Notes under the pieces: model-generated
What the model was told of the DNA's origin: nothing
The model's input: the letters and a program-made list of their open reading frames with translations, nothing else
The model's database searches: none
Translations under genes and position numbers: made by a program
NCBI RefSeq assembly: GCF_900107545.1
Contig: NZ_FNQZ01000009.1
Location: 62,001-126,000 of the forward strand
Direction: 5' to 3'
Source of the DNA: Pseudobutyrivibrio sp. ACV-2
GTDB lineage: Bacteria > Bacillota > Clostridia > Lachnospirales > Lachnospiraceae
Length of the DNA: 64,000 bases
Part shown: positions 1 through 64,000 of the stretch, piece by piece
Position numbering within the stretch: the stretch's first letter is position 1
Layout: every line of letters begins with the position of its first letter

Positions 1-80
1 CTCATTCTTCTCACCCACGTAATGTCACACTACTCCCTCTCAAAAATGTGAACATTTTGTGAACAACACCTTACATAGGT

Positions 81-139
81 ACTTTACCACTGTTGAATAG
101 CCTAAACAATAATTTGGCACAATCTTCTTCTGTTTGGCA
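81..139 (-). promoter_or_regulatory. Leftward promoter with paired TTTGGCA repeats
   Basis: Reading leftward, TTGTTT (104-109) and TAAAGT (81-86) are separated by 17 bp and could be -35 and -10 boxes for a gene that lies off the left edge. Just upstream, TTGGCA occurs at 114-119 and 134-139, two direct copies 20 bp apart. Two direct repeats about two helical turns apart are the usual binding pattern of LytTR regulators (AgrA, VirR). The same pair occurs before the next gene, and a LytTR regulator is encoded next door. Binding is inferred. Confidence 0.45.
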
Positions 140-157
140 AATGTGTGAAATACTCTA

Positions 158-2101
158 TTATTGATTCAATTTATCCAGTATTTTCGCAATTGCACGGCGT
201 CTGGCTTCGAATATACCTATTCCAATGCCTCCTGTACCTGCTATACCTGCCAAACCAACAAACCACTTACGATGCTGTTTTAAACCTGACAGGGTTATAT
301 CCTTTGGTGTGGCTCCATCAGGTATGGTAATGGTTTCATCTGATGATAAAACGGGTTCTTCAATAGCAGTGTCATCCTGCAGTTCCAGACTTTCACTATC
401 CTGGTAAACTGTATCCTGATGTCTTCCTCCATCCTGCGATACAGTGTCATCACTATTTAGGAATGGCAAAAGATCAATAATCTCTTCCTGTGGCTCTTCT
501 ACAGTTTCCTCTACCTCAACCTGTTTTGGGAGAGATATCACAGGGGCTGCTTCATACCAGGATTCATCAGAATTTCCACCACTAGAAGATATCTTTTGTG
601 GCACTTTTTCGATAACATCCCTTTTTTCTTTATCATCAATCTCTGTTTCAGGCAAAATCTCCTCTGGAATATCCTCTTCAGATGGTACGATTTCTGCGTC
701 AGTAGATTCTGAAGGTGATGCTTCTGGTTGCTTTTCCTCTGGAGCTTGCTGATATTTATTTGCATAGATGTCTTTGGCATCCTGTAGATTTTTATTTGCT
801 ACGATAAGATTTTCTTTGGCCTGGTTGTATGAGGCTGTGGCTGCTTCAAGTCTGCTCTCCAGATACGTCACCTGAACCAGTGCCAGAACGCTGTCATCAT
901 CTTTAAGATTATCCAGCTTATTTTGAATATCTCTAACCTTTTCTCTGGCAGCCTTCATCTGTGTTTTAGCCAGCTCTGCATCGGCTATAAGTTTGTTATA
1001 GTCAGCTTCATCGCCCACAAGATATTTATATTTTTCAACAATTTCTGAATAAAGAGTGACATTAGCAGGATTGAGTCTGCTGTCTTCCATATCAATTGTT
1101 GCAGCACCGTGAAGCTTTTTAGCTTCGTCTATTACTGCATCAACAGCCTCATTCTCAGATGAATAATGACTCTCCTTGATGGTATCGCTTACTTCATAGC
1201 CGTTTTTCTCTATCGTCTTATTGTAAGATGCTTTAAAAGTACCAGTAGTTTCATATGTCCTTTTATGGGGATTTTTTTCAGTCTCCCAATCGTCATTGAA
1301 TTCTATAGAAGTCTTATAGTACTCTCGATTGTATTTAAATTCATCTTCAACATATTGCTTCCCATCTTCAACGGCAGATATGGGATTATATACTCTGGCA
1401 TCACGGACACCGGTGTATCTCATGTACTCTATGTATCTAGGCACATAAGTTCCGTCTATTGTCCAATAATTATCGATTGCTATTTGTCCATTTAATGCTT
1501 CAGCTTCTTCCGCTGTAAGCTGAAGCACCTGGCCATCAGCGTCAGTATATTCATATATGCTCTCTCTGGCTGCGGCGATTTCCTGCTCAAGCTGGTGAAG
1601 TCTCGCCTCTGCTTCAGCCAAGCCCCCCTCAGCGTCCTCAAGAGAGCTTTGTGTAGCTTGTAATTCTACAGCATAAGCTAATGCTGCATTTTCGTACTCA
1701 GCTTTTGCTTTATCATACTCGGATACAAGCTGATTATATTTATTTTCTGCATTTTCCAATTCCTGTTCTGCTGAATCTACGGCATTGGATGCGTTTTCTA
1801 CAACGGTCTGTGCATCTTCAGCTGATATCTCCTGACTTTCAAGAGTACCAACCGCAGTTTCTGTTTCACTAACTGCAGCCTGGGTAGCTTCTTGAGCTTC
1901 ATCCATGGCTTCACAGGCCTCATCTGCAATTGTCTCGGCGTCAGCCACTGTCTCATCGTTTGTTACTGATACCTGCTCCAGATGCTCTGGTGCATTCTCC
2001 TCAGTATCGATTTCTTCTGCGTAGGCGGTTAAACTAACCTGTCCCATCAATGCTGCAACAGACAAACCGATGGACATCATTTGTACCGTCCGGTTATTCA
2101 T
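158..2101 (-). CDS. Secreted coiled-coil surface protein with C-terminal membrane anchor
   Basis: About 647 residues of unknown exact function. A signal peptide ends near an Ala-Tyr-Ala-Glu motif around residue 30. Long heptad-rich, Glu/Ala-rich coiled-coil stretches follow (about 45-180 and 370-460), separated by a Tyr-rich, non-coiled middle part. A Pro/Glu/Ser-rich spacer leads to a single hydrophobic segment near the C-terminus (WFVGLAGIAGTGG) and a basic tail (EARRRAIAK). This is a membrane-anchored, not LPXTG-sorted, topology. Start: the ATG at 2101 has AAGGG about 10 bp upstream; a TTG two codons earlier is too close to it. A similar secreted coiled-coil protein starts at 62624. A cell-surface or wall-spanning structural role is inferred. 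Confidence 0.75.
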   Translation of the reverse strand: MNNRTVQMMSIGLSVAALMGQVSLTAYAEEIDTEENAPEHLEQVSVTNDETVADAETIADEACEAMDEAQEATQAAVSETETAVGTLESQEISAEDAQTVVENASNAVDSAEQELENAENKYNQLVSEYDKAKAEYENAALAYAVELQATQSSLEDAEGGLAEAEARLHQLEQEIAAARESIYEYTDADGQVLQLTAEEAEALNGQIAIDNYWTIDGTYVPRYIEYMRYTGVRDARVYNPISAVEDGKQYVEDEFKYNREYYKTSIEFNDDWETEKNPHKRTYETTGTFKASYNKTIEKNGYEVSDTIKESHYSSENEAVDAVIDEAKKLHGAATIDMEDSRLNPANVTLYSEIVEKYKYLVGDEADYNKLIADAELAKTQMKAAREKVRDIQNKLDNLKDDDSVLALVQVTYLESRLEAATASYNQAKENLIVANKNLQDAKDIYANKYQQAPEEKQPEASPSESTDAEIVPSEEDIPEEILPETEIDDKEKRDVIEKVPQKISSSGGNSDESWYEAAPVISLPKQVEVEETVEEPQEEIIDLLPFLNSDDTVSQDGGRHQDTVYQDSESLELQDDTAIEEPVLSSDETITIPDGATPKDITLSGLKQHRKWFVGLAGIAGTGGIGIGIFEARRRAIAKILDKLNQ

Positions 2102-2149
2102 AAACAACTACCCTTAATTGTTCTAATCATTAATTACATCAGTCTCTCC

Positions 2150-2214
2150 ATAATAATTTAACAAAATAATAATGGAACGTATGCGAATTGGCAAAATATG
2201 ATTTATTTTGGCAA
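2150..2214 (-). promoter_or_regulatory. Promoter region with LytTR-like direct repeats
   Basis: Two direct copies of TTGGCAA lie at 2188-2194 and 2208-2214, again 20 bp apart. Downstream in the leftward direction are a weak -35 (TTCCAT, 2172-2177) and a good -10 (TATTAT, 2150-2155) with 16 bp spacing, pointing at the coiled-coil gene. The inverted outer arms GGAACG/CGTTCC enclose the repeats. The likely regulator is the adjacent LytTR protein; this is inference from repeat geometry. Confidence 0.5.
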
Positions 2215-2251
2215 TATCAACACTCGTTCCATTTTAATTAATATCCGATAA

Positions 2252-2965
2252 CTAATTATTATTAAATTTATAATCGTTGATTTTTTGTTTTACCTCTGAA
2301 ACCCTTTTTGCCGAGATAGGGAAAATGGTCCTATCCTGCATATGTACTTCATTCCCTTCGAGTTTACCAATGTAATCAATGTTAATTATGATTCCGCGGT
2401 TAACTATAATGAATCGCCTGTCAGTACCAACAACCTCTAAAAATTCGCCTGAAGTCATGCGAACCCTTGAAGTGCTTGCATCATCCTTGTGAATTTCAAG
2501 ATAGTGTCCGTCTGTAGTTACAGAGATAATATTTTTTAAATAGATTTTCTCGTCTACGTTTCCAACTGTGATTTTTATGAAGAAAGCATCTATCGGAGTA
2601 TGGGCCACAATTTCTGTGACAAGGTAATCTATTCGCTCATATGTGAAAGGTTTCGTCACATAATCGAAAGCATGTAGCGAAAACGCATCGGGATAATGAT
2701 CATCTGACGCTGTCATAAAAATAAGGAATGTCCTATCCGATAATTCCCTCATCTTTCTGGCTGCGTCTATGCCATTCATCCCCGGCATGAATATGTCCAT
2801 AAATACAACATCAAATCGACGCTCTCCTAATGCTTCAACAAACTGAGGGCCTGACTCAAACTCCTCAACCTCCAGGTGCAAATCTCGTGATGAAGAAATT
2901 TTATCTATCATCATCTTTAGCTGTACTCTAAACAAACTTTCGTCATCAATAACTGCTACTCTCAT
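2252..2965 (-). CDS. LytTR family response regulator
   Basis: A 237-residue two-domain regulator. Residues 1-120 are a receiver with the acidic pair VIDDE, phospho-acceptor Asp57 in FMDIFMPGMNG and the conserved Lys in VTKPF. Residues about 135-237 are a LytTR DNA-binding domain (IYLKNIISVTTDGHYLEIH and FIIVNRGIIINIDYI). It should bind paired direct repeats and control surface or signalling genes; the paired TTTGGCA repeats at both ends of the neighbouring surface-protein gene are candidate targets. GGGGAGG stands 5 bp before the ATG. No sensor of the AgrC/LytS type is adjacent; the divergent neighbour is a hybrid kinase carrying its own receiver. Confidence 0.93.
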   Translation of the reverse strand: MRVAVIDDESLFRVQLKMMIDKISSSRDLHLEVEEFESGPQFVEALGERRFDVVFMDIFMPGMNGIDAARKMRELSDRTFLIFMTASDDHYPDAFSLHAFDYVTKPFTYERIDYLVTEIVAHTPIDAFFIKITVGNVDEKIYLKNIISVTTDGHYLEIHKDDASTSRVRMTSGEFLEVVGTDRRFIIVNRGIIINIDYIGKLEGNEVHMQDRTIFPISAKRVSEVKQKINDYKFNNN

Positions 2966-3122
2966 GTTGCCTCCCCATAACGCAGTATAATCTTCTATTA
3001 TAATATCATAATTCTTTTGGAATGATAATGAAAATTGTTCAAAAATTATCTATAATTAGCGTGAATAATCTTTTTATTCCACCATTAGCATTTTTACTTT
3101 TAATTCATAAGGGGATTTACAT

Positions 3123-5771
3123 ATGGATTTCATACAGAACAACATGATTTTTCTAAATCTTATTATCTTGATGGTGGGAATTACCTCCGTCCATTTGGGT
3201 TTTAGTTTTTTAAGAAGAGAACGTCATACAAAAGGCTTTTTTAAATATTCTGTATTTCTTTTAGCTATCGGTAATGGCTTATGCTCCATCGGCTATTCTA
3301 CTATGTCCATGAGCCCAAACATTGGCTCTGCCTTTGTGTTTAGAAGCATTGGCCTGTTAGGCATAGACATCTATATCGTAGCTGAGCTCATTCTTATCTC
3401 CAGTTGTCTCAAAATCAGCCGTTTGGCAGAGATTTTTTTGATAGTTGTAACCTCCATCGCATCACTACTTGATTTAATCATTTATGGTAGTCCGGAAAGC
3501 AACGATTATTATAGAATCAACAACTATTGTATTTACATTGCAAAAGATCCTTACAGGCAGCTTTTTCACTATTCTTATCAGCTTCTCGTTGTAATTTGCT
3601 TCTTCATATTAGGATTGTTATGGGCTTATCACACAAAATATAAGAGAGATAAAAGATTCGTATTTTTCATATTCCTGTCTAACTTTATTTTTGCATGCTC
3701 ATCTCTTCCTGATATGTTTTTTTCAATGAAAGAGGTCCCTTTTTTACATGCTTTTTATTGTTTTGGAATATCTTTTGCATTTTTTGTATTTTATATATCA
3801 TCAAACGACTACACGGTTTTTTACATTACCATCAACAGCATAAGCAAGGATATTTTCTCCACACTTGGAACTGGACTTCTGGTTTTTGATACTAACTACC
3901 ACCTGACCCTTTCTAATGACTATGCAAAAAAAATTTTAGGTCTGGATGTGGAACCTTATCGTATCCGCTTGAAGGAAATATTTGATTTGGAAAGTGGCGA
4001 ACCCCTCAGAATGTTCAGCATTGCGCAAGGTGGCAATATTGTAGATTACAGACTCACTGCCAACGTAACAGGCAAAGCCACACTTGTTAATTTCAGTTGC
4101 AAAATGGATAAAAACAAGGAACCTCTTTGCTACATCCTTACTACCACAGATTTGACTGAGGAAAACAGATTATTAAAAGATGCTCAGGCTGCAAATGCGG
4201 CAAAATCAACCTTCCTCAGCAATATTTCACATGAAATCCGTACACCTATCAATGTCATCACCGGCATGAATGAATTGATTCTCAGAGAATGCAAAGATGA
4301 TAATATTTTAAAATATTCTGAGAACATTAACGTTGCTTCCAGAAATCTGATGGCATTGATAAATGATGTTTTGGACTTTTCAAAAATTGAATCTGGAAAG
4401 CTGGAAATCATCCCGGGTGAATTCAATATCGGTAGCGCTCTAAACGATTGTTACAGTCTGTTTTTGAGTCTTACCCACAGCAAAAATCAACATTTTTCGC
4501 TTGAATGTAACAGCGAGATTCCATGTACTTTAATTGGTGATGATGTACGTTTGAAGCAGATTCTTTCAAATCTGATTTCAAATGCAGTTAAATATACTCA
4601 CGAGTATGGCTCAATCAGTATCAAAGCTGATTATCGGCCTGTTGGAAGAAATAAAATCATCCTTAACGTTTCCGTTACTGACACTGGAATCGGTATCCAG
4701 GAAAAGGATATATCAAAGCTTTTTGACAATTTCCAGAGACTTGAGCTCAATAAAAACAGAACAATTCAGGGTACTGGCCTGGGACTATCTATCACAAAAA
4801 ATCTTGTAGCCCTTATGAATGGTACAATTTCTGTAACCAGTAAATATGGGGAAGGCTCTGAATTCATGGTCAGGATTCCTTTCGATGTAGCGGATTATTC
4901 TCCTGTCGGTGACATCAATGAGAGACATAATTCAATTACCGGCGAAAGATACACCTGTAGCTTCACTGCTGAGAACGCACATGTTCTTGCAGTAGATGAT
5001 GTACAGATGAATCTGGATGTTTTCACAGGTCTGCTAAAACATACTGGCATTAAAATTGACTGCGCATTGAGTGGTCAGGATGCTTTAGAAATGATGCGAA
5101 TTCGTAAATACGATATTGTTTTTCTCGATCATATGATGCCAGAAATGGACGGTATAGATGTGTTAACGTATATGCGTAATGACAGCGAAAGTAAAAATCA
5201 CAATACACCTATCATCATGCTTACAGCTAATGTAGTTATGGGCGCCGATAGGAATTATTTAGATAGCGGCTTCAATGATTACCTTTCAAAACCAATACAG
5301 CCTACTGCCTTAGAAAATATGGTTATTAAGCATCTTCCGCCAGAACTTGTCACACTTACAGAACAGGATGAACCAAAGGATACTGTAACTTCTGACGATT
5401 CGAATGTGCCTCAAAATGAGTCCTCTCCTTTTATTGCCCAGCTATCATTTCTGGATACAGCTGCAGGCCTGAATTTTGCAATAGGGGATGAAAGCTTTTA
5501 CCGACAGATACTTGAGACTTATATCTCAGAAGATAAAGCTGCTTCACTGGAAAATTTCTATCAGGCGAAGGATTGGCCAAACTACCAGATTGTGGCTCAC
5601 TCCATAAAAGGAACCTCCCTGACTATTGGTGCTCCTGTTGTATCAGAAGCTGCTAAAGGTTTGGAATTTGCTGTTAAAGAAGACAGACTTGAATATATTG
5701 ATGAACATCATGACGAAGTAATTAAAATGTATAAGGAACTTGTGGGAAAAATCAGGGATGCCTTGAAATAG
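3123..5771 (+). CDS. Hybrid sensor histidine kinase (7TM, PAS, HisKA, HATPase, REC, HPt)
   Basis: An 882-residue multidomain kinase. Residues 1-225 hold about seven hydrophobic segments (7TM sensor module), followed by a PAS-like region (about 235-350). The HisKA phospho-acceptor is His370 in NISHEIRTP, and the ATPase domain has DDVRLKQILSNLISNAVKY, DTGIGI and GTGLGLSI. A receiver (about 620-735) has Asp669 in FLDHMMPEMDG. The C-terminal HPt domain has His826 in VAHSIKGTS. All parts of a phosphorelay therefore sit on one chain; the output regulator is not obvious. Start: AAGGGG precedes the ATG by 8 bp. It is divergent from the lytTR gene with about 157 bp between them. Confidence 0.93.
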   Translation: MDFIQNNMIFLNLIILMVGITSVHLGFSFLRRERHTKGFFKYSVFLLAIGNGLCSIGYSTMSMSPNIGSAFVFRSIGLLGIDIYIVAELILISSCLKISRLAEIFLIVVTSIASLLDLIIYGSPESNDYYRINNYCIYIAKDPYRQLFHYSYQLLVVICFFILGLLWAYHTKYKRDKRFVFFIFLSNFIFACSSLPDMFFSMKEVPFLHAFYCFGISFAFFVFYISSNDYTVFYITINSISKDIFSTLGTGLLVFDTNYHLTLSNDYAKKILGLDVEPYRIRLKEIFDLESGEPLRMFSIAQGGNIVDYRLTANVTGKATLVNFSCKMDKNKEPLCYILTTTDLTEENRLLKDAQAANAAKSTFLSNISHEIRTPINVITGMNELILRECKDDNILKYSENINVASRNLMALINDVLDFSKIESGKLEIIPGEFNIGSALNDCYSLFLSLTHSKNQHFSLECNSEIPCTLIGDDVRLKQILSNLISNAVKYTHEYGSISIKADYRPVGRNKIILNVSVTDTGIGIQEKDISKLFDNFQRLELNKNRTIQGTGLGLSITKNLVALMNGTISVTSKYGEGSEFMVRIPFDVADYSPVGDINERHNSITGERYTCSFTAENAHVLAVDDVQMNLDVFTGLLKHTGIKIDCALSGQDALEMMRIRKYDIVFLDHMMPEMDGIDVLTYMRNDSESKNHNTPIIMLTANVVMGADRNYLDSGFNDYLSKPIQPTALENMVIKHLPPELVTLTEQDEPKDTVTSDDSNVPQNESSPFIAQLSFLDTAAGLNFAIGDESFYRQILETYISEDKAASLENFYQAKDWPNYQIVAHSIKGTSLTIGAPVVSEAAKGLEFAVKEDRLEYIDEHHDEVIKMYKELVGKIRDALK

Positions 5772-5784
5772 GCATCCCCTTTTT
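5754..5784 (+). terminator. Terminator overlapping the kinase stop codon
   Basis: GGGATGCC and GGCATCCC flank an 8-nt loop and are followed by a T run. The TAG stop codon of the hybrid kinase lies in the loop and second arm, so coding and termination signals are fused. Confidence 0.85.
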
Positions 5785-5845
5785 ATTATTGTTACTCCAT
5801 ACTCTTTATTTCTTCAAGAATATAGCTATCTCTTCATACGAAAAA

Positions 5846-5870
5846 AGTGGCCTAGCAAAGCTAGACCACT
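5846..5870 (-). terminator. Terminator of the tRNA-Leu transcript
   Basis: Leftward, AGTGG-CTAGC pairs with GCTAG-CCACT across a 3-nt loop, with one mismatch, then runs into six T residues. It lies directly downstream of the tRNA. Confidence 0.8.
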
Positions 5871-5878
5871 AATATTTA

Positions 5879-5962
5879 TGCCGGCAGTGGGACTTGAACC
5901 CACACGATGTTGCCATCAACAGATTTTGAGTCTGCCTCGTCTGCCAATTCCGACATGCCGGC
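5879..5962 (-). tRNA. tRNA-Leu (anticodon CAA)
   Basis: An 84-nt class II tRNA. The acceptor stem GCCGGCA/TGCCGGC, T-arm GGGTTCAAGTCCC and a long variable arm are visible. The anticodon loop CTCAAAA between CAGA and TCTG gives anticodon CAA. CCA is not encoded. It has its own promoter and terminator. Confidence 0.93.
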
Positions 5963-5973
5963 GTCCGAAGATT

Positions 5974-6002
5974 AGTATACTAAAAGGGGCTATGTTTTTC
6001 AA
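5974..6002 (-). promoter_or_regulatory. Promoter of tRNA-Leu
   Basis: Leftward TTGAAA (5997-6002) and TATACT (5974-5979) with an exact 17-bp spacer, ending 11 bp before the tRNA. Confidence 0.75.
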
Positions 6003-6036
6003 CAAAAAATTAAAAAAGATAACCCCTTATTTTGTA

Positions 6037-7305
6037 TTATTTTAAAATTCCATCTACAACACCAAGATTGTCGAATGTAGCAAGGTAATCCTTGATGGTT
6101 TCTGGACGGCGGATAAGCTTGAAGCTGCCATCCTCTTTAAGAAGAACTTCTGCACTTTTAAGCTTGCCGTTGTAGTTGTAGCCCATTGAGTAGCCATGTG
6201 CACCTGTATCGTGGATGAAGAGCACATCTCCCATATCAATCTTTGGAAGCTGTCTGTCCACTGCAAACTTATCACAGTTTTCACAAAGTGATCCTGTCAC
6301 ATCATATACATGATCCTCTGGAGCATCTTCTTTGCCAAGAACTGTCACGTGATGATAAGAACCATAAACTGCTGGGCGCATCAAATCTACTGCGCAAGCA
6401 TCCACTCCGATGTATTCCTTATAGATGTGCTTCTCATGGATTGCTGTAGTAACAAGTCCACCGTAAGGTCCCATCATAAAGCGGCCCATTTCAGTGAAGA
6501 TAGCAATATTTCCAAGACCTGCTGGAACAAGGATTTCATCAAATGCTTTGTGAACGCCCTCTCCAATCACTGCAATATCATTTGGCTTCTGATCTGGTCT
6601 GTAGGCAATACCCACTCCACCTGAAAGATTTACAAACGAAAGAGAGATGCCTGTCTGCTCCTTGATTTCCACAACAAGCTCAAAAAGTGTTCTTGCAAGT
6701 GTAGGATAATAGTCATTTGTTACTGTATTAGAAACAAGGAATGCATGGATACCAAATTCCTCTACGCCCTTTTCCTTAAGGATTTTGTATGCCTCAATAA
6801 TCTGGTCTTTAGTCATACCATACTTGCTGTCGCCAGGGTTGTCCATTATGCCATTTGCAAGCTCGTATACTCCACCTGGATTAAAGCGGCAGCACATTTT
6901 CTTAGGAAAATGACCAACTACATTTTCAAAGAAATCAATGTGTGTAAAATCGTCAAGGTTTACAATAACTCCCAAATCGTCTGCATACTTGAATTCTTCT
7001 GCTGGTGTATCATTTGACGAAAACATAATGTCATCCTTTTTAAAGCCAAGCTCATCTGAAAGAGCAAGCTCCACATAGGACGCACAGTCCACACCGCAGC
7101 CTTCCTCCTGAAGGATTTTTAATATGAATGGATTTGGATTTGCCTTTACTGCAAAATATTCCTTAAAGCCTTTATTCCAGCTGAATGCCTTGTTTACTGC
7201 TCTGGCATTTTCTCTAATTCCCTTCTCATCATATATGTTAAAAGGAGTTGGAATCTGCTTGGTAATCTCGTTAATTTTTTCTTTTGTTACAAATGGGGTT
7301 TTCAT
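6037..7305 (-). CDS. lysA: Diaminopimelate decarboxylase family protein
   Basis: A 422-residue fold-type III PLP decarboxylase. It most probably converts meso-diaminopimelate to lysine and CO2, the last step of lysine synthesis. The PLP lysine is Lys54 in YFAVKANPNP; the glycine-rich phosphate loop appears in NLSGGVGI; the C-terminal domain carries the inter-subunit Cys in GSLCENCDKF. Family members acting on other amino-acid-derived substrates (carboxynorspermidine) have a similar shape, so substrate is inferred. Its ATG overlaps the TGA of the upstream transglycosylase by 4 nt (ATGA), implying translational coupling. No riboswitch is seen here, unlike dapA. Confidence 0.88.
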   Translation of the reverse strand: MKTPFVTKEKINEITKQIPTPFNIYDEKGIRENARAVNKAFSWNKGFKEYFAVKANPNPFILKILQEEGCGVDCASYVELALSDELGFKKDDIMFSSNDTPAEEFKYADDLGVIVNLDDFTHIDFFENVVGHFPKKMCCRFNPGGVYELANGIMDNPGDSKYGMTKDQIIEAYKILKEKGVEEFGIHAFLVSNTVTNDYYPTLARTLFELVVEIKEQTGISLSFVNLSGGVGIAYRPDQKPNDIAVIGEGVHKAFDEILVPAGLGNIAIFTEMGRFMMGPYGGLVTTAIHEKHIYKEYIGVDACAVDLMRPAVYGSYHHVTVLGKEDAPEDHVYDVTGSLCENCDKFAVDRQLPKIDMGDVLFIHDTGAHGYSMGYNYNGKLKSAEVLLKEDGSFKLIRRPETIKDYLATFDNLGVVDGILK

Positions 7306-7988
7306 AAATAATTCATCTCCGCTAGTGTTTGTTTAAGTAACGTGTATTCTTCCCCCTCAGGTATTTCTCGAAGAAGAGTCTTTAAGTCCGCTTCAAGCTG
7401 TTCCTTTGAGGCTGTACGTGAGATATAGTTTGTGTAAGGCACATCTGCCCCTCGCTTCATAATAGCTTTAATATTCTTCACGTAGCTTTGTGTCTCTCCA
7501 TAGGGTGGAACACCACCATATTCCTTTACCGCACTGCTTCCAGCATTGTAGGCTGCGAGTGCATTATCCACATTTCCACCAAACTCTTTGAGCTTCTGAG
7601 AAATGTAATTTGCTCCTGCCATTATGTTTTCGTAGGCATCAAACGGATGCTCAAGCCCTAGCCCTTTAGCAGTTTCCGGCATAATCTGCATGATTCCCAT
7701 AGCACCACTTCGGCTGACTGCATCCGGATTAAACCCAGATTCCTGTTGGGCCATGGCGGTAAGCAAATCATAGCTGACACCGTATTTTTTGCTGGCTTCA
7801 ATAAAGATATCCTTGTAGGATGTTGCTGAAGGTATCTTTTCTGAAACAGTTTTAGTATTTAGGGCCTTTTGAAAAGCCTTGCTGGCTGAAGAGCTCCCAG
7901 CTTTTGCAGTGGATTCCTTTTTTGACAGAGCCTGCATTACATCCTCATAAATAACACTTGCTCCGGGAGACACTACTGATATTTTCAT
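7302..7988 (-). CDS. Lytic transglycosylase (SLT domain)
   Basis: A goose-lysozyme-like SLT domain occupies the C-terminal two thirds. The catalytic Glu is in MAQQESGFNP, followed by AMGIMQIMPETAKGLGL and ALAAYNAG, the family signatures. It cleaves glycan strands of peptidoglycan to 1,6-anhydro ends. No signal peptide or membrane segment is visible, which is common for transglycosylases that accompany flagellar or secretion systems or leave by another route. Start: the ATG at 7988 with GAGGG 8 bp upstream is preferred; in-frame GTG/ATG codons at 8051/8048 would add 20-21 residues and overlap the tRNA-Thr promoter. It is coupled to lysA by a 4-nt overlap. Confidence 0.85.
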   Translation of the reverse strand: MKISVVSPGASVIYEDVMQALSKKESTAKAGSSSASKAFQKALNTKTVSEKIPSATSYKDIFIEASKKYGVSYDLLTAMAQQESGFNPDAVSRSGAMGIMQIMPETAKGLGLEHPFDAYENIMAGANYISQKLKEFGGNVDNALAAYNAGSSAVKEYGGVPPYGETQSYVKNIKAIMKRGADVPYTNYISRTASKEQLEADLKTLLREIPEGEEYTLLKQTLAEMNYL

Positions 7989-8038
7989 ACTCTTTCCCTC
8001 AATAACCTCTGAAATATCAATTAATTTGCGGTAACGTA

Positions 8039-8067
8039 TTGACTTCATCACCTATCTTTGATATCCT
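8039..8067 (+). promoter_or_regulatory. Promoter of tRNA-Thr
   Basis: TTGACT (8039-8044) and TATCCT (8062-8067) with a 17-bp spacer, 19 bp before the tRNA. It lies at the 5' edge of the divergent transglycosylase gene. Confidence 0.7.
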
Positions 8068-8086
8068 TTTTCTTGCTGAAAAGCAA

Positions 8087-8158
8087 GCTGGTGTGGCTCA
8101 GAGGTAGAGCACTTCCTTGGTAAGGAAGGGGTCACGGGTTCAATTCCCGTCACCAGCT
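8087..8158 (+). tRNA. tRNA-Thr (anticodon GGT)
   Basis: A 72-nt cloverleaf: acceptor GCTGGTG/CACCAGC, anticodon stem CTTCC/GGAAG around loop TTGGTAA giving GGT, and T-arm CGGGTTCAATTCCCG. CCA is not encoded. The 3' end is immediately followed by a T run and by the repeat described next. Confidence 0.95.
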
Positions 8159-8362
8159 TTTTTTTGTGTCCAAAAACACTTAGTAGGGAATTGAATCTAT
8201 TCTTGAGCAAGCTCAAGAATCAGCGCTTCGCTTAATTCCCGTCACCAGCTTTTTTTGTGTCCAAAAACACTTGGTAGGGAATTGAATCTATTCTTGAGCA
8301 AGCTCAAGAATCAGCGCTTCGCTTAATTCCCGTCACCAGCTTTTTTAGTGCCTAAAAACACC
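8142..8362 (+). repeat. Tandem repeat of tRNA-Thr 3' end plus hairpin block
   Basis: Unit 1 is 8142-8233 (92 bp), unit 2 is 8234-8324 (91 bp) and a partial third copy is 8325-8362. Each unit begins with the last 17 nt of the tRNA (AATTCCCGTCACCAGCT), then a T run, a small GTGT/ACAC hairpin and GGGAATTGAA, which is the reverse complement of the tRNA T-arm. A 10-bp perfect inverted repeat (ATTCTTGAGC, AA, its complement) and an AGCG-CTT-CGCT mini-hairpin follow. The two full units differ at only a couple of positions. Confidence 0.9.
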
Positions 8363-8373
8363 TTTTTAATTTC

Positions 8374-8397
8374 GCCCAATTTGTTTGGGCTTTTTTT
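8374..8397 (+). terminator. Terminator after the tRNA-Thr repeat block
   Basis: GCCCAA, loop TTTGT, TTGGGC, then seven T residues. It would end transcription from the tRNA-Thr promoter after the repeats. Between here and 8579 only a TATAAT-like -10 (about 8547) for the next gene is seen. Confidence 0.8.
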
Positions 8398-8579
8398 ATT
8401 TGCTCTACACTTTACCATATTAAAGTGGTGATGTAAACCCCTATAGTTTCATGTTAGCTAATATCATTTCCCAGTTCAATTTTCCCTACACATGTTTCAG
8501 AGTTTTTTCATAAATTCATTTGAAAATCCCAGGTATTATTATTACTATAATTAAGTAATATTTCATTTAGGAGATTTTT

Positions 8580-9230
8580 ATGGCAAAAAAGAATTTCTAC
8601 GCTGTACGTGTTGGTAAGGTTCCTGGTATTTACAAGACTTGGCCAGAATGTCAGGCTAATACATCAGGTTTCCCTGGTGCTGTTTTTAAGGGATTTGAGA
8701 CTCTCGAAGAAGCTCAGGCCTTTATGAATTTGGGGCAGCCTCAAAAGAATAATGATTCGTCTAAAGCTCAAACCTGCGAGTCAGCCACCTACTCCCCTGA
8801 CAAACTGCCAGATGTTTATGCATTTACAGATGGCTCTTACAATATAGCCACAAAAGTATACGGCTATGGCGGTTTTTTGCACTATAGTGAAACTGAAGAT
8901 GACATCGAAATCCGTGGAAATGGCAACGATCCTGAAGAAGCAGAATCAAGAAATGTCTCTGGTGAAGTTCACGGTGCTGTTGCCGCAATGAAAAAAGCTG
9001 TGGAGCTTGGACTTACAGAAATGACACTCTTTTATGATTATGAGGGAGTGGAAAAATGGCCCACAGGGCTTTGGAAAGCAAATAAAAAAATATCTAAATT
9101 TTATGTAGCAGAATATAATCAACTCAAGGATAAATTAAAAGTAAACTTCGTTCACGTGAAAGCCCACACAGGCATTCCTGGAAATGAAGCCGCCGATAGA
9201 ATGGCAAAAGCTGAAGTTGGTATAGAATAA
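8580..9230 (+). CDS. rnhA: Ribonuclease HI with N-terminal hybrid-binding domain
   Basis: A 216-residue RNase H. Residues 1-50 form the small viroplasmin-like RNA/DNA-hybrid binding domain (NFYAVRVGKVPGIYKTWPEC and KGFETLEEAQAFM). Residues about 75-216 form the catalytic domain: Asp in AFTDGSY, Glu in VSGEVHGA, Asp in FYDYEGV, then HVKAHTGIPGNEAADRMA with the last Asp. It degrades RNA in RNA/DNA hybrids, for example R-loops and primers, in the cytoplasm. It is followed after 15 bp by an M42 peptidase gene, probably in one transcript. Confidence 0.93.
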   Translation: MAKKNFYAVRVGKVPGIYKTWPECQANTSGFPGAVFKGFETLEEAQAFMNLGQPQKNNDSSKAQTCESATYSPDKLPDVYAFTDGSYNIATKVYGYGGFLHYSETEDDIEIRGNGNDPEEAESRNVSGEVHGAVAAMKKAVELGLTEMTLFYDYEGVEKWPTGLWKANKKISKFYVAEYNQLKDKLKVNFVHVKAHTGIPGNEAADRMAKAEVGIE

Positions 9231-9245
9231 TTTTGGAGGAACAAT

Positions 9246-10283
9246 ATGGAAACAAAAGCATATGTAGATTATATGGTACAGCAAACTGTGGATATTCTAG
9301 GAATTGACAGTCCTACAGGCTTCACAGCAAATGCTGCAAAGCACCTTATGGGTGAATACGAAAAGCTTGGCTATAAGCCTGTTATGACCACAAAAGGTGG
9401 TATCCTTGTGGATCTTGGCGGAAAGAATGAGGATGATGCTATCCTAATCGAAGCCCACATGGACACCTTAGGCGGAATGGTTTGCAAGATAAAAGATAAT
9501 GGAAATCTGGAGCTGACCCCACTTGGCGGATTTTCCCCAAACAACGGTGAAGCTGAGAACTGTCGCATTTACACAAGAGATGGCAAAATCTATGAAGGTA
9601 CTTTCCAGCTAAATGATGCTTCAGTTCATGTAAACGGTGAATATTCCACAAAGACCCGTGAATTTAAAGGCATGGAAGTTGTCATCGATGAAGAGGTTTC
9701 AAGTGCTGACGACACAAAAGCACTTGGCATAATGATTGGTGACATTGTTGCTTTCGAGCCTAGAACACGAGTAACTGATTCAGGCTACATAAAGAGCCGT
9801 TTCCTTGATGACAAGCTTTCGGTGGGCATACTTTTAGGTCAAGCAAAATATCTAGCAGATAATAATATCACTCCTGAGCGCAAGGTTTACCACCACATCA
9901 CAGTGTATGAAGAGGTCGGCCATGGTGCCTGCGGAACTGTTCCTGAAGGAGTAACCGAAATCCTTTCAGTGGATATGGGCTGTATTGGTGATGGGCTTGA
10001 TTGCAAGGAGACTCAGGTAAGCATTTGTGCCAAGGATTCTGGTGGCCCATACAATTACGAGGTAGTTTCAAATCTAATCAATGCCGCAAAAGAAAACGAT
10101 ATTGATTTTGCAGTAGACGTTTATCCTCACTACGGTTCTGATGCAGACGCTGCCTTAGGCGCTGGCTATGATGTTAAGCATGGTCTTATCGGTGCCGGCG
10201 TATATGCCAGCCACGGCTATGAGCGCTCCCACAAAAAAGGCGTAGAAAACACCTTCAAGCTACTTATCAATTATGTAAGATAA
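9246..10283 (+). CDS. M42 family metallo-aminopeptidase
   Basis: A 345-residue cytosolic aminopeptidase of the glutamyl aminopeptidase/endoglucanase-M family. Metal ligands and catalytic residues are visible in IEAHMDTLG, FLDDKLSVG, YEEVGHGA (Glu-Glu pair), DMGC and the C-terminal ASHGYERSH. It removes N-terminal residues from peptides as a large oligomer. Gly-Gly-Ala/Val ribosome signal TGGAGG lies 6 bp before the ATG. It shares a bidirectional terminator with the convergent serine acetyltransferase gene. Confidence 0.9.
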   Translation: METKAYVDYMVQQTVDILGIDSPTGFTANAAKHLMGEYEKLGYKPVMTTKGGILVDLGGKNEDDAILIEAHMDTLGGMVCKIKDNGNLELTPLGGFSPNNGEAENCRIYTRDGKIYEGTFQLNDASVHVNGEYSTKTREFKGMEVVIDEEVSSADDTKALGIMIGDIVAFEPRTRVTDSGYIKSRFLDDKLSVGILLGQAKYLADNNITPERKVYHHITVYEEVGHGACGTVPEGVTEILSVDMGCIGDGLDCKETQVSICAKDSGGPYNYEVVSNLINAAKENDIDFAVDVYPHYGSDADAALGAGYDVKHGLIGAGVYASHGYERSHKKGVENTFKLLINYVR

Positions 10284-10292
10284 AGACTATAG

Positions 10293-10331
10293 AAAAAGAG
10301 TCCACCTCACGCGAGAGATGGACTCCTTTTT
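10293..10331. terminator. Bidirectional terminator between M42 peptidase and cysE
   Basis: AAAAAGAGTCCA and TGGACTCCTTTTT face each other across a 14-nt loop, so there is a T run on both strands. The TAA of cysE uses the last T-run bases. Confidence 0.88.
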
Positions 10332-11211
10332 ATTTAACATCGTAATATATTCTAGATTCAGGTGGAACAGACTCAGTGATGAAGGTAGAACCTCCGATGA
10401 TAGAATCATGTCCAATAACTGTATCTCCACCAAGAATAGAAGCATTTGAATAAATGGTAACGTTATCCTCGATGGTTGGGTGACGGCGCACACCTCTAAG
10501 TGTCTGACCGCCTCTGGTAGAAAGAGCTCCTAGGGTAACACCCTGATAAACCTTTACATTTTTACCGATAACTGTAGTCTCACCAACTACGATACCTGTA
10601 CCGTGATCGATGAAGAAGTATTCCCCAATAGTAGCTCCTGGGTGAATATCGATACCAGTATTTGAGTGAGCGTATTCTGTCATGATACGAGGAATGATAG
10701 GCACTCCCAGCAGATAAAGCTCATGGGCCAAACGATAAATGGTAATTGCATGTATGCCAGGATAAGCAAAAATAATTTCGTCTATGCTGGTAGCAGCAGG
10801 GTCCCCATCAAAAGCTGCAGATAAATCTGTATCTAAAAGAGCTCTTACATGAGGTATTCTCTTAAGAAATGCAAGAGAAAGCTCCTCAGCCTTTGAACTG
10901 CATTCCTCATCACAGCAACCACAGAAGTCTGCACTGTAGCAAAGAATCAATGCTATCTGCTTGTTTAGATTATAAACAACATCCTCCATCAGGGTGTTAA
11001 GATTTGTCTCCACGTTGTAAACCTTGTAAACATGGTCTCGATAATAGCCAGGATATACAATCCTAAGGAGCTTCATTGTGATATCAATGATGCTGTCCTT
11101 GTTAGGCTGATGGAAAGTGTCCATTTTATCAATGGCTCTGTCTGACTTGTAATCTTTGATGAGTTCTTCGGTAATCTCTAGGATTTCCTGCTCTATTTTT
11201 TTGCCATCCAT
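10330..11211 (-). CDS. cysE: Serine O-acetyltransferase (EpsC/CysE type)
   Basis: A 293-residue enzyme making O-acetyl-L-serine from serine and acetyl-CoA for cysteine synthesis. The N-terminal helical domain (1-150) is followed by left-handed beta-helix hexapeptide repeats from about residue 185 (GIDIHPGATIGEYFFIDHGT, VVGETTVIGKNVKVYQGVTLG, RRHPTIEDNVTIYSNASILG). The catalytic His residues sit in DIHPGA and IDHGTG. The N-terminal part is of the long EpsC kind common in Clostridia rather than the E. coli form. AGGAGAACC precedes the ATG. No T-box or S-box leader is seen in the 106 bp upstream. Confidence 0.9.
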   Translation of the reverse strand: MDGKKIEQEILEITEELIKDYKSDRAIDKMDTFHQPNKDSIIDITMKLLRIVYPGYYRDHVYKVYNVETNLNTLMEDVVYNLNKQIALILCYSADFCGCCDEECSSKAEELSLAFLKRIPHVRALLDTDLSAAFDGDPAATSIDEIIFAYPGIHAITIYRLAHELYLLGVPIIPRIMTEYAHSNTGIDIHPGATIGEYFFIDHGTGIVVGETTVIGKNVKVYQGVTLGALSTRGGQTLRGVRRHPTIEDNVTIYSNASILGGDTVIGHDSIIGGSTFITESVPPESRIYYDVK

Positions 11212-11279
11212 TATAATAGGTTCTCCTAATTTGTTAATATGATTTAATCATTCTAGCACATTAATGAAGGATTTGCACA

Positions 11280-11312
11280 GAAAAAGACCAGATAACACAA
11301 GCTACCTGGCCT
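11280..11312 (-). terminator. Terminator of the cNMP-domain gene
   Basis: Leftward GGCCAGGTA pairs with TATCTGGTC across a short loop, followed by TTTTT. Confidence 0.75.
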
Positions 11313-11317
11313 CTATT

Positions 11318-13594
11318 TTACATCCTAAGATAATCCATGCCCATTTTCACTTCATCAGGAACTGTACCTCCGTTCTTCTCCACTTTATCTATGATCGTCT
11401 TAAGATGATTTAGTTCCTGGCTGCACTTTATCTCATGGCGGGAAATACCCTGCTCGAACATAGGATGTGAGCTCACCTTGCTCCTGTATGCCTTAGAGAA
11501 GGTGCAATGCTTATTTAAAATATTTCTCTCAGATTTGTTCAAACGAATACTTCCCTGAGCCTCGAAATTCACCCAGATTGTATACTGCTTGGTGAAGGCC
11601 TCTCGCATATTATTTCTTGAAGATTTAAGAAGGGTTTTAACCTTCTCTTTATTTTCCGCTGATAAATCTTTGTTCTTTCGATAGAAAGTAAAGTAATCGT
11701 AAAAATCTGAGGTTAAGCAATCTGAGCCGATGTCGTTCCATCTAGAGCCCTGCTCTTTTCTACAAATTTCCCAACGGAAGGCACCACAGCAGTAAATCAT
11801 AAATTTATCCAAATCATCAAATGTGAACATCGGAAATACGAATCGGCCTGGTGTGTCCACTTTTATACCACCACATTCCTGCCACATCATGGCACGCATG
11901 CCGCAGTTTGGAAGCAGAATTATATCAGGTTCAACACGCTTTAGATAAGGCTCACTTTTAACGTTTGCCTCCATATCGGTGTAAAAGCCTTCGCGAAGGA
12001 ATATACCGTAATCCACTTCCTCTATTTTGGATAGCGACTCTCTAAGTTTTGTTTTTGTCAGAAGCATACGCATGGCTTCGCCACCAAAATCTTCTTTGGT
12101 GGGTACAGGACAGAAGGATGACATTTTTCCTGAAGTTGTACGGTTGGCAGAAACAAAAAAGTTGTTTATCTCAAACTTTACTTTTTCCTCCTGATTATTC
12201 ATCCACTCGGCCATGTCAGATTCTGCTATGTTGCCAGCTTTTCGTTCCTCTAAGATAAAACCTCTGTAATCAAGATCCAGTTCATTTCTACTAGGCTCCC
12301 TGTCCCCTGCGTACACGGCACGAAGCCAGGTATAGATAGTGAAAATATGCTCGTCCAAACACAGTGCATCTATGCGCTCCATTATATCTGCAAGCTCATT
12401 TGTTAAATCATCCCCCAGGGCACCATAATCTATATAGCCCAGGTTCAAAAACATCTTGATGATTGTATCTAATTCACCACCATATGCCTCAAGCACCAGC
12501 GCTCTGAAGAAGGTTTTATTATACAAATCATAGAACAAATCAACAGCCTTTTTGCGCACTTTACGCTCATTATCCTCCTTACCCTCTCTATCTGAAAGAG
12601 CAAGATAATCATCCAGCTGTTTTCTATATTCTGCTGTTTTCTCATCGTCGATTTCAGCGAATTCGCAAATATGCTCAAAGGCCTGATTAAACTCAGCCTG
12701 CTTCATCATCTTAGCTTCGTCAAATGATGCTGCTGTAGCTGCAAAATCGTGGGTCTCGTACTCTGTCCATCGCTCCTTTACAAGAGCCTTGTCATATAAC
12801 CCAGATTGAGAAATATATTTATAGAGCATCTTCATTAGCTTTATAATTCCGGCCTGCTCTGCTCCGCGTTGGGCGGCGTATATTCTCAGATTATACACAA
12901 GCTCAAACAAGTCCCCTTTCTCCTGGGAGAGTATGAGTGGAGAAAACTCCTCTAAATAAGACTCCATGGATTCGATAGCATCTATAGCGCGCTTCATATA
13001 GCCGCAGCTGATTCCGATTACGCCATTTGCGATTTCTGTGCGGGAGCCATATATGTTTTCAATCTGTCTATTATCAACAGCATTCAGGCTATCTATATAT
13101 TCATGCTCCCAAGTCTGGATTTCACCCTCAATAACCAGTGGTTCTAATTCTTCAAGCATTGGGATTTCTTTAATTTCCATCCCTACAGACCTGCAAAGCT
13201 TCTTATACTCTGTATCAATACCTCGGGAATAATACAAGAAATCTGATACTTTCTTTTTATATGAATCATAGATTTTGAAAACATCGCGACACTGTCTGAA
13301 AGCACCTTTGGAAAAGCCAAAGATATATACTGGCTGTGCCTCAAAAATAGAATTAAAGTCAGACATTGTTTTGTAAGGACATTTTATAACCATTGAGTCT
13401 TCACTGACTACGTAGTCAGAGTCGTACTCATGATTTAAGGCATCTGAAAGACCCGCAATAGTACCAGGGCCAAGTGTAATGTGCTGGCCCTTCCAGGTTT
13501 GCGTTATAGAACCTGTAACTACTACGTACATGCAGTCTACAGGGTTGCCTTCGCTAATTATTCTTTTTCCTTTTTGGATATTAATAGGTTCCAA
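11318..13594 (-). CDS. Large protein with N-terminal cyclic-nucleotide-binding domain
   Basis: 758 residues. The first about 115 residues fit a Crp-type beta-barrel (GKRIISEGNPVDCMYVVVTGSITQTW and LGPGTIAGLSDALN). The typical PRAARTA phosphate-binding cassette cannot be recognised, so a nucleotide ligand is uncertain. The remaining 640 residues are mostly helical, hydrophilic and have no DNA-binding helix-turn-helix or membrane span that I recognise; the C-terminal third contains RRVEPDIILLPNCGMRAMMWQE-like segments unknown to me. The start is TTG with AGAGG 8 bp upstream. It is a stand-alone gene with its own terminator, and its 5' side holds the 13.7-kb hairpin. It could be a cytosolic sensor coupled to an unknown effector. 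Confidence 0.7.
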   Translation of the reverse strand: MEPINIQKGKRIISEGNPVDCMYVVVTGSITQTWKGQHITLGPGTIAGLSDALNHEYDSDYVVSEDSMVIKCPYKTMSDFNSIFEAQPVYIFGFSKGAFRQCRDVFKIYDSYKKKVSDFLYYSRGIDTEYKKLCRSVGMEIKEIPMLEELEPLVIEGEIQTWEHEYIDSLNAVDNRQIENIYGSRTEIANGVIGISCGYMKRAIDAIESMESYLEEFSPLILSQEKGDLFELVYNLRIYAAQRGAEQAGIIKLMKMLYKYISQSGLYDKALVKERWTEYETHDFAATAASFDEAKMMKQAEFNQAFEHICEFAEIDDEKTAEYRKQLDDYLALSDREGKEDNERKVRKKAVDLFYDLYNKTFFRALVLEAYGGELDTIIKMFLNLGYIDYGALGDDLTNELADIMERIDALCLDEHIFTIYTWLRAVYAGDREPSRNELDLDYRGFILEERKAGNIAESDMAEWMNNQEEKVKFEINNFFVSANRTTSGKMSSFCPVPTKEDFGGEAMRMLLTKTKLRESLSKIEEVDYGIFLREGFYTDMEANVKSEPYLKRVEPDIILLPNCGMRAMMWQECGGIKVDTPGRFVFPMFTFDDLDKFMIYCCGAFRWEICRKEQGSRWNDIGSDCLTSDFYDYFTFYRKNKDLSAENKEKVKTLLKSSRNNMREAFTKQYTIWVNFEAQGSIRLNKSERNILNKHCTFSKAYRSKVSSHPMFEQGISRHEIKCSQELNHLKTIIDKVEKNGGTVPDEVKMGMDYLRM

Positions 13595-13710
13595 ATTCGT
13601 ACCTCTTTATGTAAAATGCCCCACCTTTACACCATACGTTAATTATAAAATTGTCTGAATACTAATGCAATCTCGTTACTATTATTTCACAAAAAATACA
13701 ATAAAAAGGG

Positions 13711-13802
13711 GGCCCGTAGCTGGCAAATCAATCCAACCATTTTTGAGATCGCTTTCGCTATACTCCTCAAAAATGGTCGGCCTGCTTTGCCAGCTACGAG
13801 CC
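13711..13802 (-). repeat. Long hairpin with conserved core; terminator of upp operon
   Basis: The outer arms (13711-13727 and 13786-13802) pair over 17 positions with one mismatch. The inner arms CCATTTTTGAG (13737-13747) and CTCAAAAATGG (13766-13776) pair perfectly. They enclose the core ATCGCTTTCGCTATACTC (13748-13765). On the minus strand the structure is followed by CCCCCTTTTTATT, so it can terminate the upp transcript. A second copy with a nearly identical core but different, equally complementary arms lies at 19.8 kb. Confidence 0.85.
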
Positions 13803-13862
13803 TTGATATCGACGTAATATTATACGAGAATTTGCATTAGACGTGAACGCGTACGCAACGAA

Positions 13863-14501
13863 TTATTTAGTACCAAAAATACGGTCGCCGGCGTCGCCTA
13901 GGCCTGGGCATATGTATGCGTCTGAGTTAAGCTCGCGATCGATGTGGCCTACGTAAATCTGTACATCTGGATGTGCTTCGTGGAGAGCTCTTACTCCTTC
14001 TGGTGCAGCGATGATAGCCATGAATTTGATACGCTTTCCACCGTGCTGCTTGATAAGGCCGATTGCGTCGATTGCTGAACCACCTGTTGCAAGCATAGGG
14101 TCTGTTACAACGATAAGACGTTCTTCGATTGGGCTAGGAAGCTTGCAGTAATATTCATGAGGGATATGTGTCTCCTCGTCACGATACATACCGATGTGAC
14201 CAATCTTTGCTGTAGGAACAAGGCGCTGGATACCATTTACCATACCAAGGCCTGCACGAAGGATAGGTACGATAGCCATCTTACGACCAGCAATAACTGG
14301 TGCCATGCACTTCTCGATTGGTGTCTCACACTCGATTTCAACTGTCTGTAAATCGTTAAGAGCCTCGAATGCTTCAAGCATTGCGATTTCCTCTACAAGG
14401 GCTCTAAACTCAGCTGTACCTGTATTCTTGTCTCTAAGCATTGTGATTTTGTGCTGAAGTAATGGATGTGTTAACTCAACTACATTTTCTAATTTTTCCA
14501 T
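13863..14501 (-). CDS. upp: Uracil phosphoribosyltransferase
   Basis: About 212 residues. It converts uracil and PRPP to UMP in pyrimidine salvage. The PRPP-binding loop is [13 protein letters not shown], and the C-terminal uracil-binding region [14 protein letters not shown] is complete. Start: ATG at 14501 has GGAGG 8 bp upstream; an in-frame ATG five codons earlier lacks a ribosome site. It lies 55 bp downstream of the uracil permease gene, so the two form a uracil uptake and salvage operon. No PyrR-binding loop is recognisable. Confidence 0.95.
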
Positions 14502-14556
14502 TTTAATAACCTCCAAAAATATATCTAATAAAACTAAAACTCTGAGATTTAAAGAG

Positions 14557-15957
14557 TTAGCTTACAGTCTGTCCTGACTTACGGTCTGCTGCATCAGTGT
14601 GTTCGCTGACGATTTTTTCCATGTGATATGGCTCTGGATTGCCGTAATCGTAATCCTTACCAGGAATGATTGCATTAAGTCCAACGCCAGCAAGTGCTGC
14701 AATGGCAAGACTTGTAAGAGTAATATCTGTAGAACCTATTGTAAATGTAAGACCATCTGAGAAACCAAGGCCACATACAAGAATAACTGCTGCAATAATA
14801 AGGTTTCTAGACTTTGTGAAATCTACATGATTCTCAACCACGTTTCTAACTCCTATTGCACTTATCATACCATAAAGCATAAAGCTTATGCCACCTACGA
14901 TTGCACTTGGCATAGTTCCGATGATGCCTGCCATCTTAGGGATAAATGAAAGGGCAATAGCGTAAATTGCTGCTATTCTGATAACCTTTGGGTCATGAAC
15001 TCTTGAAAGCTCAAGAACACCGGTATTTTCGCCGTAAGTAGTATTTGCTGGACCTCCGAATAATGCTGAAAGTGCTGTGGCAATACCATCACCTGCAAGT
15101 GTGCGATGAAGACCAGGATCGGCTACAAGGTCCTCTCCTACTGTGGCAGAAATAGCTGACATATCACCAATGTGTTCCATCATGGTAGCGATGGCGATTG
15201 GTGCCATAACAAGGATTGCTGAAATGTTGAATTTGGCAACGAAGAAATCTGGAAGACCAATCCATGCTGCATTATTTATTTCTGTAAAATTAAGGATTGC
15301 GCTGCCGTCAGCGTTTGTCATTCCAAGAGCATTGAAAATAAGGGCACAACCGTATGAAATAAGGACACCCATAAGGATAGGAAGGATTTTAAACATGCCC
15401 TTGCCCCAGATGTTAAAGATGATTACAACTGAAAGTGCGATAATCGCAAGAAGCCAGTTAGATGATGCATTTGTGATAGCTGATGGAGCCAGAGAAAGGC
15501 CGATACAAATGATGATTGGACCTGTAACAACAGGTGGAAGATATTTCATAACCTTGTTGATACCAACAAGCTTTATGATTAATGCAAGAACCAGATAAAG
15601 GGCGCCTGCTACAACAATACCACCGCATGCATATGGAAGCTTCTCGCCCATTGTCATGTTTTTGAAAATACCGGTATTTAAATTAGCAACTGTGTGAAAT
15701 CCGCCAAGAAAAGCAAATGAAGAACCAAGGAAAGCTGGAACTTTTAACTTAGAACAAAGATGAAAAAATAAGGTGCCGACACCTGCGAAAAATAGAGTAA
15801 CCTGAATTGAAAGGCCTTCGCCATTGAAATAATTGTTGACGAGAATTGGAACTAAAATAGTGGCTCCAAACATTGCAAATAAATGTTGAAGTCCTAAAAT
15901 TAGCATTTTCGGTAAGCCTAGCGCCGAGGCATCTTTGATTGGTGCATGTGAATTCAT
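14557..15957 (-). CDS. uraA: Uracil/xanthine permease (NCS2 family)
   Basis: About 466 residues with roughly 14 hydrophobic segments. The family signatures are seen: the N-terminal [19 protein letters not shown], the QH motif, and the region [19 protein letters not shown] with the substrate-binding Glu, plus the [13 protein letters not shown] loop typical of uracil permeases. It imports uracil with protons. Start: ATG at 15957 follows GGGAGGAAATGT; the upstream in-frame codons lie in the leader. It is co-transcribed with upp from the promoter at 16033-16061. Confidence 0.93.
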
Positions 15958-16032
15958 ACATTTCCTCCCTTTGTAAAATATAATTTGCATTAAATAAACC
16001 ACGGTTCATTTAAAATTGCTCAAACTTTCGAT

Positions 16033-16061
16033 ATTCTATCACAATAATATTAATCTAGCAA
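16033..16061 (-). promoter_or_regulatory. Promoter of uraA-upp
   Basis: Leftward TTGCTA (16056-16061) and TAGAAT (16033-16038) with a 17-bp spacer. It lies over the 3' end of the upstream TraX gene. The roughly 75-nt leader shows no clear attenuator. Confidence 0.75.
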
Positions 16062-16812
16062 TATAAATTATGATTAAATGTAAAGGATAAAAAGTATAGA
16101 AAAAAACACGTAAAAACTTTGAATCACGTCCACGCTTCCCATTATAAAAGAAAAATGGAATTAACATAATAAAAGCAAACACTTCAATATTTCCAGACAT
16201 AAGAGCCAGCATCAGTACGCCCATACCAAAGGATGTTAGGCGCTGCTCCTTTGTGACACCATATAAAAAATACATGACACTGATACATGCAATGCCGCCT
16301 TCTGAATAATCAAGCTGTAACAGGTGTCCTATTCCCATTCCTGCAAGCATTATGGCTGCTGCAAGGACACGTCTCAATCGCTCATCTTTTATGGCATCCT
16401 CGGTTTTGTAGAGAACAGAATGTATAGCAAGTAGCACCAACAGCCCGAGGGCCAACTCCCACATAACATTATTATGAGTCCAATCTATAAGCTTCCATCT
16501 TAATGCCAAATCAAATGGAAGCTCGGAAACTACAGCCATTGTAAGAATTCTTTGGACATATTTCGTAAGATTGGAGGTATGTAAAAAGCCCTCTACAAGC
16601 ATGTAGCAATAAATAGGGAATGCCATGCGACCAATACGCCTCATGACCATGTAAACAGTCCTGTAATGATTGAAAACATCCACATCCGTCTGCTGATTGA
16701 GCCAGTACAACAGAAAACCTGCTGCAATATGGTCAATAAGCATGGTAACTACTGCTATAGTCTTCAGGCCAGTTCCTGTTATTTCAAATCTTTTGACTGC
16801 ATTTTGCACCAT
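16039..16812 (-). CDS. TraX family membrane protein
   Basis: About 257 residues with seven to eight hydrophobic segments. It begins with the family-typical FEITGTGLKTIAVVTMLIDHIAAGFLLYW and RIGRMAFPIYCYMLVEGF. TraX was first described as an acetylase of F pilin; the broad family in Firmicutes consists of probable membrane acyltransferases of unknown substrate. The ATG at 16812 begins 1 bp after the TAA of the KdsC-like gene; a longer reading frame to 16863 would run into that gene and is less likely. Co-expression with the upstream phosphatase suggests an envelope-glycan modification role, which is inference. Confidence 0.8.
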   Translation of the reverse strand: MVQNAVKRFEITGTGLKTIAVVTMLIDHIAAGFLLYWLNQQTDVDVFNHYRTVYMVMRRIGRMAFPIYCYMLVEGFLHTSNLTKYVQRILTMAVVSELPFDLALRWKLIDWTHNNVMWELALGLLVLLAIHSVLYKTEDAIKDERLRRVLAAAIMLAGMGIGHLLQLDYSEGGIACISVMYFLYGVTKEQRLTSFGMGVLMLALMSGNIEVFAFIMLIPFFFYNGKRGRDSKFLRVFFYTFYPLHLIIIYIARLILL

Positions 16813-16813
16813 T

Positions 16814-17290
16814 TTAAAGTACCAACCATTCAATGAATTCTCTAACGCAGCCTCTGCCACCATCCTTTGTGGCTACAAAATCAGCCATTTCAATAACTTC
16901 CTTTGCTGAATCAGCAGGACATCCTACAAGACCACCTTCTGCCTGAATAGCCTTCATAGCTGTTAAATCGTTTAAATCATCGCCCATGTAGGCACAGTCC
17001 TTTAATGTCTTTCCATAGGCAGACAGTATTCCTTTAAGCTTTGATAGCTTATCAGATACCCCCTGATATACCTGGGTAATTCCAAGTTCCTTTGCTCGGT
17101 TTTCTACGATTTTGCTGGTTCTTCCTGTGATAATAACAGGCTTAACCCCTGCTGGGATAAGCTGATTTGCTATGCCGTATCCATCCTTGATGTTAAAGGC
17201 TTTACACAACTCCCCATTTTCCCCCATGTACACACAACCATCAGTCAGTGTTCCATCAACATCCAATACTAAAAAGCTTACATTCTTCAT
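16814..17290 (-). CDS. KdsC-like HAD phosphatase
   Basis: A 158-residue C0-type HAD hydrolase. The nucleophile loop is LVLDVDGTLTDG, motif II IITGRTS, and motif III YMGDDLNDLTAMK. The order and length match KdsC/YrbI-type phosphatases of 3-deoxy-octulosonate or nonulosonate 8/9-phosphates. Gram-positive relatives are often found as fusions with, or next to, acylneuraminate cytidylyltransferases; no such gene is in this window. The ribosome site AAGGAG lies inside the second arm of the terminator hairpin just upstream, so translation may be occluded unless transcription is read through. Substrate unknown. Confidence 0.85.
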   Translation of the reverse strand: MKNVSFLVLDVDGTLTDGCVYMGENGELCKAFNIKDGYGIANQLIPAGVKPVIITGRTSKIVENRAKELGITQVYQGVSDKLSKLKGILSAYGKTLKDCAYMGDDLNDLTAMKAIQAEGGLVGCPADSAKEVIEMADFVATKDGGRGCVREFIEWLVL

Positions 17291-17296
17291 AAAAAA

Positions 17297-17323
17297 ATCT
17301 CCTTAGCGAAATACTAAGGAGAT
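17297..17323 (-). terminator. Terminator whose stem contains the next gene's ribosome site
   Basis: ATCTCCTTAG pairs perfectly with CTAAGGAGAT across a 7-nt loop. Leftward the stem is followed by seven T residues, ending the dapA-NhaC transcript. AAGGAG within the second arm is also the Shine-Dalgarno of the KdsC-like gene, whose ATG follows the T run. Confidence 0.85.
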
Positions 17324-17332
17324 TATACTACA

Positions 17333-18868
17333 TTATTGAGCTTTCTGTCTTTGAGAAACTGTCTTTAGAGCAAACAGTGTTCCTATCATAAGAATGATAC
17401 CGATAACCAGGCATACAAACCAATTTCTGATAAATCCTGAAATAATATAGGATACAAGCGACACACCAGCTACAGTAAATGCGTATGGAAGCTGAGTACT
17501 TACATGGGCAATATGGTTACAATCTGCACCAGCTGACGCCATGATAGTTGTATCTGAAATTGGTGAGCAGTGATCGCCACAAACAGCGCCTGCCATACAA
17601 GCTGAAATTGCAATAATCATAAGCTCGTTGTTTACATCGCCACCGAATACATTTACAACGATAGGAATAAGGATACCAAAGGTTCCCCAAGATGTTCCTG
17701 TGGCAAATGCAAGGAAAATACCTACAAGGAATACAAGTGCTGGAAGCAGACTCATAAGGGCGTGATTATCAGCAACATTAGCTACGATTCCTGCAACATA
17801 TTCCTTTGCTCCAAGAGAGTCTGTCATAGACTTTAAGGTCCATGCAAATGTAAGAACTAAAATAGCAGGTACCATAGACTTGAAGCCTTCTGGAATAGCA
17901 TTCATACATTCGTTGAAGCTAAGAACTCTTGTAATAAGGTAGAAAGCAATTGTGATTACAAGTGCAACTACTGAACCATAAACAAGTCCTACTGATGCAT
18001 CCGAATTTGAGAATGCATCTACAAATGACTCACCTGAGAAAAATCCGCCTGTGTAAATCATACCGATTACGTTGCAGATGATAAGTGCAGCGATTGGAAG
18101 TACAAGATGAATTACTGAGCCTCTCTCTGAAACTGGTGGATGAGGCTGGTCCTCAGCACCTGTAAGGGATGCACCGTGTTTCTTTTTCTCCTTAATAGCC
18201 GCTCTGTGATTAAGCTCTGCTAAATTCATTGCGCCGTAATCAAACTTCATATAAGTGATGGTAAACATCATTACAAGTGTAAGCAATGCATAGAAGTTGT
18301 AAGGAATGGCTCTGATGAAAAGTGTCAATCCATTTGCCCCATCGACGAAGCCTGTAACAGCTGCTGCCCACGAAGAAATAGGAGCGATGATACAAACAGG
18401 AGCTGCAGTAGCATCGATAAGATAAGCAAGCTTTTCACGGGAAATGCCATGCTTGTCAGTAACAGGTCGCATAACCGAACCTACTGTAAGGCAGTTGAAA
18501 TAATCGTCGATGAAAATAAGCATACCAAGGATGATTGTAGCAACCTGAGCTCCAGCTTTTGTTTTAACATGGGTTACTGCCCATTTACCAAATGCAGAAG
18601 AACCACCGGCTCTGTTCATAAGCATGACCATACTTCCAAGTACAACAAGGAAAATAAGAATACCTACGTTCCAGCTATCTGCAAGCTGACCAATCATACC
18701 ATCTACAAATATATGCTCCATGGCAGCTGTAAGATTAAATCCTGCGTATAAAAGTCCACCTGTAAAAATACCGATGAACAAAGAGGAGTAAACCTCTTTA
18801 GTGATAAGCGCTAACACGATAGCAATAAGTGGTGGTAACAGGGACCAAATTGTATTAGTAAATTCCAT
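17333..18868 (-). CDS. NhaC-family antiporter, candidate lysine transporter
   Basis: 511 residues with about 12 membrane segments. Characteristic NhaC-superfamily stretches are LIFIDDYFNCLTVGSVMRPVTDKH, FATGTSWGTFGI and AVCGDHCSPISDTTIMASAGA. The general family is annotated as Na+/H+ antiporters. Here its start overlaps dapA by 14 nt and the pair sits behind a lysine riboswitch. Lysine-riboswitch-controlled NhaC members have been proposed in the literature to be lysine transporters (LysW), so lysine transport is a reasonable inference, not shown. GAGGAGG in the dapA tail serves as ribosome site. Its own terminator follows the stop codon. Confidence 0.85.
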   Translation of the reverse strand: MEFTNTIWSLLPPLIAIVLALITKEVYSSLFIGIFTGGLLYAGFNLTAAMEHIFVDGMIGQLADSWNVGILIFLVVLGSMVMLMNRAGGSSAFGKWAVTHVKTKAGAQVATIILGMLIFIDDYFNCLTVGSVMRPVTDKHGISREKLAYLIDATAAPVCIIAPISSWAAAVTGFVDGANGLTLFIRAIPYNFYALLTLVMMFTITYMKFDYGAMNLAELNHRAAIKEKKKHGASLTGAEDQPHPPVSERGSVIHLVLPIAALIICNVIGMIYTGGFFSGESFVDAFSNSDASVGLVYGSVVALVITIAFYLITRVLSFNECMNAIPEGFKSMVPAILVLTFAWTLKSMTDSLGAKEYVAGIVANVADNHALMSLLPALVFLVGIFLAFATGTSWGTFGILIPIVVNVFGGDVNNELMIIAISACMAGAVCGDHCSPISDTTIMASAGADCNHIAHVSTQLPYAFTVAGVSLVSYIISGFIRNWFVCLVIGIILMIGTLFALKTVSQRQKAQ

Positions 18869-19739
18869 AAGACTTCATAGCCTCCTCTAAAGTTTTTGCG
18901 TGGGCATCTTCCATTTCAGTCAAAGGCTTTCTGAGTGGACCTGCCTCAAATCCCATAATGTTAAGAGCCTTCTTAACTGGGATTGGATTAACCTCTGAGA
19001 ATAATGCATCAATAAGTGGCAATGCCTCAAGCTGCATTTTGGCTGCCTTCTTGAAATCGTTATCGAGGCATGCCTGGCACAAATCATGCGTCTGCTGTGG
19101 AGCAACATTTGAAAGAACCGAGATAACTCCAAGACCACCAAGTGACATGATTGGCACAATCTGGTCATCATTTCCTGAGTAAACATCGATGCAACCATCT
19201 GCAAGCTGAAGGAGTTTTGCAATCTGAGAAAGATTTCCACTGGCTTCTTTAATTGCAACGATGTTATCCACATCTTTTGCAAGTTTTACCGCTGTTTCAG
19301 GTAAAATGTTGCAGCCTGTTCTTGATGGAACATTATATAAAATGCAAGGAAGCGAGATTGCATCTGCTGTATCCTTAAAATGAACGTAAAGTCCTTTTTG
19401 AGTAGCTTTGTTATAGTATGGTGTAACCAAAAGCACTGCATCAGCGCCTGCCTTTTCAGCCTCCTGTGAAAGATAGATAGCTGTCTCAGTTGAATTTGAA
19501 CCTGTACCTGCGATGACAGGGACTCTATGATTTACAGTCTGTACACAATGCTTGATAACATCTATATGCTCCTCGTGGGAAAGGGTTGATGCCTCGCCTG
19601 TAGTTCCACAGATAACGATTGCATCGGTGTTGTTTTTGATTTGGAATTCAATAAGGTTGTCCAGGTTTTCGTAGTTTACGGAACCGTCGTTATTGAATGG
19701 TGTTGCGATAGCAACAGCTGCGCCAGTAAAAATGCTCAT
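18855..19739 (-). CDS. dapA: 4-hydroxy-tetrahydrodipicolinate synthase
   Basis: A 294-residue TIM-barrel aldolase condensing pyruvate with aspartate semialdehyde, the first committed step to diaminopimelate and lysine. The Schiff-base Lys is in VAIKEASGN; the Tyr in LYNVPSRTG and the GTTGEASTLS loop are conserved. AGGAGG stands 7 bp before the ATG. Expression should fall when lysine binds the riboswitch at 19944-20108. The 3' end overlaps the NhaC gene. Together with lysA at 6-7 kb this shows a diaminopimelate pathway, although the genes are not clustered. Confidence 0.96.
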   Translation of the reverse strand: MSIFTGAAVAIATPFNNDGSVNYENLDNLIEFQIKNNTDAIVICGTTGEASTLSHEEHIDVIKHCVQTVNHRVPVIAGTGSNSTETAIYLSQEAEKAGADAVLLVTPYYNKATQKGLYVHFKDTADAISLPCILYNVPSRTGCNILPETAVKLAKDVDNIVAIKEASGNLSQIAKLLQLADGCIDVYSGNDDQIVPIMSLGGLGVISVLSNVAPQQTHDLCQACLDNDFKKAAKMQLEALPLIDALFSEVNPIPVKKALNIMGFEAGPLRKPLTEMEDAHAKTLEEAMKSYGIY

Positions 19740-19778
19740 CTCATATCCTCCTGCTTACTTGACAAATAATTTAGTCCG

Positions 19779-19852
19779 CCGTCCATATCGCTATATACCA
19801 TTTTTAATATCGCTTGCGCTATACTCATTAAAAATGGCATATAGCGATACGG
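19779..19852 (-). repeat. Second copy of the conserved-core hairpin, in the dapA leader
   Basis: Inner arms CCATTTTTAAT (19798-19808) and ATTAAAAATGG (19827-19837) enclose the core ATCGCTTGCGCTATACTC (19809-19826). Outer arms TATCGCTATAT (19786-19796) and ATATAGCGATA (19839-19849) pair perfectly. It differs from the 13.7-kb copy in the arms, where GAG/CTC is replaced by AAT/ATT, keeping pairing. It lies between the riboswitch terminator and the dapA ribosome site, with no T run after it. Confidence 0.85.
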
Positions 19853-19886
19853 CCGGCTCATTTAAATTTTAGACAAACAACAAAAT

Positions 19887-19917
19887 AAAAGCTGCCCACG
19901 TTAAATGGACAGCTTTT
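19887..19917 (-). terminator. Riboswitch terminator upstream of dapA
   Basis: Leftward AAAAGCTGTCCA pairs with TGGGCAGCTTTT around a short loop with one mismatch. It sits about 27 nt after the aptamer, as expected for the expression platform of a lysine riboswitch. Confidence 0.8.
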
Positions 19918-19943
19918 TGCGTTTACGTTCTACGATTTATCAT

Positions 19944-20108
19944 GATAGCTCCCCATTTATTTCTAAATGACAGTCATACGGATGTTATCCGTATGCCCAA
20001 GACTTACGTCTACAGACGACGCACTCTTTCGGCGAAATTCCCTTTTATCTCATATCACTTGGGCCTGTCCCATCAATGAGATTACTAATGTTTCTCGCAA
20101 CCTCTATC
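19944..20108 (-). promoter_or_regulatory. Lysine riboswitch (L-box) aptamer
   Basis: The minus strand shows the conserved L-box elements in order. P1 is GATAG (20104-20108) with CTATC (19944-19948). GATAGAGGTTGCG, an AGTA element, TTTCGCCGAAAG (GCCGAAG-like), GACTGTCAT and GGGGAGCTATC follow. The last two correspond to GGCTGTCAAG and GGAGGGCTATC of the Bacillus subtilis lysC leader. Lysine binding should favour the terminator at 19887-19917 and switch off dapA and the NhaC gene. Confidence 0.9.
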
Positions 20109-20126
20109 TTTTATTAAGTTGTGTTT

Positions 20127-20155
20127 ATACTAAACCTATGCGTGGTGCATGTCAA
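20127..20155 (-). promoter_or_regulatory. Promoter of the dapA riboswitch transcript
   Basis: Leftward TTGACA (20150-20155) and TAGTAT (20127-20132) with a 17-bp spacer, placing the start about 10 nt before riboswitch helix P1. Confidence 0.85.
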
Positions 20156-20226
20156 CATAAAATTGATAAAGAAAGATGTGAATGTTAAAATATTTTTAGA
20201 TTTGAATTCTAACGAGGATGAGTTGT

Positions 20227-21030
20227 ATGAAAAATTTAAACAAAAAACTATTGGCAGTTTTACTTAGCGCCTCAATCATTGTGACAGGTGTGGTCGGTTC
20301 TTCTACCACCGCCGATGCCAAGAAAAAATCTGCCAAATCTACTAAATCAAACAACATAGTTGTTGTGTTGGATGCTGGCCACGACTCAGCGCATTTTGGG
20401 TGCCATACTGACAGATTTATTGAGGAAACTGCGAATCTATATATCGCTTACTACTGCAAGCAGGAGCTGGAAAAATACAATGATGTCACCGTGTATATGA
20501 CACGCTACGGCTTTGAGTGCCCTTATGGTCTTGAGGAAAATAACAAGGCCGACTGCCTTTCTAATAGGGTGGACTTTGCAAAATCTGTTAAGGCTGATGT
20601 GCTGGTTTCACTTCACAACGACTATGATCCTGATTTGGATGTCACACAAAACGGTTCTAAAATAATCGTTCCAAATCAAAACTATAAACCTGATATTTCT
20701 AACAAAGGAATCGCCCTTGGTCAGTCTATTCTTACCCAGCTTACGACTACAGGCCTGAATATCAACGATTGGAAACTCTGCCCTAACGGAACCGGCATTG
20801 TTACCAGAGATTCGTCGTCAAGTACCTATCCTGATGGCTCAGCCAAGGACTACTATGCCCTTATCAACAAATCTAAAACCGCAGGCTTTACCTGCGTAAT
20901 TGTTGAGCATGGATTCTGCACCAACGAGTCCGATTTGACAAATCATTTGAGCACGCCTGAGCAATACCAGGAGCTTGGTATAGCTGACGCAACGGGCATC
21001 GCAAACTACTATGGATTAAAATTAAAATAA
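20227..21030 (+). CDS. Secreted N-acetylmuramoyl-L-alanine amidase
   Basis: About 267 residues. A signal peptide (KKLLAVLLSASIIVTGVVG, ending near ADA) is followed by a Lys/Ser-rich linker and an Amidase_3 domain. Zinc ligands and catalytic residues are visible: His in LDAGHDS, Glu in IEETANL, His in SLHND and Glu in VEHGF. It cuts the bond between muramic acid and the stem peptide outside the membrane. Start: ATG at 20227 is about 10 bp after GAGG; the ATG at 20218 overlaps that ribosome site. It is transcribed away from dapA and 18 bp before a K+ channel gene. Confidence 0.9.
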   Translation: MKNLNKKLLAVLLSASIIVTGVVGSSTTADAKKKSAKSTKSNNIVVVLDAGHDSAHFGCHTDRFIEETANLYIAYYCKQELEKYNDVTVYMTRYGFECPYGLEENNKADCLSNRVDFAKSVKADVLVSLHNDYDPDLDVTQNGSKIIVPNQNYKPDISNKGIALGQSILTQLTTTGLNINDWKLCPNGTGIVTRDSSSSTYPDGSAKDYYALINKSKTAGFTCVIVEHGFCTNESDLTNHLSTPEQYQELGIADATGIANYYGLKLK

Positions 21031-21054
21031 TCGATTTCTACGGGAGAAGTGAAG

Positions 21055-22023
21055 TTGAAAAAACTAAGCAAAGAAAGAATTTATCATATTATTCAAATTG
21101 GAAATAAGGGGGATATTTTAAGTCAGGCCTTTGACATTTTTATCACCATTACAATTTGTCTAAATATATTAGTGATGGTGCTACAAACTTACGATCAGCT
21201 GGCTCCATTTTATCCTGTCTTTGATGTCATTTCATTCATCACTATTCTCATATTCTGCGTGGAATACGCTCTTAGGATTTGGACTGCCGATTATCTTTTT
21301 CCTGAAGTTCCACACAAAAACGCCATCATAAAATTCCTATTATCTTACGATGGCGTTGTAGATTTACTCACTATTCTTCCATTTTTCTTTCTTTCAGGAT
21401 TTGTGGCATTTAGAATTCTTCGAGTTATAAGAATCTTTCATCTTTTTCGAATTAATGGTCAATACGATTCATTCGCCATTATATTTGCTGTCATGAAGGA
21501 AAAGAAAAACCAGATTTGGTCTTCACTTGTCATCATCATGATTCTGATGCTGGCAAGCTCTATAGGCATTTATTATGCCGAGCACGAGGCCCAGCCTTAT
21601 GCCTTCAAAAATGCATTCTCAGGAATGTGGTGGTCTGTGTCTACTGTTCTGACCGTTGGATACGGTGATCTTTATCCAGTCACTACCATGGGTAGGATTA
21701 TGGCTATCTGCACCGCTTTTTTAGGTGTGGGTGTTGTGGCTGTTCCAACAGGTATTATCAGTGCTGGTTTTGTTGAGCACTATTCCAAGGCAAAGCTTCA
21801 GGCCAAATTTGCAAACGATGAGCACATCGATATGCTCACTGTCAAAGTCAACGATGCTCACTGCTGGAACGGACTTAAAGTATCAGAAATTGGCACACCA
21901 GACCACTTCAATCCATGTGTGATTATGCGCGATGGCGAAGCCCTTGTTCCTACTTCAGATTTATCACTTAAGCCTGGGGATACTGTTATTCTTGCGGCAG
22001 ATACTTACCTGTCTCCACTTTAG
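21055..22023 (+). CDS. Voltage-gated potassium channel with C-terminal TrkA-C domain
   Basis: About 323 residues. Six membrane helices, with an S4-type voltage sensor having Arg every third position (FRILRVIRIFHLFRI) and the K+ filter TVGYGDLYP between S5 and S6. The cytoplasmic tail (about 240-323) looks like a TrkA-C ligand-binding domain (VKVNDAHCWNGLKVSEIG and SLKPGDTVILAAD). Start: GGGAG at 21042-21046 is 8 bp before a TTG at 21055 but only 2 bp before the in-frame GTG at 21049, so TTG is preferred. The gene converges on the GGDEF gene with a 4-nt overlap of the stop codons and no terminator between them. Confidence 0.9.
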   Translation: MKKLSKERIYHIIQIGNKGDILSQAFDIFITITICLNILVMVLQTYDQLAPFYPVFDVISFITILIFCVEYALRIWTADYLFPEVPHKNAIIKFLLSYDGVVDLLTILPFFFLSGFVAFRILRVIRIFHLFRINGQYDSFAIIFAVMKEKKNQIWSSLVIIMILMLASSIGIYYAEHEAQPYAFKNAFSGMWWSVSTVLTVGYGDLYPVTTMGRIMAICTAFLGVGVVAVPTGIISAGFVEHYSKAKLQAKFANDEHIDMLTVKVNDAHCWNGLKVSEIGTPDHFNPCVIMRDGEALVPTSDLSLKPGDTVILAADTYLSPL

Positions 22024-23516
22024 CGGCCAGATAATCTGGTCACAGCATTATGAAATTCCTCATCAGGCAAATCCATTGCCAGAATGTCATCTGCTTTTAG
22101 TTCCTTTGCATAGGCTTCTGCCTTTTTGGTATTTACAACTGCAATAACTGGAATTTTGGCAAAGGACTCTCGCTGCTTAAGATATTTGATTGCGAATACT
22201 CCTAAGCCCTCATCGATATCCAGTTCGATCATAATGATTTTTATCTGGTCATGATACCTGCTAACCACACGTAAAGCCTCATCATCGTTTGCCGCATGTA
22301 TTACGTGGAATCGTTTGCCCTCTTCTTCAAATAATCTAGCCACTGCTTCATGCTTTTCTTTGCTCATAATCAGCAGTGAGTCTCTATCTACTATGTCATC
22401 CTCAATTACCCAGGTTGTGCAACAATTTTTCCCTATTATTTTTGATTTATACAAGGCATCATCCGCCAATGAAAAAATGGTCTCTCGTTTCAAATCACCT
22501 GAACCGATTACTGCTCCAATACTTGCAGTAACTCTATGCTCTCCGCCTAGATTTATGTCACCTATAAACATCTGAAGGGCTGTGCATCTGGAATGCAAAA
22601 TGTTTTCATCTGACATTCTAGGCATCACAACTACAAATTCATCGCCTCCGTAACGTCCCACAATATCGTAAGCACGGAAGTTTTCAATCAAAAGCTGCCC
22701 CACTCTTTCCAGAAGCATATCGCCTGTACTGTGACCTAAATTGTCATTTACATATTTAAAATCATCCAGGTCGATGACGCACATAGCGCAGGATTCCTCT
22801 GGCTTTTTCTTCTCAAAATAGCAATCCATGTGTTCAATTAATGCATTTTTATTTAGCACATGGGTCAATTTGTCCAGCGCACTAAGTCTTGTGACTTCCT
22901 TCATTGACAAAGTTTCTCTTGCTCTCATCTCCAAAATGATTCTTGCAGAGATAAATGAAATCACATAGGCACAAATTGAAATATATAAATCACGGATAAA
23001 GCCGTCTATTGGTTTGGCAATATATGAGAAAATCAGAAGAATTGATAGAACTACCGCTTCCTCAAAACAGTATTTGTAGGTTCTGTCGATGAAAAGCATA
23101 GGCAGTGCGATTACGGCAATTGGAAGCCAAATCGCCTGTCCGGCAGGTGCTTCAAATATGTCTATTGCAGCAAGAATCACACCAAGGAAAAAATAAAAAG
23201 TACAACAAATAGCCGCAGTTTTGGCAGTGCTAATCTGCCCCTTGTTTTTTAAAGTGTAAATATTGATAAACAGATATATCACAAGCAACGGAACAGGGGA
23301 AAGATGAATTAAAGAAACGTGGAAATTATCCAATAGAAAACCAGAAATAGTAAGCATAAAAATATAAACTATAGATATATACATGCAGCTTTTTCTAAGC
23401 ATGTATAAATTATTATCGTCTATAGTATCCATGCATTCTCTAAAATACTTGCCAATAACATAATTGTCATCTTTATAATATTTTAACTGTTTACTAATCG
23501 TTTCCTTGAGACGCAA
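22020..23516 (-). CDS. Membrane diguanylate cyclase with C-terminal receiver-like domain
   Basis: About 498 residues. Six membrane helices (about 45-205) precede a GGDEF domain with the active motif GRYGGDEFVVVMPR, so c-di-GMP synthesis is likely. I see no RxxD inhibitory site at the usual place. The last 120 residues (LLIMSKEKHEAVARLFEEEG ... IIMIELDID ... IPVIAVVNTKKAEAYAKEL) resemble a receiver domain placed after the cyclase; the Asp position reads ELDIDEG. Start: the frame stays open to 23678, but that runs back through the terminator of the upstream gene; a TTG at 23516 preceded by AAAGGT is more credible. A GGDEF domain before a receiver is an uncommon order. Confidence 0.85.
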   Translation of the reverse strand: MRLKETISKQLKYYKDDNYVIGKYFRECMDTIDDNNLYMLRKSCMYISIVYIFMLTISGFLLDNFHVSLIHLSPVPLLVIYLFINIYTLKNKGQISTAKTAAICCTFYFFLGVILAAIDIFEAPAGQAIWLPIAVIALPMLFIDRTYKYCFEEAVVLSILLIFSYIAKPIDGFIRDLYISICAYVISFISARIILEMRARETLSMKEVTRLSALDKLTHVLNKNALIEHMDCYFEKKKPEESCAMCVIDLDDFKYVNDNLGHSTGDMLLERVGQLLIENFRAYDIVGRYGGDEFVVVMPRMSDENILHSRCTALQMFIGDINLGGEHRVTASIGAVIGSGDLKRETIFSLADDALYKSKIIGKNCCTTWVIEDDIVDRDSLLIMSKEKHEAVARLFEEEGKRFHVIHAANDDEALRVVSRYHDQIKIIMIELDIDEGLGVFAIKYLKQRESFAKIPVIAVVNTKKAEAYAKELKADDILAMDLPDEEFHNAVTRLSGR

Positions 23517-23629
23517 AATAATTATACCTTTACAGAAAACTAACAATAGTGCACCATACACCTTTAATCTATCAAAATTTTTCCTCTCATTGTTGTGTAT
23601 TATGTGAATATAATGTGAAATTTGATACA

Positions 23630-23662
23630 AAAAATGCTGTGGGGCATAATTTACCTCACAGC
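23630..23662 (-). terminator. Terminator of the aldo/keto reductase gene
   Basis: Leftward GCTGTGAGG and CCCCACAGC pair with one mismatch across a 9-nt loop and run into ATTTTTT, 16 bp after the reductase stop codon. Confidence 0.8.
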
Positions 23663-23677
23663 CTGTATATTTATCCA

Positions 23678-24853
23678 TTATTTAATCAATACTTTTCTTG
23701 AAATATCAATACCTATTTTGTATGGAAGTGGCCTCAAATCTCGGTCTGCCTCCTTTAATTTTTCCCTGATACTTATATGCTGTGGACAGTGTTGCTCACA
23801 TTTTCCGCAACCAATGCACTGGGATGCAAAGCCTGGCTCTTTTCTAAGCCCCATGTTTTGTGCAAACTCAAATCTGGCAGCCGATTTTTTCTCCATATAC
23901 ATCAGGTTGTAGTAATGGAAATTGCCTGGAATATCCACTCCCTTAGGGCATGGCATACAGTATCTACAGCCTGTGCAGCCTACCTTTTCACGCTCTTTAA
24001 TAATGGTCTTTATCTGTTCAACCAGGGTGAAATCATCTTCATTAAAGTCCCCTGCATTGGTATTTGATGCAATCCTTACGTTTTCATCAAGCATCTCCAT
24101 GGAATTCATTCCTGATAACACACAGGTAACCTGAGGCTGATTCCATAGCCATTTCAGGCCCAATTCTGCAGGAGTGTAGCCCTTGTCGGAGGCAGCCAAA
24201 AGCTGTTTTGCTTTATCAGGAAGATTTACAAGCTTTCCACCTCTAAGTGGTTCCATAATTACCACAGGAATCCCCTTTTCAGCGGCAGCCATCAAACCTT
24301 TGCGGCCAGCCTGGGAATTTTCATCCAGATAATTGTACTGAATCTGACAAAAATCCCAATCATAGGAGTTTAAGATTTTGAGGAACATTTCTGTGTCCCC
24401 ATGATATGAAAAGCCTATATTTCTAATAGCTCCACTAGCCTTTTTATCCTCAATCCACTGTTTGATTTCTAATGTGTTCAGATGCTCCCACTCACTATAG
24501 TCAGTAAACATGTGCATCAAATAATAATCTATATAATCAGTCCTGAGCCTAGATAATTCCTCTTTGAAGGTTTTTTCTATCTGCTCCTTTGAGCGCATCA
24601 AATACTGTGGCAGCTTTGTGGCGATATTAACATTTTTGCGCTGACCACTTTCCTCTAGAATCCTTCCCAGAGCTTCCTCGCTTCCCGGATAAATATAGGC
24701 GGTATCGAAATAATTAACGCCTGCCTCTATGGCATGAATAATCTCAGATTTTGTCTTTTCATAGTCAACAGCGGTGCCCTTTTTTGTAAAACGCATGCAG
24801 CCGTAACCAAGCTGTGAAATATCATTTCCATATCTGTCTTTTCTGTATAACAT
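23678..24853 (-). CDS. Aldo/keto reductase with C-terminal 4Fe-4S domain
   Basis: 391 residues. The N-terminal 280 residues form an AKR TIM barrel (LGYGCMRF, ETKSEI... VNYFDTAYIYPGSE, IDYYLMHMF). The C-terminal part adds two Cys-rich motifs, CTGCRYCMPCPKGVDIP and CIGCGKCEQHCPQHI, enough for two iron-sulfur clusters or one cluster plus remnants. This is the common anaerobe-type fusion, likely passing electrons between NAD(P)H or ferredoxin and a carbonyl substrate; substrate unknown. It is a single gene with its own terminator. Confidence 0.9.
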   Translation of the reverse strand: MLYRKDRYGNDISQLGYGCMRFTKKGTAVDYEKTKSEIIHAIEAGVNYFDTAYIYPGSEEALGRILEESGQRKNVNIATKLPQYLMRSKEQIEKTFKEELSRLRTDYIDYYLMHMFTDYSEWEHLNTLEIKQWIEDKKASGAIRNIGFSYHGDTEMFLKILNSYDWDFCQIQYNYLDENSQAGRKGLMAAAEKGIPVVIMEPLRGGKLVNLPDKAKQLLAASDKGYTPAELGLKWLWNQPQVTCVLSGMNSMEMLDENVRIASNTNAGDFNEDDFTLVEQIKTIIKEREKVGCTGCRYCMPCPKGVDIPGNFHYYNLMYMEKKSAARFEFAQNMGLRKEPGFASQCIGCGKCEQHCPQHISIREKLKEADRDLRPLPYKIGIDISRKVLIK

Positions 24854-25021
24854 TTGCTCGCTCTCCTTTTACCTGACTTCTATTATACAATATTTGATAT
24901 TGAATAAAATACGGTTTTGTGCTAAATAATTGCGTGTAAGTTTTATTTATTGAGGAGGTTTTCTATGATTTTATGCCAATAATTTCAATATTTTGGTCAG
25001 AACGAATCACGCTTCTATTCT

Positions 25022-25218
25022 GCGCAACCGTTGCGCTAATTAGTGTAATTATAGCCAAATATAACAAAACGTATTTGTAGTTATTTCCGAAAAACATCCA
25101 CCCATATTGACACACATGCGCATTATCATTTATTTTGAATATCAGATGGTGGCTGGAAACGTTTCCATGATTGAGGGGCTGCGAAACCGTTTGCGCACCG
25201 CTATGGGGCCCATATAAA
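25022..25218 (+). promoter_or_regulatory. Amylase promoter with three LacI-family operators
   Basis: Three palindromes resemble LacI/CcpA-family sites: GCGCAACCGTTGCGC (25022-25036), TGGAAACGTTTCCA (25154-25167, close to a catabolite-responsive cre element) and GCGAAACCGTTTGCGC (25181-25196). The third overlaps the -35 TTGCGC (25191-25196), which is 16 bp from TATAAA (25213-25218). Repression by CcpA and a maltose-type LacI regulator is likely. The rest of the 470-bp gap is AT-rich, with nothing else recognised. Confidence 0.75.
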
Positions 25219-25323
25219 ATTTCTACGAGTAGCCATTTGGGGCTCGCAGAAGAAATGTAACGCCAGATAATATTTTATCTGGGAGAATAAATATTGTTGG
25301 GAAAAAATTGGGAGGGTTATAAA

Positions 25324-27018
25324 ATGCATAACAAGAGTGTTTTTAAGAAACTATTATCATTTGCTTTAGCTTCTGGAATCGTTTTCGGCGGATTTGGATT
25401 AAATGCTACAGAAGTAGAAGCTGCAACAAATAGTTATGGACTGGCTACCAATATCAAAGATGGCAACATTTTGCACTGCTTTGACTGGACCTATCAGCAG
25501 ATAATTGATGAACTTCCAAATATCGCTGCTGCCGGTTTCACATCTATCCAAACTTCTCCAGCACAGCCAGCCAATTCATCCAGCGGATCAGCTTGGTATT
25601 ATCTCTATCAGCCAAACGGATTTTATGTGGCAAACGCAGGCCTTGGCTCTGAAGCCGACCTTAAGAGACTATGTAGCGCAGCTGACAACTATGGCATTAA
25701 AGTAATTGTGGATGTTGTGGCAAACCATTTAGCAGGGGACCACACAAACATCGATAACAGCCTTAGAGATTCTCAATATTGGCACAACTTATCATCAGGA
25801 ATTGACTACAACAATCGTTACGAAATCACTCATAAAGACATCGGTATGGCAGATTTGAATTCTGAACACCCTTATGTACAGGAAAAAGTGAGAAACTATA
25901 TTTCTCAGCTTAAATCAGATGGCGTTGACGGAATCAGATGGGATGCAGCAAAACACATTTCACTTCCATCAGAATCATGCGGCTTTTGGAGTAGTGTAAT
26001 CGATAGTTCTCTTTTCAATTACGGCGAAATCTTAGATACTCCTGTAGGAGGAAACACATCATTAGCAAATAGTCTCATGAGCGAATACACCGACTATATG
26101 TCTGTTTTAGACTCAGTTTACAGTTCAACTGTTATGGGTGCTTTCAAGAACGGCACTGTTCCTACCTCTTATGGTAGCTGGGTAAATGTCAGCGGCATCG
26201 ATGACAACGAACTGGTTTATTTTGCAGAAAGTCACGATACATTCTCAAATGATGAAACTGAAGAAGGTTGGACAAAATATATTGACCAGAACAAGGTTGA
26301 TAGAGCTTATGCCATCCTTGGAGCTAAGTCAAATTCATCAGCACTTTATTTCTCAAGACCTTCTGCGACAAACAAGCACTCAATCAAAATTGGTGCAAAG
26401 GGCAGCACTCACTTTAAGAGCAAGGAAGTAGCTGCTGTAAACAAGCTTCACAATGAATGTGTAGGTCAAAAGGAATATTATAGCACCTCTGGAAATACTG
26501 CTATCCTCTCTAGAGAAACTGGCGCTTCAATCGCACTAGGTTCTGGAAGCAATCAGGATATTACAGTTCAAAATCCAGGCAGCACTCTTCAGCCAGGCAC
26601 TTATAAGGATCAGGTAAGTGGCGGCACATTTACAGTTACAGACTCACAGATTAAAGGACATATTGGTTCAACAGGTATTGCTGTTTTACTTAAAGACTCT
26701 AATCCTAATCCTGTGATTAAGGATATGACACTTTATTTTTCAAACAACTATAATTGGAACAATGTGTATGCATATGCATGGGGTGGTTCTGCAGATATGA
26801 ATTGGCCAGGACAGGCAATGACATATGTGACAAAGAACAACTACAACGAATCAATTTATTCGATTACAGTTCCAACCGACATCACTGGTTTAATTTTTAG
26901 TGATGGAAACGGAAATCAGACTATAGATTTAAAGGACGGCTTCACTGACGGACTTGGCTACTATATTTCCGGCAATTCAAGTGATAAGTATAGTGTAGGT
27001 ACATATACTTATAAATAA
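25324..27018 (+). CDS. Secreted alpha-amylase (GH13) with starch-binding module
   Basis: About 564 residues. A signal peptide ends after VEAA. The GH13 barrel follows, with KVIVDVVANHLAGDH (region I), DGIRWDAAKH (region II, nucleophile Asp), FNYGEILD (region III, acid/base Glu) and FAESHDTF (region IV, Asp). The arrangement resembles the Bacillus subtilis AmyE type (GH13_28). After the barrel, about residues 470-564 (MTLYFSNNYNWNNVYAYAW, WPGQAMTYV) match a CBM26-type starch-binding module. GGGAGG is 8 bp before the ATG. It hydrolyses alpha-1,4 links of starch outside the cell. No sortase signal is seen, so it is probably released. Confidence 0.95.
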   Translation: MHNKSVFKKLLSFALASGIVFGGFGLNATEVEAATNSYGLATNIKDGNILHCFDWTYQQIIDELPNIAAAGFTSIQTSPAQPANSSSGSAWYYLYQPNGFYVANAGLGSEADLKRLCSAADNYGIKVIVDVVANHLAGDHTNIDNSLRDSQYWHNLSSGIDYNNRYEITHKDIGMADLNSEHPYVQEKVRNYISQLKSDGVDGIRWDAAKHISLPSESCGFWSSVIDSSLFNYGEILDTPVGGNTSLANSLMSEYTDYMSVLDSVYSSTVMGAFKNGTVPTSYGSWVNVSGIDDNELVYFAESHDTFSNDETEEGWTKYIDQNKVDRAYAILGAKSNSSALYFSRPSATNKHSIKIGAKGSTHFKSKEVAAVNKLHNECVGQKEYYSTSGNTAILSRETGASIALGSGSNQDITVQNPGSTLQPGTYKDQVSGGTFTVTDSQIKGHIGSTGIAVLLKDSNPNPVIKDMTLYFSNNYNWNNVYAYAWGGSADMNWPGQAMTYVTKNNYNESIYSITVPTDITGLIFSDGNGNQTIDLKDGFTDGLGYYISGNSSDKYSVGTYTYK

Positions 27019-27036
27019 CAACTCCTTCATTTTTAA

Positions 27037-27071
27037 AGGCTGCTATGAAAATTTACGTTTCATAGCAGCCT
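27037..27071 (+). terminator. Terminator after the amylase gene
   Basis: AGGCTGCTATGAAA pairs perfectly with TTTCATAGCAGCCT across a 7-nt loop and is followed by TTTATTATT. Confidence 0.88.
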
Positions 27072-27086
27072 TTATTATTCCCCTTT

Positions 27087-27965
27087 TTACAGGTCAAATA
27101 TGCTCATCTGAGAATACTTCTCTGGCAGTTCATTCATATATCTAAAGCAGTCCTCCGGGTTTGACAAAATGCCATTTGCTTTACAGATTTTTTGAAATAG
27201 CATTCTTAATTCTTTGGCGTTAGGGCTTGGCAGCTCGTACGCATTTCCGTACTGCTTAATATATCTTTCCTTCATCCCAGGAAAATATTTATCTAGTGCT
27301 GCATAATAATACTCTCTATCTCCCTCACGAAGGGTCAGTCCCATTCCAAAATCAATAATCCCCTTTACACCAATGCGAATGCATTCATTTAAAATGGCTG
27401 TGATGTTTTCTTCAGTATCATTTATGAATGGAAGTATGGGAGTTATCCAGACAACAGTGGGTATGCCCCTCTTTTGCATTTCTTCTAACACCTCAATGCG
27501 TCGCTTTGTATTACAGACATTGGGTTCTAATATTTTGCACAAATCATCATCGTAGGTGGTCAGTGTCATCTGGACCACACATTTTGCAGTCTGATTTATT
27601 TCATCCAAAAGGTCTAGATCCCTCATAATCTTATCCGACTTGGTCTGTATAGCCAGCCCAAAGCCGTATTGCTTTATGATTTCAAGACACCTTTTTGTCA
27701 GACCTAGTTCCTCTTCGCAGTGCATATATGGGTCCGACATGGCACCTGTTCCAATCATGCATCGGTGCTTTTTTGATTTAAGTGCCCGCTCTAACAGCTC
27801 AGGTGCATTTTGCTTTACCTCAATATCCTCAAATGGATGAGTGAACTGATAGCACTTGCTTCGGCTGTCACAATATATACAGCCATGTGTGCATCCTCGA
27901 TATATGTTCATTCCGCAATGACCACCGCTGGTTGCCAGTATTCCTTTTGCATCTACGAAGTGCAT
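27087..27965 (-). CDS. Radical SAM protein (spore-photoproduct-lyase-like family)
   Basis: About 292 residues. The SAM/iron-sulfur motif is CTHGCIYC (CxxxCxxC) early in the protein, followed by TGAMSDPYMHCEEEL and IQTKSDKIMRDLDLL, typical of the SPL-family/Rv2578c-like group of radical SAM enzymes. The substrate is unknown. Start: ATG at 27965 preceded by GGAGGGGG; the frame remains open upstream to 28088, but that part is AT-rich and lacks a ribosome site. It marks the core-genome edge before the accessory region. Confidence 0.85.
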   Translation of the reverse strand: MHFVDAKGILATSGGHCGMNIYRGCTHGCIYCDSRSKCYQFTHPFEDIEVKQNAPELLERALKSKKHRCMIGTGAMSDPYMHCEEELGLTKRCLEIIKQYGFGLAIQTKSDKIMRDLDLLDEINQTAKCVVQMTLTTYDDDLCKILEPNVCNTKRRIEVLEEMQKRGIPTVVWITPILPFINDTEENITAILNECIRIGVKGIIDFGMGLTLREGDREYYYAALDKYFPGMKERYIKQYGNAYELPSPNAKELRMLFQKICKANGILSNPEDCFRYMNELPEKYSQMSIFDL

Positions 27966-27992
27966 GGTACTTCCCCCTCCTGATGGTATAAC

Positions 27993-28023
27993 TCTATATA
28001 ATCTATATACTACTATATAATCA
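27993..28023. repeat. AT-rich CTATATAAT repeat, first site
   Basis: TCTATATAATCTATATAC is followed by TACTATATAATCA, upstream of the radical SAM gene. The same words recur at 43564-43617. It may serve as several overlapping -10 elements or be a short mobile repeat. Confidence 0.5.
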
Positions 28024-28285
28024 TTATCGCACCAATATTTTAAGCGGAAGTTATGGAGAATCAACAAAATCCGTTTCCAAGCAGGCACCAGCCGCGTTTA
28101 CCAATTCAGCAGGAATTCTTTCATTTGTAAAATATACAAGTATAATTTTGTCTAGGTACTTTGAAAATGGAATAATGAAGTGATCCTTAGGCCTGCATTT
28201 TATCTATTCCCTTTAATGTTATGGAGTCCATCATAATAAGCTTTGTATCGATAATAGGTACGCCTACTCATTCCTGTGGAATTCA

Positions 28286-28557
28286 TTATCTCGGTAATTC
28301 AGCTTGTGTCATATCTGCATCAATCCTCGCTTGCAAGAGAGCTGCCTGAATCTGATATTCTAGTTCTAAAGATTCCCATTCTTTTTTTAATCAGGATTCT
28401 TCAAATCTTTTGCCAGTCTTCTTTGAAAATCACTTTTTTCTCCATTACCATACCTCCCATAGTAGTCCGCTCGTCTAAACTTTGCCAACTCTATCTCCGA
28501 TTTAGGAGTCTTATTTGTTTTCTTAGTAAATCCATTTGTTATTGCCGTAAAATTGGA
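28286..28557 (-). pseudogene. HigB-HigA-like toxin-antitoxin remnant
   Basis: From 28557 leftward, a frame reads NGFTKKTNKTPKSEIELAK then RRADYYGRYG, which is the C-terminal signature of HigB/RelE-type mRNA-cleaving toxins. Without a stop it runs into DFQRRLAKDLKNPD, then TAA, then KKEWESLELEYQIQAALLQ and ARIDADMTQAELPR before another stop. That is the N-terminal half of the matching HigA-type antitoxin, broken by an in-frame stop and truncated before its helix-turn-helix. The toxin lacks its first half, cut exactly where the IS66 remnant begins. The locus is dead. Confidence 0.7.
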
Positions 28558-28559
28558 TG

Positions 28560-28772
28560 TTCCATGACACTGTAAATGGAGCCAAGGCAAGCTGTATCAT
28601 TTACAGCATGGTTCAAACGGCAAGAATGAATAATCTCAATGTAGAAGAGTATTTTAAATACATCCTGGAAAACTGTCGTGGTAAAAAATCTCTCAGTAAA
28701 AAAGATGCAAAAAAATTTTTGCCATGGTCACCAAGTTTACCAGAGAATCTAAAAAATCCAGCAAAGGCTTAA
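28560..28772 (+). pseudogene. IS66 transposase C-terminal remnant
   Basis: About 70 residues: NGAKASCIIYSMVQTARMNN, then LNVEEYFKYILENC and KKFLPWSPSLPENLKN. This corresponds to the conserved C-terminal end of IS66-type transposases (GAxASAxxYSxxETAKxNGL, LPW). The catalytic part and both ends of the element are missing. It abuts the truncated HigB remnant head-on, so the IS66 insertion or its later deletion probably destroyed the toxin gene. Its stop codon lies inside a terminator hairpin. Confidence 0.75.
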
Positions 28773-28797
28773 AATAGCCTGTCGCTGGATTTTTTTA
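28755..28797 (+). terminator. Hairpin terminator at the IS66 remnant end
   Basis: AATCCAGC, AGGC, loop, GCCT, GCTGGATT pair with short internal bulges, then seven T residues. Confidence 0.7.
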
Positions 28798-28875
28798 TTG
28801 TACTTATATGTGTCTTTGCTTGAACGTTTACGAAAGAACTCAAACCTTAATTGGGTATCTTTCCTTTTGATTGCT

Positions 28876-29655
28876 TTAATTCAGCTTACTACTGCTACAG
28901 TATGGAACCTGGTTCTGCCAAAACGATATAACTTTTGAAGTATCAGGGTCAATATAAAACAAATAAGTTGTACCAGTGCTTATATAATAACCAGTCCATT
29001 CTGCATTCTTAAATGTCCTAGGATAATATGTGTACTTCAGCAATGTGCAATGTATCAATTCATGATTTTCATCTGTAATTGAGTCCTCTGTTTCTTCAAA
29101 ATCAACACTTTCAAAGTTTTCTTCAGCTAATGCAATCACATCATCCTTACTCATTTCTAGTATCTCTTGATAACTCATTCCGTTTAGATAGTGGCTATAA
29201 GTAGCTGCTGAAAAAGTACATACATTAACTATTGGTAACTGCGAAATCGGTGTCTCCTCATCATAGCAATTATATACATCTAACTCTATCCACTCGTTTC
29301 CATCTCTATAGATCATCACTCTATCCTTATAATCCACAAGTCTGTTTGGATCATATGGTTCCTTATCATCCATAAAGTCATAGGTATAATCTACTTCTGA
29401 TTCTTCAACCTTTTTAAGAGCTTCCTCTAGTGTCATTCCTGGTACATAGAGAACATCATCAACTTGAACTGCTCTATCCGAAACACTATAATTTGACCAT
29501 TCTGCAGAAGCAGCATAGTGCTTATATTCTCCTGGTGTACCTGTTACAGATTCCTCATTCTCGGAAGCCAACTCTGCATTGTTCGAATCTTTACACCCTG
29601 TAAAGCTTAATACACATAGTAACACACAAAAAATAGTTATAATTTTCTTTATCAT
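28876..29655 (-). CDS. Predicted lipoprotein, last gene of the sigma-fusion operon
   Basis: 259 residues. A lipoprotein signal peptide with lipobox SFTGC (Cys about 21) is followed by an acidic, Tyr- and Glu-rich domain with no family I recognise. Segments such as YVPGMTLEEALKKVEESEVDY recall small PASTA/penicillin-binding-like or DUF repeats only weakly. It is predicted to sit outside the membrane. It is 28 bp downstream of a small membrane protein and shares the operon started by the ECF sigma fusion, so a role in sensing or responding to an envelope condition is inferred. Confidence 0.65.
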   Translation of the reverse strand: MIKKIITIFCVLLCVLSFTGCKDSNNAELASENEESVTGTPGEYKHYAASAEWSNYSVSDRAVQVDDVLYVPGMTLEEALKKVEESEVDYTYDFMDDKEPYDPNRLVDYKDRVMIYRDGNEWIELDVYNCYDEETPISQLPIVNVCTFSAATYSHYLNGMSYQEILEMSKDDVIALAEENFESVDFEETEDSITDENHELIHCTLLKYTYYPRTFKNAEWTGYYISTGTTYLFYIDPDTSKVISFWQNQVPYCSSSKLN

Positions 29656-29683
29656 GTTTATTCTCTCCTCAGTATATATAAAT

Positions 29684-30139
29684 CTACCCTTCCATTTGAA
29701 TTATCTCCTGACATCCACGATACGCTCTTAATAAAAATACTCCACTAATTAATATTCCAGAAAAGGGAAAAACATAGTAAAATGCACATAAAAAACTTAC
29801 TACAAAACCAGCATACAAATAAGCACTCAGGAATGAAAAAACAAATCCATCACCGCCTTGTTCCCATCCTCTAATCCAAGCGTTCTTAATCAAAGATAAA
29901 AAGTATATCATTTTATCAAGTCCCATAATTAAAATAATAATAGTACTGGTTATACCAAATATAATAGGTAAATTAGCATATACACCCGGAGTAATACGGG
30001 AAAACTTTAAAGAAAAGATAAGTGAAACAATAGATGCAGCAAATGCAATCATCCATCTTTTCTTTCTCATCTCAAATTTATCAATAAACTCCTGTGCCAT
30101 CTCAGCATTTTCAATTACTACTCCATTAAACTTTGTCAT
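29684..30139 (-). CDS. Small membrane protein of unknown function (four helices)
   Basis: 151 residues. A basic N-terminal amphipathic start (MAQEFIDKFEMRKKRW) is followed by about four hydrophobic helices. No family is recognised. AAAGGAAAA precedes the ATG. It is the fourth gene of the operon, which encodes three consecutive membrane proteins and a lipoprotein behind a sigma factor. It may belong to a membrane complex made by these genes. Confidence 0.6.
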   Translation of the reverse strand: MTKFNGVVIENAEMAQEFIDKFEMRKKRWMIAFAASIVSLIFSLKFSRITPGVYANLPIIFGITSTIIILIMGLDKMIYFLSLIKNAWIRGWEQGGDGFVFSFLSAYLYAGFVVSFLCAFYYVFPFSGILISGVFLLRAYRGCQEIIQMEG

Positions 30140-30177
30140 ATTATTTTCCTTTCAAATTATTAATTCAATAGACATAT

Positions 30178-30822
30178 TTATAATCCATACCCTGTAATCA
30201 CGCTCAGCATATGCAATAAATACTTTATTCCTGCCGGAATAAAAACCATAGCCAAAACTAAAATAGCTATACAAATCAAACTCAAAACAATATCTTTTAT
30301 CAATTCAGTGGAAGTCGTTTCTCTTTTGTTAAGCATTGAAACCTTTATCAAGCAAATCTTTGTATCAAAATACTCCCATCCAATATTTTCACTTAAAAGC
30401 CTACCGAAATGATAAATCCACTCAGCAACAAAGTATGCAGGTGTAATATTTATAATTAAAGTAAGAAGCACTAATCCAATAGAAGTTGCTACAAGCTCAT
30501 ATTGAGACATGCCATCTATTTTCATATTTCCCAAAGTTTCAAGCAACTCAATCCACTTATACTTATTAAAGATATTTAACAAATCAAGCAGCGTTGGTAT
30601 GACGCTCCAACGTTGTGGAACAACAATGTTAATAATTACAACTGTCAGCAATGCGCTTGGAATCGCCAACCACTTTAAGTTCTTAACCACAGTCTTGCAT
30701 ATCTTATATAACCCAATAAAAATATACCAAGGCCATAAGATGCCCGCATTCTTTATTATCTTCTCAACAGGAACTTGAGTCTTATCAAGTGTCCCTACCT
30801 CTCTAATTACAATAGGTTCCAT
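30178..30822 (-). CDS. Membrane protein of unknown function (four to five helices)
   Basis: 214 residues. The first 30 residues are cytoplasmic-looking; four or five hydrophobic segments follow, including a C-terminal pair (IVLSLICIAILVLAMVFIPA). Nothing in the sequence identifies the fold. It begins 1 bp after the preceding stop codon, which means tight translational linkage with the upstream 145-residue membrane protein. It is AT-rich like its operon partners. Confidence 0.6.
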   Translation of the reverse strand: MEPIVIREVGTLDKTQVPVEKIIKNAGILWPWYIFIGLYKICKTVVKNLKWLAIPSALLTVVIINIVVPQRWSVIPTLLDLLNIFNKYKWIELLETLGNMKIDGMSQYELVATSIGLVLLTLIINITPAYFVAEWIYHFGRLLSENIGWEYFDTKICLIKVSMLNKRETTSTELIKDIVLSLICIAILVLAMVFIPAGIKYLLHMLSVITGYGL

Positions 30823-30823
30823 T

Positions 30824-31261
30824 CTAATTTCCTCTCTCTATTCCCATTTTTCCTAAAGCTTTATCCATATACCCAAGAGCTTTATCTTCAAAATGATCTG
30901 CAATACTCTCAATAATTCCCACTAAAAATACCAATGGCGTAGCAAGCATCACAGGAATAAATCCAAACAAACTAATAAGAATAGACATGAAAAAGAGAAA
31001 AACAAAGACAGCAAGTATTCCTCCTCCAATAAGTGTTCCAAATGTAATAAGAGCTCCTTTTTCATAAAACATGTCTTCGAATTGCAAAACAGCCAACATA
31101 ATCATTGATACAGGCAAAAGAACAACCATGTACACTTTAACCAATTTCAATAAAGCCTTTCCAAGGCCACAAATCAAAGCATGAACCAAATTTACTATAA
31201 ATGCCATAGTTCCAAACAGACACGCAAGAACTGATGAACTAAACAAAACTATATTTTTCAT
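30824..31261 (-). CDS. Membrane protein of unknown function (three helices)
   Basis: 145 residues. Three hydrophobic segments are visible: FSSSVLACLFGTMAFIVNLV, VYMVVLLPVSMIMLAVL and GGGILAVFVFLFFMSILISL. A final weaker one and an amphipathic C-terminal helix follow (EDKALGYMDKALGKMGI). No recognised domain. It lies 37 bp after the sigma-fusion gene. Three different small membrane proteins in a row suggest a hetero-oligomeric membrane unit; this is inference from gene order only. Confidence 0.6.
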   Translation of the reverse strand: MKNIVLFSSSVLACLFGTMAFIVNLVHALICGLGKALLKLVKVYMVVLLPVSMIMLAVLQFEDMFYEKGALITFGTLIGGGILAVFVFLFFMSILISLFGFIPVMLATPLVFLVGIIESIADHFEDKALGYMDKALGKMGIERGN

Positions 31262-31298
31262 ATATATCTTTCCTATCTACTATTAAAAACATCCTAAT

Positions 31299-33200
31299 TT
31301 ATGATTCATAATGTTGAACCAATTTAAATGTCTCAATCAATTTTCCATCCTTATAAAGTCGTACAGTATCACCGCCATCACATCCAGTTAGTACATAGCC
31401 AATTCCCCCTGGCTGCTGCCAACTTTTCCAAACCTCATATACATTGATACTTGTGGGTTCCAAATGCATATAACCAAAGTTAATATCTTCAGCGGCACCT
31501 TCGATTACACCATCTGGATATACGCCATCATAATCAGTAGATAAACTGATACTTATCATATTCCCTTTATCTGATGTGTATTTACCGGAAATATCAACAT
31601 AATTAGAATCAGCTACAAAGCCTTCATCGATCACTCCAGAATCTACATTATCTTCCGGCATTTCAGCATTTAATTCTGCTTCATTTTCTGAAACATTATA
31701 TTCGTCAATATCTGACTGATTTCCAGATTCCATTACTGCCAATTCCAAATCCTGTGGAATTTCAGGCAAGACTTCATTTGTTCCATTGATTAGTGCAACC
31801 CACTCTTTGCTGTGTTTCTTTGAGTACTCAAAATCCTCCTTTATTCCACGATGTTTTGAAATTAATGTCGTGATATCAACCCAATCAGAACATTCAAAAT
31901 CACTATCTTTTAATTCCAAGTATACCTTTGTAACAGGTTCATCAATATATTCACTGATAGGGCATTCCTCGTCATTTACAAATACACTATAATCCATAAA
32001 ATCCATACTATTTACAGTATTATCTTCTTCAACCCAACCTATGGTATATCTGCCATGAAAATTACCTTCAGTATCTGTCATTCCTAAAAATGTCTTATCA
32101 AATGTTAAATATGTAATTCCATCAAATGATTTTGCATACAGATGCGGTGTTTTTCCATCCTCATATAGATTGCTTAATCCGCCTGAAAAATAATCACTCA
32201 TATCCACAAACGGCTCTGATGAAGTAGTAATATAAAATTTAGTTTCCTGTTCCTGTGTATCCTCATAAGTAACAATAGCTTCTCCCCAATTAATTGCAAC
32301 ATATGAACCTTGATTATAAAAATCTATAAAAACATGATTCAACTCAGTTTCAGAATCTTTATTATTCAGATAAACACCAGTACCAACTCCTCCTGCTAAA
32401 ACTACTGCCGCAGTCACTCCAGCAATAACACCCTTTGTAGAGATAGTTGTCCCACCAATAGCCAAACCAGCCTTTGTAGCACCTGCAGCTGTTGTTAATG
32501 TTGCAGTTCCTTTTGCGGCTCCAACACCACTAAGCACAGAACTTGCTGCTGGTACAGCAACTTCGCATGCAAGTGCATCCTTCTTGAAAAGTGCAAAGAA
32601 GAATACCATTGGAAGAAGACCATAGAGCTTAGTTCCCTTCTTTTCAAGTTCAAGAACCTTATCCTTAATCTTGTTACGTCCATAGTTAAGACGGCTCTTA
32701 ACTGTATTCTCTGAAACACCTAATGTCTCAGCAATCTCCTTAACAGACATTTCTTCCATATAAAACATTGTGATACACATTCTCTGCTCATCAGAAAGTT
32801 CAGCCATCATCTCTCTGATTAATCTTGAAGTCTCCTGCTGGTCAATTGCCAATTCGGGACATGTATCAACCCTGTCATCCTCAAAAGTATCACTAATATC
32901 ACCCTCGTCTTCGTTCCCTGTTTCAGAGAATAACACTGGATTCTTTTTCTTTAATTCATTTAAAGAACGTGTGGTAACAATTCTGCCAAACCATGCTTCA
33001 AACTTTGATACTTCCTCTAACTGTTCTAAATTTTGAAATGCTTTTATATATGAATCCTGTAAAACATCCTGTGCAAGATCCTCATTCTTAAGATATTTAA
33101 GAGCTATGTAATAACTCTTCTGATAGGTATTCTCATACAAATATGTAATTCCTTCATTATTGCCTTCCTTGGCTAGTGCTACCGCACGTAGTATATCCAT
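31299..33200 (-). CDS. ECF sigma factor fused to membrane segment and extracellular domain
   Basis: 633 residues. Residues 1-190 are a sigma-70 family factor: region 2 (LYENTYQKSYYIALKYLK, then DLAQDVLQDSYIKAFQNLEQL) and region 4 (LSDEQRMCITMFYMEEMSV, then EIAETLGVSENTVKSRLNYG). Hydrophobic stretches follow (LLPMVFFFALF; VIAGVTAAVVLAGGVGTGVYL near residue 270), then about 350 acidic residues predicted outside the cell. Instead of a separate anti-sigma factor, the sensor or anchor appears to be on the same chain, so the sigma part may stay membrane-tethered until released by proteolysis. It leads an operon of three membrane proteins and a lipoprotein. AGTAGGAGG precedes the ATG and overlaps the stop codon of a short upstream frame. 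Confidence 0.85.
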   Translation of the reverse strand: MDILRAVALAKEGNNEGITYLYENTYQKSYYIALKYLKNEDLAQDVLQDSYIKAFQNLEQLEEVSKFEAWFGRIVTTRSLNELKKKNPVLFSETGNEDEGDISDTFEDDRVDTCPELAIDQQETSRLIREMMAELSDEQRMCITMFYMEEMSVKEIAETLGVSENTVKSRLNYGRNKIKDKVLELEKKGTKLYGLLPMVFFFALFKKDALACEVAVPAASSVLSGVGAAKGTATLTTAAGATKAGLAIGGTTISTKGVIAGVTAAVVLAGGVGTGVYLNNKDSETELNHVFIDFYNQGSYVAINWGEAIVTYEDTQEQETKFYITTSSEPFVDMSDYFSGGLSNLYEDGKTPHLYAKSFDGITYLTFDKTFLGMTDTEGNFHGRYTIGWVEEDNTVNSMDFMDYSVFVNDEECPISEYIDEPVTKVYLELKDSDFECSDWVDITTLISKHRGIKEDFEYSKKHSKEWVALINGTNEVLPEIPQDLELAVMESGNQSDIDEYNVSENEAELNAEMPEDNVDSGVIDEGFVADSNYVDISGKYTSDKGNMISISLSTDYDGVYPDGVIEGAAEDINFGYMHLEPTSINVYEVWKSWQQPGGIGYVLTGCDGGDTVRLYKDGKLIETFKLVQHYES

Positions 33201-33201
33201 A

Positions 33202-33324
33202 CTATCCTCCTACTACTTCTAAAATCTTTTTCAATATTTTCTCCGCTTGATACTTTGATAAAAACTGAGTATTCATTTCACTTTTAACCAACGAATAAAA
33301 GAAATTCATTGGATTAGGGTCCAT
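33202..33324 (-). CDS. Possible 40-residue leader peptide of the sigma-fusion gene
   Basis: The frame reads MDPNPMNFFYSLVKSEMN, then TQFLSKYQAEKILKKILEV, ending VVGG. Its TAG sits in the ribosome site of the sigma-fusion gene, leaving 1 bp before that ATG. The best ribosome site, AAGAGGTGA, lies before an ATG a few codons further upstream in another frame (MNKNGP, stop). Loss of one A from the run of five A near 33325 would join the two into a 43-residue protein. Coding is plausible but unproven. Confidence 0.4.
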   Translation of the reverse strand: MDPNPMNFFYSLVKSEMNTQFLSKYQAEKILKKILEVVGG

Positions 33325-33545
33325 TTTTATTCATTCAAAATCACCTCTTTTCTTGCCCTCATACTAATAAGACAATTCAAAAAGTGATTAGGTTTTAAAA
33401 AAATAAAAAAAATTTTAAAAAAATTTTTTCTTATGCTAAAACCAGAAAAAAACGCGAAAACATTAGAAATTCTATCATCCTCCCAAAATCAAAATCAACG
33501 AAAATTCACAGAATGTTCACATTTTCAGCAGATGAAACAAAAAAA

Positions 33546-33587
33546 AGAGGGAGAATACGGTAATAAATCTACCGGCATTCTTCCTCT
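33546..33587 (-). terminator. Terminator after the yitT remnant
   Basis: AGAGG-AGAAT-CGGTA pairs with TACCG-ATTCT-CCTCT with single mismatches, and leftward ends in TTTTTT. The 220 bp from here to the sigma-fusion leader is very AT-rich with long A and T runs; no promoter could be fixed. Confidence 0.7.
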
Positions 33588-33608
33588 TTGAGTATTATGC
33601 AACAATAT

Positions 33609-33985
33609 TTATAAATACTTTTTCTGCTCTGTAAATCCTCGTCCCTTTACCTCAGATACACGACTGACAATAATAAATGCCTCCGGATCTATTTGGTGGA
33701 CAAGTCGTTCTGCCTTTGCAAGCTCACGTGTAGAAACGATTGAAAGGCAAATCTCTGTATCTTTACCAAGATATCCTGTGCGACCATACATAACTGTAAC
33801 TCCGCGGTCCACATCCTGAAGAAGTCTTATCCAGTGTCATGGTGTAAATGACAACTAAAATAATGCCATAAAGCACTAATCTGTGATCAGTAAAAATAGC
33901 CTGAACACCAAGAATAATAATATCGCACACCCACATAAGACACCTGAAATAGATGTGCCGAAAAATTTATTCATAACAATTGGTA
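33609..33985 (-). pseudogene. YitT-family membrane protein remnant
   Basis: The last 67 residues (DRGVTVMYGRTGYLG, ICLSIVSTRELAKAERL, IDPEAFIIVSRVSEVKGRGF) are the C-terminal DUF2179 domain of YitT-like membrane proteins. Upstream pieces in other frames (MNKFFGTSISG, DHRLVLYGIILVVIYTMTLD) belong to the last membrane helices, so at least two frameshifts are present. The N-terminal half is gone, replaced by a TetR fragment. Non-functional. Confidence 0.75.
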
Positions 33986-33989
33986 TATT

Positions 33990-34333
33990 ACCGATACATG
34001 TGTTATCCCGTTTGCTTCATCAGGATATTCTCTGTCAAATAACGTTAATGCCGCATCCAGTATCTTCTCTTTGGTAGACATATCTTTCTCCATCAGCTCA
34101 GCTACTGCATCATTTACAATATCCTGTCCCCACTGCTTATGGTAATCGCACTTATGACCTGTGGTACCGGTGGGATGCTCGCAGGCATAATAAAAATAAT
34201 CTCTATAAGTACCACCTTTTGGATGTCTCTTACGATTTACATTGCCGTACATATTGGCACCACATCCTGGGCACTTTAAGATACCTGTCAAAATATGTTC
34301 ACGTTCAAGGCTATGCGTCTTAACGCGCTTCAC
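33990..34333 (-). pseudogene. Serine-recombinase zinc-ribbon fragment joined to a TetR fragment
   Basis: Residues 1-82 (HILTGILKCPGCGANMYGNV, then YFYYACEHPTGTTGHKC) are the zinc beta-ribbon domain of large serine recombinases, with four Cys as CPGC...C...C. The same frame then changes to MSTKEKILDAALTLFDREYPD, which is the start of a TetR-type regulator. The frame ends soon after. Neither part is complete. It is one of three separated recombinase fragments in this region. Confidence 0.7.
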
Positions 34334-35187
34334 TCCCCGTCCTGTGGTAATTTTCCAGATTCCTTTGCCAATTTCTTTTCCTCGGACTTAACCCTTCTTT
34401 CCAACTTTTTAATATCTTCCGAAGGCGGCAGTTCTTCCGGTTTAATTCCTCTTGTGCCAAGCATTTCACGTACAGATAAATTATTCTGTACATGCTCAGT
34501 CGTAATTGCACCTTCCCCCTGTAAATCTTTTTCTTCAACATTGTAATTTGTCATTTCAGTTGCAAGATTCTTAGCCGCAATTGTCAGCGTTGGTAAAAAA
34601 TCAGCTAAAGGCCTTTTATCACTAACTCCTAATTTTTTCTTCATATCCTGTGTCGATTTTCCACCAAATAAAGCCTGGTCGCCTCTTGATCTAATGCGAC
34701 CAAAACCAGCATCATCTACACCGCGCTCATAGATATTTTGTGATAATCTTTTCTCCGATTCACGAAGTTTTCCTCTTGCCTCAGTCCTTTCAATATACGC
34801 AATTCTTTCTTCAAGCAGTTCCTGTTTTCTTGTCTGAACCGCAAAATAACTTTGTGCAAAGGCAATCTCCTCTTTTCTCGGATCGCCATTCTGAGCAATA
34901 AGATAACATGCATATCTGGTAAGCATCATATCTTCTTTTTCTCTCATGGCTCCACTACCTATCTCAACCATTTTGCCGGCGCCGGCAAAATGGTCAGACA
35001 CCTCTATTTCTGCACTTTCACAAGATTCCTTCGCTCTTTCAATAGCTTCCTTAAAACGTCTCCATGTTGCATACCCCAAACACTCCATCAATTCCCTTGC
35101 ATACCAAAATTCAACGCTTCCGTCTTCTGTTATATGCATAATATCATCAAAGGTCTTTTTCATAGTCATAATAGTTTTTTTATCCAT
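34330..35187 (-). CDS. dinD: DinD-like DNA-damage-inducible protein / antirepressor-like
   Basis: 285 residues, apparently full length. The N-terminal Bro-N-like part (SVEFWYARELMECLGYATWR and FKEAIERAKESCE) is followed by the DinD core LTRYACYLIAQNGDPRKEEI, then AFAQSYFAVQTRKQE and LFGGKSTQDMKKKLGVS. In E. coli DinD is SOS-induced and inhibits RecA filament processes; relatives often sit on mobile DNA. Residues 65-74 (DHFAGAGKMV) are encoded by a 28-bp perfect palindrome. AAGGGGTG precedes the ATG. No LexA-type box is seen upstream, but another 28-bp near-palindrome lies at 35228-35255. Confidence 0.85.
   Translation of the reverse strand: MDKKTIMTMKKTFDDIMHITEDGSVEFWYARELMECLGYATWRRFKEAIERAKESCESAEIEVSDHFAGAGKMVEIGSGAMREKEDMMLTRYACYLIAQNGDPRKEEIAFAQSYFAVQTRKQELLEERIAYIERTEARGKLRESEKRLSQNIYERGVDDAGFGRIRSRGDQALFGGKSTQDMKKKLGVSDKRPLADFLPTLTIAAKNLATEMTNYNVEEKDLQGEGAITTEHVQNNLSVREMLGTRGIKPEELPPSEDIKKLERRVKSEEKKLAKESGKLPQDGE
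34967..34994. repeat. 28-bp perfect palindrome inside dinD
   Basis: ACCATTTTGCCGGC followed by its exact reverse complement. It spans codons 65-74 of dinD. GC-rich centre in an AT-rich gene. See the palindromes at 38090 (rhuM) and 41722 (ORF6N). Confidence 0.97.
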
Positions 35188-35227
35188 TGTTTATACACCC
35201 CTTTTCAAAATCACAAAATTAGCGCCC

Positions 35228-35255
35228 TTAAAGTAGTCGAATTCGACCACTTTAA
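35228..35255. repeat. 28-bp near-palindrome upstream of dinD
   Basis: TTAAAGTAGTCGAA followed by TTCGACCACTTTAA; all positions pair except one (A/C). It lies 41 bp before the dinD start codon and is a candidate operator. Confidence 0.8.
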
Positions 35256-35372
35256 TCTTCTTTCTTCTCTTGTCTCATCTGCTCCATCCGCACATAATAT
35301 ACCAGCAGCCGCAGCAAGTATTTAGTAACACGCTTTTTGCCATGCTCCCAGTCACTTACTGTCATATATGGA
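35252..35372 (-). pseudogene. Fragment of a small mobile-element DNA-binding protein
   Basis: About 40 residues: IPYMTVSDWEHGKKRVTKYL, then LRLLVYYVRMEQMRQEKKED and stop. The DWEHG...YLLRLL pattern resembles the C-terminal part of XRE/DUF-type regulators found on integrative elements. The N-terminus is missing and the sequence is joined directly to a methyltransferase remnant. Confidence 0.45.
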
Positions 35373-35779
35373 ATTTCAAAGTACTCACAATTACGCGGCC
35401 GACTCTGTTGTGCTTTGCAATGGACAAAACACCCTTCTTCTTTAGAACTCTCGTCAAAGCCTTTACCGCAGTTTCTTTATCATCAATGTATTCCAACACA
35501 TTGTGACATATAATAATATCAAAAGTCTCGTCCTCAAACATAGACAAAGCATTAACATCTCCGACAATCTGATTGTATTCATTATCTTTCCAAGCATTAG
35601 AAAGCATTTTCTCAGATGGTTCTATGGCAGTGACATCATTTTTCTCAGCAAAGTGATTTGAAGTAATTCCTTCGCCACTACCAAAATCAAGAATCTTTTT
35701 TCCTTCTATGTTACCCAGCTGTTTCCATACTATTTTTTAACAATCTCTCCCATGCAGGAAACTCTGTAATATCGTGCAT
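35362..35779 (-). pseudogene. Class I SAM-dependent methyltransferase remnant
   Basis: MHDITEFPAWERLLKN starts at 35779; after a frameshift with a stop the frame continues WKQLGNIEGKKILDFGSGEG, then NDVTAIEPSEKMLSNAW, FDIIICHNVLEYIDD and LTRVLKKKGVLSIAKHN. These are motifs I to IV of a SmtA-like small-molecule methyltransferase. The C-terminal third is missing, ending in unrelated sequence near 35362. It is not a DNA methyltransferase. Function lost. Confidence 0.7.
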
Positions 35780-35799
35780 ATTTGTCAGTCTCCAATTTC

Positions 35800-36135
35800 T
35801 TATATCATCTTAAACGCTTTCAGTGCTTCCACAATAGCATCTTCCTTTTCCTTCGGACACTGTGGCTGTCTAGCATCCTCAGACTTAGGCAGATTAAAAT
35901 TTTCTGCCAATTTCAATCCGCATTTTCTCTTAACCTGAGCTATATAAAGACTCGAAACCTTCATCCCATCATTATGCTCTGCAACATACTTCTTTATCTT
36001 TTCGTAGGTTGCCTTTGTCTCAGCAGAAGCCCCTTCCAGTTCAGCTACATCCACATCTACATGAATATAATCATCCGGCTTCTGGCGAAGTTGGGAAAGA
36101 AGTACAACCGTCTCGACTGTTGTTTACTTGAGCAA
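35800..36135 (-). pseudogene. C-terminal remnant of a second RlmD-type rRNA methyltransferase
   Basis: VETVVLLSQLRQKPDDYIHV leads into an 84-residue tail with ATYEKIKKYVAEHNDGMKVS, SLYIAQVKRKCGL and NFNLPKSEDARQPQCPKEKE. VETVVLLSQL is the C-terminal end of the catalytic domain of RlmD (23S rRNA U1939 methyltransferase), and the tail is the extension seen on many Lachnospiraceae RlmD proteins. The catalytic domain is missing. The intact rlmD at 43.6 kb ends without this tail. Confidence 0.65.
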
Positions 36136-36179
36136 CCGAGTTTCATAATATCTACCGCTATATGCGAGACTTAAATATA

Positions 36180-36935
36180 TTACTTCTTTTGGATTACCGT
36201 ATTTATACCGATTGGCTTAAATCCGACGCTGAGAGCCGTTTTCTGTGAACCTGTATTCGTTTCAGCATGAGCCCATACAGGTCTTCTGCCCTGCCGCATG
36301 ATTTCCTCACACATCTTGTATGCCAGATAGGATGCCAGACCATGGTGTCTGTGCGTTTCAGCTGTCTCAACACCAATATCCACTTCCTCCGGACCGACCG
36401 CACTTGAAAACGCCACGGCTGCAAAACTGCCATCTTCCTTACTTCTGGCCATAAATCCAAATCCGTTCCGCAAAAATACATCTCTATCTTTCCATGAAAA
36501 AGATGGCGTAATCCTTCCCTGAATGACACCTATATTGACTGCAGTTATGCGTTCAATAACAAAGCCGGCATCAAGTTCCGGTTGTTTTTCAATGATTCCG
36601 CCATGCGTGTATTCAATCCTTTTATCAACTCGGAGCAAGTCTCTGCCTGAATAATAGTCCGAAACAGACTTCAAATCTGTAATGAGTAAAAATCTTCGCT
36701 CCGTATCAGACACCAAAAAACTTCGATATACTTCTTCAAGAACATCTGTGCTCACATCCCCGGAGATATACGCAAAGCCGCAATAATGCCAAAACAATAC
36801 ACAGCCTTTGCCATCAACATAAATATCTCCATCCTGAGTCCCGGTCGCAATTGATAAAGGATAAACCCGGTTAGCCGGGCATTCGTTAGCACATTTAATA
36901 TATTCTTTGTATCTGTTTCTATCAACTTTATTCAA
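36180..36935 (-). CDS. GNAT-family N-acetyltransferase
   Basis: 251 residues. The C-terminal half contains the acetyl-CoA fold: AAVAFSSAVGPEEVDIGVET, then RHHGLASYLAYKMCEEIM (motif A, HHGLAS) and TNTGSQKTALSVGF (motif B). The N-terminal half (1-110) is less typical and may hold the substrate site; the family looks like GNAT_acetyltr-type proteins of Clostridia. Start is TTG with AGAGGTG 7 bp upstream. It is a complete gene surrounded by broken ones and reads slightly more GC-rich than its neighbours, which suggests cargo. Confidence 0.8.
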   Translation of the reverse strand: MNKVDRNRYKEYIKCANECPANRVYPLSIATGTQDGDIYVDGKGCVLFWHYCGFAYISGDVSTDVLEEVYRSFLVSDTERRFLLITDLKSVSDYYSGRDLLRVDKRIEYTHGGIIEKQPELDAGFVIERITAVNIGVIQGRITPSFSWKDRDVFLRNGFGFMARSKEDGSFAAVAFSSAVGPEEVDIGVETAETHRHHGLASYLAYKMCEEIMRQGRRPVWAHAETNTGSQKTALSVGFKPIGINTVIQKK

Positions 36936-37084
36936 CGAAATACACCTCTATATAATCTCGCTCATTTATTAACCTTCTCGAATCGCACGCGAATAAGAAA
37001 ACATAAGACAAGTCACGCGTTATTTTCAAATATCGGATTGACATTTTTCCTTTATCACCATAAACCGGAAGTGCGAATCTTGAG

Positions 37085-37294
37085 TCATATCTTCATATTG
37101 TTGAAAGCTACACGCCCTTCTATTGATTTACCGGACTTGCCGGCATCTTCATATTCTCGGGCGATTTCATAATCATTAAATTCGCAGAAAGCTTTCATTC
37201 TTGATTTCTGTGCATCCAAAGAATAGTCATCTATCTGCATAGATGTGGAAACACGGGTATATAAATAGACCTTAATCTTTTTATTCTTTTCCAT
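37085..37294 (-). pseudogene. Large serine recombinase, N-terminal fragment
   Basis: About 69 residues: VYLYTRVSTSMQIDDYSLDA, then RMKAFCEFNDYEIAREYED and GKSGKSIEGRVAF. This is the start of the resolvase catalytic domain with the nucleophile Ser in RVSTS and Arg beside it. The frame ends at NNMKI where the full protein would continue. AGGTGA is 6 bp before the ATG at 37294. It overlaps the end of rhuM by 14 nt. It cannot be catalytically active alone. Confidence 0.8.
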
Positions 37295-38312
37295 TTGATT
37301 CACCTATCATTTTTTTAACTGCTTTGTCAAAATCTGACTCAATAGGTTGGGTCTTATTAAACGTATCATATTCTTTATAAGCTTTATCTATCGCCTGCTT
37401 GTGGGTTATTCTTCCATTGTCCTTCAATATTTTGTACTGTCTAAACTCAAGAAACGCATTAACGCTTTTTTCAAATTCTTCCATGGTAAATACATTCTCT
37501 CGTTCAATAAGATCCTCAATATAATCAAAGTAACCTGTAACTGCACGCTCTAATTGTCGAATCTGTTTCTCTTCCAAATAGTTTTTTGCGACAGATACAT
37601 CAGATTTTAAAATTCGTCCATCCGGTGCATTTTTCCATGTAGTGAGTCCCATATGTTCTTTATTATGGTCTGCTGATTTGTACACAATCTCAGCCGCTGT
37701 ATTATTAGTAATTGCGTAATGAAACTTGTTTTGTATAGTGGCATAGAAATGATATGCCACTTCTGAATCTTTAGTATAGTCAATGCTGCATTCCGCAAAG
37801 ATGTCAGTAATCTGTTGCCATATACGCCTTTCGCTAGCACGGATAGAACGAACTCGTTCCAACAATTCGTGAAAATAATCTTTTCCAAAAGCAGTTTTTC
37901 CTTGTTTCAATCTATCATCATCAAGAACAAATCCTTTGGTCATATATTCCTTTAAGACTTTTGTAGCCCAGATACGAAAATGGGTTGCTTTAATTGAATT
38001 CACTCTGTATCCAACGGAGATAATAGCGTCCAAATTATAATACATGCTATCATTTTCTTGAGTTTTACCTTCTATAGCACCATGAGGATTGGTTGTTGCA
38101 AATTTTGCAACAACCACTTCCTTTTTCAATTCACCACTCTTAAATATTTTATTTAAATGTCTGCTTATACCTGATTTATCAATCCCAAAAAGTTTTGCCA
38201 TGGATTTTTGTGTAATCCAAAGGCTCTCATCTACAATATAAGCATCTACAGAAACATCCCCTTCAGCAGAATGATAAAGAACCATTTCCATCTGTTTATC
38301 AAAACTATCCAT
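37281..38312 (-). CDS. rhuM: RhuM-family protein (Bro-N/antirepressor-like)
   Basis: 343 residues, full length. Family landmarks: LWITQKSMAKLFGIDKSGIS, then RHLNKIFKSGELKKE (helix-turn-helix-like N-terminus), YYNLDAIISVGYRVNS, FRIWATKVLKEYMTKGFVLD and FHELLERVRSIRASERRIWQ. RhuM was named on a Salmonella pathogenicity island; the molecular function is not known to me, though the N-terminal part is DNA-binding in type. Residues 66-75 (VVVAKFATTN) are encoded by a 27-bp palindrome. GGAGG precedes the ATG. Frequently carried on mobile elements near toxin-antitoxin or restriction genes, as here. Confidence 0.9.
   Translation of the reverse strand: MDSFDKQMEMVLYHSAEGDVSVDAYIVDESLWITQKSMAKLFGIDKSGISRHLNKIFKSGELKKEVVVAKFATTNPHGAIEGKTQENDSMYYNLDAIISVGYRVNSIKATHFRIWATKVLKEYMTKGFVLDDDRLKQGKTAFGKDYFHELLERVRSIRASERRIWQQITDIFAECSIDYTKDSEVAYHFYATIQNKFHYAITNNTAAEIVYKSADHNKEHMGLTTWKNAPDGRILKSDVSVAKNYLEEKQIRQLERAVTGYFDYIEDLIERENVFTMEEFEKSVNAFLEFRQYKILKDNGRITHKQAIDKAYKEYDTFNKTQPIESDFDKAVKKMIGESNGKE
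38090..38116. repeat. 27-bp perfect palindrome inside rhuM
   Basis: TGGTTGTTGCAAA, one central T, then the exact reverse complement. It covers codons 66-75. Confidence 0.97.
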
Positions 38313-38369
38313 AAAACTATTCCTCCGTTTTTTACAATTTTTAAGTCTAAATATATTGGCCCTTTGAGA

Positions 38370-38732
38370 CTACATATCTTCAAGACTTTCTATCTTCTTC
38401 AGTGCTTCCATATAAGCCATAAGACGCTTCTGCTGTTCTTCCTTGAGATTATGATAATCTTCAATCATATGAACATCCCCGGGAGTAAATTTGTTTTCAG
38501 GACTTGCTACAGCAATTTCCTCTTCATCCTCAATTCCTTTACCAGTAAGAAGTTGCTCAGGAGTAATTTGCAAAACATTACAGATGTCCATTATCTTTTC
38601 TACAGTAGGATTAGTCTTTCTCTTTTTCCATTCGCTTATGGTACTGGTTGAAATACCTACCTGCTTTGCAAACTCCGCCTGAGTCATATTGCGTTCTTTC
38701 AAAACCTTTATAATTCTTTCACTGATAATCAT
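38370..38732 (-). CDS. XRE-family transcriptional regulator
   Basis: 120 residues. N-terminal Cro/CI helix-turn-helix: RIIKVLKERNMTQAEFAKQV, then GISTSTISEWKKRKTNPT, followed by IMDICNVLQITPEQLLTGKG. The C-terminal helix (LKEEQQKRLMAYMEALKKI) probably mediates dimerisation. A truncated relative lies at 42053. CGAGGT precedes the ATG. The perfect inverted repeat ATTCAT-ATAG-ATGAAT 35 bp upstream is a likely auto-operator. Confidence 0.92.
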   Translation of the reverse strand: MIISERIIKVLKERNMTQAEFAKQVGISTSTISEWKKRKTNPTVEKIMDICNVLQITPEQLLTGKGIEDEEEIAVASPENKFTPGDVHMIEDYHNLKEEQQKRLMAYMEALKKIESLEDM

Positions 38733-38766
38733 GAGTGATACCTCGCTTGCTGTTCACTTATATAAC

Positions 38767-38782
38767 ATTCATATAGATGAAT
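38767..38782. promoter_or_regulatory. Putative operator of the XRE regulator
   Basis: ATTCAT, ATAG, ATGAAT: a perfect 6-bp inverted repeat upstream of the regulator gene, the size expected for a Cro/CI dimer. Confidence 0.5.
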
Positions 38783-38817
38783 TCATTTTATCACACCTCA
38801 TGCTATCCATCAATGTT

Positions 38818-39012
38818 CTACTTCGTTTCCCTATTACGGAACTTCATATACGCCTTATAAGATTCATATATATATCTTCTTTGAAGATAGACATCAGGAT
38901 CCGGTAATAAATCAAAATCAATTTCATAAGCGTATTTTGCTATTATATTTTCGATAAAGTTTGCATGAGAACTCCTTTCATCTTTGTCTTTTACTATCAC
39001 TTTATTCTTCAC
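38818..39012 (-). CDS. Small hydrophilic protein of unknown function
   Basis: About 64 residues from a GTG at 39012 preceded by GGAAGGGG (MKNKVIVKDKDERSSHANFI, then ENIIAKYAYEIDFDLLPDPD and VYLQRRYIYESYKAYMKF). An in-frame ATG at 39069 has no ribosome site. It is charged, probably helical and cytoplasmic. No family recognised. It lies downstream of the DUF262 gene and could be its partner or a regulator; this rests on position only. Confidence 0.5.
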   Translation of the reverse strand: MKNKVIVKDKDERSSHANFIENIIAKYAYEIDFDLLPDPDVYLQRRYIYESYKAYMKFRNRETK

Positions 39013-39144
39013 AGCTATCCCCTTCCTTAAATGACATTTTAGGTCTTTCACAAATTGCAAGCAGTGCAAAGGGCCTGACCCTCAAGTCAGACCCTCAAAA
39101 TGCTTGGCAAACCCTCAAAAAGTTTGATTATCCTGATGTTTATG

Positions 39145-40863
39145 TCAAACCAAAATGGTTTTTAGCTGCATACTCATCAATTCCTGTCTCTTCTGCATAA
39201 ACTCTTCAAAGTTGAACAGATCATACGATATTCCATCAGGCAGATATTTCACATTATCCTTGTTTTCTGGTTCTTTAAGCCATTCCACCAGTGGCGTAGC
39301 ATTCTTTGACTCATTTTCCCTTCCTTCAAGCAACTGAAGATTAGCAAGTGTATTCCTCCGCCTTCTCCAATCTTCCTTTGTATCATCATCTATCACACTT
39401 CCATTTGGAAGAACTAGATTTTTAATCTTTTCCTCTTCAAATCCTGTATACGGATGCATATGATCTTGATGGAAGCCCTTCTGACTATACTTAAGATTCG
39501 GATACAGAAGGGACAGAAGCATGAATGTATAAGCACCTATTTCGTAGCTATCAAACATTGCATCCACTTCCTCCGGCGTGTACTTCAATGTTCTATCTCC
39601 AGTAAATCTCACACCCTTAAGATTGTTCATAGAGAACGTATCTGCCGGAGCTTTCTTTAATGCCTCTCTTATGCCTGTAAGCGCAGAATTAGATGCCGTA
39701 CCAAATATCTGCTTAACCTGAGCAATAACAATGTATTTCCTTAATTCTGCTTTGCTTTCGGCATCATAGTTGCCACCCTTATAGCGATAGTAAACCATAG
39801 GTGAAACCGCAACATATGAAATGATATTCTCAGAATTGAATCCAAATTCATTCAAAAGGTTAACAGTATCCTTTATAGCCTTTTTTATACTATCCCAGTT
39901 ATCTCTAATTTGTAGTACGCTTTCTTTCTTAAATGTCTCCACCTTTAATGTAACTGACATATCAAGTAAATAAAGACAAGTTCTCATAATGAAATCATTT
40001 GTAAACTTATAGCCCTCACCCGTCTTATTTATTTCAGCAAGTAACTTATCTATCTCGTCCCTCGCTTTATCCCAGTGAGATACAATCGTTGAAAACAAAA
40101 GATCACTCTTAGATAAAACAGTTCCGCCAGAGTTAACTCTTACAAATATGTCCAGGACGCTGTCGATAGAATCTTTTTCCACTTCAAAATAATTGATTAT
40201 CTGGTCACCCACCAGCCTTGTATGGAGCAATGAGATATTCTTACTAGCAATTTTATCTGTCGCCCACCCATTAGGAAGAATTATCTCCGTAACCAAATCC
40301 TCCGCTGAATACTTCAAAATATCCTTAACTAAGAACCAAAGTTTCCCATCTTTATGATTTTCAGCATCCTCTTTGGTCAAAAACTTAAACTCATATGAAA
40401 TATCGTCGTCATCAGTTCTTTCGCTATGCAAATCAAAATATAATTCCTTTTTAGGAAAAGCATCGTCATTCTTCCATCTCTTGTTAGGGAGCTTTCTGCT
40501 CATACTTCCCTGTAAAGCGATATACAAGGACGTCAAACGCTGTTGCCCATCCAGGACGGCCCATATCGTTTCATCTGGACTTCCTATTGGAAATGGTTGA
40601 GGGGCTGAAGGATTCTTGTACATATCCCGGTCATGATAATCTTTTATGAACTCATACATAGAGTATTCTTTTTGATTGATTACCGTCTTCTTAACCTTCC
40701 AAAACAGAAAAGTCCCTATAGGATACCCAAGCATAATAGAGTCCATAAGTCGGACAATCTGATCATCTCCCCAGACATATTTTCTCTGTATCGCAGGTAG
40801 ATATATTTTTCTTGAGTTGATATCCTCTATTACATCTCTGATACTTTTCTTTTCATAAGCCAT
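39145..40863 (-). CDS. DUF262/DUF1524 protein, GmrSD-like restriction candidate
   Basis: 572 residues. The N-terminal DUF262 (GmrS-like, ParB-fold NTPase) shows IYLPAIQRKYVWGDDQIVRL, PIGTFLFWKV and the hallmark WAVLDGQQRLTSLY. The C-terminal domain contains HQDHMHPYTGF and RRRNTLANLQLLEGRENESK, an HNH-type DUF1524 (GmrD-like) nuclease with His, Asn and the terminal RN...N pattern. Single-chain GmrSD proteins are type IV restriction enzymes cutting modified (for example glucosylated hydroxymethyl) phage DNA. No partner methylase is present, as expected for type IV. GGGAGGAG precedes the ATG. A defence role is well supported by family, unproven here. Confidence 0.85.
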   Translation of the reverse strand: MAYEKKSIRDVIEDINSRKIYLPAIQRKYVWGDDQIVRLMDSIMLGYPIGTFLFWKVKKTVINQKEYSMYEFIKDYHDRDMYKNPSAPQPFPIGSPDETIWAVLDGQQRLTSLYIALQGSMSRKLPNKRWKNDDAFPKKELYFDLHSERTDDDDISYEFKFLTKEDAENHKDGKLWFLVKDILKYSAEDLVTEIILPNGWATDKIASKNISLLHTRLVGDQIINYFEVEKDSIDSVLDIFVRVNSGGTVLSKSDLLFSTIVSHWDKARDEIDKLLAEINKTGEGYKFTNDFIMRTCLYLLDMSVTLKVETFKKESVLQIRDNWDSIKKAIKDTVNLLNEFGFNSENIISYVAVSPMVYYRYKGGNYDAESKAELRKYIVIAQVKQIFGTASNSALTGIREALKKAPADTFSMNNLKGVRFTGDRTLKYTPEEVDAMFDSYEIGAYTFMLLSLLYPNLKYSQKGFHQDHMHPYTGFEEEKIKNLVLPNGSVIDDDTKEDWRRRRNTLANLQLLEGRENESKNATPLVEWLKEPENKDNVKYLPDGISYDLFNFEEFMQKRQELMSMQLKTILV

Positions 40864-40934
40864 GATAGTTCTCCTCCCTGTGTATCTTCAATTATATTTC
40901 CTTTGCCCCTTAATGGGATTATACCCCAACATAC

Positions 40935-40977
40935 CAAAAGGCCTCCACCGGCGTGTAAAATATGCCCGTAGAAGCCT
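40935..40977 (-). terminator. Terminator after the recombinase tail remnant
   Basis: Leftward AGGCTTCTACGGGC and GCCGGTGGAGGCCT pair at 13 of 14 positions including G-U pairs, then TTTTGG. Confidence 0.65.
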
Positions 40978-41034
40978 CTTAATATCCTTTACGCCTTATT
41001 TATGTGTTTAACTTTATAACTAACTCGGAATCTC

Positions 41035-41705
41035 TTATTCCTGCCCCTTCTCCGCATCCTTAATCTTGTAGTAATCCTCTACATCCAAGCCAAGATCCAC
41101 ATGAGATTTCGACCTTGTAACTGTTTTACCCATGAGAACCACAGTTTCAGCTTGACTTCCATTGTCCAAGAAAATCTTCATCTCTTTTTTGATGATAAGA
41201 AGCTTGAATTCTATCGACTTTAGCCATTGTCCATTAAGCTGCTTTTCAGGATAGATTTCTACTTTCGAAACAAGTTGCTCGATGATTGTCCTGCGTTCTT
41301 CTTCATTCAGCTTATCTATAAGTTTATCAAAATAGATAAGTGATTTGTATACATTATCCGCAGATGTTTTTCTCTCTGCAATTGAATGGCGCTTCTTTCT
41401 AGCTTCATTCAGTGCAGCTTCTAACTCATCAAGAGAATCATAAATATCGTATAAACGTTTTTGCAAATCCTCTTTTTTACGAGAATAATGCTTATCTGAT
41501 ACATCTAATGAATTCATATCCGACAATATATCACTTTTGATATTATCGAAATGCTGTTGCCTACCCTCAAGTGCTGTAATCTCTTCATCAATAGCTGAAA
41601 CATCTACTTTAGATTTAATCAATCCCCTCATTTGTGCCGCATATTCCGGTCTACTTACAAGGCTTGAAATAACCTCTAATACTGCGCTATCAAGCTTTTT
41701 CCTCT
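41035..41705 (-). pseudogene. Large serine recombinase, C-terminal coiled-coil fragment
   Basis: From about 41705 the frame reads LDSAVLEVISSLVSRPEYAA, then MRGLIKSKVDVSAIDEEITA, a long coiled coil (KKEDLQKRLYDIYDSLDELE) and IYFDKLIDKLNEEERRTIIE, IEYPEK-like KVEIYPEKQLNGQWLKSIEF. This is the tail of a Tn4451/TnpX-like recombinase after the zinc ribbon. The catalytic domain is absent; upstream it is fused to ORF6N sequence. An ATG at 41631 exists but there is no evidence of a separate functional protein. Confidence 0.7.
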
Positions 41706-41999
41706 TCCTTTTTCATCATCGTTCAAGGTGAAATTTTTGCACCTTGAAAGTTCTTCCACTTCCTCATCAGTAAGTTCAAACATAAAATCTTCGCCCAAAA
41801 ATTTTTTAATATTGTTCTTCACTTGTCTATTGAGTTTTTTTGTTTCATAGCCATATATTTAAGCCAAATCAAAATCAAGCATTACTTTTTGATTTCTTAT
41901 AATATAGGTTCTCTCCCTGATTACTTCTTCAGAAATAACAAGGATATCCTTATCGATTTCTTCAACTGTATCCACTTCATTCTTTTTAGTTTTTGCCAT
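41700..41999 (-). pseudogene. ORF6N-domain antirepressor remnant
   Basis: From ATG 41999 (GGAAAG upstream): RTYIIRNQKVMLDFDLA, TAA stop, IYGYETKKLNRQVKNNIKKF, then LGEDFMFELTDEEVEELSRC and KNFTLNDDEKGRG. These are the ORF6N motifs (VMLDxDLAxLYGVETKxLNxxVKRN, FPxDFMFxLT). It has one in-frame stop and is cut off after GRG, where recombinase tail sequence begins. Codons 84-92 are covered by a 27-bp degenerate palindrome, and a similar palindrome precedes the start codon. Confidence 0.8.
41722..41748. repeat. 27-bp degenerate palindrome inside the ORF6N remnant
   Basis: TTCAAGGTG and CACCTTGAA flank AAATTTTTG; 11 of 13 position pairs match around a single central base. Same size and symmetry type as the palindrome in rhuM. 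Confidence 0.9.
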
Positions 42000-42014
42000 A
42001 TTTCTTTCCAACAT

Positions 42015-42039
42015 TTGAGGTCGAAAATTTCTACCTCAA
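42015..42039. repeat. 25-bp palindrome upstream of the ORF6N remnant
   Basis: TTGAGGTCGAAA, central A, TTTCTACCTCAA; one mismatched pair. It ends 15 bp before the ATG. The pattern AGGT-N-AAAATTT-N-ACCT is shared with the internal palindrome at 41722, as expected of an operator bound by the same protein. Confidence 0.85.
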
Positions 42040-42052
42040 GTTCCTTTCATTT

Positions 42053-42300
42053 CTAAATATCCTCTAATTGCTTTAGAGTCTTCAGATAAGCCATTAGCCT
42101 TTTTGCTTGTTCTTTCTTAAGGCTATGAATCTCTAATAACAACTCCTCATCCTTCTGTTTTGCTACATAATCGATTGGTGAATCCACAAAATCTTCATCA
42201 ATATCCTTTCCAGTAAGAAGCTGTTCAGGTGATACATCCAATACTCTACATATATCCATAATTTTATCAGCGGATGGTGTATGGCTCTTACGCTTCCCAC
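42053..42300 (-). pseudogene. XRE regulator remnant (C-terminal part)
   Basis: KRKSHTPSADKIMDICRVLD, then VSPEQLLTGKDIDED and HSLKKEQAKRLMAYLKTLKQ match the second half of the intact XRE regulator at 38370 (IMDICNVLQITPEQLLTGKG and the same C-terminal helix). The helix-turn-helix itself is missing: the sequence upstream of KRKS is replaced by a tRNA T-arm-like piece and an inverted repeat. The frame remains open through that junk but is not meaningful. Confidence 0.75.
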
Positions 42301-42304
42301 TATC

Positions 42305-42345
42305 TGGGCGTGTTCGGGACTTGAACCCGTTAGAGCGCGCCCATG
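42305..42345 (-). other. tRNA 3'-end-like fragment (possible attachment-site scar)
   Basis: The minus strand reads CGGGTTCAAGTCCCG and then AACACGCCCA. The T-arm core GGGTTCAAGTCCC is identical to that of the tRNA-Leu at 5.9 kb. The rest of a tRNA is not present. It is preceded by GCGCGCC-ATG-GGCGCGC. Since tRNA 3' ends are common integration sites, this may be a scar left by an element; it is not a tRNA gene. Confidence 0.45.
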
Positions 42346-42362
42346 GCGCGCAAACTAAAATA

Positions 42363-42397
42363 AGCGTAAGAGATTCCATTTAACAATCTCTTACGCT
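42363..42397. terminator. 13-bp perfect inverted repeat with T-rich flanks
   Basis: AGCGTAAGAGATT, 9-nt loop, AATCTCTTACGCT. T-rich sequence follows on both strands. The word GCGTAAGAG also occurs in the XRE remnant at the other side of the tRNA-like fragment (about 42286-42296), suggesting that a copy of this word was inverted during rearrangement. Confidence 0.6.
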
Positions 42398-42471
42398 TTA
42401 ATTTTACCTTAAAACAGAACTGCTTCTTGGACAAAATTGCCACTGTATTGGCAATATCATCTGAGCTGTCC

Positions 42472-43530
42472 TTATATCATTCCCAATAATATTTGGTTAT
42501 CTACAAACTCTTTAAATCTAGGGAGATTTACCCTTATTTCTCCTCTATTTTGTGTATTGATAATTCCTTTTTCGCTTAGACGAACTCTTGGGAGTGACCA
42601 CTCATTATGCTTGGCCTTAGTAATCTCTAACAGCTCTGAGGCAGACATTTTATCTTTTTGTACTATAAACTGTAGAAACCATTTATCCTTTGGTGCCAAC
42701 TCGCTCCAAATCTTTTTGTAAACTTTATCTGATAAAGCATCATCAAACTTTGCTAGGACTTCCTCTGTTAATTCCTTGCTTTCATTGTCCCACATATATT
42801 TTCCTAAGGCCTGGTAGGCAAAAGCATATCCCTTTGTCAGCACTGCCATTTCAGTAGCTACTTCCTCTGTAACACCAATGGTCTTTATATAATCGGAACG
42901 AATAATTGTCAAATTTAATGGCTGCATTTCATACTTTGTTGCACGCAAGAAAAATGTGAGGCCATCTGTATTTTCAAGAGCTTCTATATCTTCATATAAT
43001 CCAGCCACAACAACATATAACGGTAAATCTTCTCTAATCAGAATCTGAAACTCCTGAATAAAATCAATTAGCTCCTCTGTTTTTCTAGCTTCGTCAATAG
43101 TGACTAAAACACGCTTTTTCTGCTTTTTTACTTCCTTAAGCATAGTCTTAAGGGCATAATCAATACTCGCAACTGGACTCTTTTTTTCTATATTTAATCC
43201 AATTCCAAAAGCAGATAAATTTAAATTAGCATCCACGAAACTCGATATAAAAGGAACCTGACTATATAATTCCGCGACTAAATCCTTAATAATATTCGAA
43301 TTTGATTTTAGACCTATTACAATCCAGTCATTGTTTTCTCTAATTTTTCTTTCAATAGAGGTTAATGTAACTGTCTTGCCTGTTCCTCTAATTCCAGTAA
43401 GCTTAAATGCCTGTTCCTCAACTATTTCACTTTCTAAGGACTCCACTATACTATCTATAAGATAGTCTCTACTAATGTATTGATTTGGAACACGGCCAAA
43501 ATTTATTACATAAGGATTTTTCTCTGCCAT
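42472..43530 (-). CDS. AAA-type ATPase with C-terminal winged helix
   Basis: 352 residues. Walker A GIRGTGKT (about 46-53), Walker B VLVTIDEA, a sensor-like YVVVAGLYED, then a helical lid and a C-terminal winged-helix region (LRWS-like WSLPRVRLSEKGIINTQNRG). This fits the archaeal-type/STAND-like P-loop ATPases common as orphan genes in Firmicutes, of unknown function. AAGGTGG precedes the ATG. Its upstream region is the CTATATAAT repeat. Probably accessory and at the edge of the variable region. Confidence 0.8.
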   Translation of the reverse strand: MAEKNPYVINFGRVPNQYISRDYLIDSIVESLESEIVEEQAFKLTGIRGTGKTVTLTSIERKIRENNDWIVIGLKSNSNIIKDLVAELYSQVPFISSFVDANLNLSAFGIGLNIEKKSPVASIDYALKTMLKEVKKQKKRVLVTIDEARKTEELIDFIQEFQILIREDLPLYVVVAGLYEDIEALENTDGLTFFLRATKYEMQPLNLTIIRSDYIKTIGVTEEVATEMAVLTKGYAFAYQALGKYMWDNESKELTEEVLAKFDDALSDKVYKKIWSELAPKDKWFLQFIVQKDKMSASELLEITKAKHNEWSLPRVRLSEKGIINTQNRGEIRVNLPRFKEFVDNQILLGMI

Positions 43531-43563
43531 ACTACCACCTTCGAACTAATTATATAATTCTTT

Positions 43564-43617
43564 AAATCTATATAATACTATATAATTTAATATAATCTAT
43601 ATAATACTATATAATTT
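43564..43617. repeat. AT-rich CTATATAAT direct repeat, second site
   Basis: AATCTATATAATACTATATA followed by ATTT occurs twice in tandem, about 28 bp apart, reaching into the last codons of rlmD. The same words are found at 27993-28023. Confidence 0.75.
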
Positions 43618-44994
43618 CTTGGCCAAAATTGCCACTGTTTCCGTATGCATCGTATGACCAAATTGATCGCAGACCGTATACTTCTGCAAATGATAGCCTC
43701 GCTCCTCTAAATACTTGAGGTCTCGTGCTAATGTAGCGCTATCGCAGCTGACATATACTATGCGGTCCGGTTGCATTTTAACCATGGTGTCGAGGGCAAC
43801 AGTATCGCAGCCTTTGCGAGGTGGGTCTACCATGATAACGTTTGGATGGGACATTTTTTCGTAGATTTCTGGAAGCACAACTTCCGCCTCACCGCAGTAA
43901 AATTCTGCGTTGGTCAGGCCATTAAGCTTTGCATTGGCCTTGGCGTTTTCAATGGCCTGAGGCACCACCTCAATACCGATTACCCGACCTGCGTGCTTTG
44001 CCATGGAAAGGGAGATTGTGCCGATGCCGCAATAAAGATCCCACACTTCTTCCTTACCAGTCAAACCTGCGTATTCCAATGCTCGACTATATAATCTCTC
44101 CATCTGGTCGTGGTTGACCTGATAGAAAGAATTAGCACTGATATCAAAGGCAATAGTATCGCCATTAGTAAGAGTGATAGTGTCTCGGATAGCTTCCTTA
44201 CCATAGAGCACCTTTGTCTCGTATCCCATGATTACATTATCACGGCGAGTGTTAATATTTAAAACTATAGAGGCAACCTCTGGCTCTACACTTCGTATAT
44301 GCGATATAAGAGAATCCACCTGTGGTAGCCTGTCGCCATTTACCACTACACAAACCATTGTCTCACCTGTGGCCTTGCCTTCGCGCACCAGCACATGACG
44401 AATCAGACCTTTTCCTGTAGCCTCTTCATATGCAGCTACACCACATTCATTCATGTAATCTATTACCGTATATACGATATCCATGCTCTTTTTAGAGCAG
44501 ATTTTGCAATCATCTGTTGGAACTATTCTATGGCTTCTGGCACCATAAAATCCGGCAATTATATTTCCATCCTTATCCACACCGATAGGCACCTGTGCCT
44601 TGTTGCGGTAGCGAAGTGGCTCTGCCATACCAAGAATCGGCTCTCTTATAGACTCTACAAAAGCTCTGTCATAGCCGCCGATTTTAACCAGATTGTTGGC
44701 TACGATGTTGTCCTTAATCTCAAGCTGTTTCTCATAGGAAACCTGCATAATCTGGCAACCACCACACTGTTTTGCATTAGGGCAGGCAGGCTGTACGCGA
44801 AACTGGCTCGGCACAACTACTTCTTTTAATGCGGCAAAACAATAGGTCTTTTTGACCTTTGTGATGATGACATCACATACATCTCCCACCACTGCATCCT
44901 TGACAAAAATGGTCACACCATCAGTGTGACCAATTCCTGCGCCCTCAAGGGACATATCTTCAATTGTAAGTCTTACAATATCATTTTTATTCAT
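43597..44994 (-). CDS. rlmD: 23S rRNA (uracil-C5)-methyltransferase RlmD
   Basis: 465 residues. An N-terminal TRAM RNA-binding domain (1-58) is followed by the Cys motif CPNAKQCGGC (with a later Cys in DDCKICSKK) that holds a 4Fe-4S cluster. The SAM-binding region is VWDLYCGIGTISLSMA, and the catalytic motif is IVYVSCDSATLARDL, with the release base in MVDPPRKGCD. It ends at HTETVAILAKKLYSII, without the C-terminal extension seen in the remnant at 35.8 kb. The ATG shares one base with the stop of the upstream HD gene (TAATG), so the pair is an operon. Confidence 0.92.
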   Translation of the reverse strand: MNKNDIVRLTIEDMSLEGAGIGHTDGVTIFVKDAVVGDVCDVIITKVKKTYCFAALKEVVVPSQFRVQPACPNAKQCGGCQIMQVSYEKQLEIKDNIVANNLVKIGGYDRAFVESIREPILGMAEPLRYRNKAQVPIGVDKDGNIIAGFYGARSHRIVPTDDCKICSKKSMDIVYTVIDYMNECGVAAYEEATGKGLIRHVLVREGKATGETMVCVVVNGDRLPQVDSLISHIRSVEPEVASIVLNINTRRDNVIMGYETKVLYGKEAIRDTITLTNGDTIAFDISANSFYQVNHDQMERLYSRALEYAGLTGKEEVWDLYCGIGTISLSMAKHAGRVIGIEVVPQAIENAKANAKLNGLTNAEFYCGEAEVVLPEIYEKMSHPNVIMVDPPRKGCDTVALDTMVKMQPDRIVYVSCDSATLARDLKYLEERGYHLQKYTVCDQFGHTMHTETVAILAKKLYSII

Positions 44995-45944
44995 TAATTT
45001 CTTCCTGTTCTACGGATATTTGAATCAAGCAGACGGTTGAATCCCTGCCAGGTTAAATTGTTATCTTCAACATTTTCAAGTGCTTCGTAGATAGTCTCAA
45101 GCTTTGCATCCAGATTGTCAGCAAAGGAAAGTGCAATAGCCTCTGCGATGGCTGGCTTCTTTGGTGAACCATATTCAAGCTCGCCGTGATGTGAAAGGAT
45201 ACAGTGAATGAGCTCCTTACGCTTTACCTCTGGGAAGCCTGCGATATCGTCGATTGCTCTGTCAAGCATATTTGCCCCCACATAGATGTGACCAAGCAAC
45301 TGTCCTTCATCGGTGTAATCGTTACGTGGAAACTCTGAAAGCTCACGAACCTTTCCGATGTCGTGGAAAATAGCTGCTGTGATGAGCAAATCTCTATCTA
45401 AAAATGGATACTGTCCACTGAAGTAATCACAGTTGGTAGCTACTGAAAGTGTGTGTTCCAAGAGACCACCTGTGAATCCATGATGAACAGATTTGGCTGC
45501 TGAGTGTGACTTGAACTGCTCGATGAAATCCTTGTCCTCAACAAAATATTTATTTAATAATGCTTTGAAATATGGAGTCTTAACAGAGTTGATGAGCTTC
45601 ATCAAATCAGACCACATAACTCCTATATCTTTTTTGCTGGATGGGATGTAATCCGTAATTTCGAATTCTCCTGGATTAGCCTTGCGCAGGCGTTTGATAT
45701 TAAACTGTAAAGCACCATTCCAGCTGGTGATATCACCTGTGACTGTGATGAAATCAAGCTCATCATAATCACTGATTCCCTCTGAATCAACGTCCCAGAT
45801 TTTGGCGTCAATGGTGCCACTTTTGTCGCATAATGTCAGAGATTCAAAGGCCTTTCCTGTCTTTGAAATGCCCTGTGTCTTTTTCTTGCAGAGGTATGTC
45901 TCTGTCCCTCTGTCTCCCTCTTTGAGGGTGTTAATATACTTCAT
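44994..45944 (-). CDS. yhaM: YhaM-like 3'-5' exoribonuclease (OB fold plus HD)
   Basis: 316 residues. The N-terminal OB-type nucleic-acid-binding fold (1-100, TYLCKKKTQGISKTGKAFES) is followed by an HD domain with VHHGFTGGLLEHTLSVA, AAIFHDIGKVRELSEF and ILSHHGELEYGSPKKP. The His and Asp metal ligands are in place. B. subtilis YhaM has this order and shortens RNA or single-stranded DNA from the 3' end. GGAGAG precedes the ATG. The short leader carries two small hairpins (GCAG-CTGC and GCTCC-CGAA-GGAGC). Confidence 0.85.
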   Translation of the reverse strand: MKYINTLKEGDRGTETYLCKKKTQGISKTGKAFESLTLCDKSGTIDAKIWDVDSEGISDYDELDFITVTGDITSWNGALQFNIKRLRKANPGEFEITDYIPSSKKDIGVMWSDLMKLINSVKTPYFKALLNKYFVEDKDFIEQFKSHSAAKSVHHGFTGGLLEHTLSVATNCDYFSGQYPFLDRDLLITAAIFHDIGKVRELSEFPRNDYTDEGQLLGHIYVGANMLDRAIDDIAGFPEVKRKELIHCILSHHGELEYGSPKKPAIAEAIALSFADNLDAKLETIYEALENVEDNNLTWQGFNRLLDSNIRRTGRN

Positions 45945-46153
45945 GTACTCTCCATTCTAAGCTCCTTCGGGAGCGGTGCAGCATAACTGCAAAAATCTTA
46001 CTTCATTATAAGGGATGGACGGGAGATAATCAATGTGAAGTGAATGAGCGAAAATTTAAATTTTTTCTTTAATTTTTAGTCGTTTTCGCAATTTTTTTGT
46101 GATAGCATCAAAATAAAATAAACCCTGTAGGGATGCTACAAAAGGAGACAACA

Positions 46154-48193
46154 ATGAGCAAAAAATTATTTCCACAAATCGATGGCCTGCTGCACGGAGG
46201 AGACTACAATCCAGAGCAGTGGCTTGATATGCCTGAGATATTAGAAAAAGACATAAAATTAATGAAGGAAGCTGGAATAAATACAGTCACTATGGGAGTA
46301 TTTTCCTGGGCTACACACGAGCCTACCGAAGGAAATATCAGCTTTGACTGGCTTTCACCTATCATGGATAAACTCTATGATAATGGCATATATACCATTT
46401 TAGCTACACCTACAGGTGCACGCCCTGCATGGCTCGATGAAAAATATCCATCTGCTATGCGCTGCGACGAAAGAGGTGTTCGCAATCACCACGGTGTCCG
46501 ACACAATCACTGTATGCAGTCACCTGAATATCGCGAAAAGGTACGTATCATGGATACAGCCTTGGCTAAGAAATTTGCAAATCATCCAGGGCTTTTGATG
46601 TGGCATATCTCAAATGAATTCGGTGGATACTGCTACTGCGATACCTGCAGAAAGAAATTCCAGGAATGGCTTGCTAACCGCTACGACCATGACATCAATA
46701 AGCTAAACAAGGCTTGGTGGACTACATTTTGGTCCCATACCTTCAATAGCTTTGACCAGATTGATCCACCTTACGCCAACGGTGAAAATTGCGTCCTTGG
46801 CCTGAATCTGGATTGGAAGAGATTTTCCACCTGGTCAGCTACCGATTTCATGAGATTTGAAATCGATACCTTAAGAAAGGCTGGTGCCACCGAACCAACC
46901 ACTACCAACTACATGGAGATGTTTTACGACTATGACTACCACTACATGAGCCAGTTCATTGATGTCATCAGCTGGGATAACTACCCTGAAATGCACAACA
47001 GCTGGCAGTCAGATGCTGAACATCTTTTGGAGAGAAGCTTTAACCACGCCCTGTTTCGCAGCTTAAAGCCAGATCAGCCATTTATGATGATGGAGTCAGC
47101 CCCTGGTGTTGTAAACTGGCGTCCATACAATAAATATCGTCGTCCTGGCATGCACAAGCTCATTTCAATGCAGGCTGTGGCTGCAGGCTCCGACACCGTA
47201 CAGTATTTCCAAATCAGAAAGAGTCGCGGCTCCTCAGAGCAGTGGCATGGTGCGGTCATTGACCATATCGGCACAAATGACACCCGCATTTTCAAAGAGG
47301 TTGCTTCACTTGGAGCCGATTTAAAAAATATTGGCGAAGTAGCAGGCTCAATCTCTAAAAATCAGGTAGCCATTCTTTTCGATTGGGACAATCGCTGGGC
47401 CATCGATGATGCCTGGGCACTTTCAAATGAAACTAAAAACTTCGACAAGACCTGCATTGAAATCTACAACGAATTCATGCGCTTTGGAATAGAACCTGAT
47501 ATCATTTCATCAGACAGTGATTGGAGCAACTACAAAATCATCTGCGCTCCAATGCTCTATGTGCTTCACGATGGCATTGGTGAAAAGATTTCTGATTATG
47601 TGGAGGCTGGTGGTCAGTTTGCCAGCACCTACTTCACAGGATATGTTAATAAAGATTTGCTTGCAAATTTGGGTGGTTTTCCTGGACAAGGACTAGATAA
47701 AGTATTTGGACTTAAGTCTGAGGAGATTGACACACTATACCCTGATGACAGAGTCACCATCAATATTTACGACAAAGTAAAAGGTACCTACCACTCTGTT
47801 CCAGTTCATGACTATCAGGAAATGCTTCGAGATGTTACTGCAGATATTATCGCCAGATATGAAAATGATTATCTGGCAGGCAAGCCTGCTATTACTGCAA
47901 ACGCATACGGTGAAGGCCATGCCTATTACGTAGCTTGCAGGACTGCCCAGCCTGACATAGAGTATCTCTATAGAGAAATGCTTGATAAAGCAGGTATCGT
48001 ATATACGAAGTTGCCAATTGGAATAGAAAAACATATTCGCTACGCTGACGATGCGCAGTATGATTTCTACCTAAATACCAATACCGACACTACTTTCCTT
48101 ACCGGCATTCATGGTAGAGACCTTCTAACTGGTGAAGATATAGATGGCACACTAGAACTAAAAAAATATCAGGTTACTATTATAAAACACTAA
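46154..48193 (+). CDS. GH42 beta-galactosidase
   Basis: 679 residues, no signal peptide, so cytoplasmic. The family features are the N-terminal DGLLHGGDYNPEQW, acid/base Glu155 in WHISNEFGGY, nucleophile Glu (about 314) in MMMESAPGVVNW, and Cys residues (CYCDTCRKKF) of the trimer zinc site. The trimerisation and C-terminal beta domains are complete. It hydrolyses beta-galactosides, often galacto-oligosaccharides from plant or host glycans. Start: ATG at 46154 follows AAAGGAGACAACA. It is a single gene with its own palindromic terminator; no sugar transporter is adjacent. Confidence 0.95.
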   Translation: MSKKLFPQIDGLLHGGDYNPEQWLDMPEILEKDIKLMKEAGINTVTMGVFSWATHEPTEGNISFDWLSPIMDKLYDNGIYTILATPTGARPAWLDEKYPSAMRCDERGVRNHHGVRHNHCMQSPEYREKVRIMDTALAKKFANHPGLLMWHISNEFGGYCYCDTCRKKFQEWLANRYDHDINKLNKAWWTTFWSHTFNSFDQIDPPYANGENCVLGLNLDWKRFSTWSATDFMRFEIDTLRKAGATEPTTTNYMEMFYDYDYHYMSQFIDVISWDNYPEMHNSWQSDAEHLLERSFNHALFRSLKPDQPFMMMESAPGVVNWRPYNKYRRPGMHKLISMQAVAAGSDTVQYFQIRKSRGSSEQWHGAVIDHIGTNDTRIFKEVASLGADLKNIGEVAGSISKNQVAILFDWDNRWAIDDAWALSNETKNFDKTCIEIYNEFMRFGIEPDIISSDSDWSNYKIICAPMLYVLHDGIGEKISDYVEAGGQFASTYFTGYVNKDLLANLGGFPGQGLDKVFGLKSEEIDTLYPDDRVTINIYDKVKGTYHSVPVHDYQEMLRDVTADIIARYENDYLAGKPAITANAYGEGHAYYVACRTAQPDIEYLYREMLDKAGIVYTKLPIGIEKHIRYADDAQYDFYLNTNTDTTFLTGIHGRDLLTGEDIDGTLELKKYQVTIIKH

Positions 48194-48210
48194 ATATTTT
48201 AGAAATAACT

Positions 48211-48240
48211 AGAGCTCGGCAAAATTTTGCCGAGCTCTTT
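48211..48240. terminator. Palindromic bidirectional terminator
   Basis: AGAGCTCGGCAAAA followed by its exact reverse complement (28 bp), with T residues after it on the plus strand. It serves the GH42 gene and probably also the convergent DUF4097 gene. Confidence 0.85.
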
Positions 48241-48243
48241 TTC

Positions 48244-49035
48244 TTAATTTCTGCCCTTTACATTAACACTACCAAATGAACAATCTGCATCAATATTACT
48301 TCTTTCTGTGTTAGGTGCGATAATGTCCACATCACCGAAATCACATTCACAGTCAATCTTATCATAGTCTCCTGTGATGTCGATGTCACCTGCATTAACA
48401 CTTACATCTGCTGTCTTTACTGTAGATTCCATAAGATTGATATCACCTGCATTGGCAGAAATTGTAACCTTATCTGCCTTAATATTATTGATATCAATAT
48501 CGCCTGCATTGGCTTCTAACTCAACCTTATCAGCAGCAACATCCTTAATATCAATATCACCTGCATTGGCTTCAATTGTAAACTCCTTCACCTGCACATC
48601 CTTGATATCGATATCGCCAGCTGAAACCTCAATCTTCAGTGAATCTAAGTTTGTGTTCTCAGGAATTTCAATATCAAGCTTGAATCCATCAACGCTGGCT
48701 GCAGTCTTAACACTATCCTTCTGGACAATTGTAAGTTTGCCATTCTTAAGTTCTACTGTAGGTGCATATTTCTCAGGATACTTTGCATCCACTGTAAACT
48801 TGCTGCCATACTTGATATTTACATCTGTCTCACTCATATCGATGGTGATATCTGTCACCTTTTCATTTGTGAAATCGTAATTCTGAGTCTCAACATTTCC
48901 ACTGCGCCAGCCATCGCTAAACCAGTGGAAACCACCGAAATTTACAATATGTCCCCAAACTGCTGCGATAACCACAATTAATGTTACTAACCAGATTATA
49001 ACCAAGTATTTCTTAGTCCATTTCTTATTATCCAT
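48244..49035 (-). CDS. DUF4097-type membrane-anchored beta-helix protein
   Basis: About 263 residues. A basic start and one membrane helix (KYLVIIWLVTLIVVIAAVWG) are followed by an outside domain with a near-perfect repeat of about 20 residues: SAGDIDIKDV, ANAGDIDIKDV, ANAGDIDINNI, ANAGDINLMES, NAGDIDITG, then FGDVDI and FGSVNV. This fits a right-handed beta-helix of the DUF4097 family, usually found with PadR and DUF1700 genes as here. Start: ATG at 49035 after GAGGAGG, overlapping the upstream gene's end. Function unknown; envelope stress or adhesin-like roles are guesses. Confidence 0.88.
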   Translation of the reverse strand: MDNKKWTKKYLVIIWLVTLIVVIAAVWGHIVNFGGFHWFSDGWRSGNVETQNYDFTNEKVTDITIDMSETDVNIKYGSKFTVDAKYPEKYAPTVELKNGKLTIVQKDSVKTAASVDGFKLDIEIPENTNLDSLKIEVSAGDIDIKDVQVKEFTIEANAGDIDIKDVAADKVELEANAGDIDINNIKADKVTISANAGDINLMESTVKTADVSVNAGDIDITGDYDKIDCECDFGDVDIIAPNTERSNIDADCSFGSVNVKGRN

Positions 49036-49037
49036 TT

Positions 49038-50006
49038 TTAGTCCTCCTCTGCTTCTAAAACAACTTCCAACAGTCTGCGAGCGATGGCTCCAATTACCCA
49101 AATAATCCATGTAATGTGCCAATCCATAGTAACGAAACTGATGATAAGATATAAACAGGTAACTGTTGGCCAGTAAACGTCCATAATTCCTTCTGCGAAC
49201 TTATTGATATACACGATATCACCTTTATCCTTTCCATAGTTGCCGCTGATAGTCTTTGAATCATTAAGCTTTAAAATCTTTTCGTAACTTCCCATTACTG
49301 TACTTGCATAAATAATCATGCATACACCAGCACCTACAAAGTAGAAGAGGCAGCTGGAAATAATATCAACATCGATTGCTGCTATAGGAATCCAAAGAAT
49401 GAATAACATGATTGCTCCAGCAATCATAATAGCGTGAGGCATTTTAAAAGCTCTTCTCTTGTCCTTTACCATATCTGCTGTAGACATATCAATCTGGCAA
49501 AGCTCCTTATCCAAGAAATCCCAATCTCTTCCTCTGATGCCTGCGAATACGAATAATGCCACTGCTACAGCGATGCTTATGAACATGCCGCAAATGCCAA
49601 ATCCATCTGCCATACGACCTCTCATAAGGAATTCAAAAATGATTGGCCAGGTAACAGATGTGATGCAAAGGAAAACACCAAGACCAACTAAAAGGCCGTT
49701 GCCCTTCTTGAGGTTTAAATAATCCTCTACCTCTTCCATTCTAAGGAAGTGACGTGGCATTGACTCTTCGCGCTCATGAGTTTCCTGTAATTCCTTAACA
49801 AGTCCAAGATCCTCAGCCAACTCGTCAAGATTTCCAAACTCTGAAATAACTGTACCAACAGCTGTGTTCTCGCTAACCCCATCAGCTATCAGTTCATTGT
49901 ATTTATCTTCCATCATCTGCAACAGTTCAGCCTTCGCCTTTTTAACCTCTGGAGTGTTTGGCATGCTAGCGAACATTGCTTCAAGATAACTCTTTATTGT
50001 TTCCAT
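49038..50006 (-). CDS. DUF1700-type membrane protein
   Basis: 322 residues. A soluble N-terminal helical region (KSYLEAMFASMPNTPEVKKA, then ELIADGVSENTAVGTVISEFG, the short permease-prefix motif) leads to about five or six membrane helices. Such proteins are regularly encoded between a PadR regulator and a DUF4097 protein; together they may sense or buffer membrane disturbance. No enzyme motif is seen. AGGAGAAAA precedes the ATG, 25 bp after the padR stop codon. Confidence 0.82.
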   Translation of the reverse strand: METIKSYLEAMFASMPNTPEVKKAKAELLQMMEDKYNELIADGVSENTAVGTVISEFGNLDELAEDLGLVKELQETHEREESMPRHFLRMEEVEDYLNLKKGNGLLVGLGVFLCITSVTWPIIFEFLMRGRMADGFGICGMFISIAVAVALFVFAGIRGRDWDFLDKELCQIDMSTADMVKDKRRAFKMPHAIMIAGAIMLFILWIPIAAIDVDIISSCLFYFVGAGVCMIIYASTVMGSYEKILKLNDSKTISGNYGKDKGDIVYINKFAEGIMDVYWPTVTCLYLIISFVTMDWHITWIIWVIGAIARRLLEVVLEAEED

Positions 50007-50031
50007 ATTTTTCTCCTAATTAAAACCCTGT

Positions 50032-50376
50032 TTACTGTTCCTGATTAATAAATCTTTCAACTACTTCTTTGGTGAGTTCCCACTCTTCACATTTCTCGCG
50101 GTAAAATTCTTTTCCCGCTTCTGTGACTCTGTAATAAGTTCTTTTCTTTCCATTCCCCTCTGGGTCCGGGTCAGCAACGAATGATTCGATGTATCCGTTC
50201 TTCTCCATTCTGGTGAACGCCGAATAGAGTGTCGTCTCCTTGATTATGTATTTTTCTTCGGTGATTTGCTTTATCTGTTTTGATATTTCATAACCATAGG
50301 ATGGCTCTTTAATAAGGATGCTAAGAATCATGGTATCGTTGTAGCCACGGATAACGTCACTACTGATTTCGCCCAT
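50032..50376 (-). CDS. PadR-family transcriptional regulator
   Basis: 114 residues, the short PadR type: a winged helix (TMILSILIKEPSYGYEISKQ, EKYIIKETTLYSAFTRMEKN, GYIESFVADPDPEGNGKKRT, YYRVTEAGKEFY) with a short C-terminal dimer helix. It is the first gene of the padR-DUF1700-DUF4097 operon and most likely represses it, released by a small hydrophobic ligand. AAGGAGG precedes the ATG; the 5' leader contains a 14-bp repeat array that may be its operator. Confidence 0.93.
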   Translation of the reverse strand: MGEISSDVIRGYNDTMILSILIKEPSYGYEISKQIKQITEEKYIIKETTLYSAFTRMEKNGYIESFVADPDPEGNGKKRTYYRVTEAGKEFYREKCEEWELTKEVVERFINQEQ

Positions 50377-50389
50377 ATGATTCCTCCTT

Positions 50390-50496
50390 TACTACGTCTA
50401 ACATACTACGAGAGATGTACTACGACAGATTTACTACGTCTGATGAAGTACTTCATCTATTGAAGTAAATATACTACGACAGATAAAGTATGTCAA
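50390..50496 (-). promoter_or_regulatory. padR promoter and TACTACG repeat array
   Basis: Leftward TTGACA (50491-50496) and TATATT (50468-50473) have a 17-bp spacer. TACTACG (plus-strand reading) occurs at 50390, 50404, 50418 and 50432, exactly every 14 bp, and again at 50472 inside the promoter spacer. The array runs from the transcript start to the ribosome site. It is a probable operator for PadR binding in tandem. Confidence 0.8.
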
Positions 50497-50530
50497 CACT
50501 ATTTTGGAAAATTTTTCTGAAAATTAAAAA

Positions 50531-50609
50531 ACACCTGCATATATCTACAGTCATTTCAATGTAGGAAAAGCCCTATAATCATTGAAAAACCAAGATATAT
50601 TGCAAGTGT
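50531..50609 (-). terminator. Branched hairpin terminator of mutS2
   Basis: Outer stem ACACTTGCA-TATATCT (50593-50609) with AGATATATGCAGGTGT (50531-50546), one bulge and a G-U pair. Inside it TTTCAATG pairs with CATTGAAA and TAGG with CCTA. TTTTTT follows the outer stem. The fold is larger than a typical terminator. Confidence 0.75.
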
Positions 50610-50635
50610 CTTAGTAATAATATTTTAATGTATTT

Positions 50636-53110
50636 TTATTTAAAGGTTACGATAGTAACACCAGCGTCACCTTCGCCAAACTCTCCCAGATGGAATTCAG
50701 CTACATTTTTGCATTTGCGCAGGTATTGCTGCACACCCTTTCTCAGAGCGCCAGTTCCCTTACCGTGCACCACGCGTACAGATGTAAGATGACTGATATA
50801 AGCATCATCAAGATATTTTTCAAGCTTTGCTATACCTTCATCTACTGTGCAGCCTAAAAGATTAATCTCTGGTGAGATAGATGCAGCCTTATTGAAGCCA
50901 CCATATGTCATATTCTTGACACGGGTTCCCTTCTTTGGAACAAATTTATCCTCTTCCTCTATAAGAACCAAATCCTTGATATTTACAGTAGATTTCATGA
51001 TACCCATCTGAACCTGCAAATCACCCTTGCCATTAGGAAGTGAGCATACATTTCCAATGAGGTTCATTGAGAGTACCTTTACCTTGTCTCCAACATGAAG
51101 GTTCTTAGGAACATTGTGATTTTCCACAACCTCCTGCTTTTCCTTCGCCTTGCTCTTTGACTTGTTCAGGTTCTTACCGAGAGCCTGACGCTTTGCTTCC
51201 ATGGCAGATATATTTCCATTGCCCTTGCCAAATTTGTTGAAGTCGCGGATAGTCTGGTCTGCAATGTCTTTTGCCTCTTGAAGGATAGCTGCTGCATCCT
51301 CATGAGCCTGTCTAATAAGTTCATCGCGCTGAGTCTTTATCTTTTCTTCTTTGGCTGTGGCACTAGAAAGCTTTGCCTCAGCTTCCTTAAGGGCAGCAGC
51401 AGCCTGAGCTGCATCTTCCTCAACCTGATGGCGCTTCTGTTCCAAATCAACCATCAAATCCTCAAAGGATTTGTCGTCCTCTGATAATCGTCCCTGTGCA
51501 TCATCAATCAAATCCTGAGGAATTCCAAGCTTGCTAGATATAGCAAAAGCGTTTGACTTTCCAGGTACACCGATAATCAAATGATAAGTAGGGCTAAGTG
51601 TCTCAAGCGAGAACTCACAGGATGCATTTTCTACCCCTTCTGTTGAAAGGGCGTACACCTTAAGCTCGCTATAGTGAGTTGTAGCCATTGTACGCACGTC
51701 TAGGGTGTGAAGTCTATCCAAAATAGACTGGGCCAAAGCGGCACCTTCCTTTGGATCAGTACCGGCGCAAAGCTCATCGATAAGGATGAGGAACTGTGGC
51801 ACCTTATCTGGTGTCTGTGTGCCATGTATCACCTTGGAATGAATGAAGTCCTTCCTGGTTTTTTTAAGCTTTTCCTCCGTCTCATGTGAATAACTTCCAC
51901 CATTGATAGCTTCTAAAATGTGGACAATGTTTACCATATGAGATGAGAATGTGGACAACGACTGCTCGATTGACTGCTCGTCACCTATATCTGCATAAAC
52001 ATCATCAAATACAGCAATCTGGCTTCTATCCTTTGCAGGAATGTGAAGTCCTGCCTGGGCCATAAGTGTAAGTAGGCCGCAGGTCTTAAGCGAAACTGTC
52101 TTACCACCAGTATTAGGACCTGTTACAAGAAGTAGATTGTAGTCCTCTCCAAGCTTTATATCTGTAGCAACTACCTTTTTAGGGTCCAAAAGTGGATGTC
52201 GTGCTCCACGAAGATTTATGATACCATCCTCGTTAAACTCGGGACTGCTTGCGTTAAGCTCGATTGCATAACGTCCCTTTGCAAGAATAAAATCTATTTC
52301 TGTAAGTAATTCGTAATTACGGATTATCCCTTCTGAGACTTCTGCAATTCTATTTGAAAGAGTGGCAAGGATACGCTCAATTTCATCCTGCTCTCTCACC
52401 TGCAGCTCACGCATCTCATTGTTTAAATCTACAGCCTGCATAGGCTCGATAAAGAATGTGCTACCTGTTGATGACTGGTCGTGAACCATACCAGGCACTC
52501 TTGATTTGTAATCTGAGCGAACTGGTAGACAGTATCTGCCCTGACGCATGGTAACTACAGGCTCCTGTAGGTATCCTCTTGTAGTGCTATTGTTCAAAAG
52601 AGAATTCATAACACTTTTAATCTTTTCGTTGGTGCGCTGCATTCCCCTTCTGATTTCAAAAAGAGCTGTGCTGGCATCATCTGCAATAGTCTCTTCATCG
52701 ATGATACAACGGCGAATCTCATTCAACAGTGCTACCTCTGGAGAAAGCCCATTAAAATAAAAGCTGAGGGCATCCTCCTCTTCCATCTGACTGCCGTATT
52801 TTGCCACACGCTTTGTGACCTCAAGTACGGATGCTACTGCAAGTATTTCATCAATTCCAAGAGTAGATCCCAGGTCAAGCCTTGCCAGTGATGGTCGAAG
52901 ATCTGTAGTGCCGCTTGCACTTACATCTGAAAACTTCACCAGACGATTAAAAGCGCAGGCAGTCTCCTGCTGCATCACCTTTATTTCCTCTATATCGTTT
53001 ATAGGAAGAAGCTCCTGACATCTGAGCTTTCCTGACTCACAGGTTGCCAGTTCCGCTAATCTATTTATAATTTTGTCGTATTCTAGTGTCTTTAATACTT
53101 TAAGGTTCAT
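50636..53110 (-). CDS. mutS2: MutS2 endonuclease/ribosome-collision factor
   Basis: 824 residues. Order: N-terminal clamp and core helices, ATPase with Walker A GPNTGGKT and Walker B LILIDELCAGTDP, a charged coiled coil (about 530-640), a KOW-like region and a C-terminal Smr domain (VRVVHGKGTGALRKGVQQYL, with HGKGTGALR). MutS2 suppresses recombination and, in Bacillus, rescues collided ribosomes. About 30 extra residues (SYSHETEEKLKKTRKDFIHS, then KVIHGTQTPDKVP) stand directly before the Walker B strand, where B. subtilis has only a short loop. This explains the length above the usual 780-790. Confidence 0.93.
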   Translation of the reverse strand: MNLKVLKTLEYDKIINRLAELATCESGKLRCQELLPINDIEEIKVMQQETACAFNRLVKFSDVSASGTTDLRPSLARLDLGSTLGIDEILAVASVLEVTKRVAKYGSQMEEEDALSFYFNGLSPEVALLNEIRRCIIDEETIADDASTALFEIRRGMQRTNEKIKSVMNSLLNNSTTRGYLQEPVVTMRQGRYCLPVRSDYKSRVPGMVHDQSSTGSTFFIEPMQAVDLNNEMRELQVREQDEIERILATLSNRIAEVSEGIIRNYELLTEIDFILAKGRYAIELNASSPEFNEDGIINLRGARHPLLDPKKVVATDIKLGEDYNLLLVTGPNTGGKTVSLKTCGLLTLMAQAGLHIPAKDRSQIAVFDDVYADIGDEQSIEQSLSTFSSHMVNIVHILEAINGGSYSHETEEKLKKTRKDFIHSKVIHGTQTPDKVPQFLILIDELCAGTDPKEGAALAQSILDRLHTLDVRTMATTHYSELKVYALSTEGVENASCEFSLETLSPTYHLIIGVPGKSNAFAISSKLGIPQDLIDDAQGRLSEDDKSFEDLMVDLEQKRHQVEEDAAQAAAALKEAEAKLSSATAKEEKIKTQRDELIRQAHEDAAAILQEAKDIADQTIRDFNKFGKGNGNISAMEAKRQALGKNLNKSKSKAKEKQEVVENHNVPKNLHVGDKVKVLSMNLIGNVCSLPNGKGDLQVQMGIMKSTVNIKDLVLIEEEDKFVPKKGTRVKNMTYGGFNKAASISPEINLLGCTVDEGIAKLEKYLDDAYISHLTSVRVVHGKGTGALRKGVQQYLRKCKNVAEFHLGEFGEGDAGVTIVTFK

Positions 53111-53197
53111 TTAAACTAAAAATCCTCTCATATACACAAATATGTAATCTACAATAATTTCACGGACTATTATATAAAAAAAGCTGAGCAAATAAAA

Positions 53198-53222
53198 GGC
53201 ATCCTTACAATCAAGGATGCCC
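53198..53222 (-). terminator. Terminator of the cytidylate-kinase-like gene
   Basis: GGCATCCTT, 6-nt loop, AAGGATGCC, then TTTTATT leftward. Confidence 0.8.
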
Positions 53223-53240
53223 AATGTGTATCATATTTGT

Positions 53241-53870
53241 TTAGATTTCTCTATTTTTAATTTCAATGTAGGACTTAACTACTTCGATAAGTCTGTCGTA
53301 GTCCATGACACCTGTATCTAAGCAGAAATCATAATTTCTGGCATCATTCCAATCCCTACCAGTGTAATACTTGTAATAATCAGCACGATGTTTATCGATG
53401 TCATGCATGCGCTTTATAAGCTCCTCATCTGTGCCGCTTACCTGGCGGCGAAGTCGCTTCAAACAATCCTCCTCTGATGCATAAAAGAAAAGAGATAGCA
53501 CATAGGCTCTGTCTTTTAAGATGTAGTCAGCACAACGACCTACTATGATACAGCTTTGAGTATTAGCAATGCGTTTGATAACATCTGCCTGAAGCTCAAA
53601 TAAGTTGTCATCTGAAGTAAAGGCTGCATATTCAGGAGTCAAAGGCATTCCTTTATATTTGCCCTTTGCAGAAAGGAAAATCTTTCTGACATGCTCATCT
53701 ACCTGACCAAACAGCTCTTCATTTATACCACTTTGGTCTGAAGCCATCCTAAGGATTTCCCTGTCATACACTGGAAGACTAAGCTCTTTACCGAGCTTTT
53801 TAGCTAGTGTAAGACCACCTGAACCATAACTACGTGCAATACTAATGACCAGTTTTTTTTCATCTGCCAT
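53241..53870 (-). CDS. Cytidylate kinase-like family protein
   Basis: 209 residues. It starts with a P-loop variant ISIARSYGSGGLTLAKKLG, followed by VYDREILRMASDQSGI and SCIIVGRCADYILKDR, the pattern of the AAK_13 cytidylate-kinase-like family frequent in Clostridia. The true CMP kinase (Cmk) has a different length and motif, so the substrate is uncertain; a nucleotide or small-molecule phosphotransfer is likely. It lies 23 bp downstream of livF and ends the liv operon with its own terminator. GGGGAGG precedes the ATG. Confidence 0.85.
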   Translation of the reverse strand: MADEKKLVISIARSYGSGGLTLAKKLGKELSLPVYDREILRMASDQSGINEELFGQVDEHVRKIFLSAKGKYKGMPLTPEYAAFTSDDNLFELQADVIKRIANTQSCIIVGRCADYILKDRAYVLSLFFYASEEDCLKRLRRQVSGTDEELIKRMHDIDKHRADYYKYYTGRDWNDARNYDFCLDTGVMDYDRLIEVVKSYIEIKNREI

Positions 53871-53892
53871 GATGTAAAAACCTCCCCGCGTT

Positions 53893-54597
53893 TTACTCTC
53901 CTAAGTACGCTTTTTTGATAGAGTCATCGTTCATCAGCTCATTAGCATTACCAGAAAGCACTATATTCCCCGTCTCCAATACATATGCTCTGTCCGCAAT
54001 GGCAAGTGCCTTTTTTGCGTTCTGCTCTACCAAAAGTACAGTCGTACCTGCTTTTGAAATTGACTGGATGATATTGAAAATCTCCTCTACGTAGATAGGA
54101 GAAAGTCCCATTGAAGGCTCGTCCATAAGGATGATGCGTGGCTGGCTCATCAGAGCTCGACCCATAGCAAGCATCTGCTGCTCACCACCTGACAATGTAC
54201 CTGCCAGCTGATTCTGGCGCTCCTTCAAACGTGGAAAGCTTTCATATACTCTTTCAAAAGCATCCTCAATTTCCTTTTTGTTACTTCTAGTATATGCTCC
54301 CATTTTCAAGTTTTCAAGCACTGTTAATCCGGCAAAAACTCGACGTCCCTCTGGAACATGAGCAAGCCCCATTGATACGATTTTATGCCCTGGAACCTTG
54401 GTAATATCAGTGCCTTCCAACAGTACACTTCCGCTTGTTGGCTGAAGCATTCCAGAGATTGTCTGAAGTGTGGTGGTCTTGCCGGCACCATTGGCACCGA
54501 TTAAGGCGATGACTTCACCCTCATTTACCTCAAAGCTTATGCCCTTTAAGGCTTGAATAACTCCATAATTTACAATTAAATCTTTTACTTCTAACAT
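53893..54597 (-). CDS. livF: Branched-chain amino acid ABC transporter ATPase LivF
   Basis: 234 residues. Walker A GANGAGKT, signature LSGGEQQMLAMGRAL, Walker B RIILMDEPSMGLSP, His of the switch replaced by the usual LivF Glu/Gln region LLVEQNAKKAL. It pairs with LivG to power import. It starts 78 bp after livG. GAGGGA precedes the ATG. Confidence 0.95.
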   Translation of the reverse strand: MLEVKDLIVNYGVIQALKGISFEVNEGEVIALIGANGAGKTTTLQTISGMLQPTSGSVLLEGTDITKVPGHKIVSMGLAHVPEGRRVFAGLTVLENLKMGAYTRSNKKEIEDAFERVYESFPRLKERQNQLAGTLSGGEQQMLAMGRALMSQPRIILMDEPSMGLSPIYVEEIFNIIQSISKAGTTVLLVEQNAKKALAIADRAYVLETGNIVLSGNANELMNDDSIKKAYLGE

Positions 54598-54675
54598 AGT
54601 CCCTCTACTCCGCAGACTCCTCCAACTCTTTAATGCTCCCGCAGGCCTAGATTATGCTGAGTCTGCTAATTATTG

Positions 54676-55434
54676 TTATTCGCCTAAGTACGCCTTTATA
54701 ACCTCTGGATCATTGAGTACAGCTGAGGTTTCGCCTTGCGCGAGCACACGTCCAAAGTTAAGTACAGTAAGTTTCTCGCAAATTCCTGATACAAGCTTCA
54801 TATCGTGTTCGATCAAAAGGATTGTCACGCCAAATTCCTTACGGATAAGTGCGATAGTGTTCATCAAATCGCGAGTCTCATTTGGATTCATTCCAGCAGC
54901 TGGCTCATCCAAAAGAAGAAGCTTTGGATTTGTGGCAAGGGCTCTCGCTATTTCAAGCTCGCGCTGCTTTCCGTATGGAAGATTAGATGCCAACACATCT
55001 GCCATGGAATCTAAGCCAAATACTGAAAGCAACTCAAGTGCCTTTTTATCCATCTGCTTTTCTGTGGCAAAATACTTAGGTAATCTAAATATACCTGTGG
55101 CTGTGCCATAATCGTATGAATTGTGGAGACCAATTTTAACGTTATCAAGTACAGACTGGTCACCAAAAAGTCTGATATTCTGAAAGGTTCTGGCTACGCC
55201 AGCCTTGTTGATATCTGCTGTCTTCTTTCCTGTAATATCATCTTTATCTAAAAAAATTGTTCCATCAGTAGGTTTGTAAATACCGGTGAGCATGTTAAAC
55301 ACGGTAGTCTTTCCTGCACCGTTAGGTCCAATCAAACCATATAGCTCACCCTTTTCAATTGAAAGATTAAATTCATCAACCGCCCTAAGACCGCCGAAGG
55401 AAATGCCGAGATTAGTCACTTCAAGTAAAGCCAT
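54676..55434 (-). CDS. livG: Branched-chain amino acid ABC transporter ATPase LivG
   Basis: 252 residues. Walker A GPNGAGKTT, LivG-type signature LPYGKQRELEIARAL (in place of LSGGQ), Walker B LLLLDEPAAGMNP and H-loop LLIEHDMKLV. The second ATPase of the transporter. Its ATG shares one base with the livM stop codon (TAATG); AGGAGG is 7 bp upstream in the livM tail. Confidence 0.95.
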   Translation of the reverse strand: MALLEVTNLGISFGGLRAVDEFNLSIEKGELYGLIGPNGAGKTTVFNMLTGIYKPTDGTIFLDKDDITGKKTADINKAGVARTFQNIRLFGDQSVLDNVKIGLHNSYDYGTATGIFRLPKYFATEKQMDKKALELLSVFGLDSMADVLASNLPYGKQRELEIARALATNPKLLLLDEPAAGMNPNETRDLMNTIALIRKEFGVTILLIEHDMKLVSGICEKLTVLNFGRVLAQGETSAVLNDPEVIKAYLGE

Positions 55435-56516
55435 TAGCGCACCTCCTTCTTCTTTTTGAATCTGCCTACGATTGCTGCTGTTGTAAGACCATGCTCATCT
55501 CTCCACTTAAGGATACCTGGCGCCCAGTTGAAGAGCATAAGTACAATAAGCACGATTGAGTAAATAAGCATTCTGTATGTTGAAAGTCCTCTGAGGAGCT
55601 CTGGAAGCATTGTAAGCACAACTGCTGCAATAACAGAGCCAGAGAAATTTCCAATTCCACCAAGTACTACATATACAAGAATCATGATGGACATATTGTA
55701 ACCAAAGTTGTTTGTTGTAGCTGTCAGGGAATTGATGTTGTGAGCATAAAGCACACCGCCAACACCTGCTATAGCAGCTGAAAGTGTAAATGCTACCAGC
55801 TTGTATTTTGTAACTGGAAGTCCAACTGTCTCCGCTGCAATCTGATTGTCACGGATAGCCATTACCGCACGTCCTGTTCTAGATCTGACAAAGTTATGAA
55901 CTACAACAAGGGCCAATATAAGGAGTAACACTGCAATGAAAAATGTAGACTGTCTAGGTGTTCCTGTGATACCCTGTGGACCGTTTATAAGCATTTTGCC
56001 ATCTGGCTCCATGCCAAGCGAAAGCTGATCCTTGATTGAAAAATGAATTCCCTTTGAATCCATTCCAACGTACATAACGTTGATTACATTTTTAATAATC
56101 TCACCAAAGGCTAGGGTTACAATTGCAAGATAATCACCAGATAAACGAAGTACCGGGATTGCAATCAAAAAACCAAAAAGTGCTGCCACTACTGTACCAA
56201 TCAAAAGTGCAAGAATAAATCTTGGCACATCAGGAATCACATCCTGAAAAGCTCTTGAGAAAAATGCTGATGAAAAAGCTCCTACACACATGAAACCTGC
56301 ATGGCCAAGTGACAACTCACCTAAATATCCAACGCAAAGATTAAGTCCTACTGCTACAAGAGAATAAGCACATACCGGTACCAATAGTCCCTTCATGAGA
56401 GAGCTTAGGTTACCAGTTCCATCCATGATTGTCATTACTACATATAAAACAGCTATCACACAAATAGTTCTAATTAATTTCTGTGTAGATTTATTTAGTT
56501 TCTTATATTTGTTCAT
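55434..56516 (-). CDS. livM: Branched-chain amino acid ABC permease LivM
   Basis: About 360 residues with eight to ten membrane helices and the LivM signature GYLGELSLGHAGFMCVGAFS and the cytoplasmic coupling loop GRAVMAIRDNQIAAETVGLP. It forms the channel with LivH. Start: ATG at 56516 preceded by AGGTGG; an in-frame GTG at 56525 overlaps that site. 9 bp separate it from the livH stop codon. Confidence 0.93.
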   Translation of the reverse strand: MNKYKKLNKSTQKLIRTICVIAVLYVVMTIMDGTGNLSSLMKGLLVPVCAYSLVAVGLNLCVGYLGELSLGHAGFMCVGAFSSAFFSRAFQDVIPDVPRFILALLIGTVVAALFGFLIAIPVLRLSGDYLAIVTLAFGEIIKNVINVMYVGMDSKGIHFSIKDQLSLGMEPDGKMLINGPQGITGTPRQSTFFIAVLLLILALVVVHNFVRSRTGRAVMAIRDNQIAAETVGLPVTKYKLVAFTLSAAIAGVGGVLYAHNINSLTATTNNFGYNMSIMILVYVVLGGIGNFSGSVIAAVVLTMLPELLRGLSTYRMLIYSIVLIVLMLFNWAPGILKWRDEHGLTTAAIVGRFKKKKEVR

Positions 56517-56525
56517 CTCTTCCAC

Positions 56526-57407
56526 CTACACTTTCTCTTTGATTTGCTTACCAAGAATACCGGTAGGCTTTACTAAAAGAACTATGATAAGTACCGCAAA
56601 TACGATAGCATCCGCAAGCTGACTTGAAATATAAGCCCTTGCTAGAATTTCGATAACACCAAGCAACAATCCACCGATAAGTGCTCCTGGGATTGAACCG
56701 ATTCCACCAAATACAGCGGCTGTAAAGGCCTTGATACCTGGCATTGAACCTGTGTATGGAGTAAGTGATGGATATGATGAGCAAAGGAGTGCACCTGCAA
56801 TGGCTGCAAGTCCAGAACCGATTGCAAAGGTAAGGGAAATAGTTGCATTAACATTGATACCCATAAGAGTAGCAGCATCTCTATCCTCTGAAACAGCGCG
56901 CATTGCCTGACCTGGCTTTGTGTTTTTAACGAACCACACCAGCGCTATCATAATCAAAATACATGTGATGATAGTAACGATTGTGTTCCCAGCAATCTTA
57001 AGATTTCCACCGGCAAGGGATATACCCTCCCAGCTAATTACAGATGTAAAGCTAACAGGATTTGAACCAAAAATCATAAGAGCCATATTCTGTAGAAAAT
57101 AGCTGACGCCTATGGCTGTAATAAGAACTGCCAGATTTGTGGCCTTTCTAAGTGGTTTGTATGCTATTTTTTCTATAACCATTCCCAATGCTGTACAGCA
57201 GACTATGGCAATAACAATAGAAACTATAGCAGGCATGCCTGAATTAGACATACACATAAAGCACATGTATGCACCAATCATGATGACATCACCATGGGCG
57301 AAATTTAGCATTTTGGCAATACCGTATACCATGGTATAACCCAGCGCTATCAAAGCATATACACTTCCTAAGCTTAAGCCATTGATTAAATAGGTTAAAA
57401 ATCCCAT
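56526..57407 (-). CDS. livH: Branched-chain amino acid ABC permease LivH
   Basis: About 293 residues, eight membrane helices. LivH signatures are SVYALIALGYTMVYGIAKML, NFAHGDVIMIGAY, the coupling loop GQAMRAVSEDRDAATLMGI and AAVFGGIGSIPGALIGGL. Start: ATG at 57407 (MGFLTYLINGL); the frame stays open 21 codons upstream into the intergenic hairpin region but without a ribosome site. Confidence 0.92.
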   Translation of the reverse strand: MGFLTYLINGLSLGSVYALIALGYTMVYGIAKMLNFAHGDVIMIGAYMCFMCMSNSGMPAIVSIVIAIVCCTALGMVIEKIAYKPLRKATNLAVLITAIGVSYFLQNMALMIFGSNPVSFTSVISWEGISLAGGNLKIAGNTIVTIITCILIMIALVWFVKNTKPGQAMRAVSEDRDAATLMGINVNATISLTFAIGSGLAAIAGALLCSSYPSLTPYTGSMPGIKAFTAAVFGGIGSIPGALIGGLLLGVIEILARAYISSQLADAIVFAVLIIVLLVKPTGILGKQIKEKV

Positions 57408-57515
57408 ATCTGTAAACTCTCTTTCGAATAAATATAAATCGCGATGCAACATCACCCATATCATGAGCAAAGTTACATCGCCATTGATGTACCTGAATCC
57501 TTATATGAGGTGGTA

Positions 57516-57585
57516 GTTATCAAGCAATAATATCTCTTAAGGAAGGCATTCCTAGCCGACCGCAGAGATATTGTTGCTTGTTAAC
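57516..57585 (-). repeat. Intra-operon hairpin between livJ and livH
   Basis: Arms of 22 nt (57516-57537 and 57564-57585) pair with two mismatches; the loop holds a second hairpin AGGAA-TGCC-TTCCT. No T run follows, so it is not a classical terminator. It probably protects or attenuates the mRNA so that the binding protein is made in excess over the permease. Confidence 0.75.
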
Positions 57586-57614
57586 GTAAACACCGGATTA
57601 TAAATCTGAAAATA

Positions 57615-58802
57615 TTAATCAGCTGATACGTAAGCACCATCTTTAATAATTACAGCCTTAGGTGCCTTTGATACCTCTCCTTTATCGTTCCAAGTCATAT
57701 CCTCACCTGTAAGTCCATCGTAAGAAATCTTCTGGATAGAAGCGATGAGCGCATCACAAATCTCTTCGTTAGAAGCATCTGGTGTAAGATTTGCATCCTC
57801 AAGTGCTGCCTTCAAGATGTAGATTCCATCATAAGCATCTGCTGCGAACTGGTTTGGTGTGCCACCGAACTTCTCCTCATACGCTGCTACGAATTTCTGT
57901 GTAGCCTCATCATCTGCATCTGCTGCGAATGGAGTAAGAAGATATACATTTTCTGCAAGCTTTACATCGAAGTTCTCAACACCAAGAAGTCCGTCGAAAC
58001 CATCTACACCAAACATTGTAGGTGCATATCCCATCTTGTTAGCCTGTGTAAGAACGATAGAACCTTCTGTATAGTAGAATGGAAGGAATAAAAGCTCTGC
58101 ACCTGCATCCTTACATTTCTGAAGCTGTGTTGTGAAATCAGTCTTTGAATCTGCTGTGAATGCTTCTGTAGCTACTATCTCAAGGCCCTTAGTCTGTGCC
58201 TCTGTAGCAAAGTTCTGATAAACGCCTGTTGAATATGGATCTGAGCTATCGTAGATAATACCTACCTTTGTAGCAAGTCCGTTATCAGCGATGTAGTCTG
58301 CTGAAACACCACCCTGGTTTGGATCAGAGAAACAAACCTGATATACATTGTCATGTCCGTTTGTAACATCTGTTGATGAAGCTGAAGGTGTAAGTGTGAA
58401 AATTCTGTCTGCATAAGTCTCTGCTGCAACAGCCTGGCATGCGCCTGATGTAACAGTACCTTCAAGAATCTGCATTCCCCAGTCTTTAAGTGTGTTGTAA
58501 GCATTTACTGACTTCTGCTGGTCTGCCTCGTCATCCTGGAAATTAAATGAAATCTGATATCCGTTAATTCCGCCTGCCTCATTTACCTCGTCAACTGCAA
58601 GCTGAATAGCATTCATAACGCCCTGTCCGTACTGAGCAGCACCACCTGTGATAGGTCCGATACCACCGATTCTCCAAGTAGCTTCCCCTGATGTATCAAC
58701 TGACTCTGATGAGCCTGTAGACGATGAGCTGTTGCCACAGCCTACAAATAAAGATGCTGTCATAGCAGTACAAAGTGCTAAACTTAAAGCCTTCTTTTTC
58801 AT
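57615..58802 (-). CDS. livJ: Branched-chain amino acid ABC substrate-binding lipoprotein
   Basis: About 395 residues. Lipoprotein signal with lipobox LFVGC, then a Ser/Thr-rich linker and a type I periplasmic-binding fold (WRIGGIGPITGGAAQYGQGV, AVDEVNEAGGINGYQISF, LEGTVTSGACQAVAAE, QFAADAYDGIYILKAAL). It binds leucine/isoleucine/valine-type or other amide substrates outside the membrane; exact ligand not predictable. Start: ATG at 58802 after CAGGAGG; a TTG at 58808 is too close. It is first in the liv operon (livJ-H-M-G-F). Confidence 0.92.
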   Translation of the reverse strand: MKKKALSLALCTAMTASLFVGCGNSSSSTGSSESVDTSGEATWRIGGIGPITGGAAQYGQGVMNAIQLAVDEVNEAGGINGYQISFNFQDDEADQQKSVNAYNTLKDWGMQILEGTVTSGACQAVAAETYADRIFTLTPSASSTDVTNGHDNVYQVCFSDPNQGGVSADYIADNGLATKVGIIYDSSDPYSTGVYQNFATEAQTKGLEIVATEAFTADSKTDFTTQLQKCKDAGAELLFLPFYYTEGSIVLTQANKMGYAPTMFGVDGFDGLLGVENFDVKLAENVYLLTPFAADADDEATQKFVAAYEEKFGGTPNQFAADAYDGIYILKAALEDANLTPDASNEEICDALIASIQKISYDGLTGEDMTWNDKGEVSKAPKAVIIKDGAYVSAD

Positions 58803-58868
58803 ATCCAATACCTCCTGTTTTGTCTTTCGCGCTTTAGCGCTTTAAATTCTAAAACTATCTTTTAGGAT

Positions 58869-58897
58869 ATGATAAATCTTGTTTGTTAAATCGTCAA
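58869..58897 (-). promoter_or_regulatory. liv operon promoter
   Basis: Leftward TTGACG (58892-58897) and TATCAT (58869-58874) with a 17-bp spacer. Downstream the leader has a CTAAAA-TTTTAG hairpin and the direct repeat AAAGCGC-TAAAGCGC just before the ribosome site. Confidence 0.8.
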
Positions 58898-59592
58898 TAA
58901 AAACTTTCACAATTTATTTCGCTAAAGTGCCCCTCTGGTAATTTACCCTCATCTAATGTGAGTGGACCAAAGGCCGTACGCTTTAATTCAAGCACCTGTC
59001 GCCCTACAGCGAAAAACATTCTTTTCACCTGATGGAATTTTCCTTCATGTATGGTGATATAGCAGGTATTCCCACCGTCGTATTTAACAGTAGCAGGTGC
59101 AGTAGGCTCCCCTTCGCCGATATGCACTCCAGCCTCTAGTGCTTTGATATCTTCATTAGATAATCCACCATCAAGAGTTACGAAATAGGTTTTATCCACA
59201 TGCTTCTTTGGGGATAATAAATCATGGGCCAACTGCCCATCGTTGGTAATCAGCAAAAGCCCTGTTGTGTCCTTATCCAGCCTGCCAACAGGTGAAAGCC
59301 CCTTTGGGGCATCTGGACACAATCCATAAAACACATCCATTATTGTCTGTTCATGGGCATCCTCTGTGGCGGTGATAACTCCTTTCGGTTTGTTGATAAC
59401 ATAGTAAGAAAATCTCTTATATGTGTATTCCTTGCCCTGATAAGAGATGACCACTGCATTCTCATCCACCTTTTCCTCAGGTTTTGAAGCCTTTTGTCCA
59501 TCAACAAAAATAAGGCCCTTCTTAAGAAGAGCCTTAACTTCAGACCTTGTTCCGATATTTAATTCTACCAAAAGCTTGTCTAATCGCATCAT
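58894..59592 (-). CDS. rsuA: 16S rRNA pseudouridine synthase (RsuA/RluE type)
   Basis: 232 residues. An N-terminal S4 RNA-binding domain (MRLDKLLVELNIGTRSEVKA) and the catalytic domain with the Asp in GRLDKDTTGLLLITNDG and later GKFHQVKRMF, typical of the RsuA family that converts a uridine of 16S or 23S rRNA to pseudouridine. Last gene of the nlpC-surA-like-map-rsuA operon, 13 bp after map. Its 3' end overlaps the liv promoter. Confidence 0.9.
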   Translation of the reverse strand: MMRLDKLLVELNIGTRSEVKALLKKGLIFVDGQKASKPEEKVDENAVVISYQGKEYTYKRFSYYVINKPKGVITATEDAHEQTIMDVFYGLCPDAPKGLSPVGRLDKDTTGLLLITNDGQLAHDLLSPKKHVDKTYFVTLDGGLSNEDIKALEAGVHIGEGEPTAPATVKYDGGNTCYITIHEGKFHQVKRMFFAVGRQVLELKRTAFGPLTLDEGKLPEGHFSEINCESFY

Positions 59593-59605
59593 TATTCAAT
59601 TCACC

Positions 59606-60478
59606 TTAATATGAAATTACTTCATAGCCTGTCTCGGTAACCAGTACCTGATACTCCCACTGAGCGGAAGGCTTGCCATCTAATGTAGAAACCTCCCAAC
59701 CGTTGCTAGGGTCTGTCTTGATTTTCTGTGTGCCCATGTTAATCATAGGCTCGATTGTAAACATAAATCCTGGCACTAAAAGCATCTCTGTACCAGGAAG
59801 TGTGTTGTAGCCAACCCATGGCTCCTCGTGAAACTCAAGTCCAACGCCGTGACCACCGATTTCACGTACTACCTGGTAACCATTAGCATGAGCATGCTTG
59901 CAGATAGCAGCTCCAACATCACCTAGGAATCCCCAAGGCTTAACCTGCTCAAGTCCAAGGTCACAGCATTCCTTTGTAACCTCAACCAGCTTTCTTGTCT
60001 CAGGATCTACATCTCCTATCATGAACATTCTTGATGAATCTGAAAAATAACCATCAAGAATTGTAGAACAATCTACATTTACAATGTCACCACTTTTAAG
60101 GATAACATCCTTTGATGGATAACCGTGACATACCTGATCATTTACGGATGTACATACGCTGTAAGGGAATCCATCGTAATTAAGTGGTGCTGGAATACCA
60201 CCCATTTTAGTTGTGGTATCATAAACAATCTTGTCGATTTCAGCTGTATTCATACCTTCGTGAATGGCCTCAGCTACCGCATCAAGACATGCCATATTAA
60301 TCACTGCAGATTGCTTGATTTTTTCTATCTGTTCTGGTGTCTTTAAAAGCTTGTGGCTTGGAACCTTGTGTCCCTTGCTTGCATAGCTTTGGATTTTTCT
60401 GTCAAATGCCTCATGGCACTGCTTATACTTACGACCACTGCCACACCAGCATGGGTCGTTTCTATTTAACTTTATCAT
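59606..60478 (-). CDS. map: Methionine aminopeptidase with N-terminal SEC-C zinc motif
   Basis: About 290 residues. The first 25 residues carry a SEC-C zinc-binding motif (NRNDPCWCGSGRKYKQCH), often used to dock on the ribosome or SecB-like partners; the rest is a type I MetAP (GFPYSVCTSVNDQVCHGYPS, VNVDCSTILDGYFSDSSRMF, EIGGHGVGLEFHEEPWVGY) with five metal ligands. It removes the initiator Met from nascent proteins. Start: ATG at 60478, overlapping the upstream gene by 17 nt; the open frame to 60520 lacks a ribosome site. Confidence 0.93.
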   Translation of the reverse strand: MIKLNRNDPCWCGSGRKYKQCHEAFDRKIQSYASKGHKVPSHKLLKTPEQIEKIKQSAVINMACLDAVAEAIHEGMNTAEIDKIVYDTTTKMGGIPAPLNYDGFPYSVCTSVNDQVCHGYPSKDVILKSGDIVNVDCSTILDGYFSDSSRMFMIGDVDPETRKLVEVTKECCDLGLEQVKPWGFLGDVGAAICKHAHANGYQVVREIGGHGVGLEFHEEPWVGYNTLPGTEMLLVPGFMFTIEPMINMGTQKIKTDPSNGWEVSTLDGKPSAQWEYQVLVTETGYEVISY

Positions 60479-61208
60479 TTCTATTGCCTTTCTGTTCTTT
60501 GCTCTTTTCCTTGTCCGCATCGGTTAATCCATTAATATAGTTAATTTTTGAATGTACTAATGTAACGTCACCCAGGACAAATCTATCCCAGAGCTTTTTA
60601 TTTATCTTAACATCATGCTCATCTTTAATCAGGCTGTAATAATATCCGTCGTATTTGTAAGCTGCCTGACTTGGGCCACTCTCCTGAGCCAATTTATTTT
60701 GATACTTTTCAGCAATGGCTGCAAGTTTTATTTGCTTATTGATAATTTTTGTATCACAAGGAAGATGCTCGTACTGCACATCCAAGGTATCCTCCCAAAA
60801 ATCATTCATAGCAAACTCAAGCTCATCCTCCTCGCTCTCACTCAGAGTATCAAGCCCCTCTGCCACTGCCAGCTGATATAAAAGATGATCATGAATCGCC
60901 ATGCCCATTACCACATCCTTGGCCTCCTCCTGAATGAAGGTGTCGTTGGTGTGGAGATTCCAATAGTCCTTTGTGTAGTCGGAATTGTAGATTCTGGCCT
61001 GCTCCTCTACTTTGCGTTCTTCAAAAAGGATATAAAAAGCCAAATCCTCAAATGTAACAGGCTCGCCATCTATAGTTACCGCAACATCTGACAAATGCTC
61101 CTGATAGACGATAGGATTTCTACCATCGCTCATAGTAAGAAGTGCGTAGATTATAACTCCTGCGCACAACAGCAAAACTATCGGTTTTATCAGCTTTTTG
61201 ATAATCAT
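60462..61208 (-). CDS. Membrane-anchored SurA-N-like protein
   Basis: 248 residues. One N-terminal membrane helix (PIVLLLCAGVIIYALL) followed by a helical chaperone-type region (VTIDGEPVTFEDLAFYILFE, VVMGMAIHDHLLYQLAVAEG) resembling the N-terminal part of PrsA/SurA foldases. A parvulin domain is not recognisable; the charged tail ends in KEKSKEQKGNRND. It is probably an extracytoplasmic folding helper. Start overlaps the nlpC stop (ATGA) and its end overlaps map by 17 nt, so translation is tightly coupled. Confidence 0.7.
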   Translation of the reverse strand: MIIKKLIKPIVLLLCAGVIIYALLTMSDGRNPIVYQEHLSDVAVTIDGEPVTFEDLAFYILFEERKVEEQARIYNSDYTKDYWNLHTNDTFIQEEAKDVVMGMAIHDHLLYQLAVAEGLDTLSESEEDELEFAMNDFWEDTLDVQYEHLPCDTKIINKQIKLAAIAEKYQNKLAQESGPSQAAYKYDGYYYSLIKDEHDVKINKKLWDRFVLGDVTLVHSKINYINGLTDADKEKSKEQKGNRNDKVK

Positions 61209-62311
61209 AGTACCCTTCGAATTGTGATAATTGAATGGCAGGTAACCGGACGATAATTTGTAATACCTGTAGCTGTACTTTGAGCCTCAACGATAGTGCC
61301 ACCGCCTGCATAAATCGCTACGTGACCTGGGTAGCAAACAATATCGCCTGGCTGCATATGATTGTAACTAACCTCCTGGCCCACACCTCTAAACGAACCT
61401 GATGTCATTCGAGAGCCATAGGTAATACCATATTTTGCAAGAACGCCCTGCACAAATCCTGAGCAGTCGCATCCATCAGTAAGGGATGTTCCGCCCCAGA
61501 CATATCTGTTTCCTACAAACTGATTTGCATAGGAAACTACACTAGAGCCGCTCACGCCTGTTCTATAACCCGGGTTGAGGTCTCCATTAACATTATACCC
61601 ACCAGTAGTCTTAACCTCTCCACTGGTATTACCTGCAGCTGCCGCTGCTGCACGGGCTGCCGCCTCTCTGGCCGCACGTAAAGCTGCTTCTCTGGCTGCA
61701 ATCTCCTTTGCCTCTTTCAGCTCTGCATCCAAATCATCCATCTCGCCACGCTTTTGAGAAACCATTGTCTCCAAAGCTGCTTCCTGATTCTTCAACTCTT
61801 TCTTTGAAGATTCAAGCTCAACCTTTTCTTCTTCAAGTGCCGACTTTAATTCCTCGATTTCTGCCTGAGTAGCTATAAACTGCTCAAGCTTTGCCTTGTC
61901 ATAGGCATACACTTCCTTGGCATATTCCATTTTGTTAAGGAACTGTGTGATCGATTTAGACTCAAGTAACATCTCAAACACTGTGGATTGAGGAGTCTCA
62001 TACATATACTTAATGCGAAGCTTCATAGCAGCATACTGCGCATCCTTGGCTGCTATGGCCTCCTTAAGTGACGCCTCTGTATCTGCGATTTCAGCCTCTG
62101 TATCCTTGATGGCATTGTTTATCTCTGTAATTTGGCTTACAAGACTGTATAAATCCGCATCCAAAGCATCAATCTCTTCCTGGAGTGAATCCTGTTCAGC
62201 CTCAATCTCTGAAATGGAACGCACAGCATTAGAAACTGTGGAATCAGATGCCACAAGACATGCCACAAGTGAAATGCATAGTAGTGGCTTTATTATTTTA
62301 GAATATTTCAT
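61205..62311 (-). CDS. Secreted NlpC/P60 peptidoglycan hydrolase with coiled coil
   Basis: About 368 residues. Signal peptide (KPLLCISLVACLVASDSTVS), then a long coiled coil (about 30-215) as in CwlO/PcsB-type enzymes regulated by FtsEX, an Ala/Arg-rich linker, and a C-terminal NlpC/P60 domain with Cys in TDGCDCSGFVQGVLAKYG and His in YPGHVAIYAGGG. It cleaves D-Glu-meso-DAP bonds in stem peptides. Start: ATG at 62311 after GGAGA. First gene of a four-gene operon driven from 62379-62407. Confidence 0.92.
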   Translation of the reverse strand: MKYSKIIKPLLCISLVACLVASDSTVSNAVRSISEIEAEQDSLQEEIDALDADLYSLVSQITEINNAIKDTEAEIADTEASLKEAIAAKDAQYAAMKLRIKYMYETPQSTVFEMLLESKSITQFLNKMEYAKEVYAYDKAKLEQFIATQAEIEELKSALEEEKVELESSKKELKNQEAALETMVSQKRGEMDDLDAELKEAKEIAAREAALRAAREAAARAAAAAAGNTSGEVKTTGGYNVNGDLNPGYRTGVSGSSVVSYANQFVGNRYVWGGTSLTDGCDCSGFVQGVLAKYGITYGSRMTSGSFRGVGQEVSYNHMQPGDIVCYPGHVAIYAGGGTIVEAQSTATGITNYRPVTCHSIITIRRVL

Positions 62312-62378
62312 AAACACTATCTCCGAATAGCCTATAGTAAACGTTATCACGCAAAAATTTTCATAATCTCTCTACAAT

Positions 62379-62407
62379 ATGATACTTATTTTTTTGAGGA
62401 GTTTCAA
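62379..62407 (-). promoter_or_regulatory. Promoter of the nlpC-rsuA operon
   Basis: Leftward TTGAAA (62402-62407) and TATCAT (62379-62384), 17-bp spacer. The remaining gap to the rightward gene at 62624 holds one lone TTGCCAA word (62413-62419) and AAGGAGG at about 62609; no clear rightward promoter could be fixed. Confidence 0.75.
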
Positions 62408-62623
62408 CCTTTTTGCCAAGCCAACCTTATATATTAATCCATACCTTCACCGCTCTTTAAGATTTAATTCAAAGACATTAATTTATCACAATTATTTCCC
62501 CATTAAGACACATAAAGTTCGTTGTGGTCTGACAAAATTATATTCAGTAACCTGCACTGACAAACATGCAATTCAAAGGATTTTTACACTGGTTGTCTAA
62601 TTTTCGTAGAAGGAGGAAAAATA

Positions 62624-64000
62624 ATGAAAAAAATCACACGGAATTTTATTGGGGCACTATTTATTGGTGGAGCAATTGCCACTGGACTTGTCATAAACTC
62701 AACCAGTGCATTCGCTGCTGAACTGGATGATATTGATACCCAAAACACTGTTTTGGCAGAAAATACGCCTCAAACGGAAAGCACACTTCAATCGCTGGAA
62801 GATGATGTGGAGACTATTGAACAAAATGCTGATGCCGAGGAAAAATGTCTCGATGAGGCAAAGGAAAAATTAGAAAATGATACCATCACCAAAGAAACCG
62901 CAACGGAAATACTAAATGATGGTACTGAAATAATGGATCAATCTCAGGAACTAAAAGAAAAGGTTGATGAAAATTACGAAACTGTCATATCTGAAACTGA
63001 GGAAGCAAAAAAAGATTTTAACGAAGCAGCTGAAAATTATGATTTAAAAGAAGATGCTCAGGCAGTCGAAGCAGCTGAAACTGATGAGGAAAAAATAGAC
63101 AAACTTGATGAAACTGCTAAAGACGCCGATTCAAAGCATGAAGAATTTAATGCTTCATATGGTAAGGATTCTAAGGACTACAATGATGTTTGTGCTGAAA
63201 TAACTGAGTGGAGCGAAACTGTAGCTCAGTTCCAGGCAGAGTACGATAGCGCTCTTAAGGATTATCAGGAGCTTAATTCAAAATATGAAGAGTTGGCAGC
63301 ATACCTGGAAAACTACGACATAGAGTCTTCAAAATATAACTCTGACATAGCTGAATTGGAAGCAGAAATCAACTCTATAAATCTGGTATTAAATGAACTT
63401 TCCAGCAAAATAACAGGCCAGGGCGAGGATTATGTTAAAGCTATCGCTTCATTAAATGATGTAATGACTGATTTACATAAGGCAGAAGCCGCTTTAGAAG
63501 ATGCCGCAGCAGCACTCACAAATCTTACGCAAGACAAAGATGAGTACAACTACGGTACAGATATCAGTTTTTACGAAACTCAATTAGATAATTATAATAA
63601 AGTAACTGAGCTTGTTAACCAGCGTAGTGAGGAATTAAAAAAATCTAATGAGCAGTATCAAGTATTAAAGGATCAGTTTACAACACAAAATCAGACCATA
63701 GCAGAAAAGAAACAGCAGCTTACCAAGTTACAGGAGCAGTACAACAAATGGCGTGAAGAAAATCCATATGAAGAAAAGAAATCTGAATATGATAAAACAG
63801 GTGAACTAATAACTGATGCAACCACAAATAAGGATAATAAGGAGCGTAGCCTTACATTTAAAAAGAATTACCTGACATATCTTGAAAATATAAAAAACGG
63901 ATTTGATGCAAATATTAGCAAAGAAGCTGATAATTACGCAGCCATTCGCGATGCTATCACCAGATACATTGAAGCTCTTAATGATAATATTCTAGCTAAT
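62624..64000 (+). CDS. Secreted coiled-coil surface protein (partial, runs off the window)
   Basis: 459 codons without a stop up to the window end. AGGAGG is 8 bp before the ATG. Signal peptide FIGGAIATGL region ends at SAFAAE. The rest is almost pure coiled coil, Glu/Lys/Asn/Asp-rich and without Cys after residue 130 (LEDDVETIEQNADAEEKCLD, QELKEKVDENYETVISETEE, EEYNKW-like QLTKLQEQYNKWREENPYEE). It resembles the protein at 158-2101 in plan and composition and probably ends in a similar anchor beyond the window. Likely surface or wall-spanning. Confidence 0.8.
   Translation, partial: MKKITRNFIGALFIGGAIATGLVINSTSAFAAELDDIDTQNTVLAENTPQTESTLQSLEDDVETIEQNADAEEKCLDEAKEKLENDTITKETATEILNDGTEIMDQSQELKEKVDENYETVISETEEAKKDFNEAAENYDLKEDAQAVEAAETDEEKIDKLDETAKDADSKHEEFNASYGKDSKDYNDVCAEITEWSETVAQFQAEYDSALKDYQELNSKYEELAAYLENYDIESSKYNSDIAELEAEINSINLVLNELSSKITGQGEDYVKAIASLNDVMTDLHKAEAALEDAAAALTNLTQDKDEYNYGTDISFYETQLDNYNKVTELVNQRSEELKKSNEQYQVLKDQFTTQNQTIAEKKQQLTKLQEQYNKWREENPYEEKKSEYDKTGELITDATTNKDNKERSLTFKKNYLTYLENIKNGFDANISKEADNYAAIRDAITRYIEALNDNILAN

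Follow-up and report, generated by a model that had tools for sequence, protein, structure and literature searches.

Intragenic palindromes in rhuM, dinD and ORF6N genes as putative operators for the proteins that these genes encode

Why do three antirepressor-like genes each carry a DNA palindrome inside the coding sequence, after the predicted DNA-binding region of the encoded protein? The window, the 64-kb stretch of DNA analyzed here, raises this question through dinD, rhuM and a remnant ORF6N gene. We propose, from comparison of homologous sequences, that the internal palindrome is very probably an operator bound by the protein that its own gene encodes: the letters of the site change in step with the encoded DNA-reading part, and each protein thus seems made to bind the gene that encodes it.

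The dinD gene (34330..35187, minus strand) encodes a 285-residue Bro-N domain protein (PF02498, E 3.6e-11) of the DNA damage-inducible protein D family, which matches NF008573 over its full length (E 4.9e-111; 370.7 bits against a curated cut-off of 242). Its internal palindrome, ACCATTTTGCCGGCGCCGGCAAAATGGT, is perfect over 28 bp (34967..34994, codons 65–74), encodes part of a strand predicted at residues 67–76 in the structure model and is the putative DinD operator. The same model places a helix-turn-helix at codons 30–58 (35014..35100, minus strand), within which specificity columns from the DinD comparison point to T41-W42-R43-R44-F45 as the recognition helix stretch. The rhuM gene (37281..38312, minus strand) encodes a 343-residue member of the Virulence_RhuM family (PF13310, E 2.2e-101; 338.8 bits against a gathering score of 33.7) with a predicted helix-turn-helix at codons 35–59 (38136..38210, minus strand; helices 35–42 and 46–59) and with R51, part of an S-R-H motif, as its specificity residue. 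The perfect 27-bp palindrome of rhuM, TGGTTGTTGCAAANTTTGCAACAACCA (38090..38116, codons 66–75), has 13-bp arms around one central base and is a putative RhuM operator, whose core GCA matches the expectation for R51. The ORF6N gene (41706..42014, minus strand) aligns with positions 2–68 of 86 in PF10543 at 78.8 bits, above the gathering score, but contains an in-frame TAA at codon 52; it is a broken relic and not an intact member of the family. Analogy with intact relatives suggests ETKKLNRQVKNN as its recognition-helix stretch (41811..41846, minus strand). Its degenerate 27-bp palindrome (41722..41748, codons 84–93 counted from the MAKTKK start) lies downstream of the stop and has the core GCA, the same as in intact relatives that have R in NRQ.

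All three internal palindromes had been described in an earlier note on this DNA, as had second palindromes upstream of dinD and of the ORF6N remnant, and each of these is present. The palindrome upstream of dinD (35228..35255) has one mismatched pair and sits within a short relic-like frame, KIKVVEFDYFKGANFVILKRGV-stop; we rejected the idea that it duplicates the internal site of dinD, as it is instead of the KilA-N internal type, exemplified by the site TTTAAAGTGGTCGAATTCGACCACTTTAAA at locus L365. The palindrome immediately upstream of the ORF6N remnant (42015..42039) is of the ORF6N type (AGGT..AAATTT..ACCT) and differs from the internal site by 5 mismatches in 19. In a palindrome scan of the whole 64 kb, the top five comprise the dinD internal, rhuM internal and dinD-upstream sites together with two hairpins, at 27034–27074 and 48211–48238, both of which look terminator-like, with a T run following the second. 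The ORF6N-upstream site ranks eighth, and the ORF6N internal site is weak (score 7) and alone would not be conspicuous in such a scan.

The earlier note had predicted enrichment of palindromes at the aligned position in homologues and above codon-shuffled controls, and both predictions are borne out. Among 196 RhuM, 49 DinD and 33 ORF6N genes, best palindromes scoring at least 9 fall at one aligned model column in 114/121, 32/32 and 14/15 cases, respectively. Under synonymous-codon shuffling, the mean site score drops from 8.98 to 3.93 in RhuM (190 of the 196 genes), from 8.98 to 3.59 in DinD (all 49) and from 7.94 to 3.45 in ORF6N (32 of the 33), with single genes reaching shuffle p ≤ 0.05 in 84%, 80% and 66% of cases. 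Site windows spanned 36–45 nt; control windows of 36 nt from the same genes reach a score of 9 in 0/449, 0/89 and 1/64 instances. A chance origin is therefore excluded by the homologues, the synonymous shuffles and the other windows of the same genes. Symmetry is maintained although the sequence diverges among homologues, and scores below 6 are found in 21/190 RhuM, 9/49 DinD and 8/32 ORF6N genes, the low scorers including the DinD lineages L316, L318, L319, L322 and E. coli L380, in which the site is lost.

The earlier note had further suggested that target and protein could change together, and in RhuM the core triplet of the site does follow a single residue of the recognition helix. R goes with GCA, E with CGG or AGG, Y with CGA, L with GAG or AAG, K with TCC or GCA, and Q with AAG (two genes) or GAG (one). 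Mutual information between core and column 50 is 1.64 bits in 158 of the 190 genes (167 with a score of at least 6 and an odd center, minus nine whose core occurred only once or twice), followed by columns 46, 47 and 44 at 1.36, 1.21 and 1.05 bits and against a mean of 0.11 (sd 0.17) for columns outside 60–80; because helix and site are physically close, shared descent inflates this covariation, which the matched pairs and the cross-family test described below lessen without abolishing. Among 77 independent pairs in which the remainder of the DNA-binding domain is matched, a change of core goes with a change at column 50 (34, 3/4, 36; Fisher 5e-14), near-identical genes having been removed before pairing (>97%, or >98.5% for the domain-matched set). 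Three pairs with 93–95% identical C-terminal regions have both helix and site swapped. Applied to 33 further RhuM genes, the residue rule gave the right core in 28 of 29, after omission of two genes with a score below 6 and two with a residue outside training, with two cores each accepted for K, E, L and Q and with three of the 33 showing a helix-site combination already seen; permutation gave a mean of 8.9 and a maximum of 19/29 in 20000.

Site specificity follows the recognition residues in DinD and ORF6N as well. The DinD half-site sorts with the helix pattern x-W-y-z-F, which supplies the top four of 140 columns in covariation. At two bases, the RhuM rule is correct for 13/13 ORF6N sites with R, K or E (permutation 0/10000), a test that used the commonest core for K and was not blind, the ORF6N table having been viewed beforehand. 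The rule fails for Q in ORF6N, where the seven sites, left out of the scoring, read CAC (four) or CAA (three). KilA-N genes, also named in the earlier note, and some Bro-N genes likewise carry an internal palindrome, with weak covariation in KilA-N (22 genes, four cores). DUF1016 genes seem to be another instance, with no helix signal in covariation among 15 genes. Canonical phage Bro-N antirepressors are mostly devoid of the palindrome, with L331 (score 9) as an exception, and 5/19 mid-locus ORFs of the Rha set score at least 9, including L482 and L484, which are ORF6N genes.

This covariation of the site with the gene's own helix supports the self-binding idea of the earlier note and does not support its suggestion that the palindrome-coded peptide acts as the recognizer. 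Specificity appears to follow helix residues ≈20–30 residues upstream, the palindrome-coded stretch accepts very different residues, and a few genes keep the DNA site in a shifted reading frame that encodes a different peptide while retaining core and helix class. The site-encoded peptide is largely a passenger strand. We infer that an N-terminal winged helix-turn-helix domain would bind the internal palindrome, presumably as a dimer, with recognition-helix residues reading bases 3–8 from the dyad and the wing reading bases 10–13; the protein structure models are of moderate quality (pTM 0.54 and 0.49). Because the site lies only ≈60–85 bp from the recognition-helix codons, reader and target pass on as a unit, and their specificity may diversify or be exchanged with the pair still matched. 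In favor of this reading, the rhuM and dinD site cores each have a single exact match in the 3.66-Mb genome to which the window belongs, inside their own gene.

The purpose of such an operator is probably negative autoregulation, with transcription blocked within the gene. Copies of the site with at most four mismatches in the 300 bp upstream, as a promoter-type repressor would have, occur in just 1/162 RhuM and 0/40 DinD genes, so the usual repressor layout is missing in these families and autoregulation would rest on the intragenic site; RhuM upstream regions fit their own sites no better than those of others (7.50 versus 7.51 mismatches). Some ORF6N genes do have an upstream copy (5/24; 0.15 expected), and this second copy near the start may assist autoregulation. 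A promoterless operon cassette as the cause of the internal site was rejected, as RhuM palindrome strength is equal with or without an abutting upstream ORF (9.0 versus 9.16).

A different purpose, which we consider unlikely though worth weighing, is that own-gene binding serves mainly to find other copies of the gene, as in the silencing, exclusion or cleavage of a related mobile element; an element that carries the same helix therefore carries the same target. The single exact match of the rhuM and dinD cores in this genome would fit this too. Helix and site are exchanged jointly among otherwise near-identical proteins (the three pairs above), RhuM lies within type I restriction-modification operons at three of four annotated plasmid loci, recombinase pieces touch the window genes, and the feature is shared with genes for DUF1016 proteins, which we take to be nucleases. 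Against this, Pfam scans of RhuM, DinD and two ORF6N proteins gave no nuclease domain, and cleaving its own gene would be self-harm.

That the palindrome acts as an RNA or single-strand hairpin, in which pairing counts and no sequence-specific protein reads the site, would fit the persistence of symmetry under sequence change and the loose center, which resembles a hairpin loop. We hold this very improbable: arm mismatches at positions 3–12 comprise 20 G.T against 46 A.C, the opposite of the G-U tolerance of an mRNA hairpin, an element rejected on this count; RhuM arm mismatches concentrate at position 8; and the helix predicts the core. There is similarly little chance that the reader is a different regulator, whether a resident repressor, LexA or the protein of a rival element. 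One report describes in vitro binding of LexA to a site of a gut-microbiome rhuM gene (PMC3998124), and the dinD-upstream palindrome is of the KilA-N type, but a foreign reader is not expected to track the recognition-helix residues of the gene itself. Least plausible of all is a functionless origin, in which the symmetry follows from conserved protein motifs or from templated quasi-palindrome correction. This could draw on the bias of HF....KM (DinD) and V-x-A-K-F-A (RhuM) toward symmetric DNA and on shuffled site means (3.45–3.93) near or slightly over the 3.1–3.5 of other windows. Most of the score is lost on synonymous shuffling, however, and frame-shifted sites retain the DNA and not the peptide, on which grounds we rejected the motif by-product, and neither process couples core to helix.

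Beyond the operator reading, we see a minor but real prospect that the feature is a general self-addressing module: a gene with the reader also carries the address, so cassettes could recognize and act on copies of themselves, a greenbeard at the level of DNA. Reader and target would share one ≈150-bp segment, present in RhuM, DinD, ORF6N and KilA-N genes, in some Bro-N genes and probably in those for DUF1016. The rule that links residues to bases would be shared in part between families, and the action on copies may be silencing, exclusion, or cutting where the C terminus is a nuclease. An operator bound by its own product would give a testable molecular role to several very common families whose sole annotation is virulence protein RhuM, DNA damage-inducible protein D, ORF6N or KilA-N. 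The site would be a case of DNA dictating protein sequence across a whole family, and the paired helix and site would form a natural recognition code, legible from sequence alone.

The window's dinD and rhuM belong to known families (NF008573 and PF13310), and the ORF6N (PF10543) gene is a relic. We found no report of an internal operator in RhuM, DinD, Bro-N, ORF6N or KilA-N (PF04383) genes in searches of open-licence PMC papers, and a sequence search of solved structures gave no convincing relative (best E 0.24, 0.25 and 0.0076, to unrelated proteins). The only PDB chains matched at E ≤ 0.001 by the RhuM and DinD models are those of DdrC of Deinococcus radiodurans (8u0g_B alone for RhuM, E 8.2e-4; six chains of 8u0g, 7udi and 7qvb for DinD, best E 5.9e-7), with low whole-model TM-scores of 0.24 and 0.27–0.37 by query length. 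Autoregulated helix-turn-helix repressors with palindromic operators provide one precedent, alike in the helix-turn-helix protein, the palindromic site and the covariation of residues with bases; here, in contrast, several families have the site within the coding region, at a set place in the protein, and the 300 bp upstream of RhuM and DinD genes seldom yielded a matching copy. Intragenic sites of DNA-binding proteins are likewise known, as in lac O2 within lacZ and parS within B. subtilis spo0J, the latter in the gene of its own binder, whereas the sites described here diverge across whole families as the recognition helix changes, and dictate the peptide that they encode.

Re-examination of the window sequence confirmed the positions of three genes and five palindromes described in the earlier note, namely dinD (34330..35187), rhuM (37281..38312) and an ORF6N remnant (41706..42014), all on the minus strand, with internal palindromes at 34967-34994, 38090-38116 and 41722-41748, respectively, and upstream palindromes at 35228-35255 (dinD) and 42015-42039 (ORF6N). 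In a whole-window scan, the palindromes inside dinD and rhuM and the one upstream of dinD share the top five scores with two hairpins that resemble terminators; the ORF6N internal palindrome is weak when taken alone, and a stop interrupts the frame of that gene. In the genome of this strain, the sole exact match to the 17-bp rhuM core is rhuM, with four others at two mismatches, and the sole match to the 20-bp dinD core within three mismatches is dinD. Pieces of serine recombinase reach the ends of both dinD and rhuM (33971-34333 and 37085-37303; a zinc ribbon, and a resolvase N-terminus that overlaps the end of rhuM), and the region resembles a mobile island in decay. The palindrome upstream of dinD has its match in the internal site of KilA-N genes (loci L365 and L428) and sits in a short relic-like frame. 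This frame (35191-35271, KRRKKIKVVEFDYFKGANFVILKRGV-stop) resembles the KilA-N site region and may be what is left of a KilA-N gene; another genome, G041, carries a KilA-N gene immediately upstream of dinD fragments.

Among 196 RhuM, 33 ORF6N and 49 DinD distinct homologous genes, the best palindromes scoring ≥9 fall at a single family-model column in 114/121, 14/15 and 32/32 cases, and this clustering, which the earlier note had proposed as a check, exceeds that of synonymous-codon shuffles. With codons reshuffled within each gene (190 RhuM, 32 ORF6N and 49 DinD genes), mean site scores are 8.98 versus 3.93 for RhuM, 7.94 versus 3.45 for ORF6N and 8.98 versus 3.59 for DinD (real versus shuffled), and 84%, 66% and 80% of single genes, respectively, reach p 0.05. 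A score ≥9 is found at the site in 118/190, 14/32 and 32/49 genes; of the windows taken elsewhere in these genes, 0/449, 1/64 and 0/89 reach it. The RhuM sites take 145 distinct forms among 190 genes, and DinD relatives keep the palindrome in place through paired codon changes, the varying residues of HF-R-E-V-T-KM, HF-V-E-V-N-KM, HF-P-E-V-R-KM and HF-A-D-V-S-KM having reverse-complementary codons.

The site follows the recognition helix. Across 158 RhuM genes, mutual information with the core triplet near the dyad is 1.64 bits for column 50 (the middle residue of S-x-H), 1.36 for column 46, 1.21 for column 47 and 1.05 for column 44, against a background (columns outside 60-80) of mean 0.11 and sd 0.17. 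Counted outward from the dyad, positions 3-5 covary with columns 50, 47, 46 and 44, positions 7-8 mostly with column 45 and positions 10-13 mostly with column 83, a pattern as would be expected of a recognition helix plus wing. The residue-to-core table is almost deterministic: at column 50, R goes with GCA (29/29), Y CGA (13/13), E CGG (24) or AGG (3 of 27), L GAG (10) or AAG (3 of 13), K TCC (53) or GCA (15 of 68) and Q AAG (2) or GAG (1 of 3). Matching independent pairs of genes by their C-terminal region (74 pairs, p 2e-11) or by the remainder of the DNA-binding domain (77 pairs, p 5e-14) shows core and column 50 changing jointly, and in three pairs with C-terminal regions 93-95% identical both helix and site differ.

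Another 33 RhuM genes, four of them plasmid-borne and 29 fresh from the phylum, include 31 with a site scoring ≥6; where the residue had occurred in the training genes, the core was among those predicted in 28 of 29 (the miss is locus L498; permutation mean 8.9, maximum 19). The RhuM rule also carries over to ORF6N sites with R, K or E: at positions 5 and 4, 13/13 have the expected bases (for K, those of its commoner core), in a test set up with the ORF6N table already known. The seven remaining sites, with Q, do not follow the RhuM Q pattern.

In 36 DinD genes, the half-site varies with the helix x-W-y-z-F: RWENF is paired with CGTGA or CGTGG, KWENF with CCTGA or CCCGA (locus L033 mixed), KWDNF likewise with CCTGA or CCCGA, E/DWRNF with GTTGA, DWRNW (L324) with GTTGG, QWRNF with GCTGA, WDKF with TCCC, WRRF with GCCAA or GCCGG and WRSF with GCGGA. 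Of 140 columns ranked by covariation (35 genes), the top four are those of this helix. Five of the 36 genes have lost the site (L316, L318, L319, L322 and E. coli dinD, L380); in the last it is decayed, and a LexA-like box lies upstream. The other four form one lineage, of which L318 has a perfect dinD-type palindrome elsewhere.

Palindromes extend to related families. They occur in 10/15 mid-locus ORFs of KilA-N loci and in a Bro-N subfamily (L349, L353), and canonical phage Bro-N antirepressors mostly lack one, L331 (score 9) being one exception. DUF1016/YhcG-type loci (L436-L465) score ≥9 in 18/29 mid-locus ORFs, a few of which are antisense, usually directly before the motif LSWSHY..LM. 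The first 325 loci contain 1138 other ORFs, of which 66 have a palindrome scoring ≥9; by our reading, the 45 listed include several additional members of these families (Bro-N, KilA-N) or frames antisense to one. Two genes resembling those for type I specificity subunits have a palindrome of 33 bp where they encode REIVRILDNFT (L203, ORF residue 180; L125, ORF residue 163). Loci L182, L164 and L236 hold multiple palindromes of different classes, some of which probably belong to second RhuM or DinD genes.

The evidence favours a role as DNA over one as RNA or peptide. Arm mismatches at positions 3-12 comprise 20 G.T and 46 A.C, opposite to the tolerance expected of a pairing mRNA. The peptide that the palindrome encodes looks like a passenger and not like the reader, since frame-shifted RhuM sites keep core and helix class with a different peptide. 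Sites in the phase-2 frame number 5/169 (score ≥6), and four of them (L081, L086, L156, L233) behave in this way. In Zymomonas dinD (L382, score 7) the palindrome is displaced downstream by a few codons, and its core is the TTTTTCCC that other WDKF genes have.

The internal palindrome is read as a DNA site, very probably the operator of its own gene's product, and negative autoregulation would be its most likely use; the boldest alternative is self-addressed action on other copies of the gene. Upstream copies with ≤4 mismatches are found for ORF6N (5/24 versus 0.15 expected) and are scarce for RhuM (1/162) and absent for DinD (0/40). In 47/175 RhuM genes with sufficient flank, an ORF overlaps the start or ends no more than 30 bp from it; rhuM overlaps the end of the methylase gene in three of four annotated plasmid loci and, in two of them, the start of a specificity gene. 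Structural models of RhuM and DinD (mean pLDDT 77.5 and 80.4) share an N-terminal order of helix, recognition helix, a strand mostly encoded by the palindrome (residues 68-76 and 67-76) and a second strand, and their PDB matches at E ≤0.001 are exclusively DdrC chains, one for RhuM and six for DinD.
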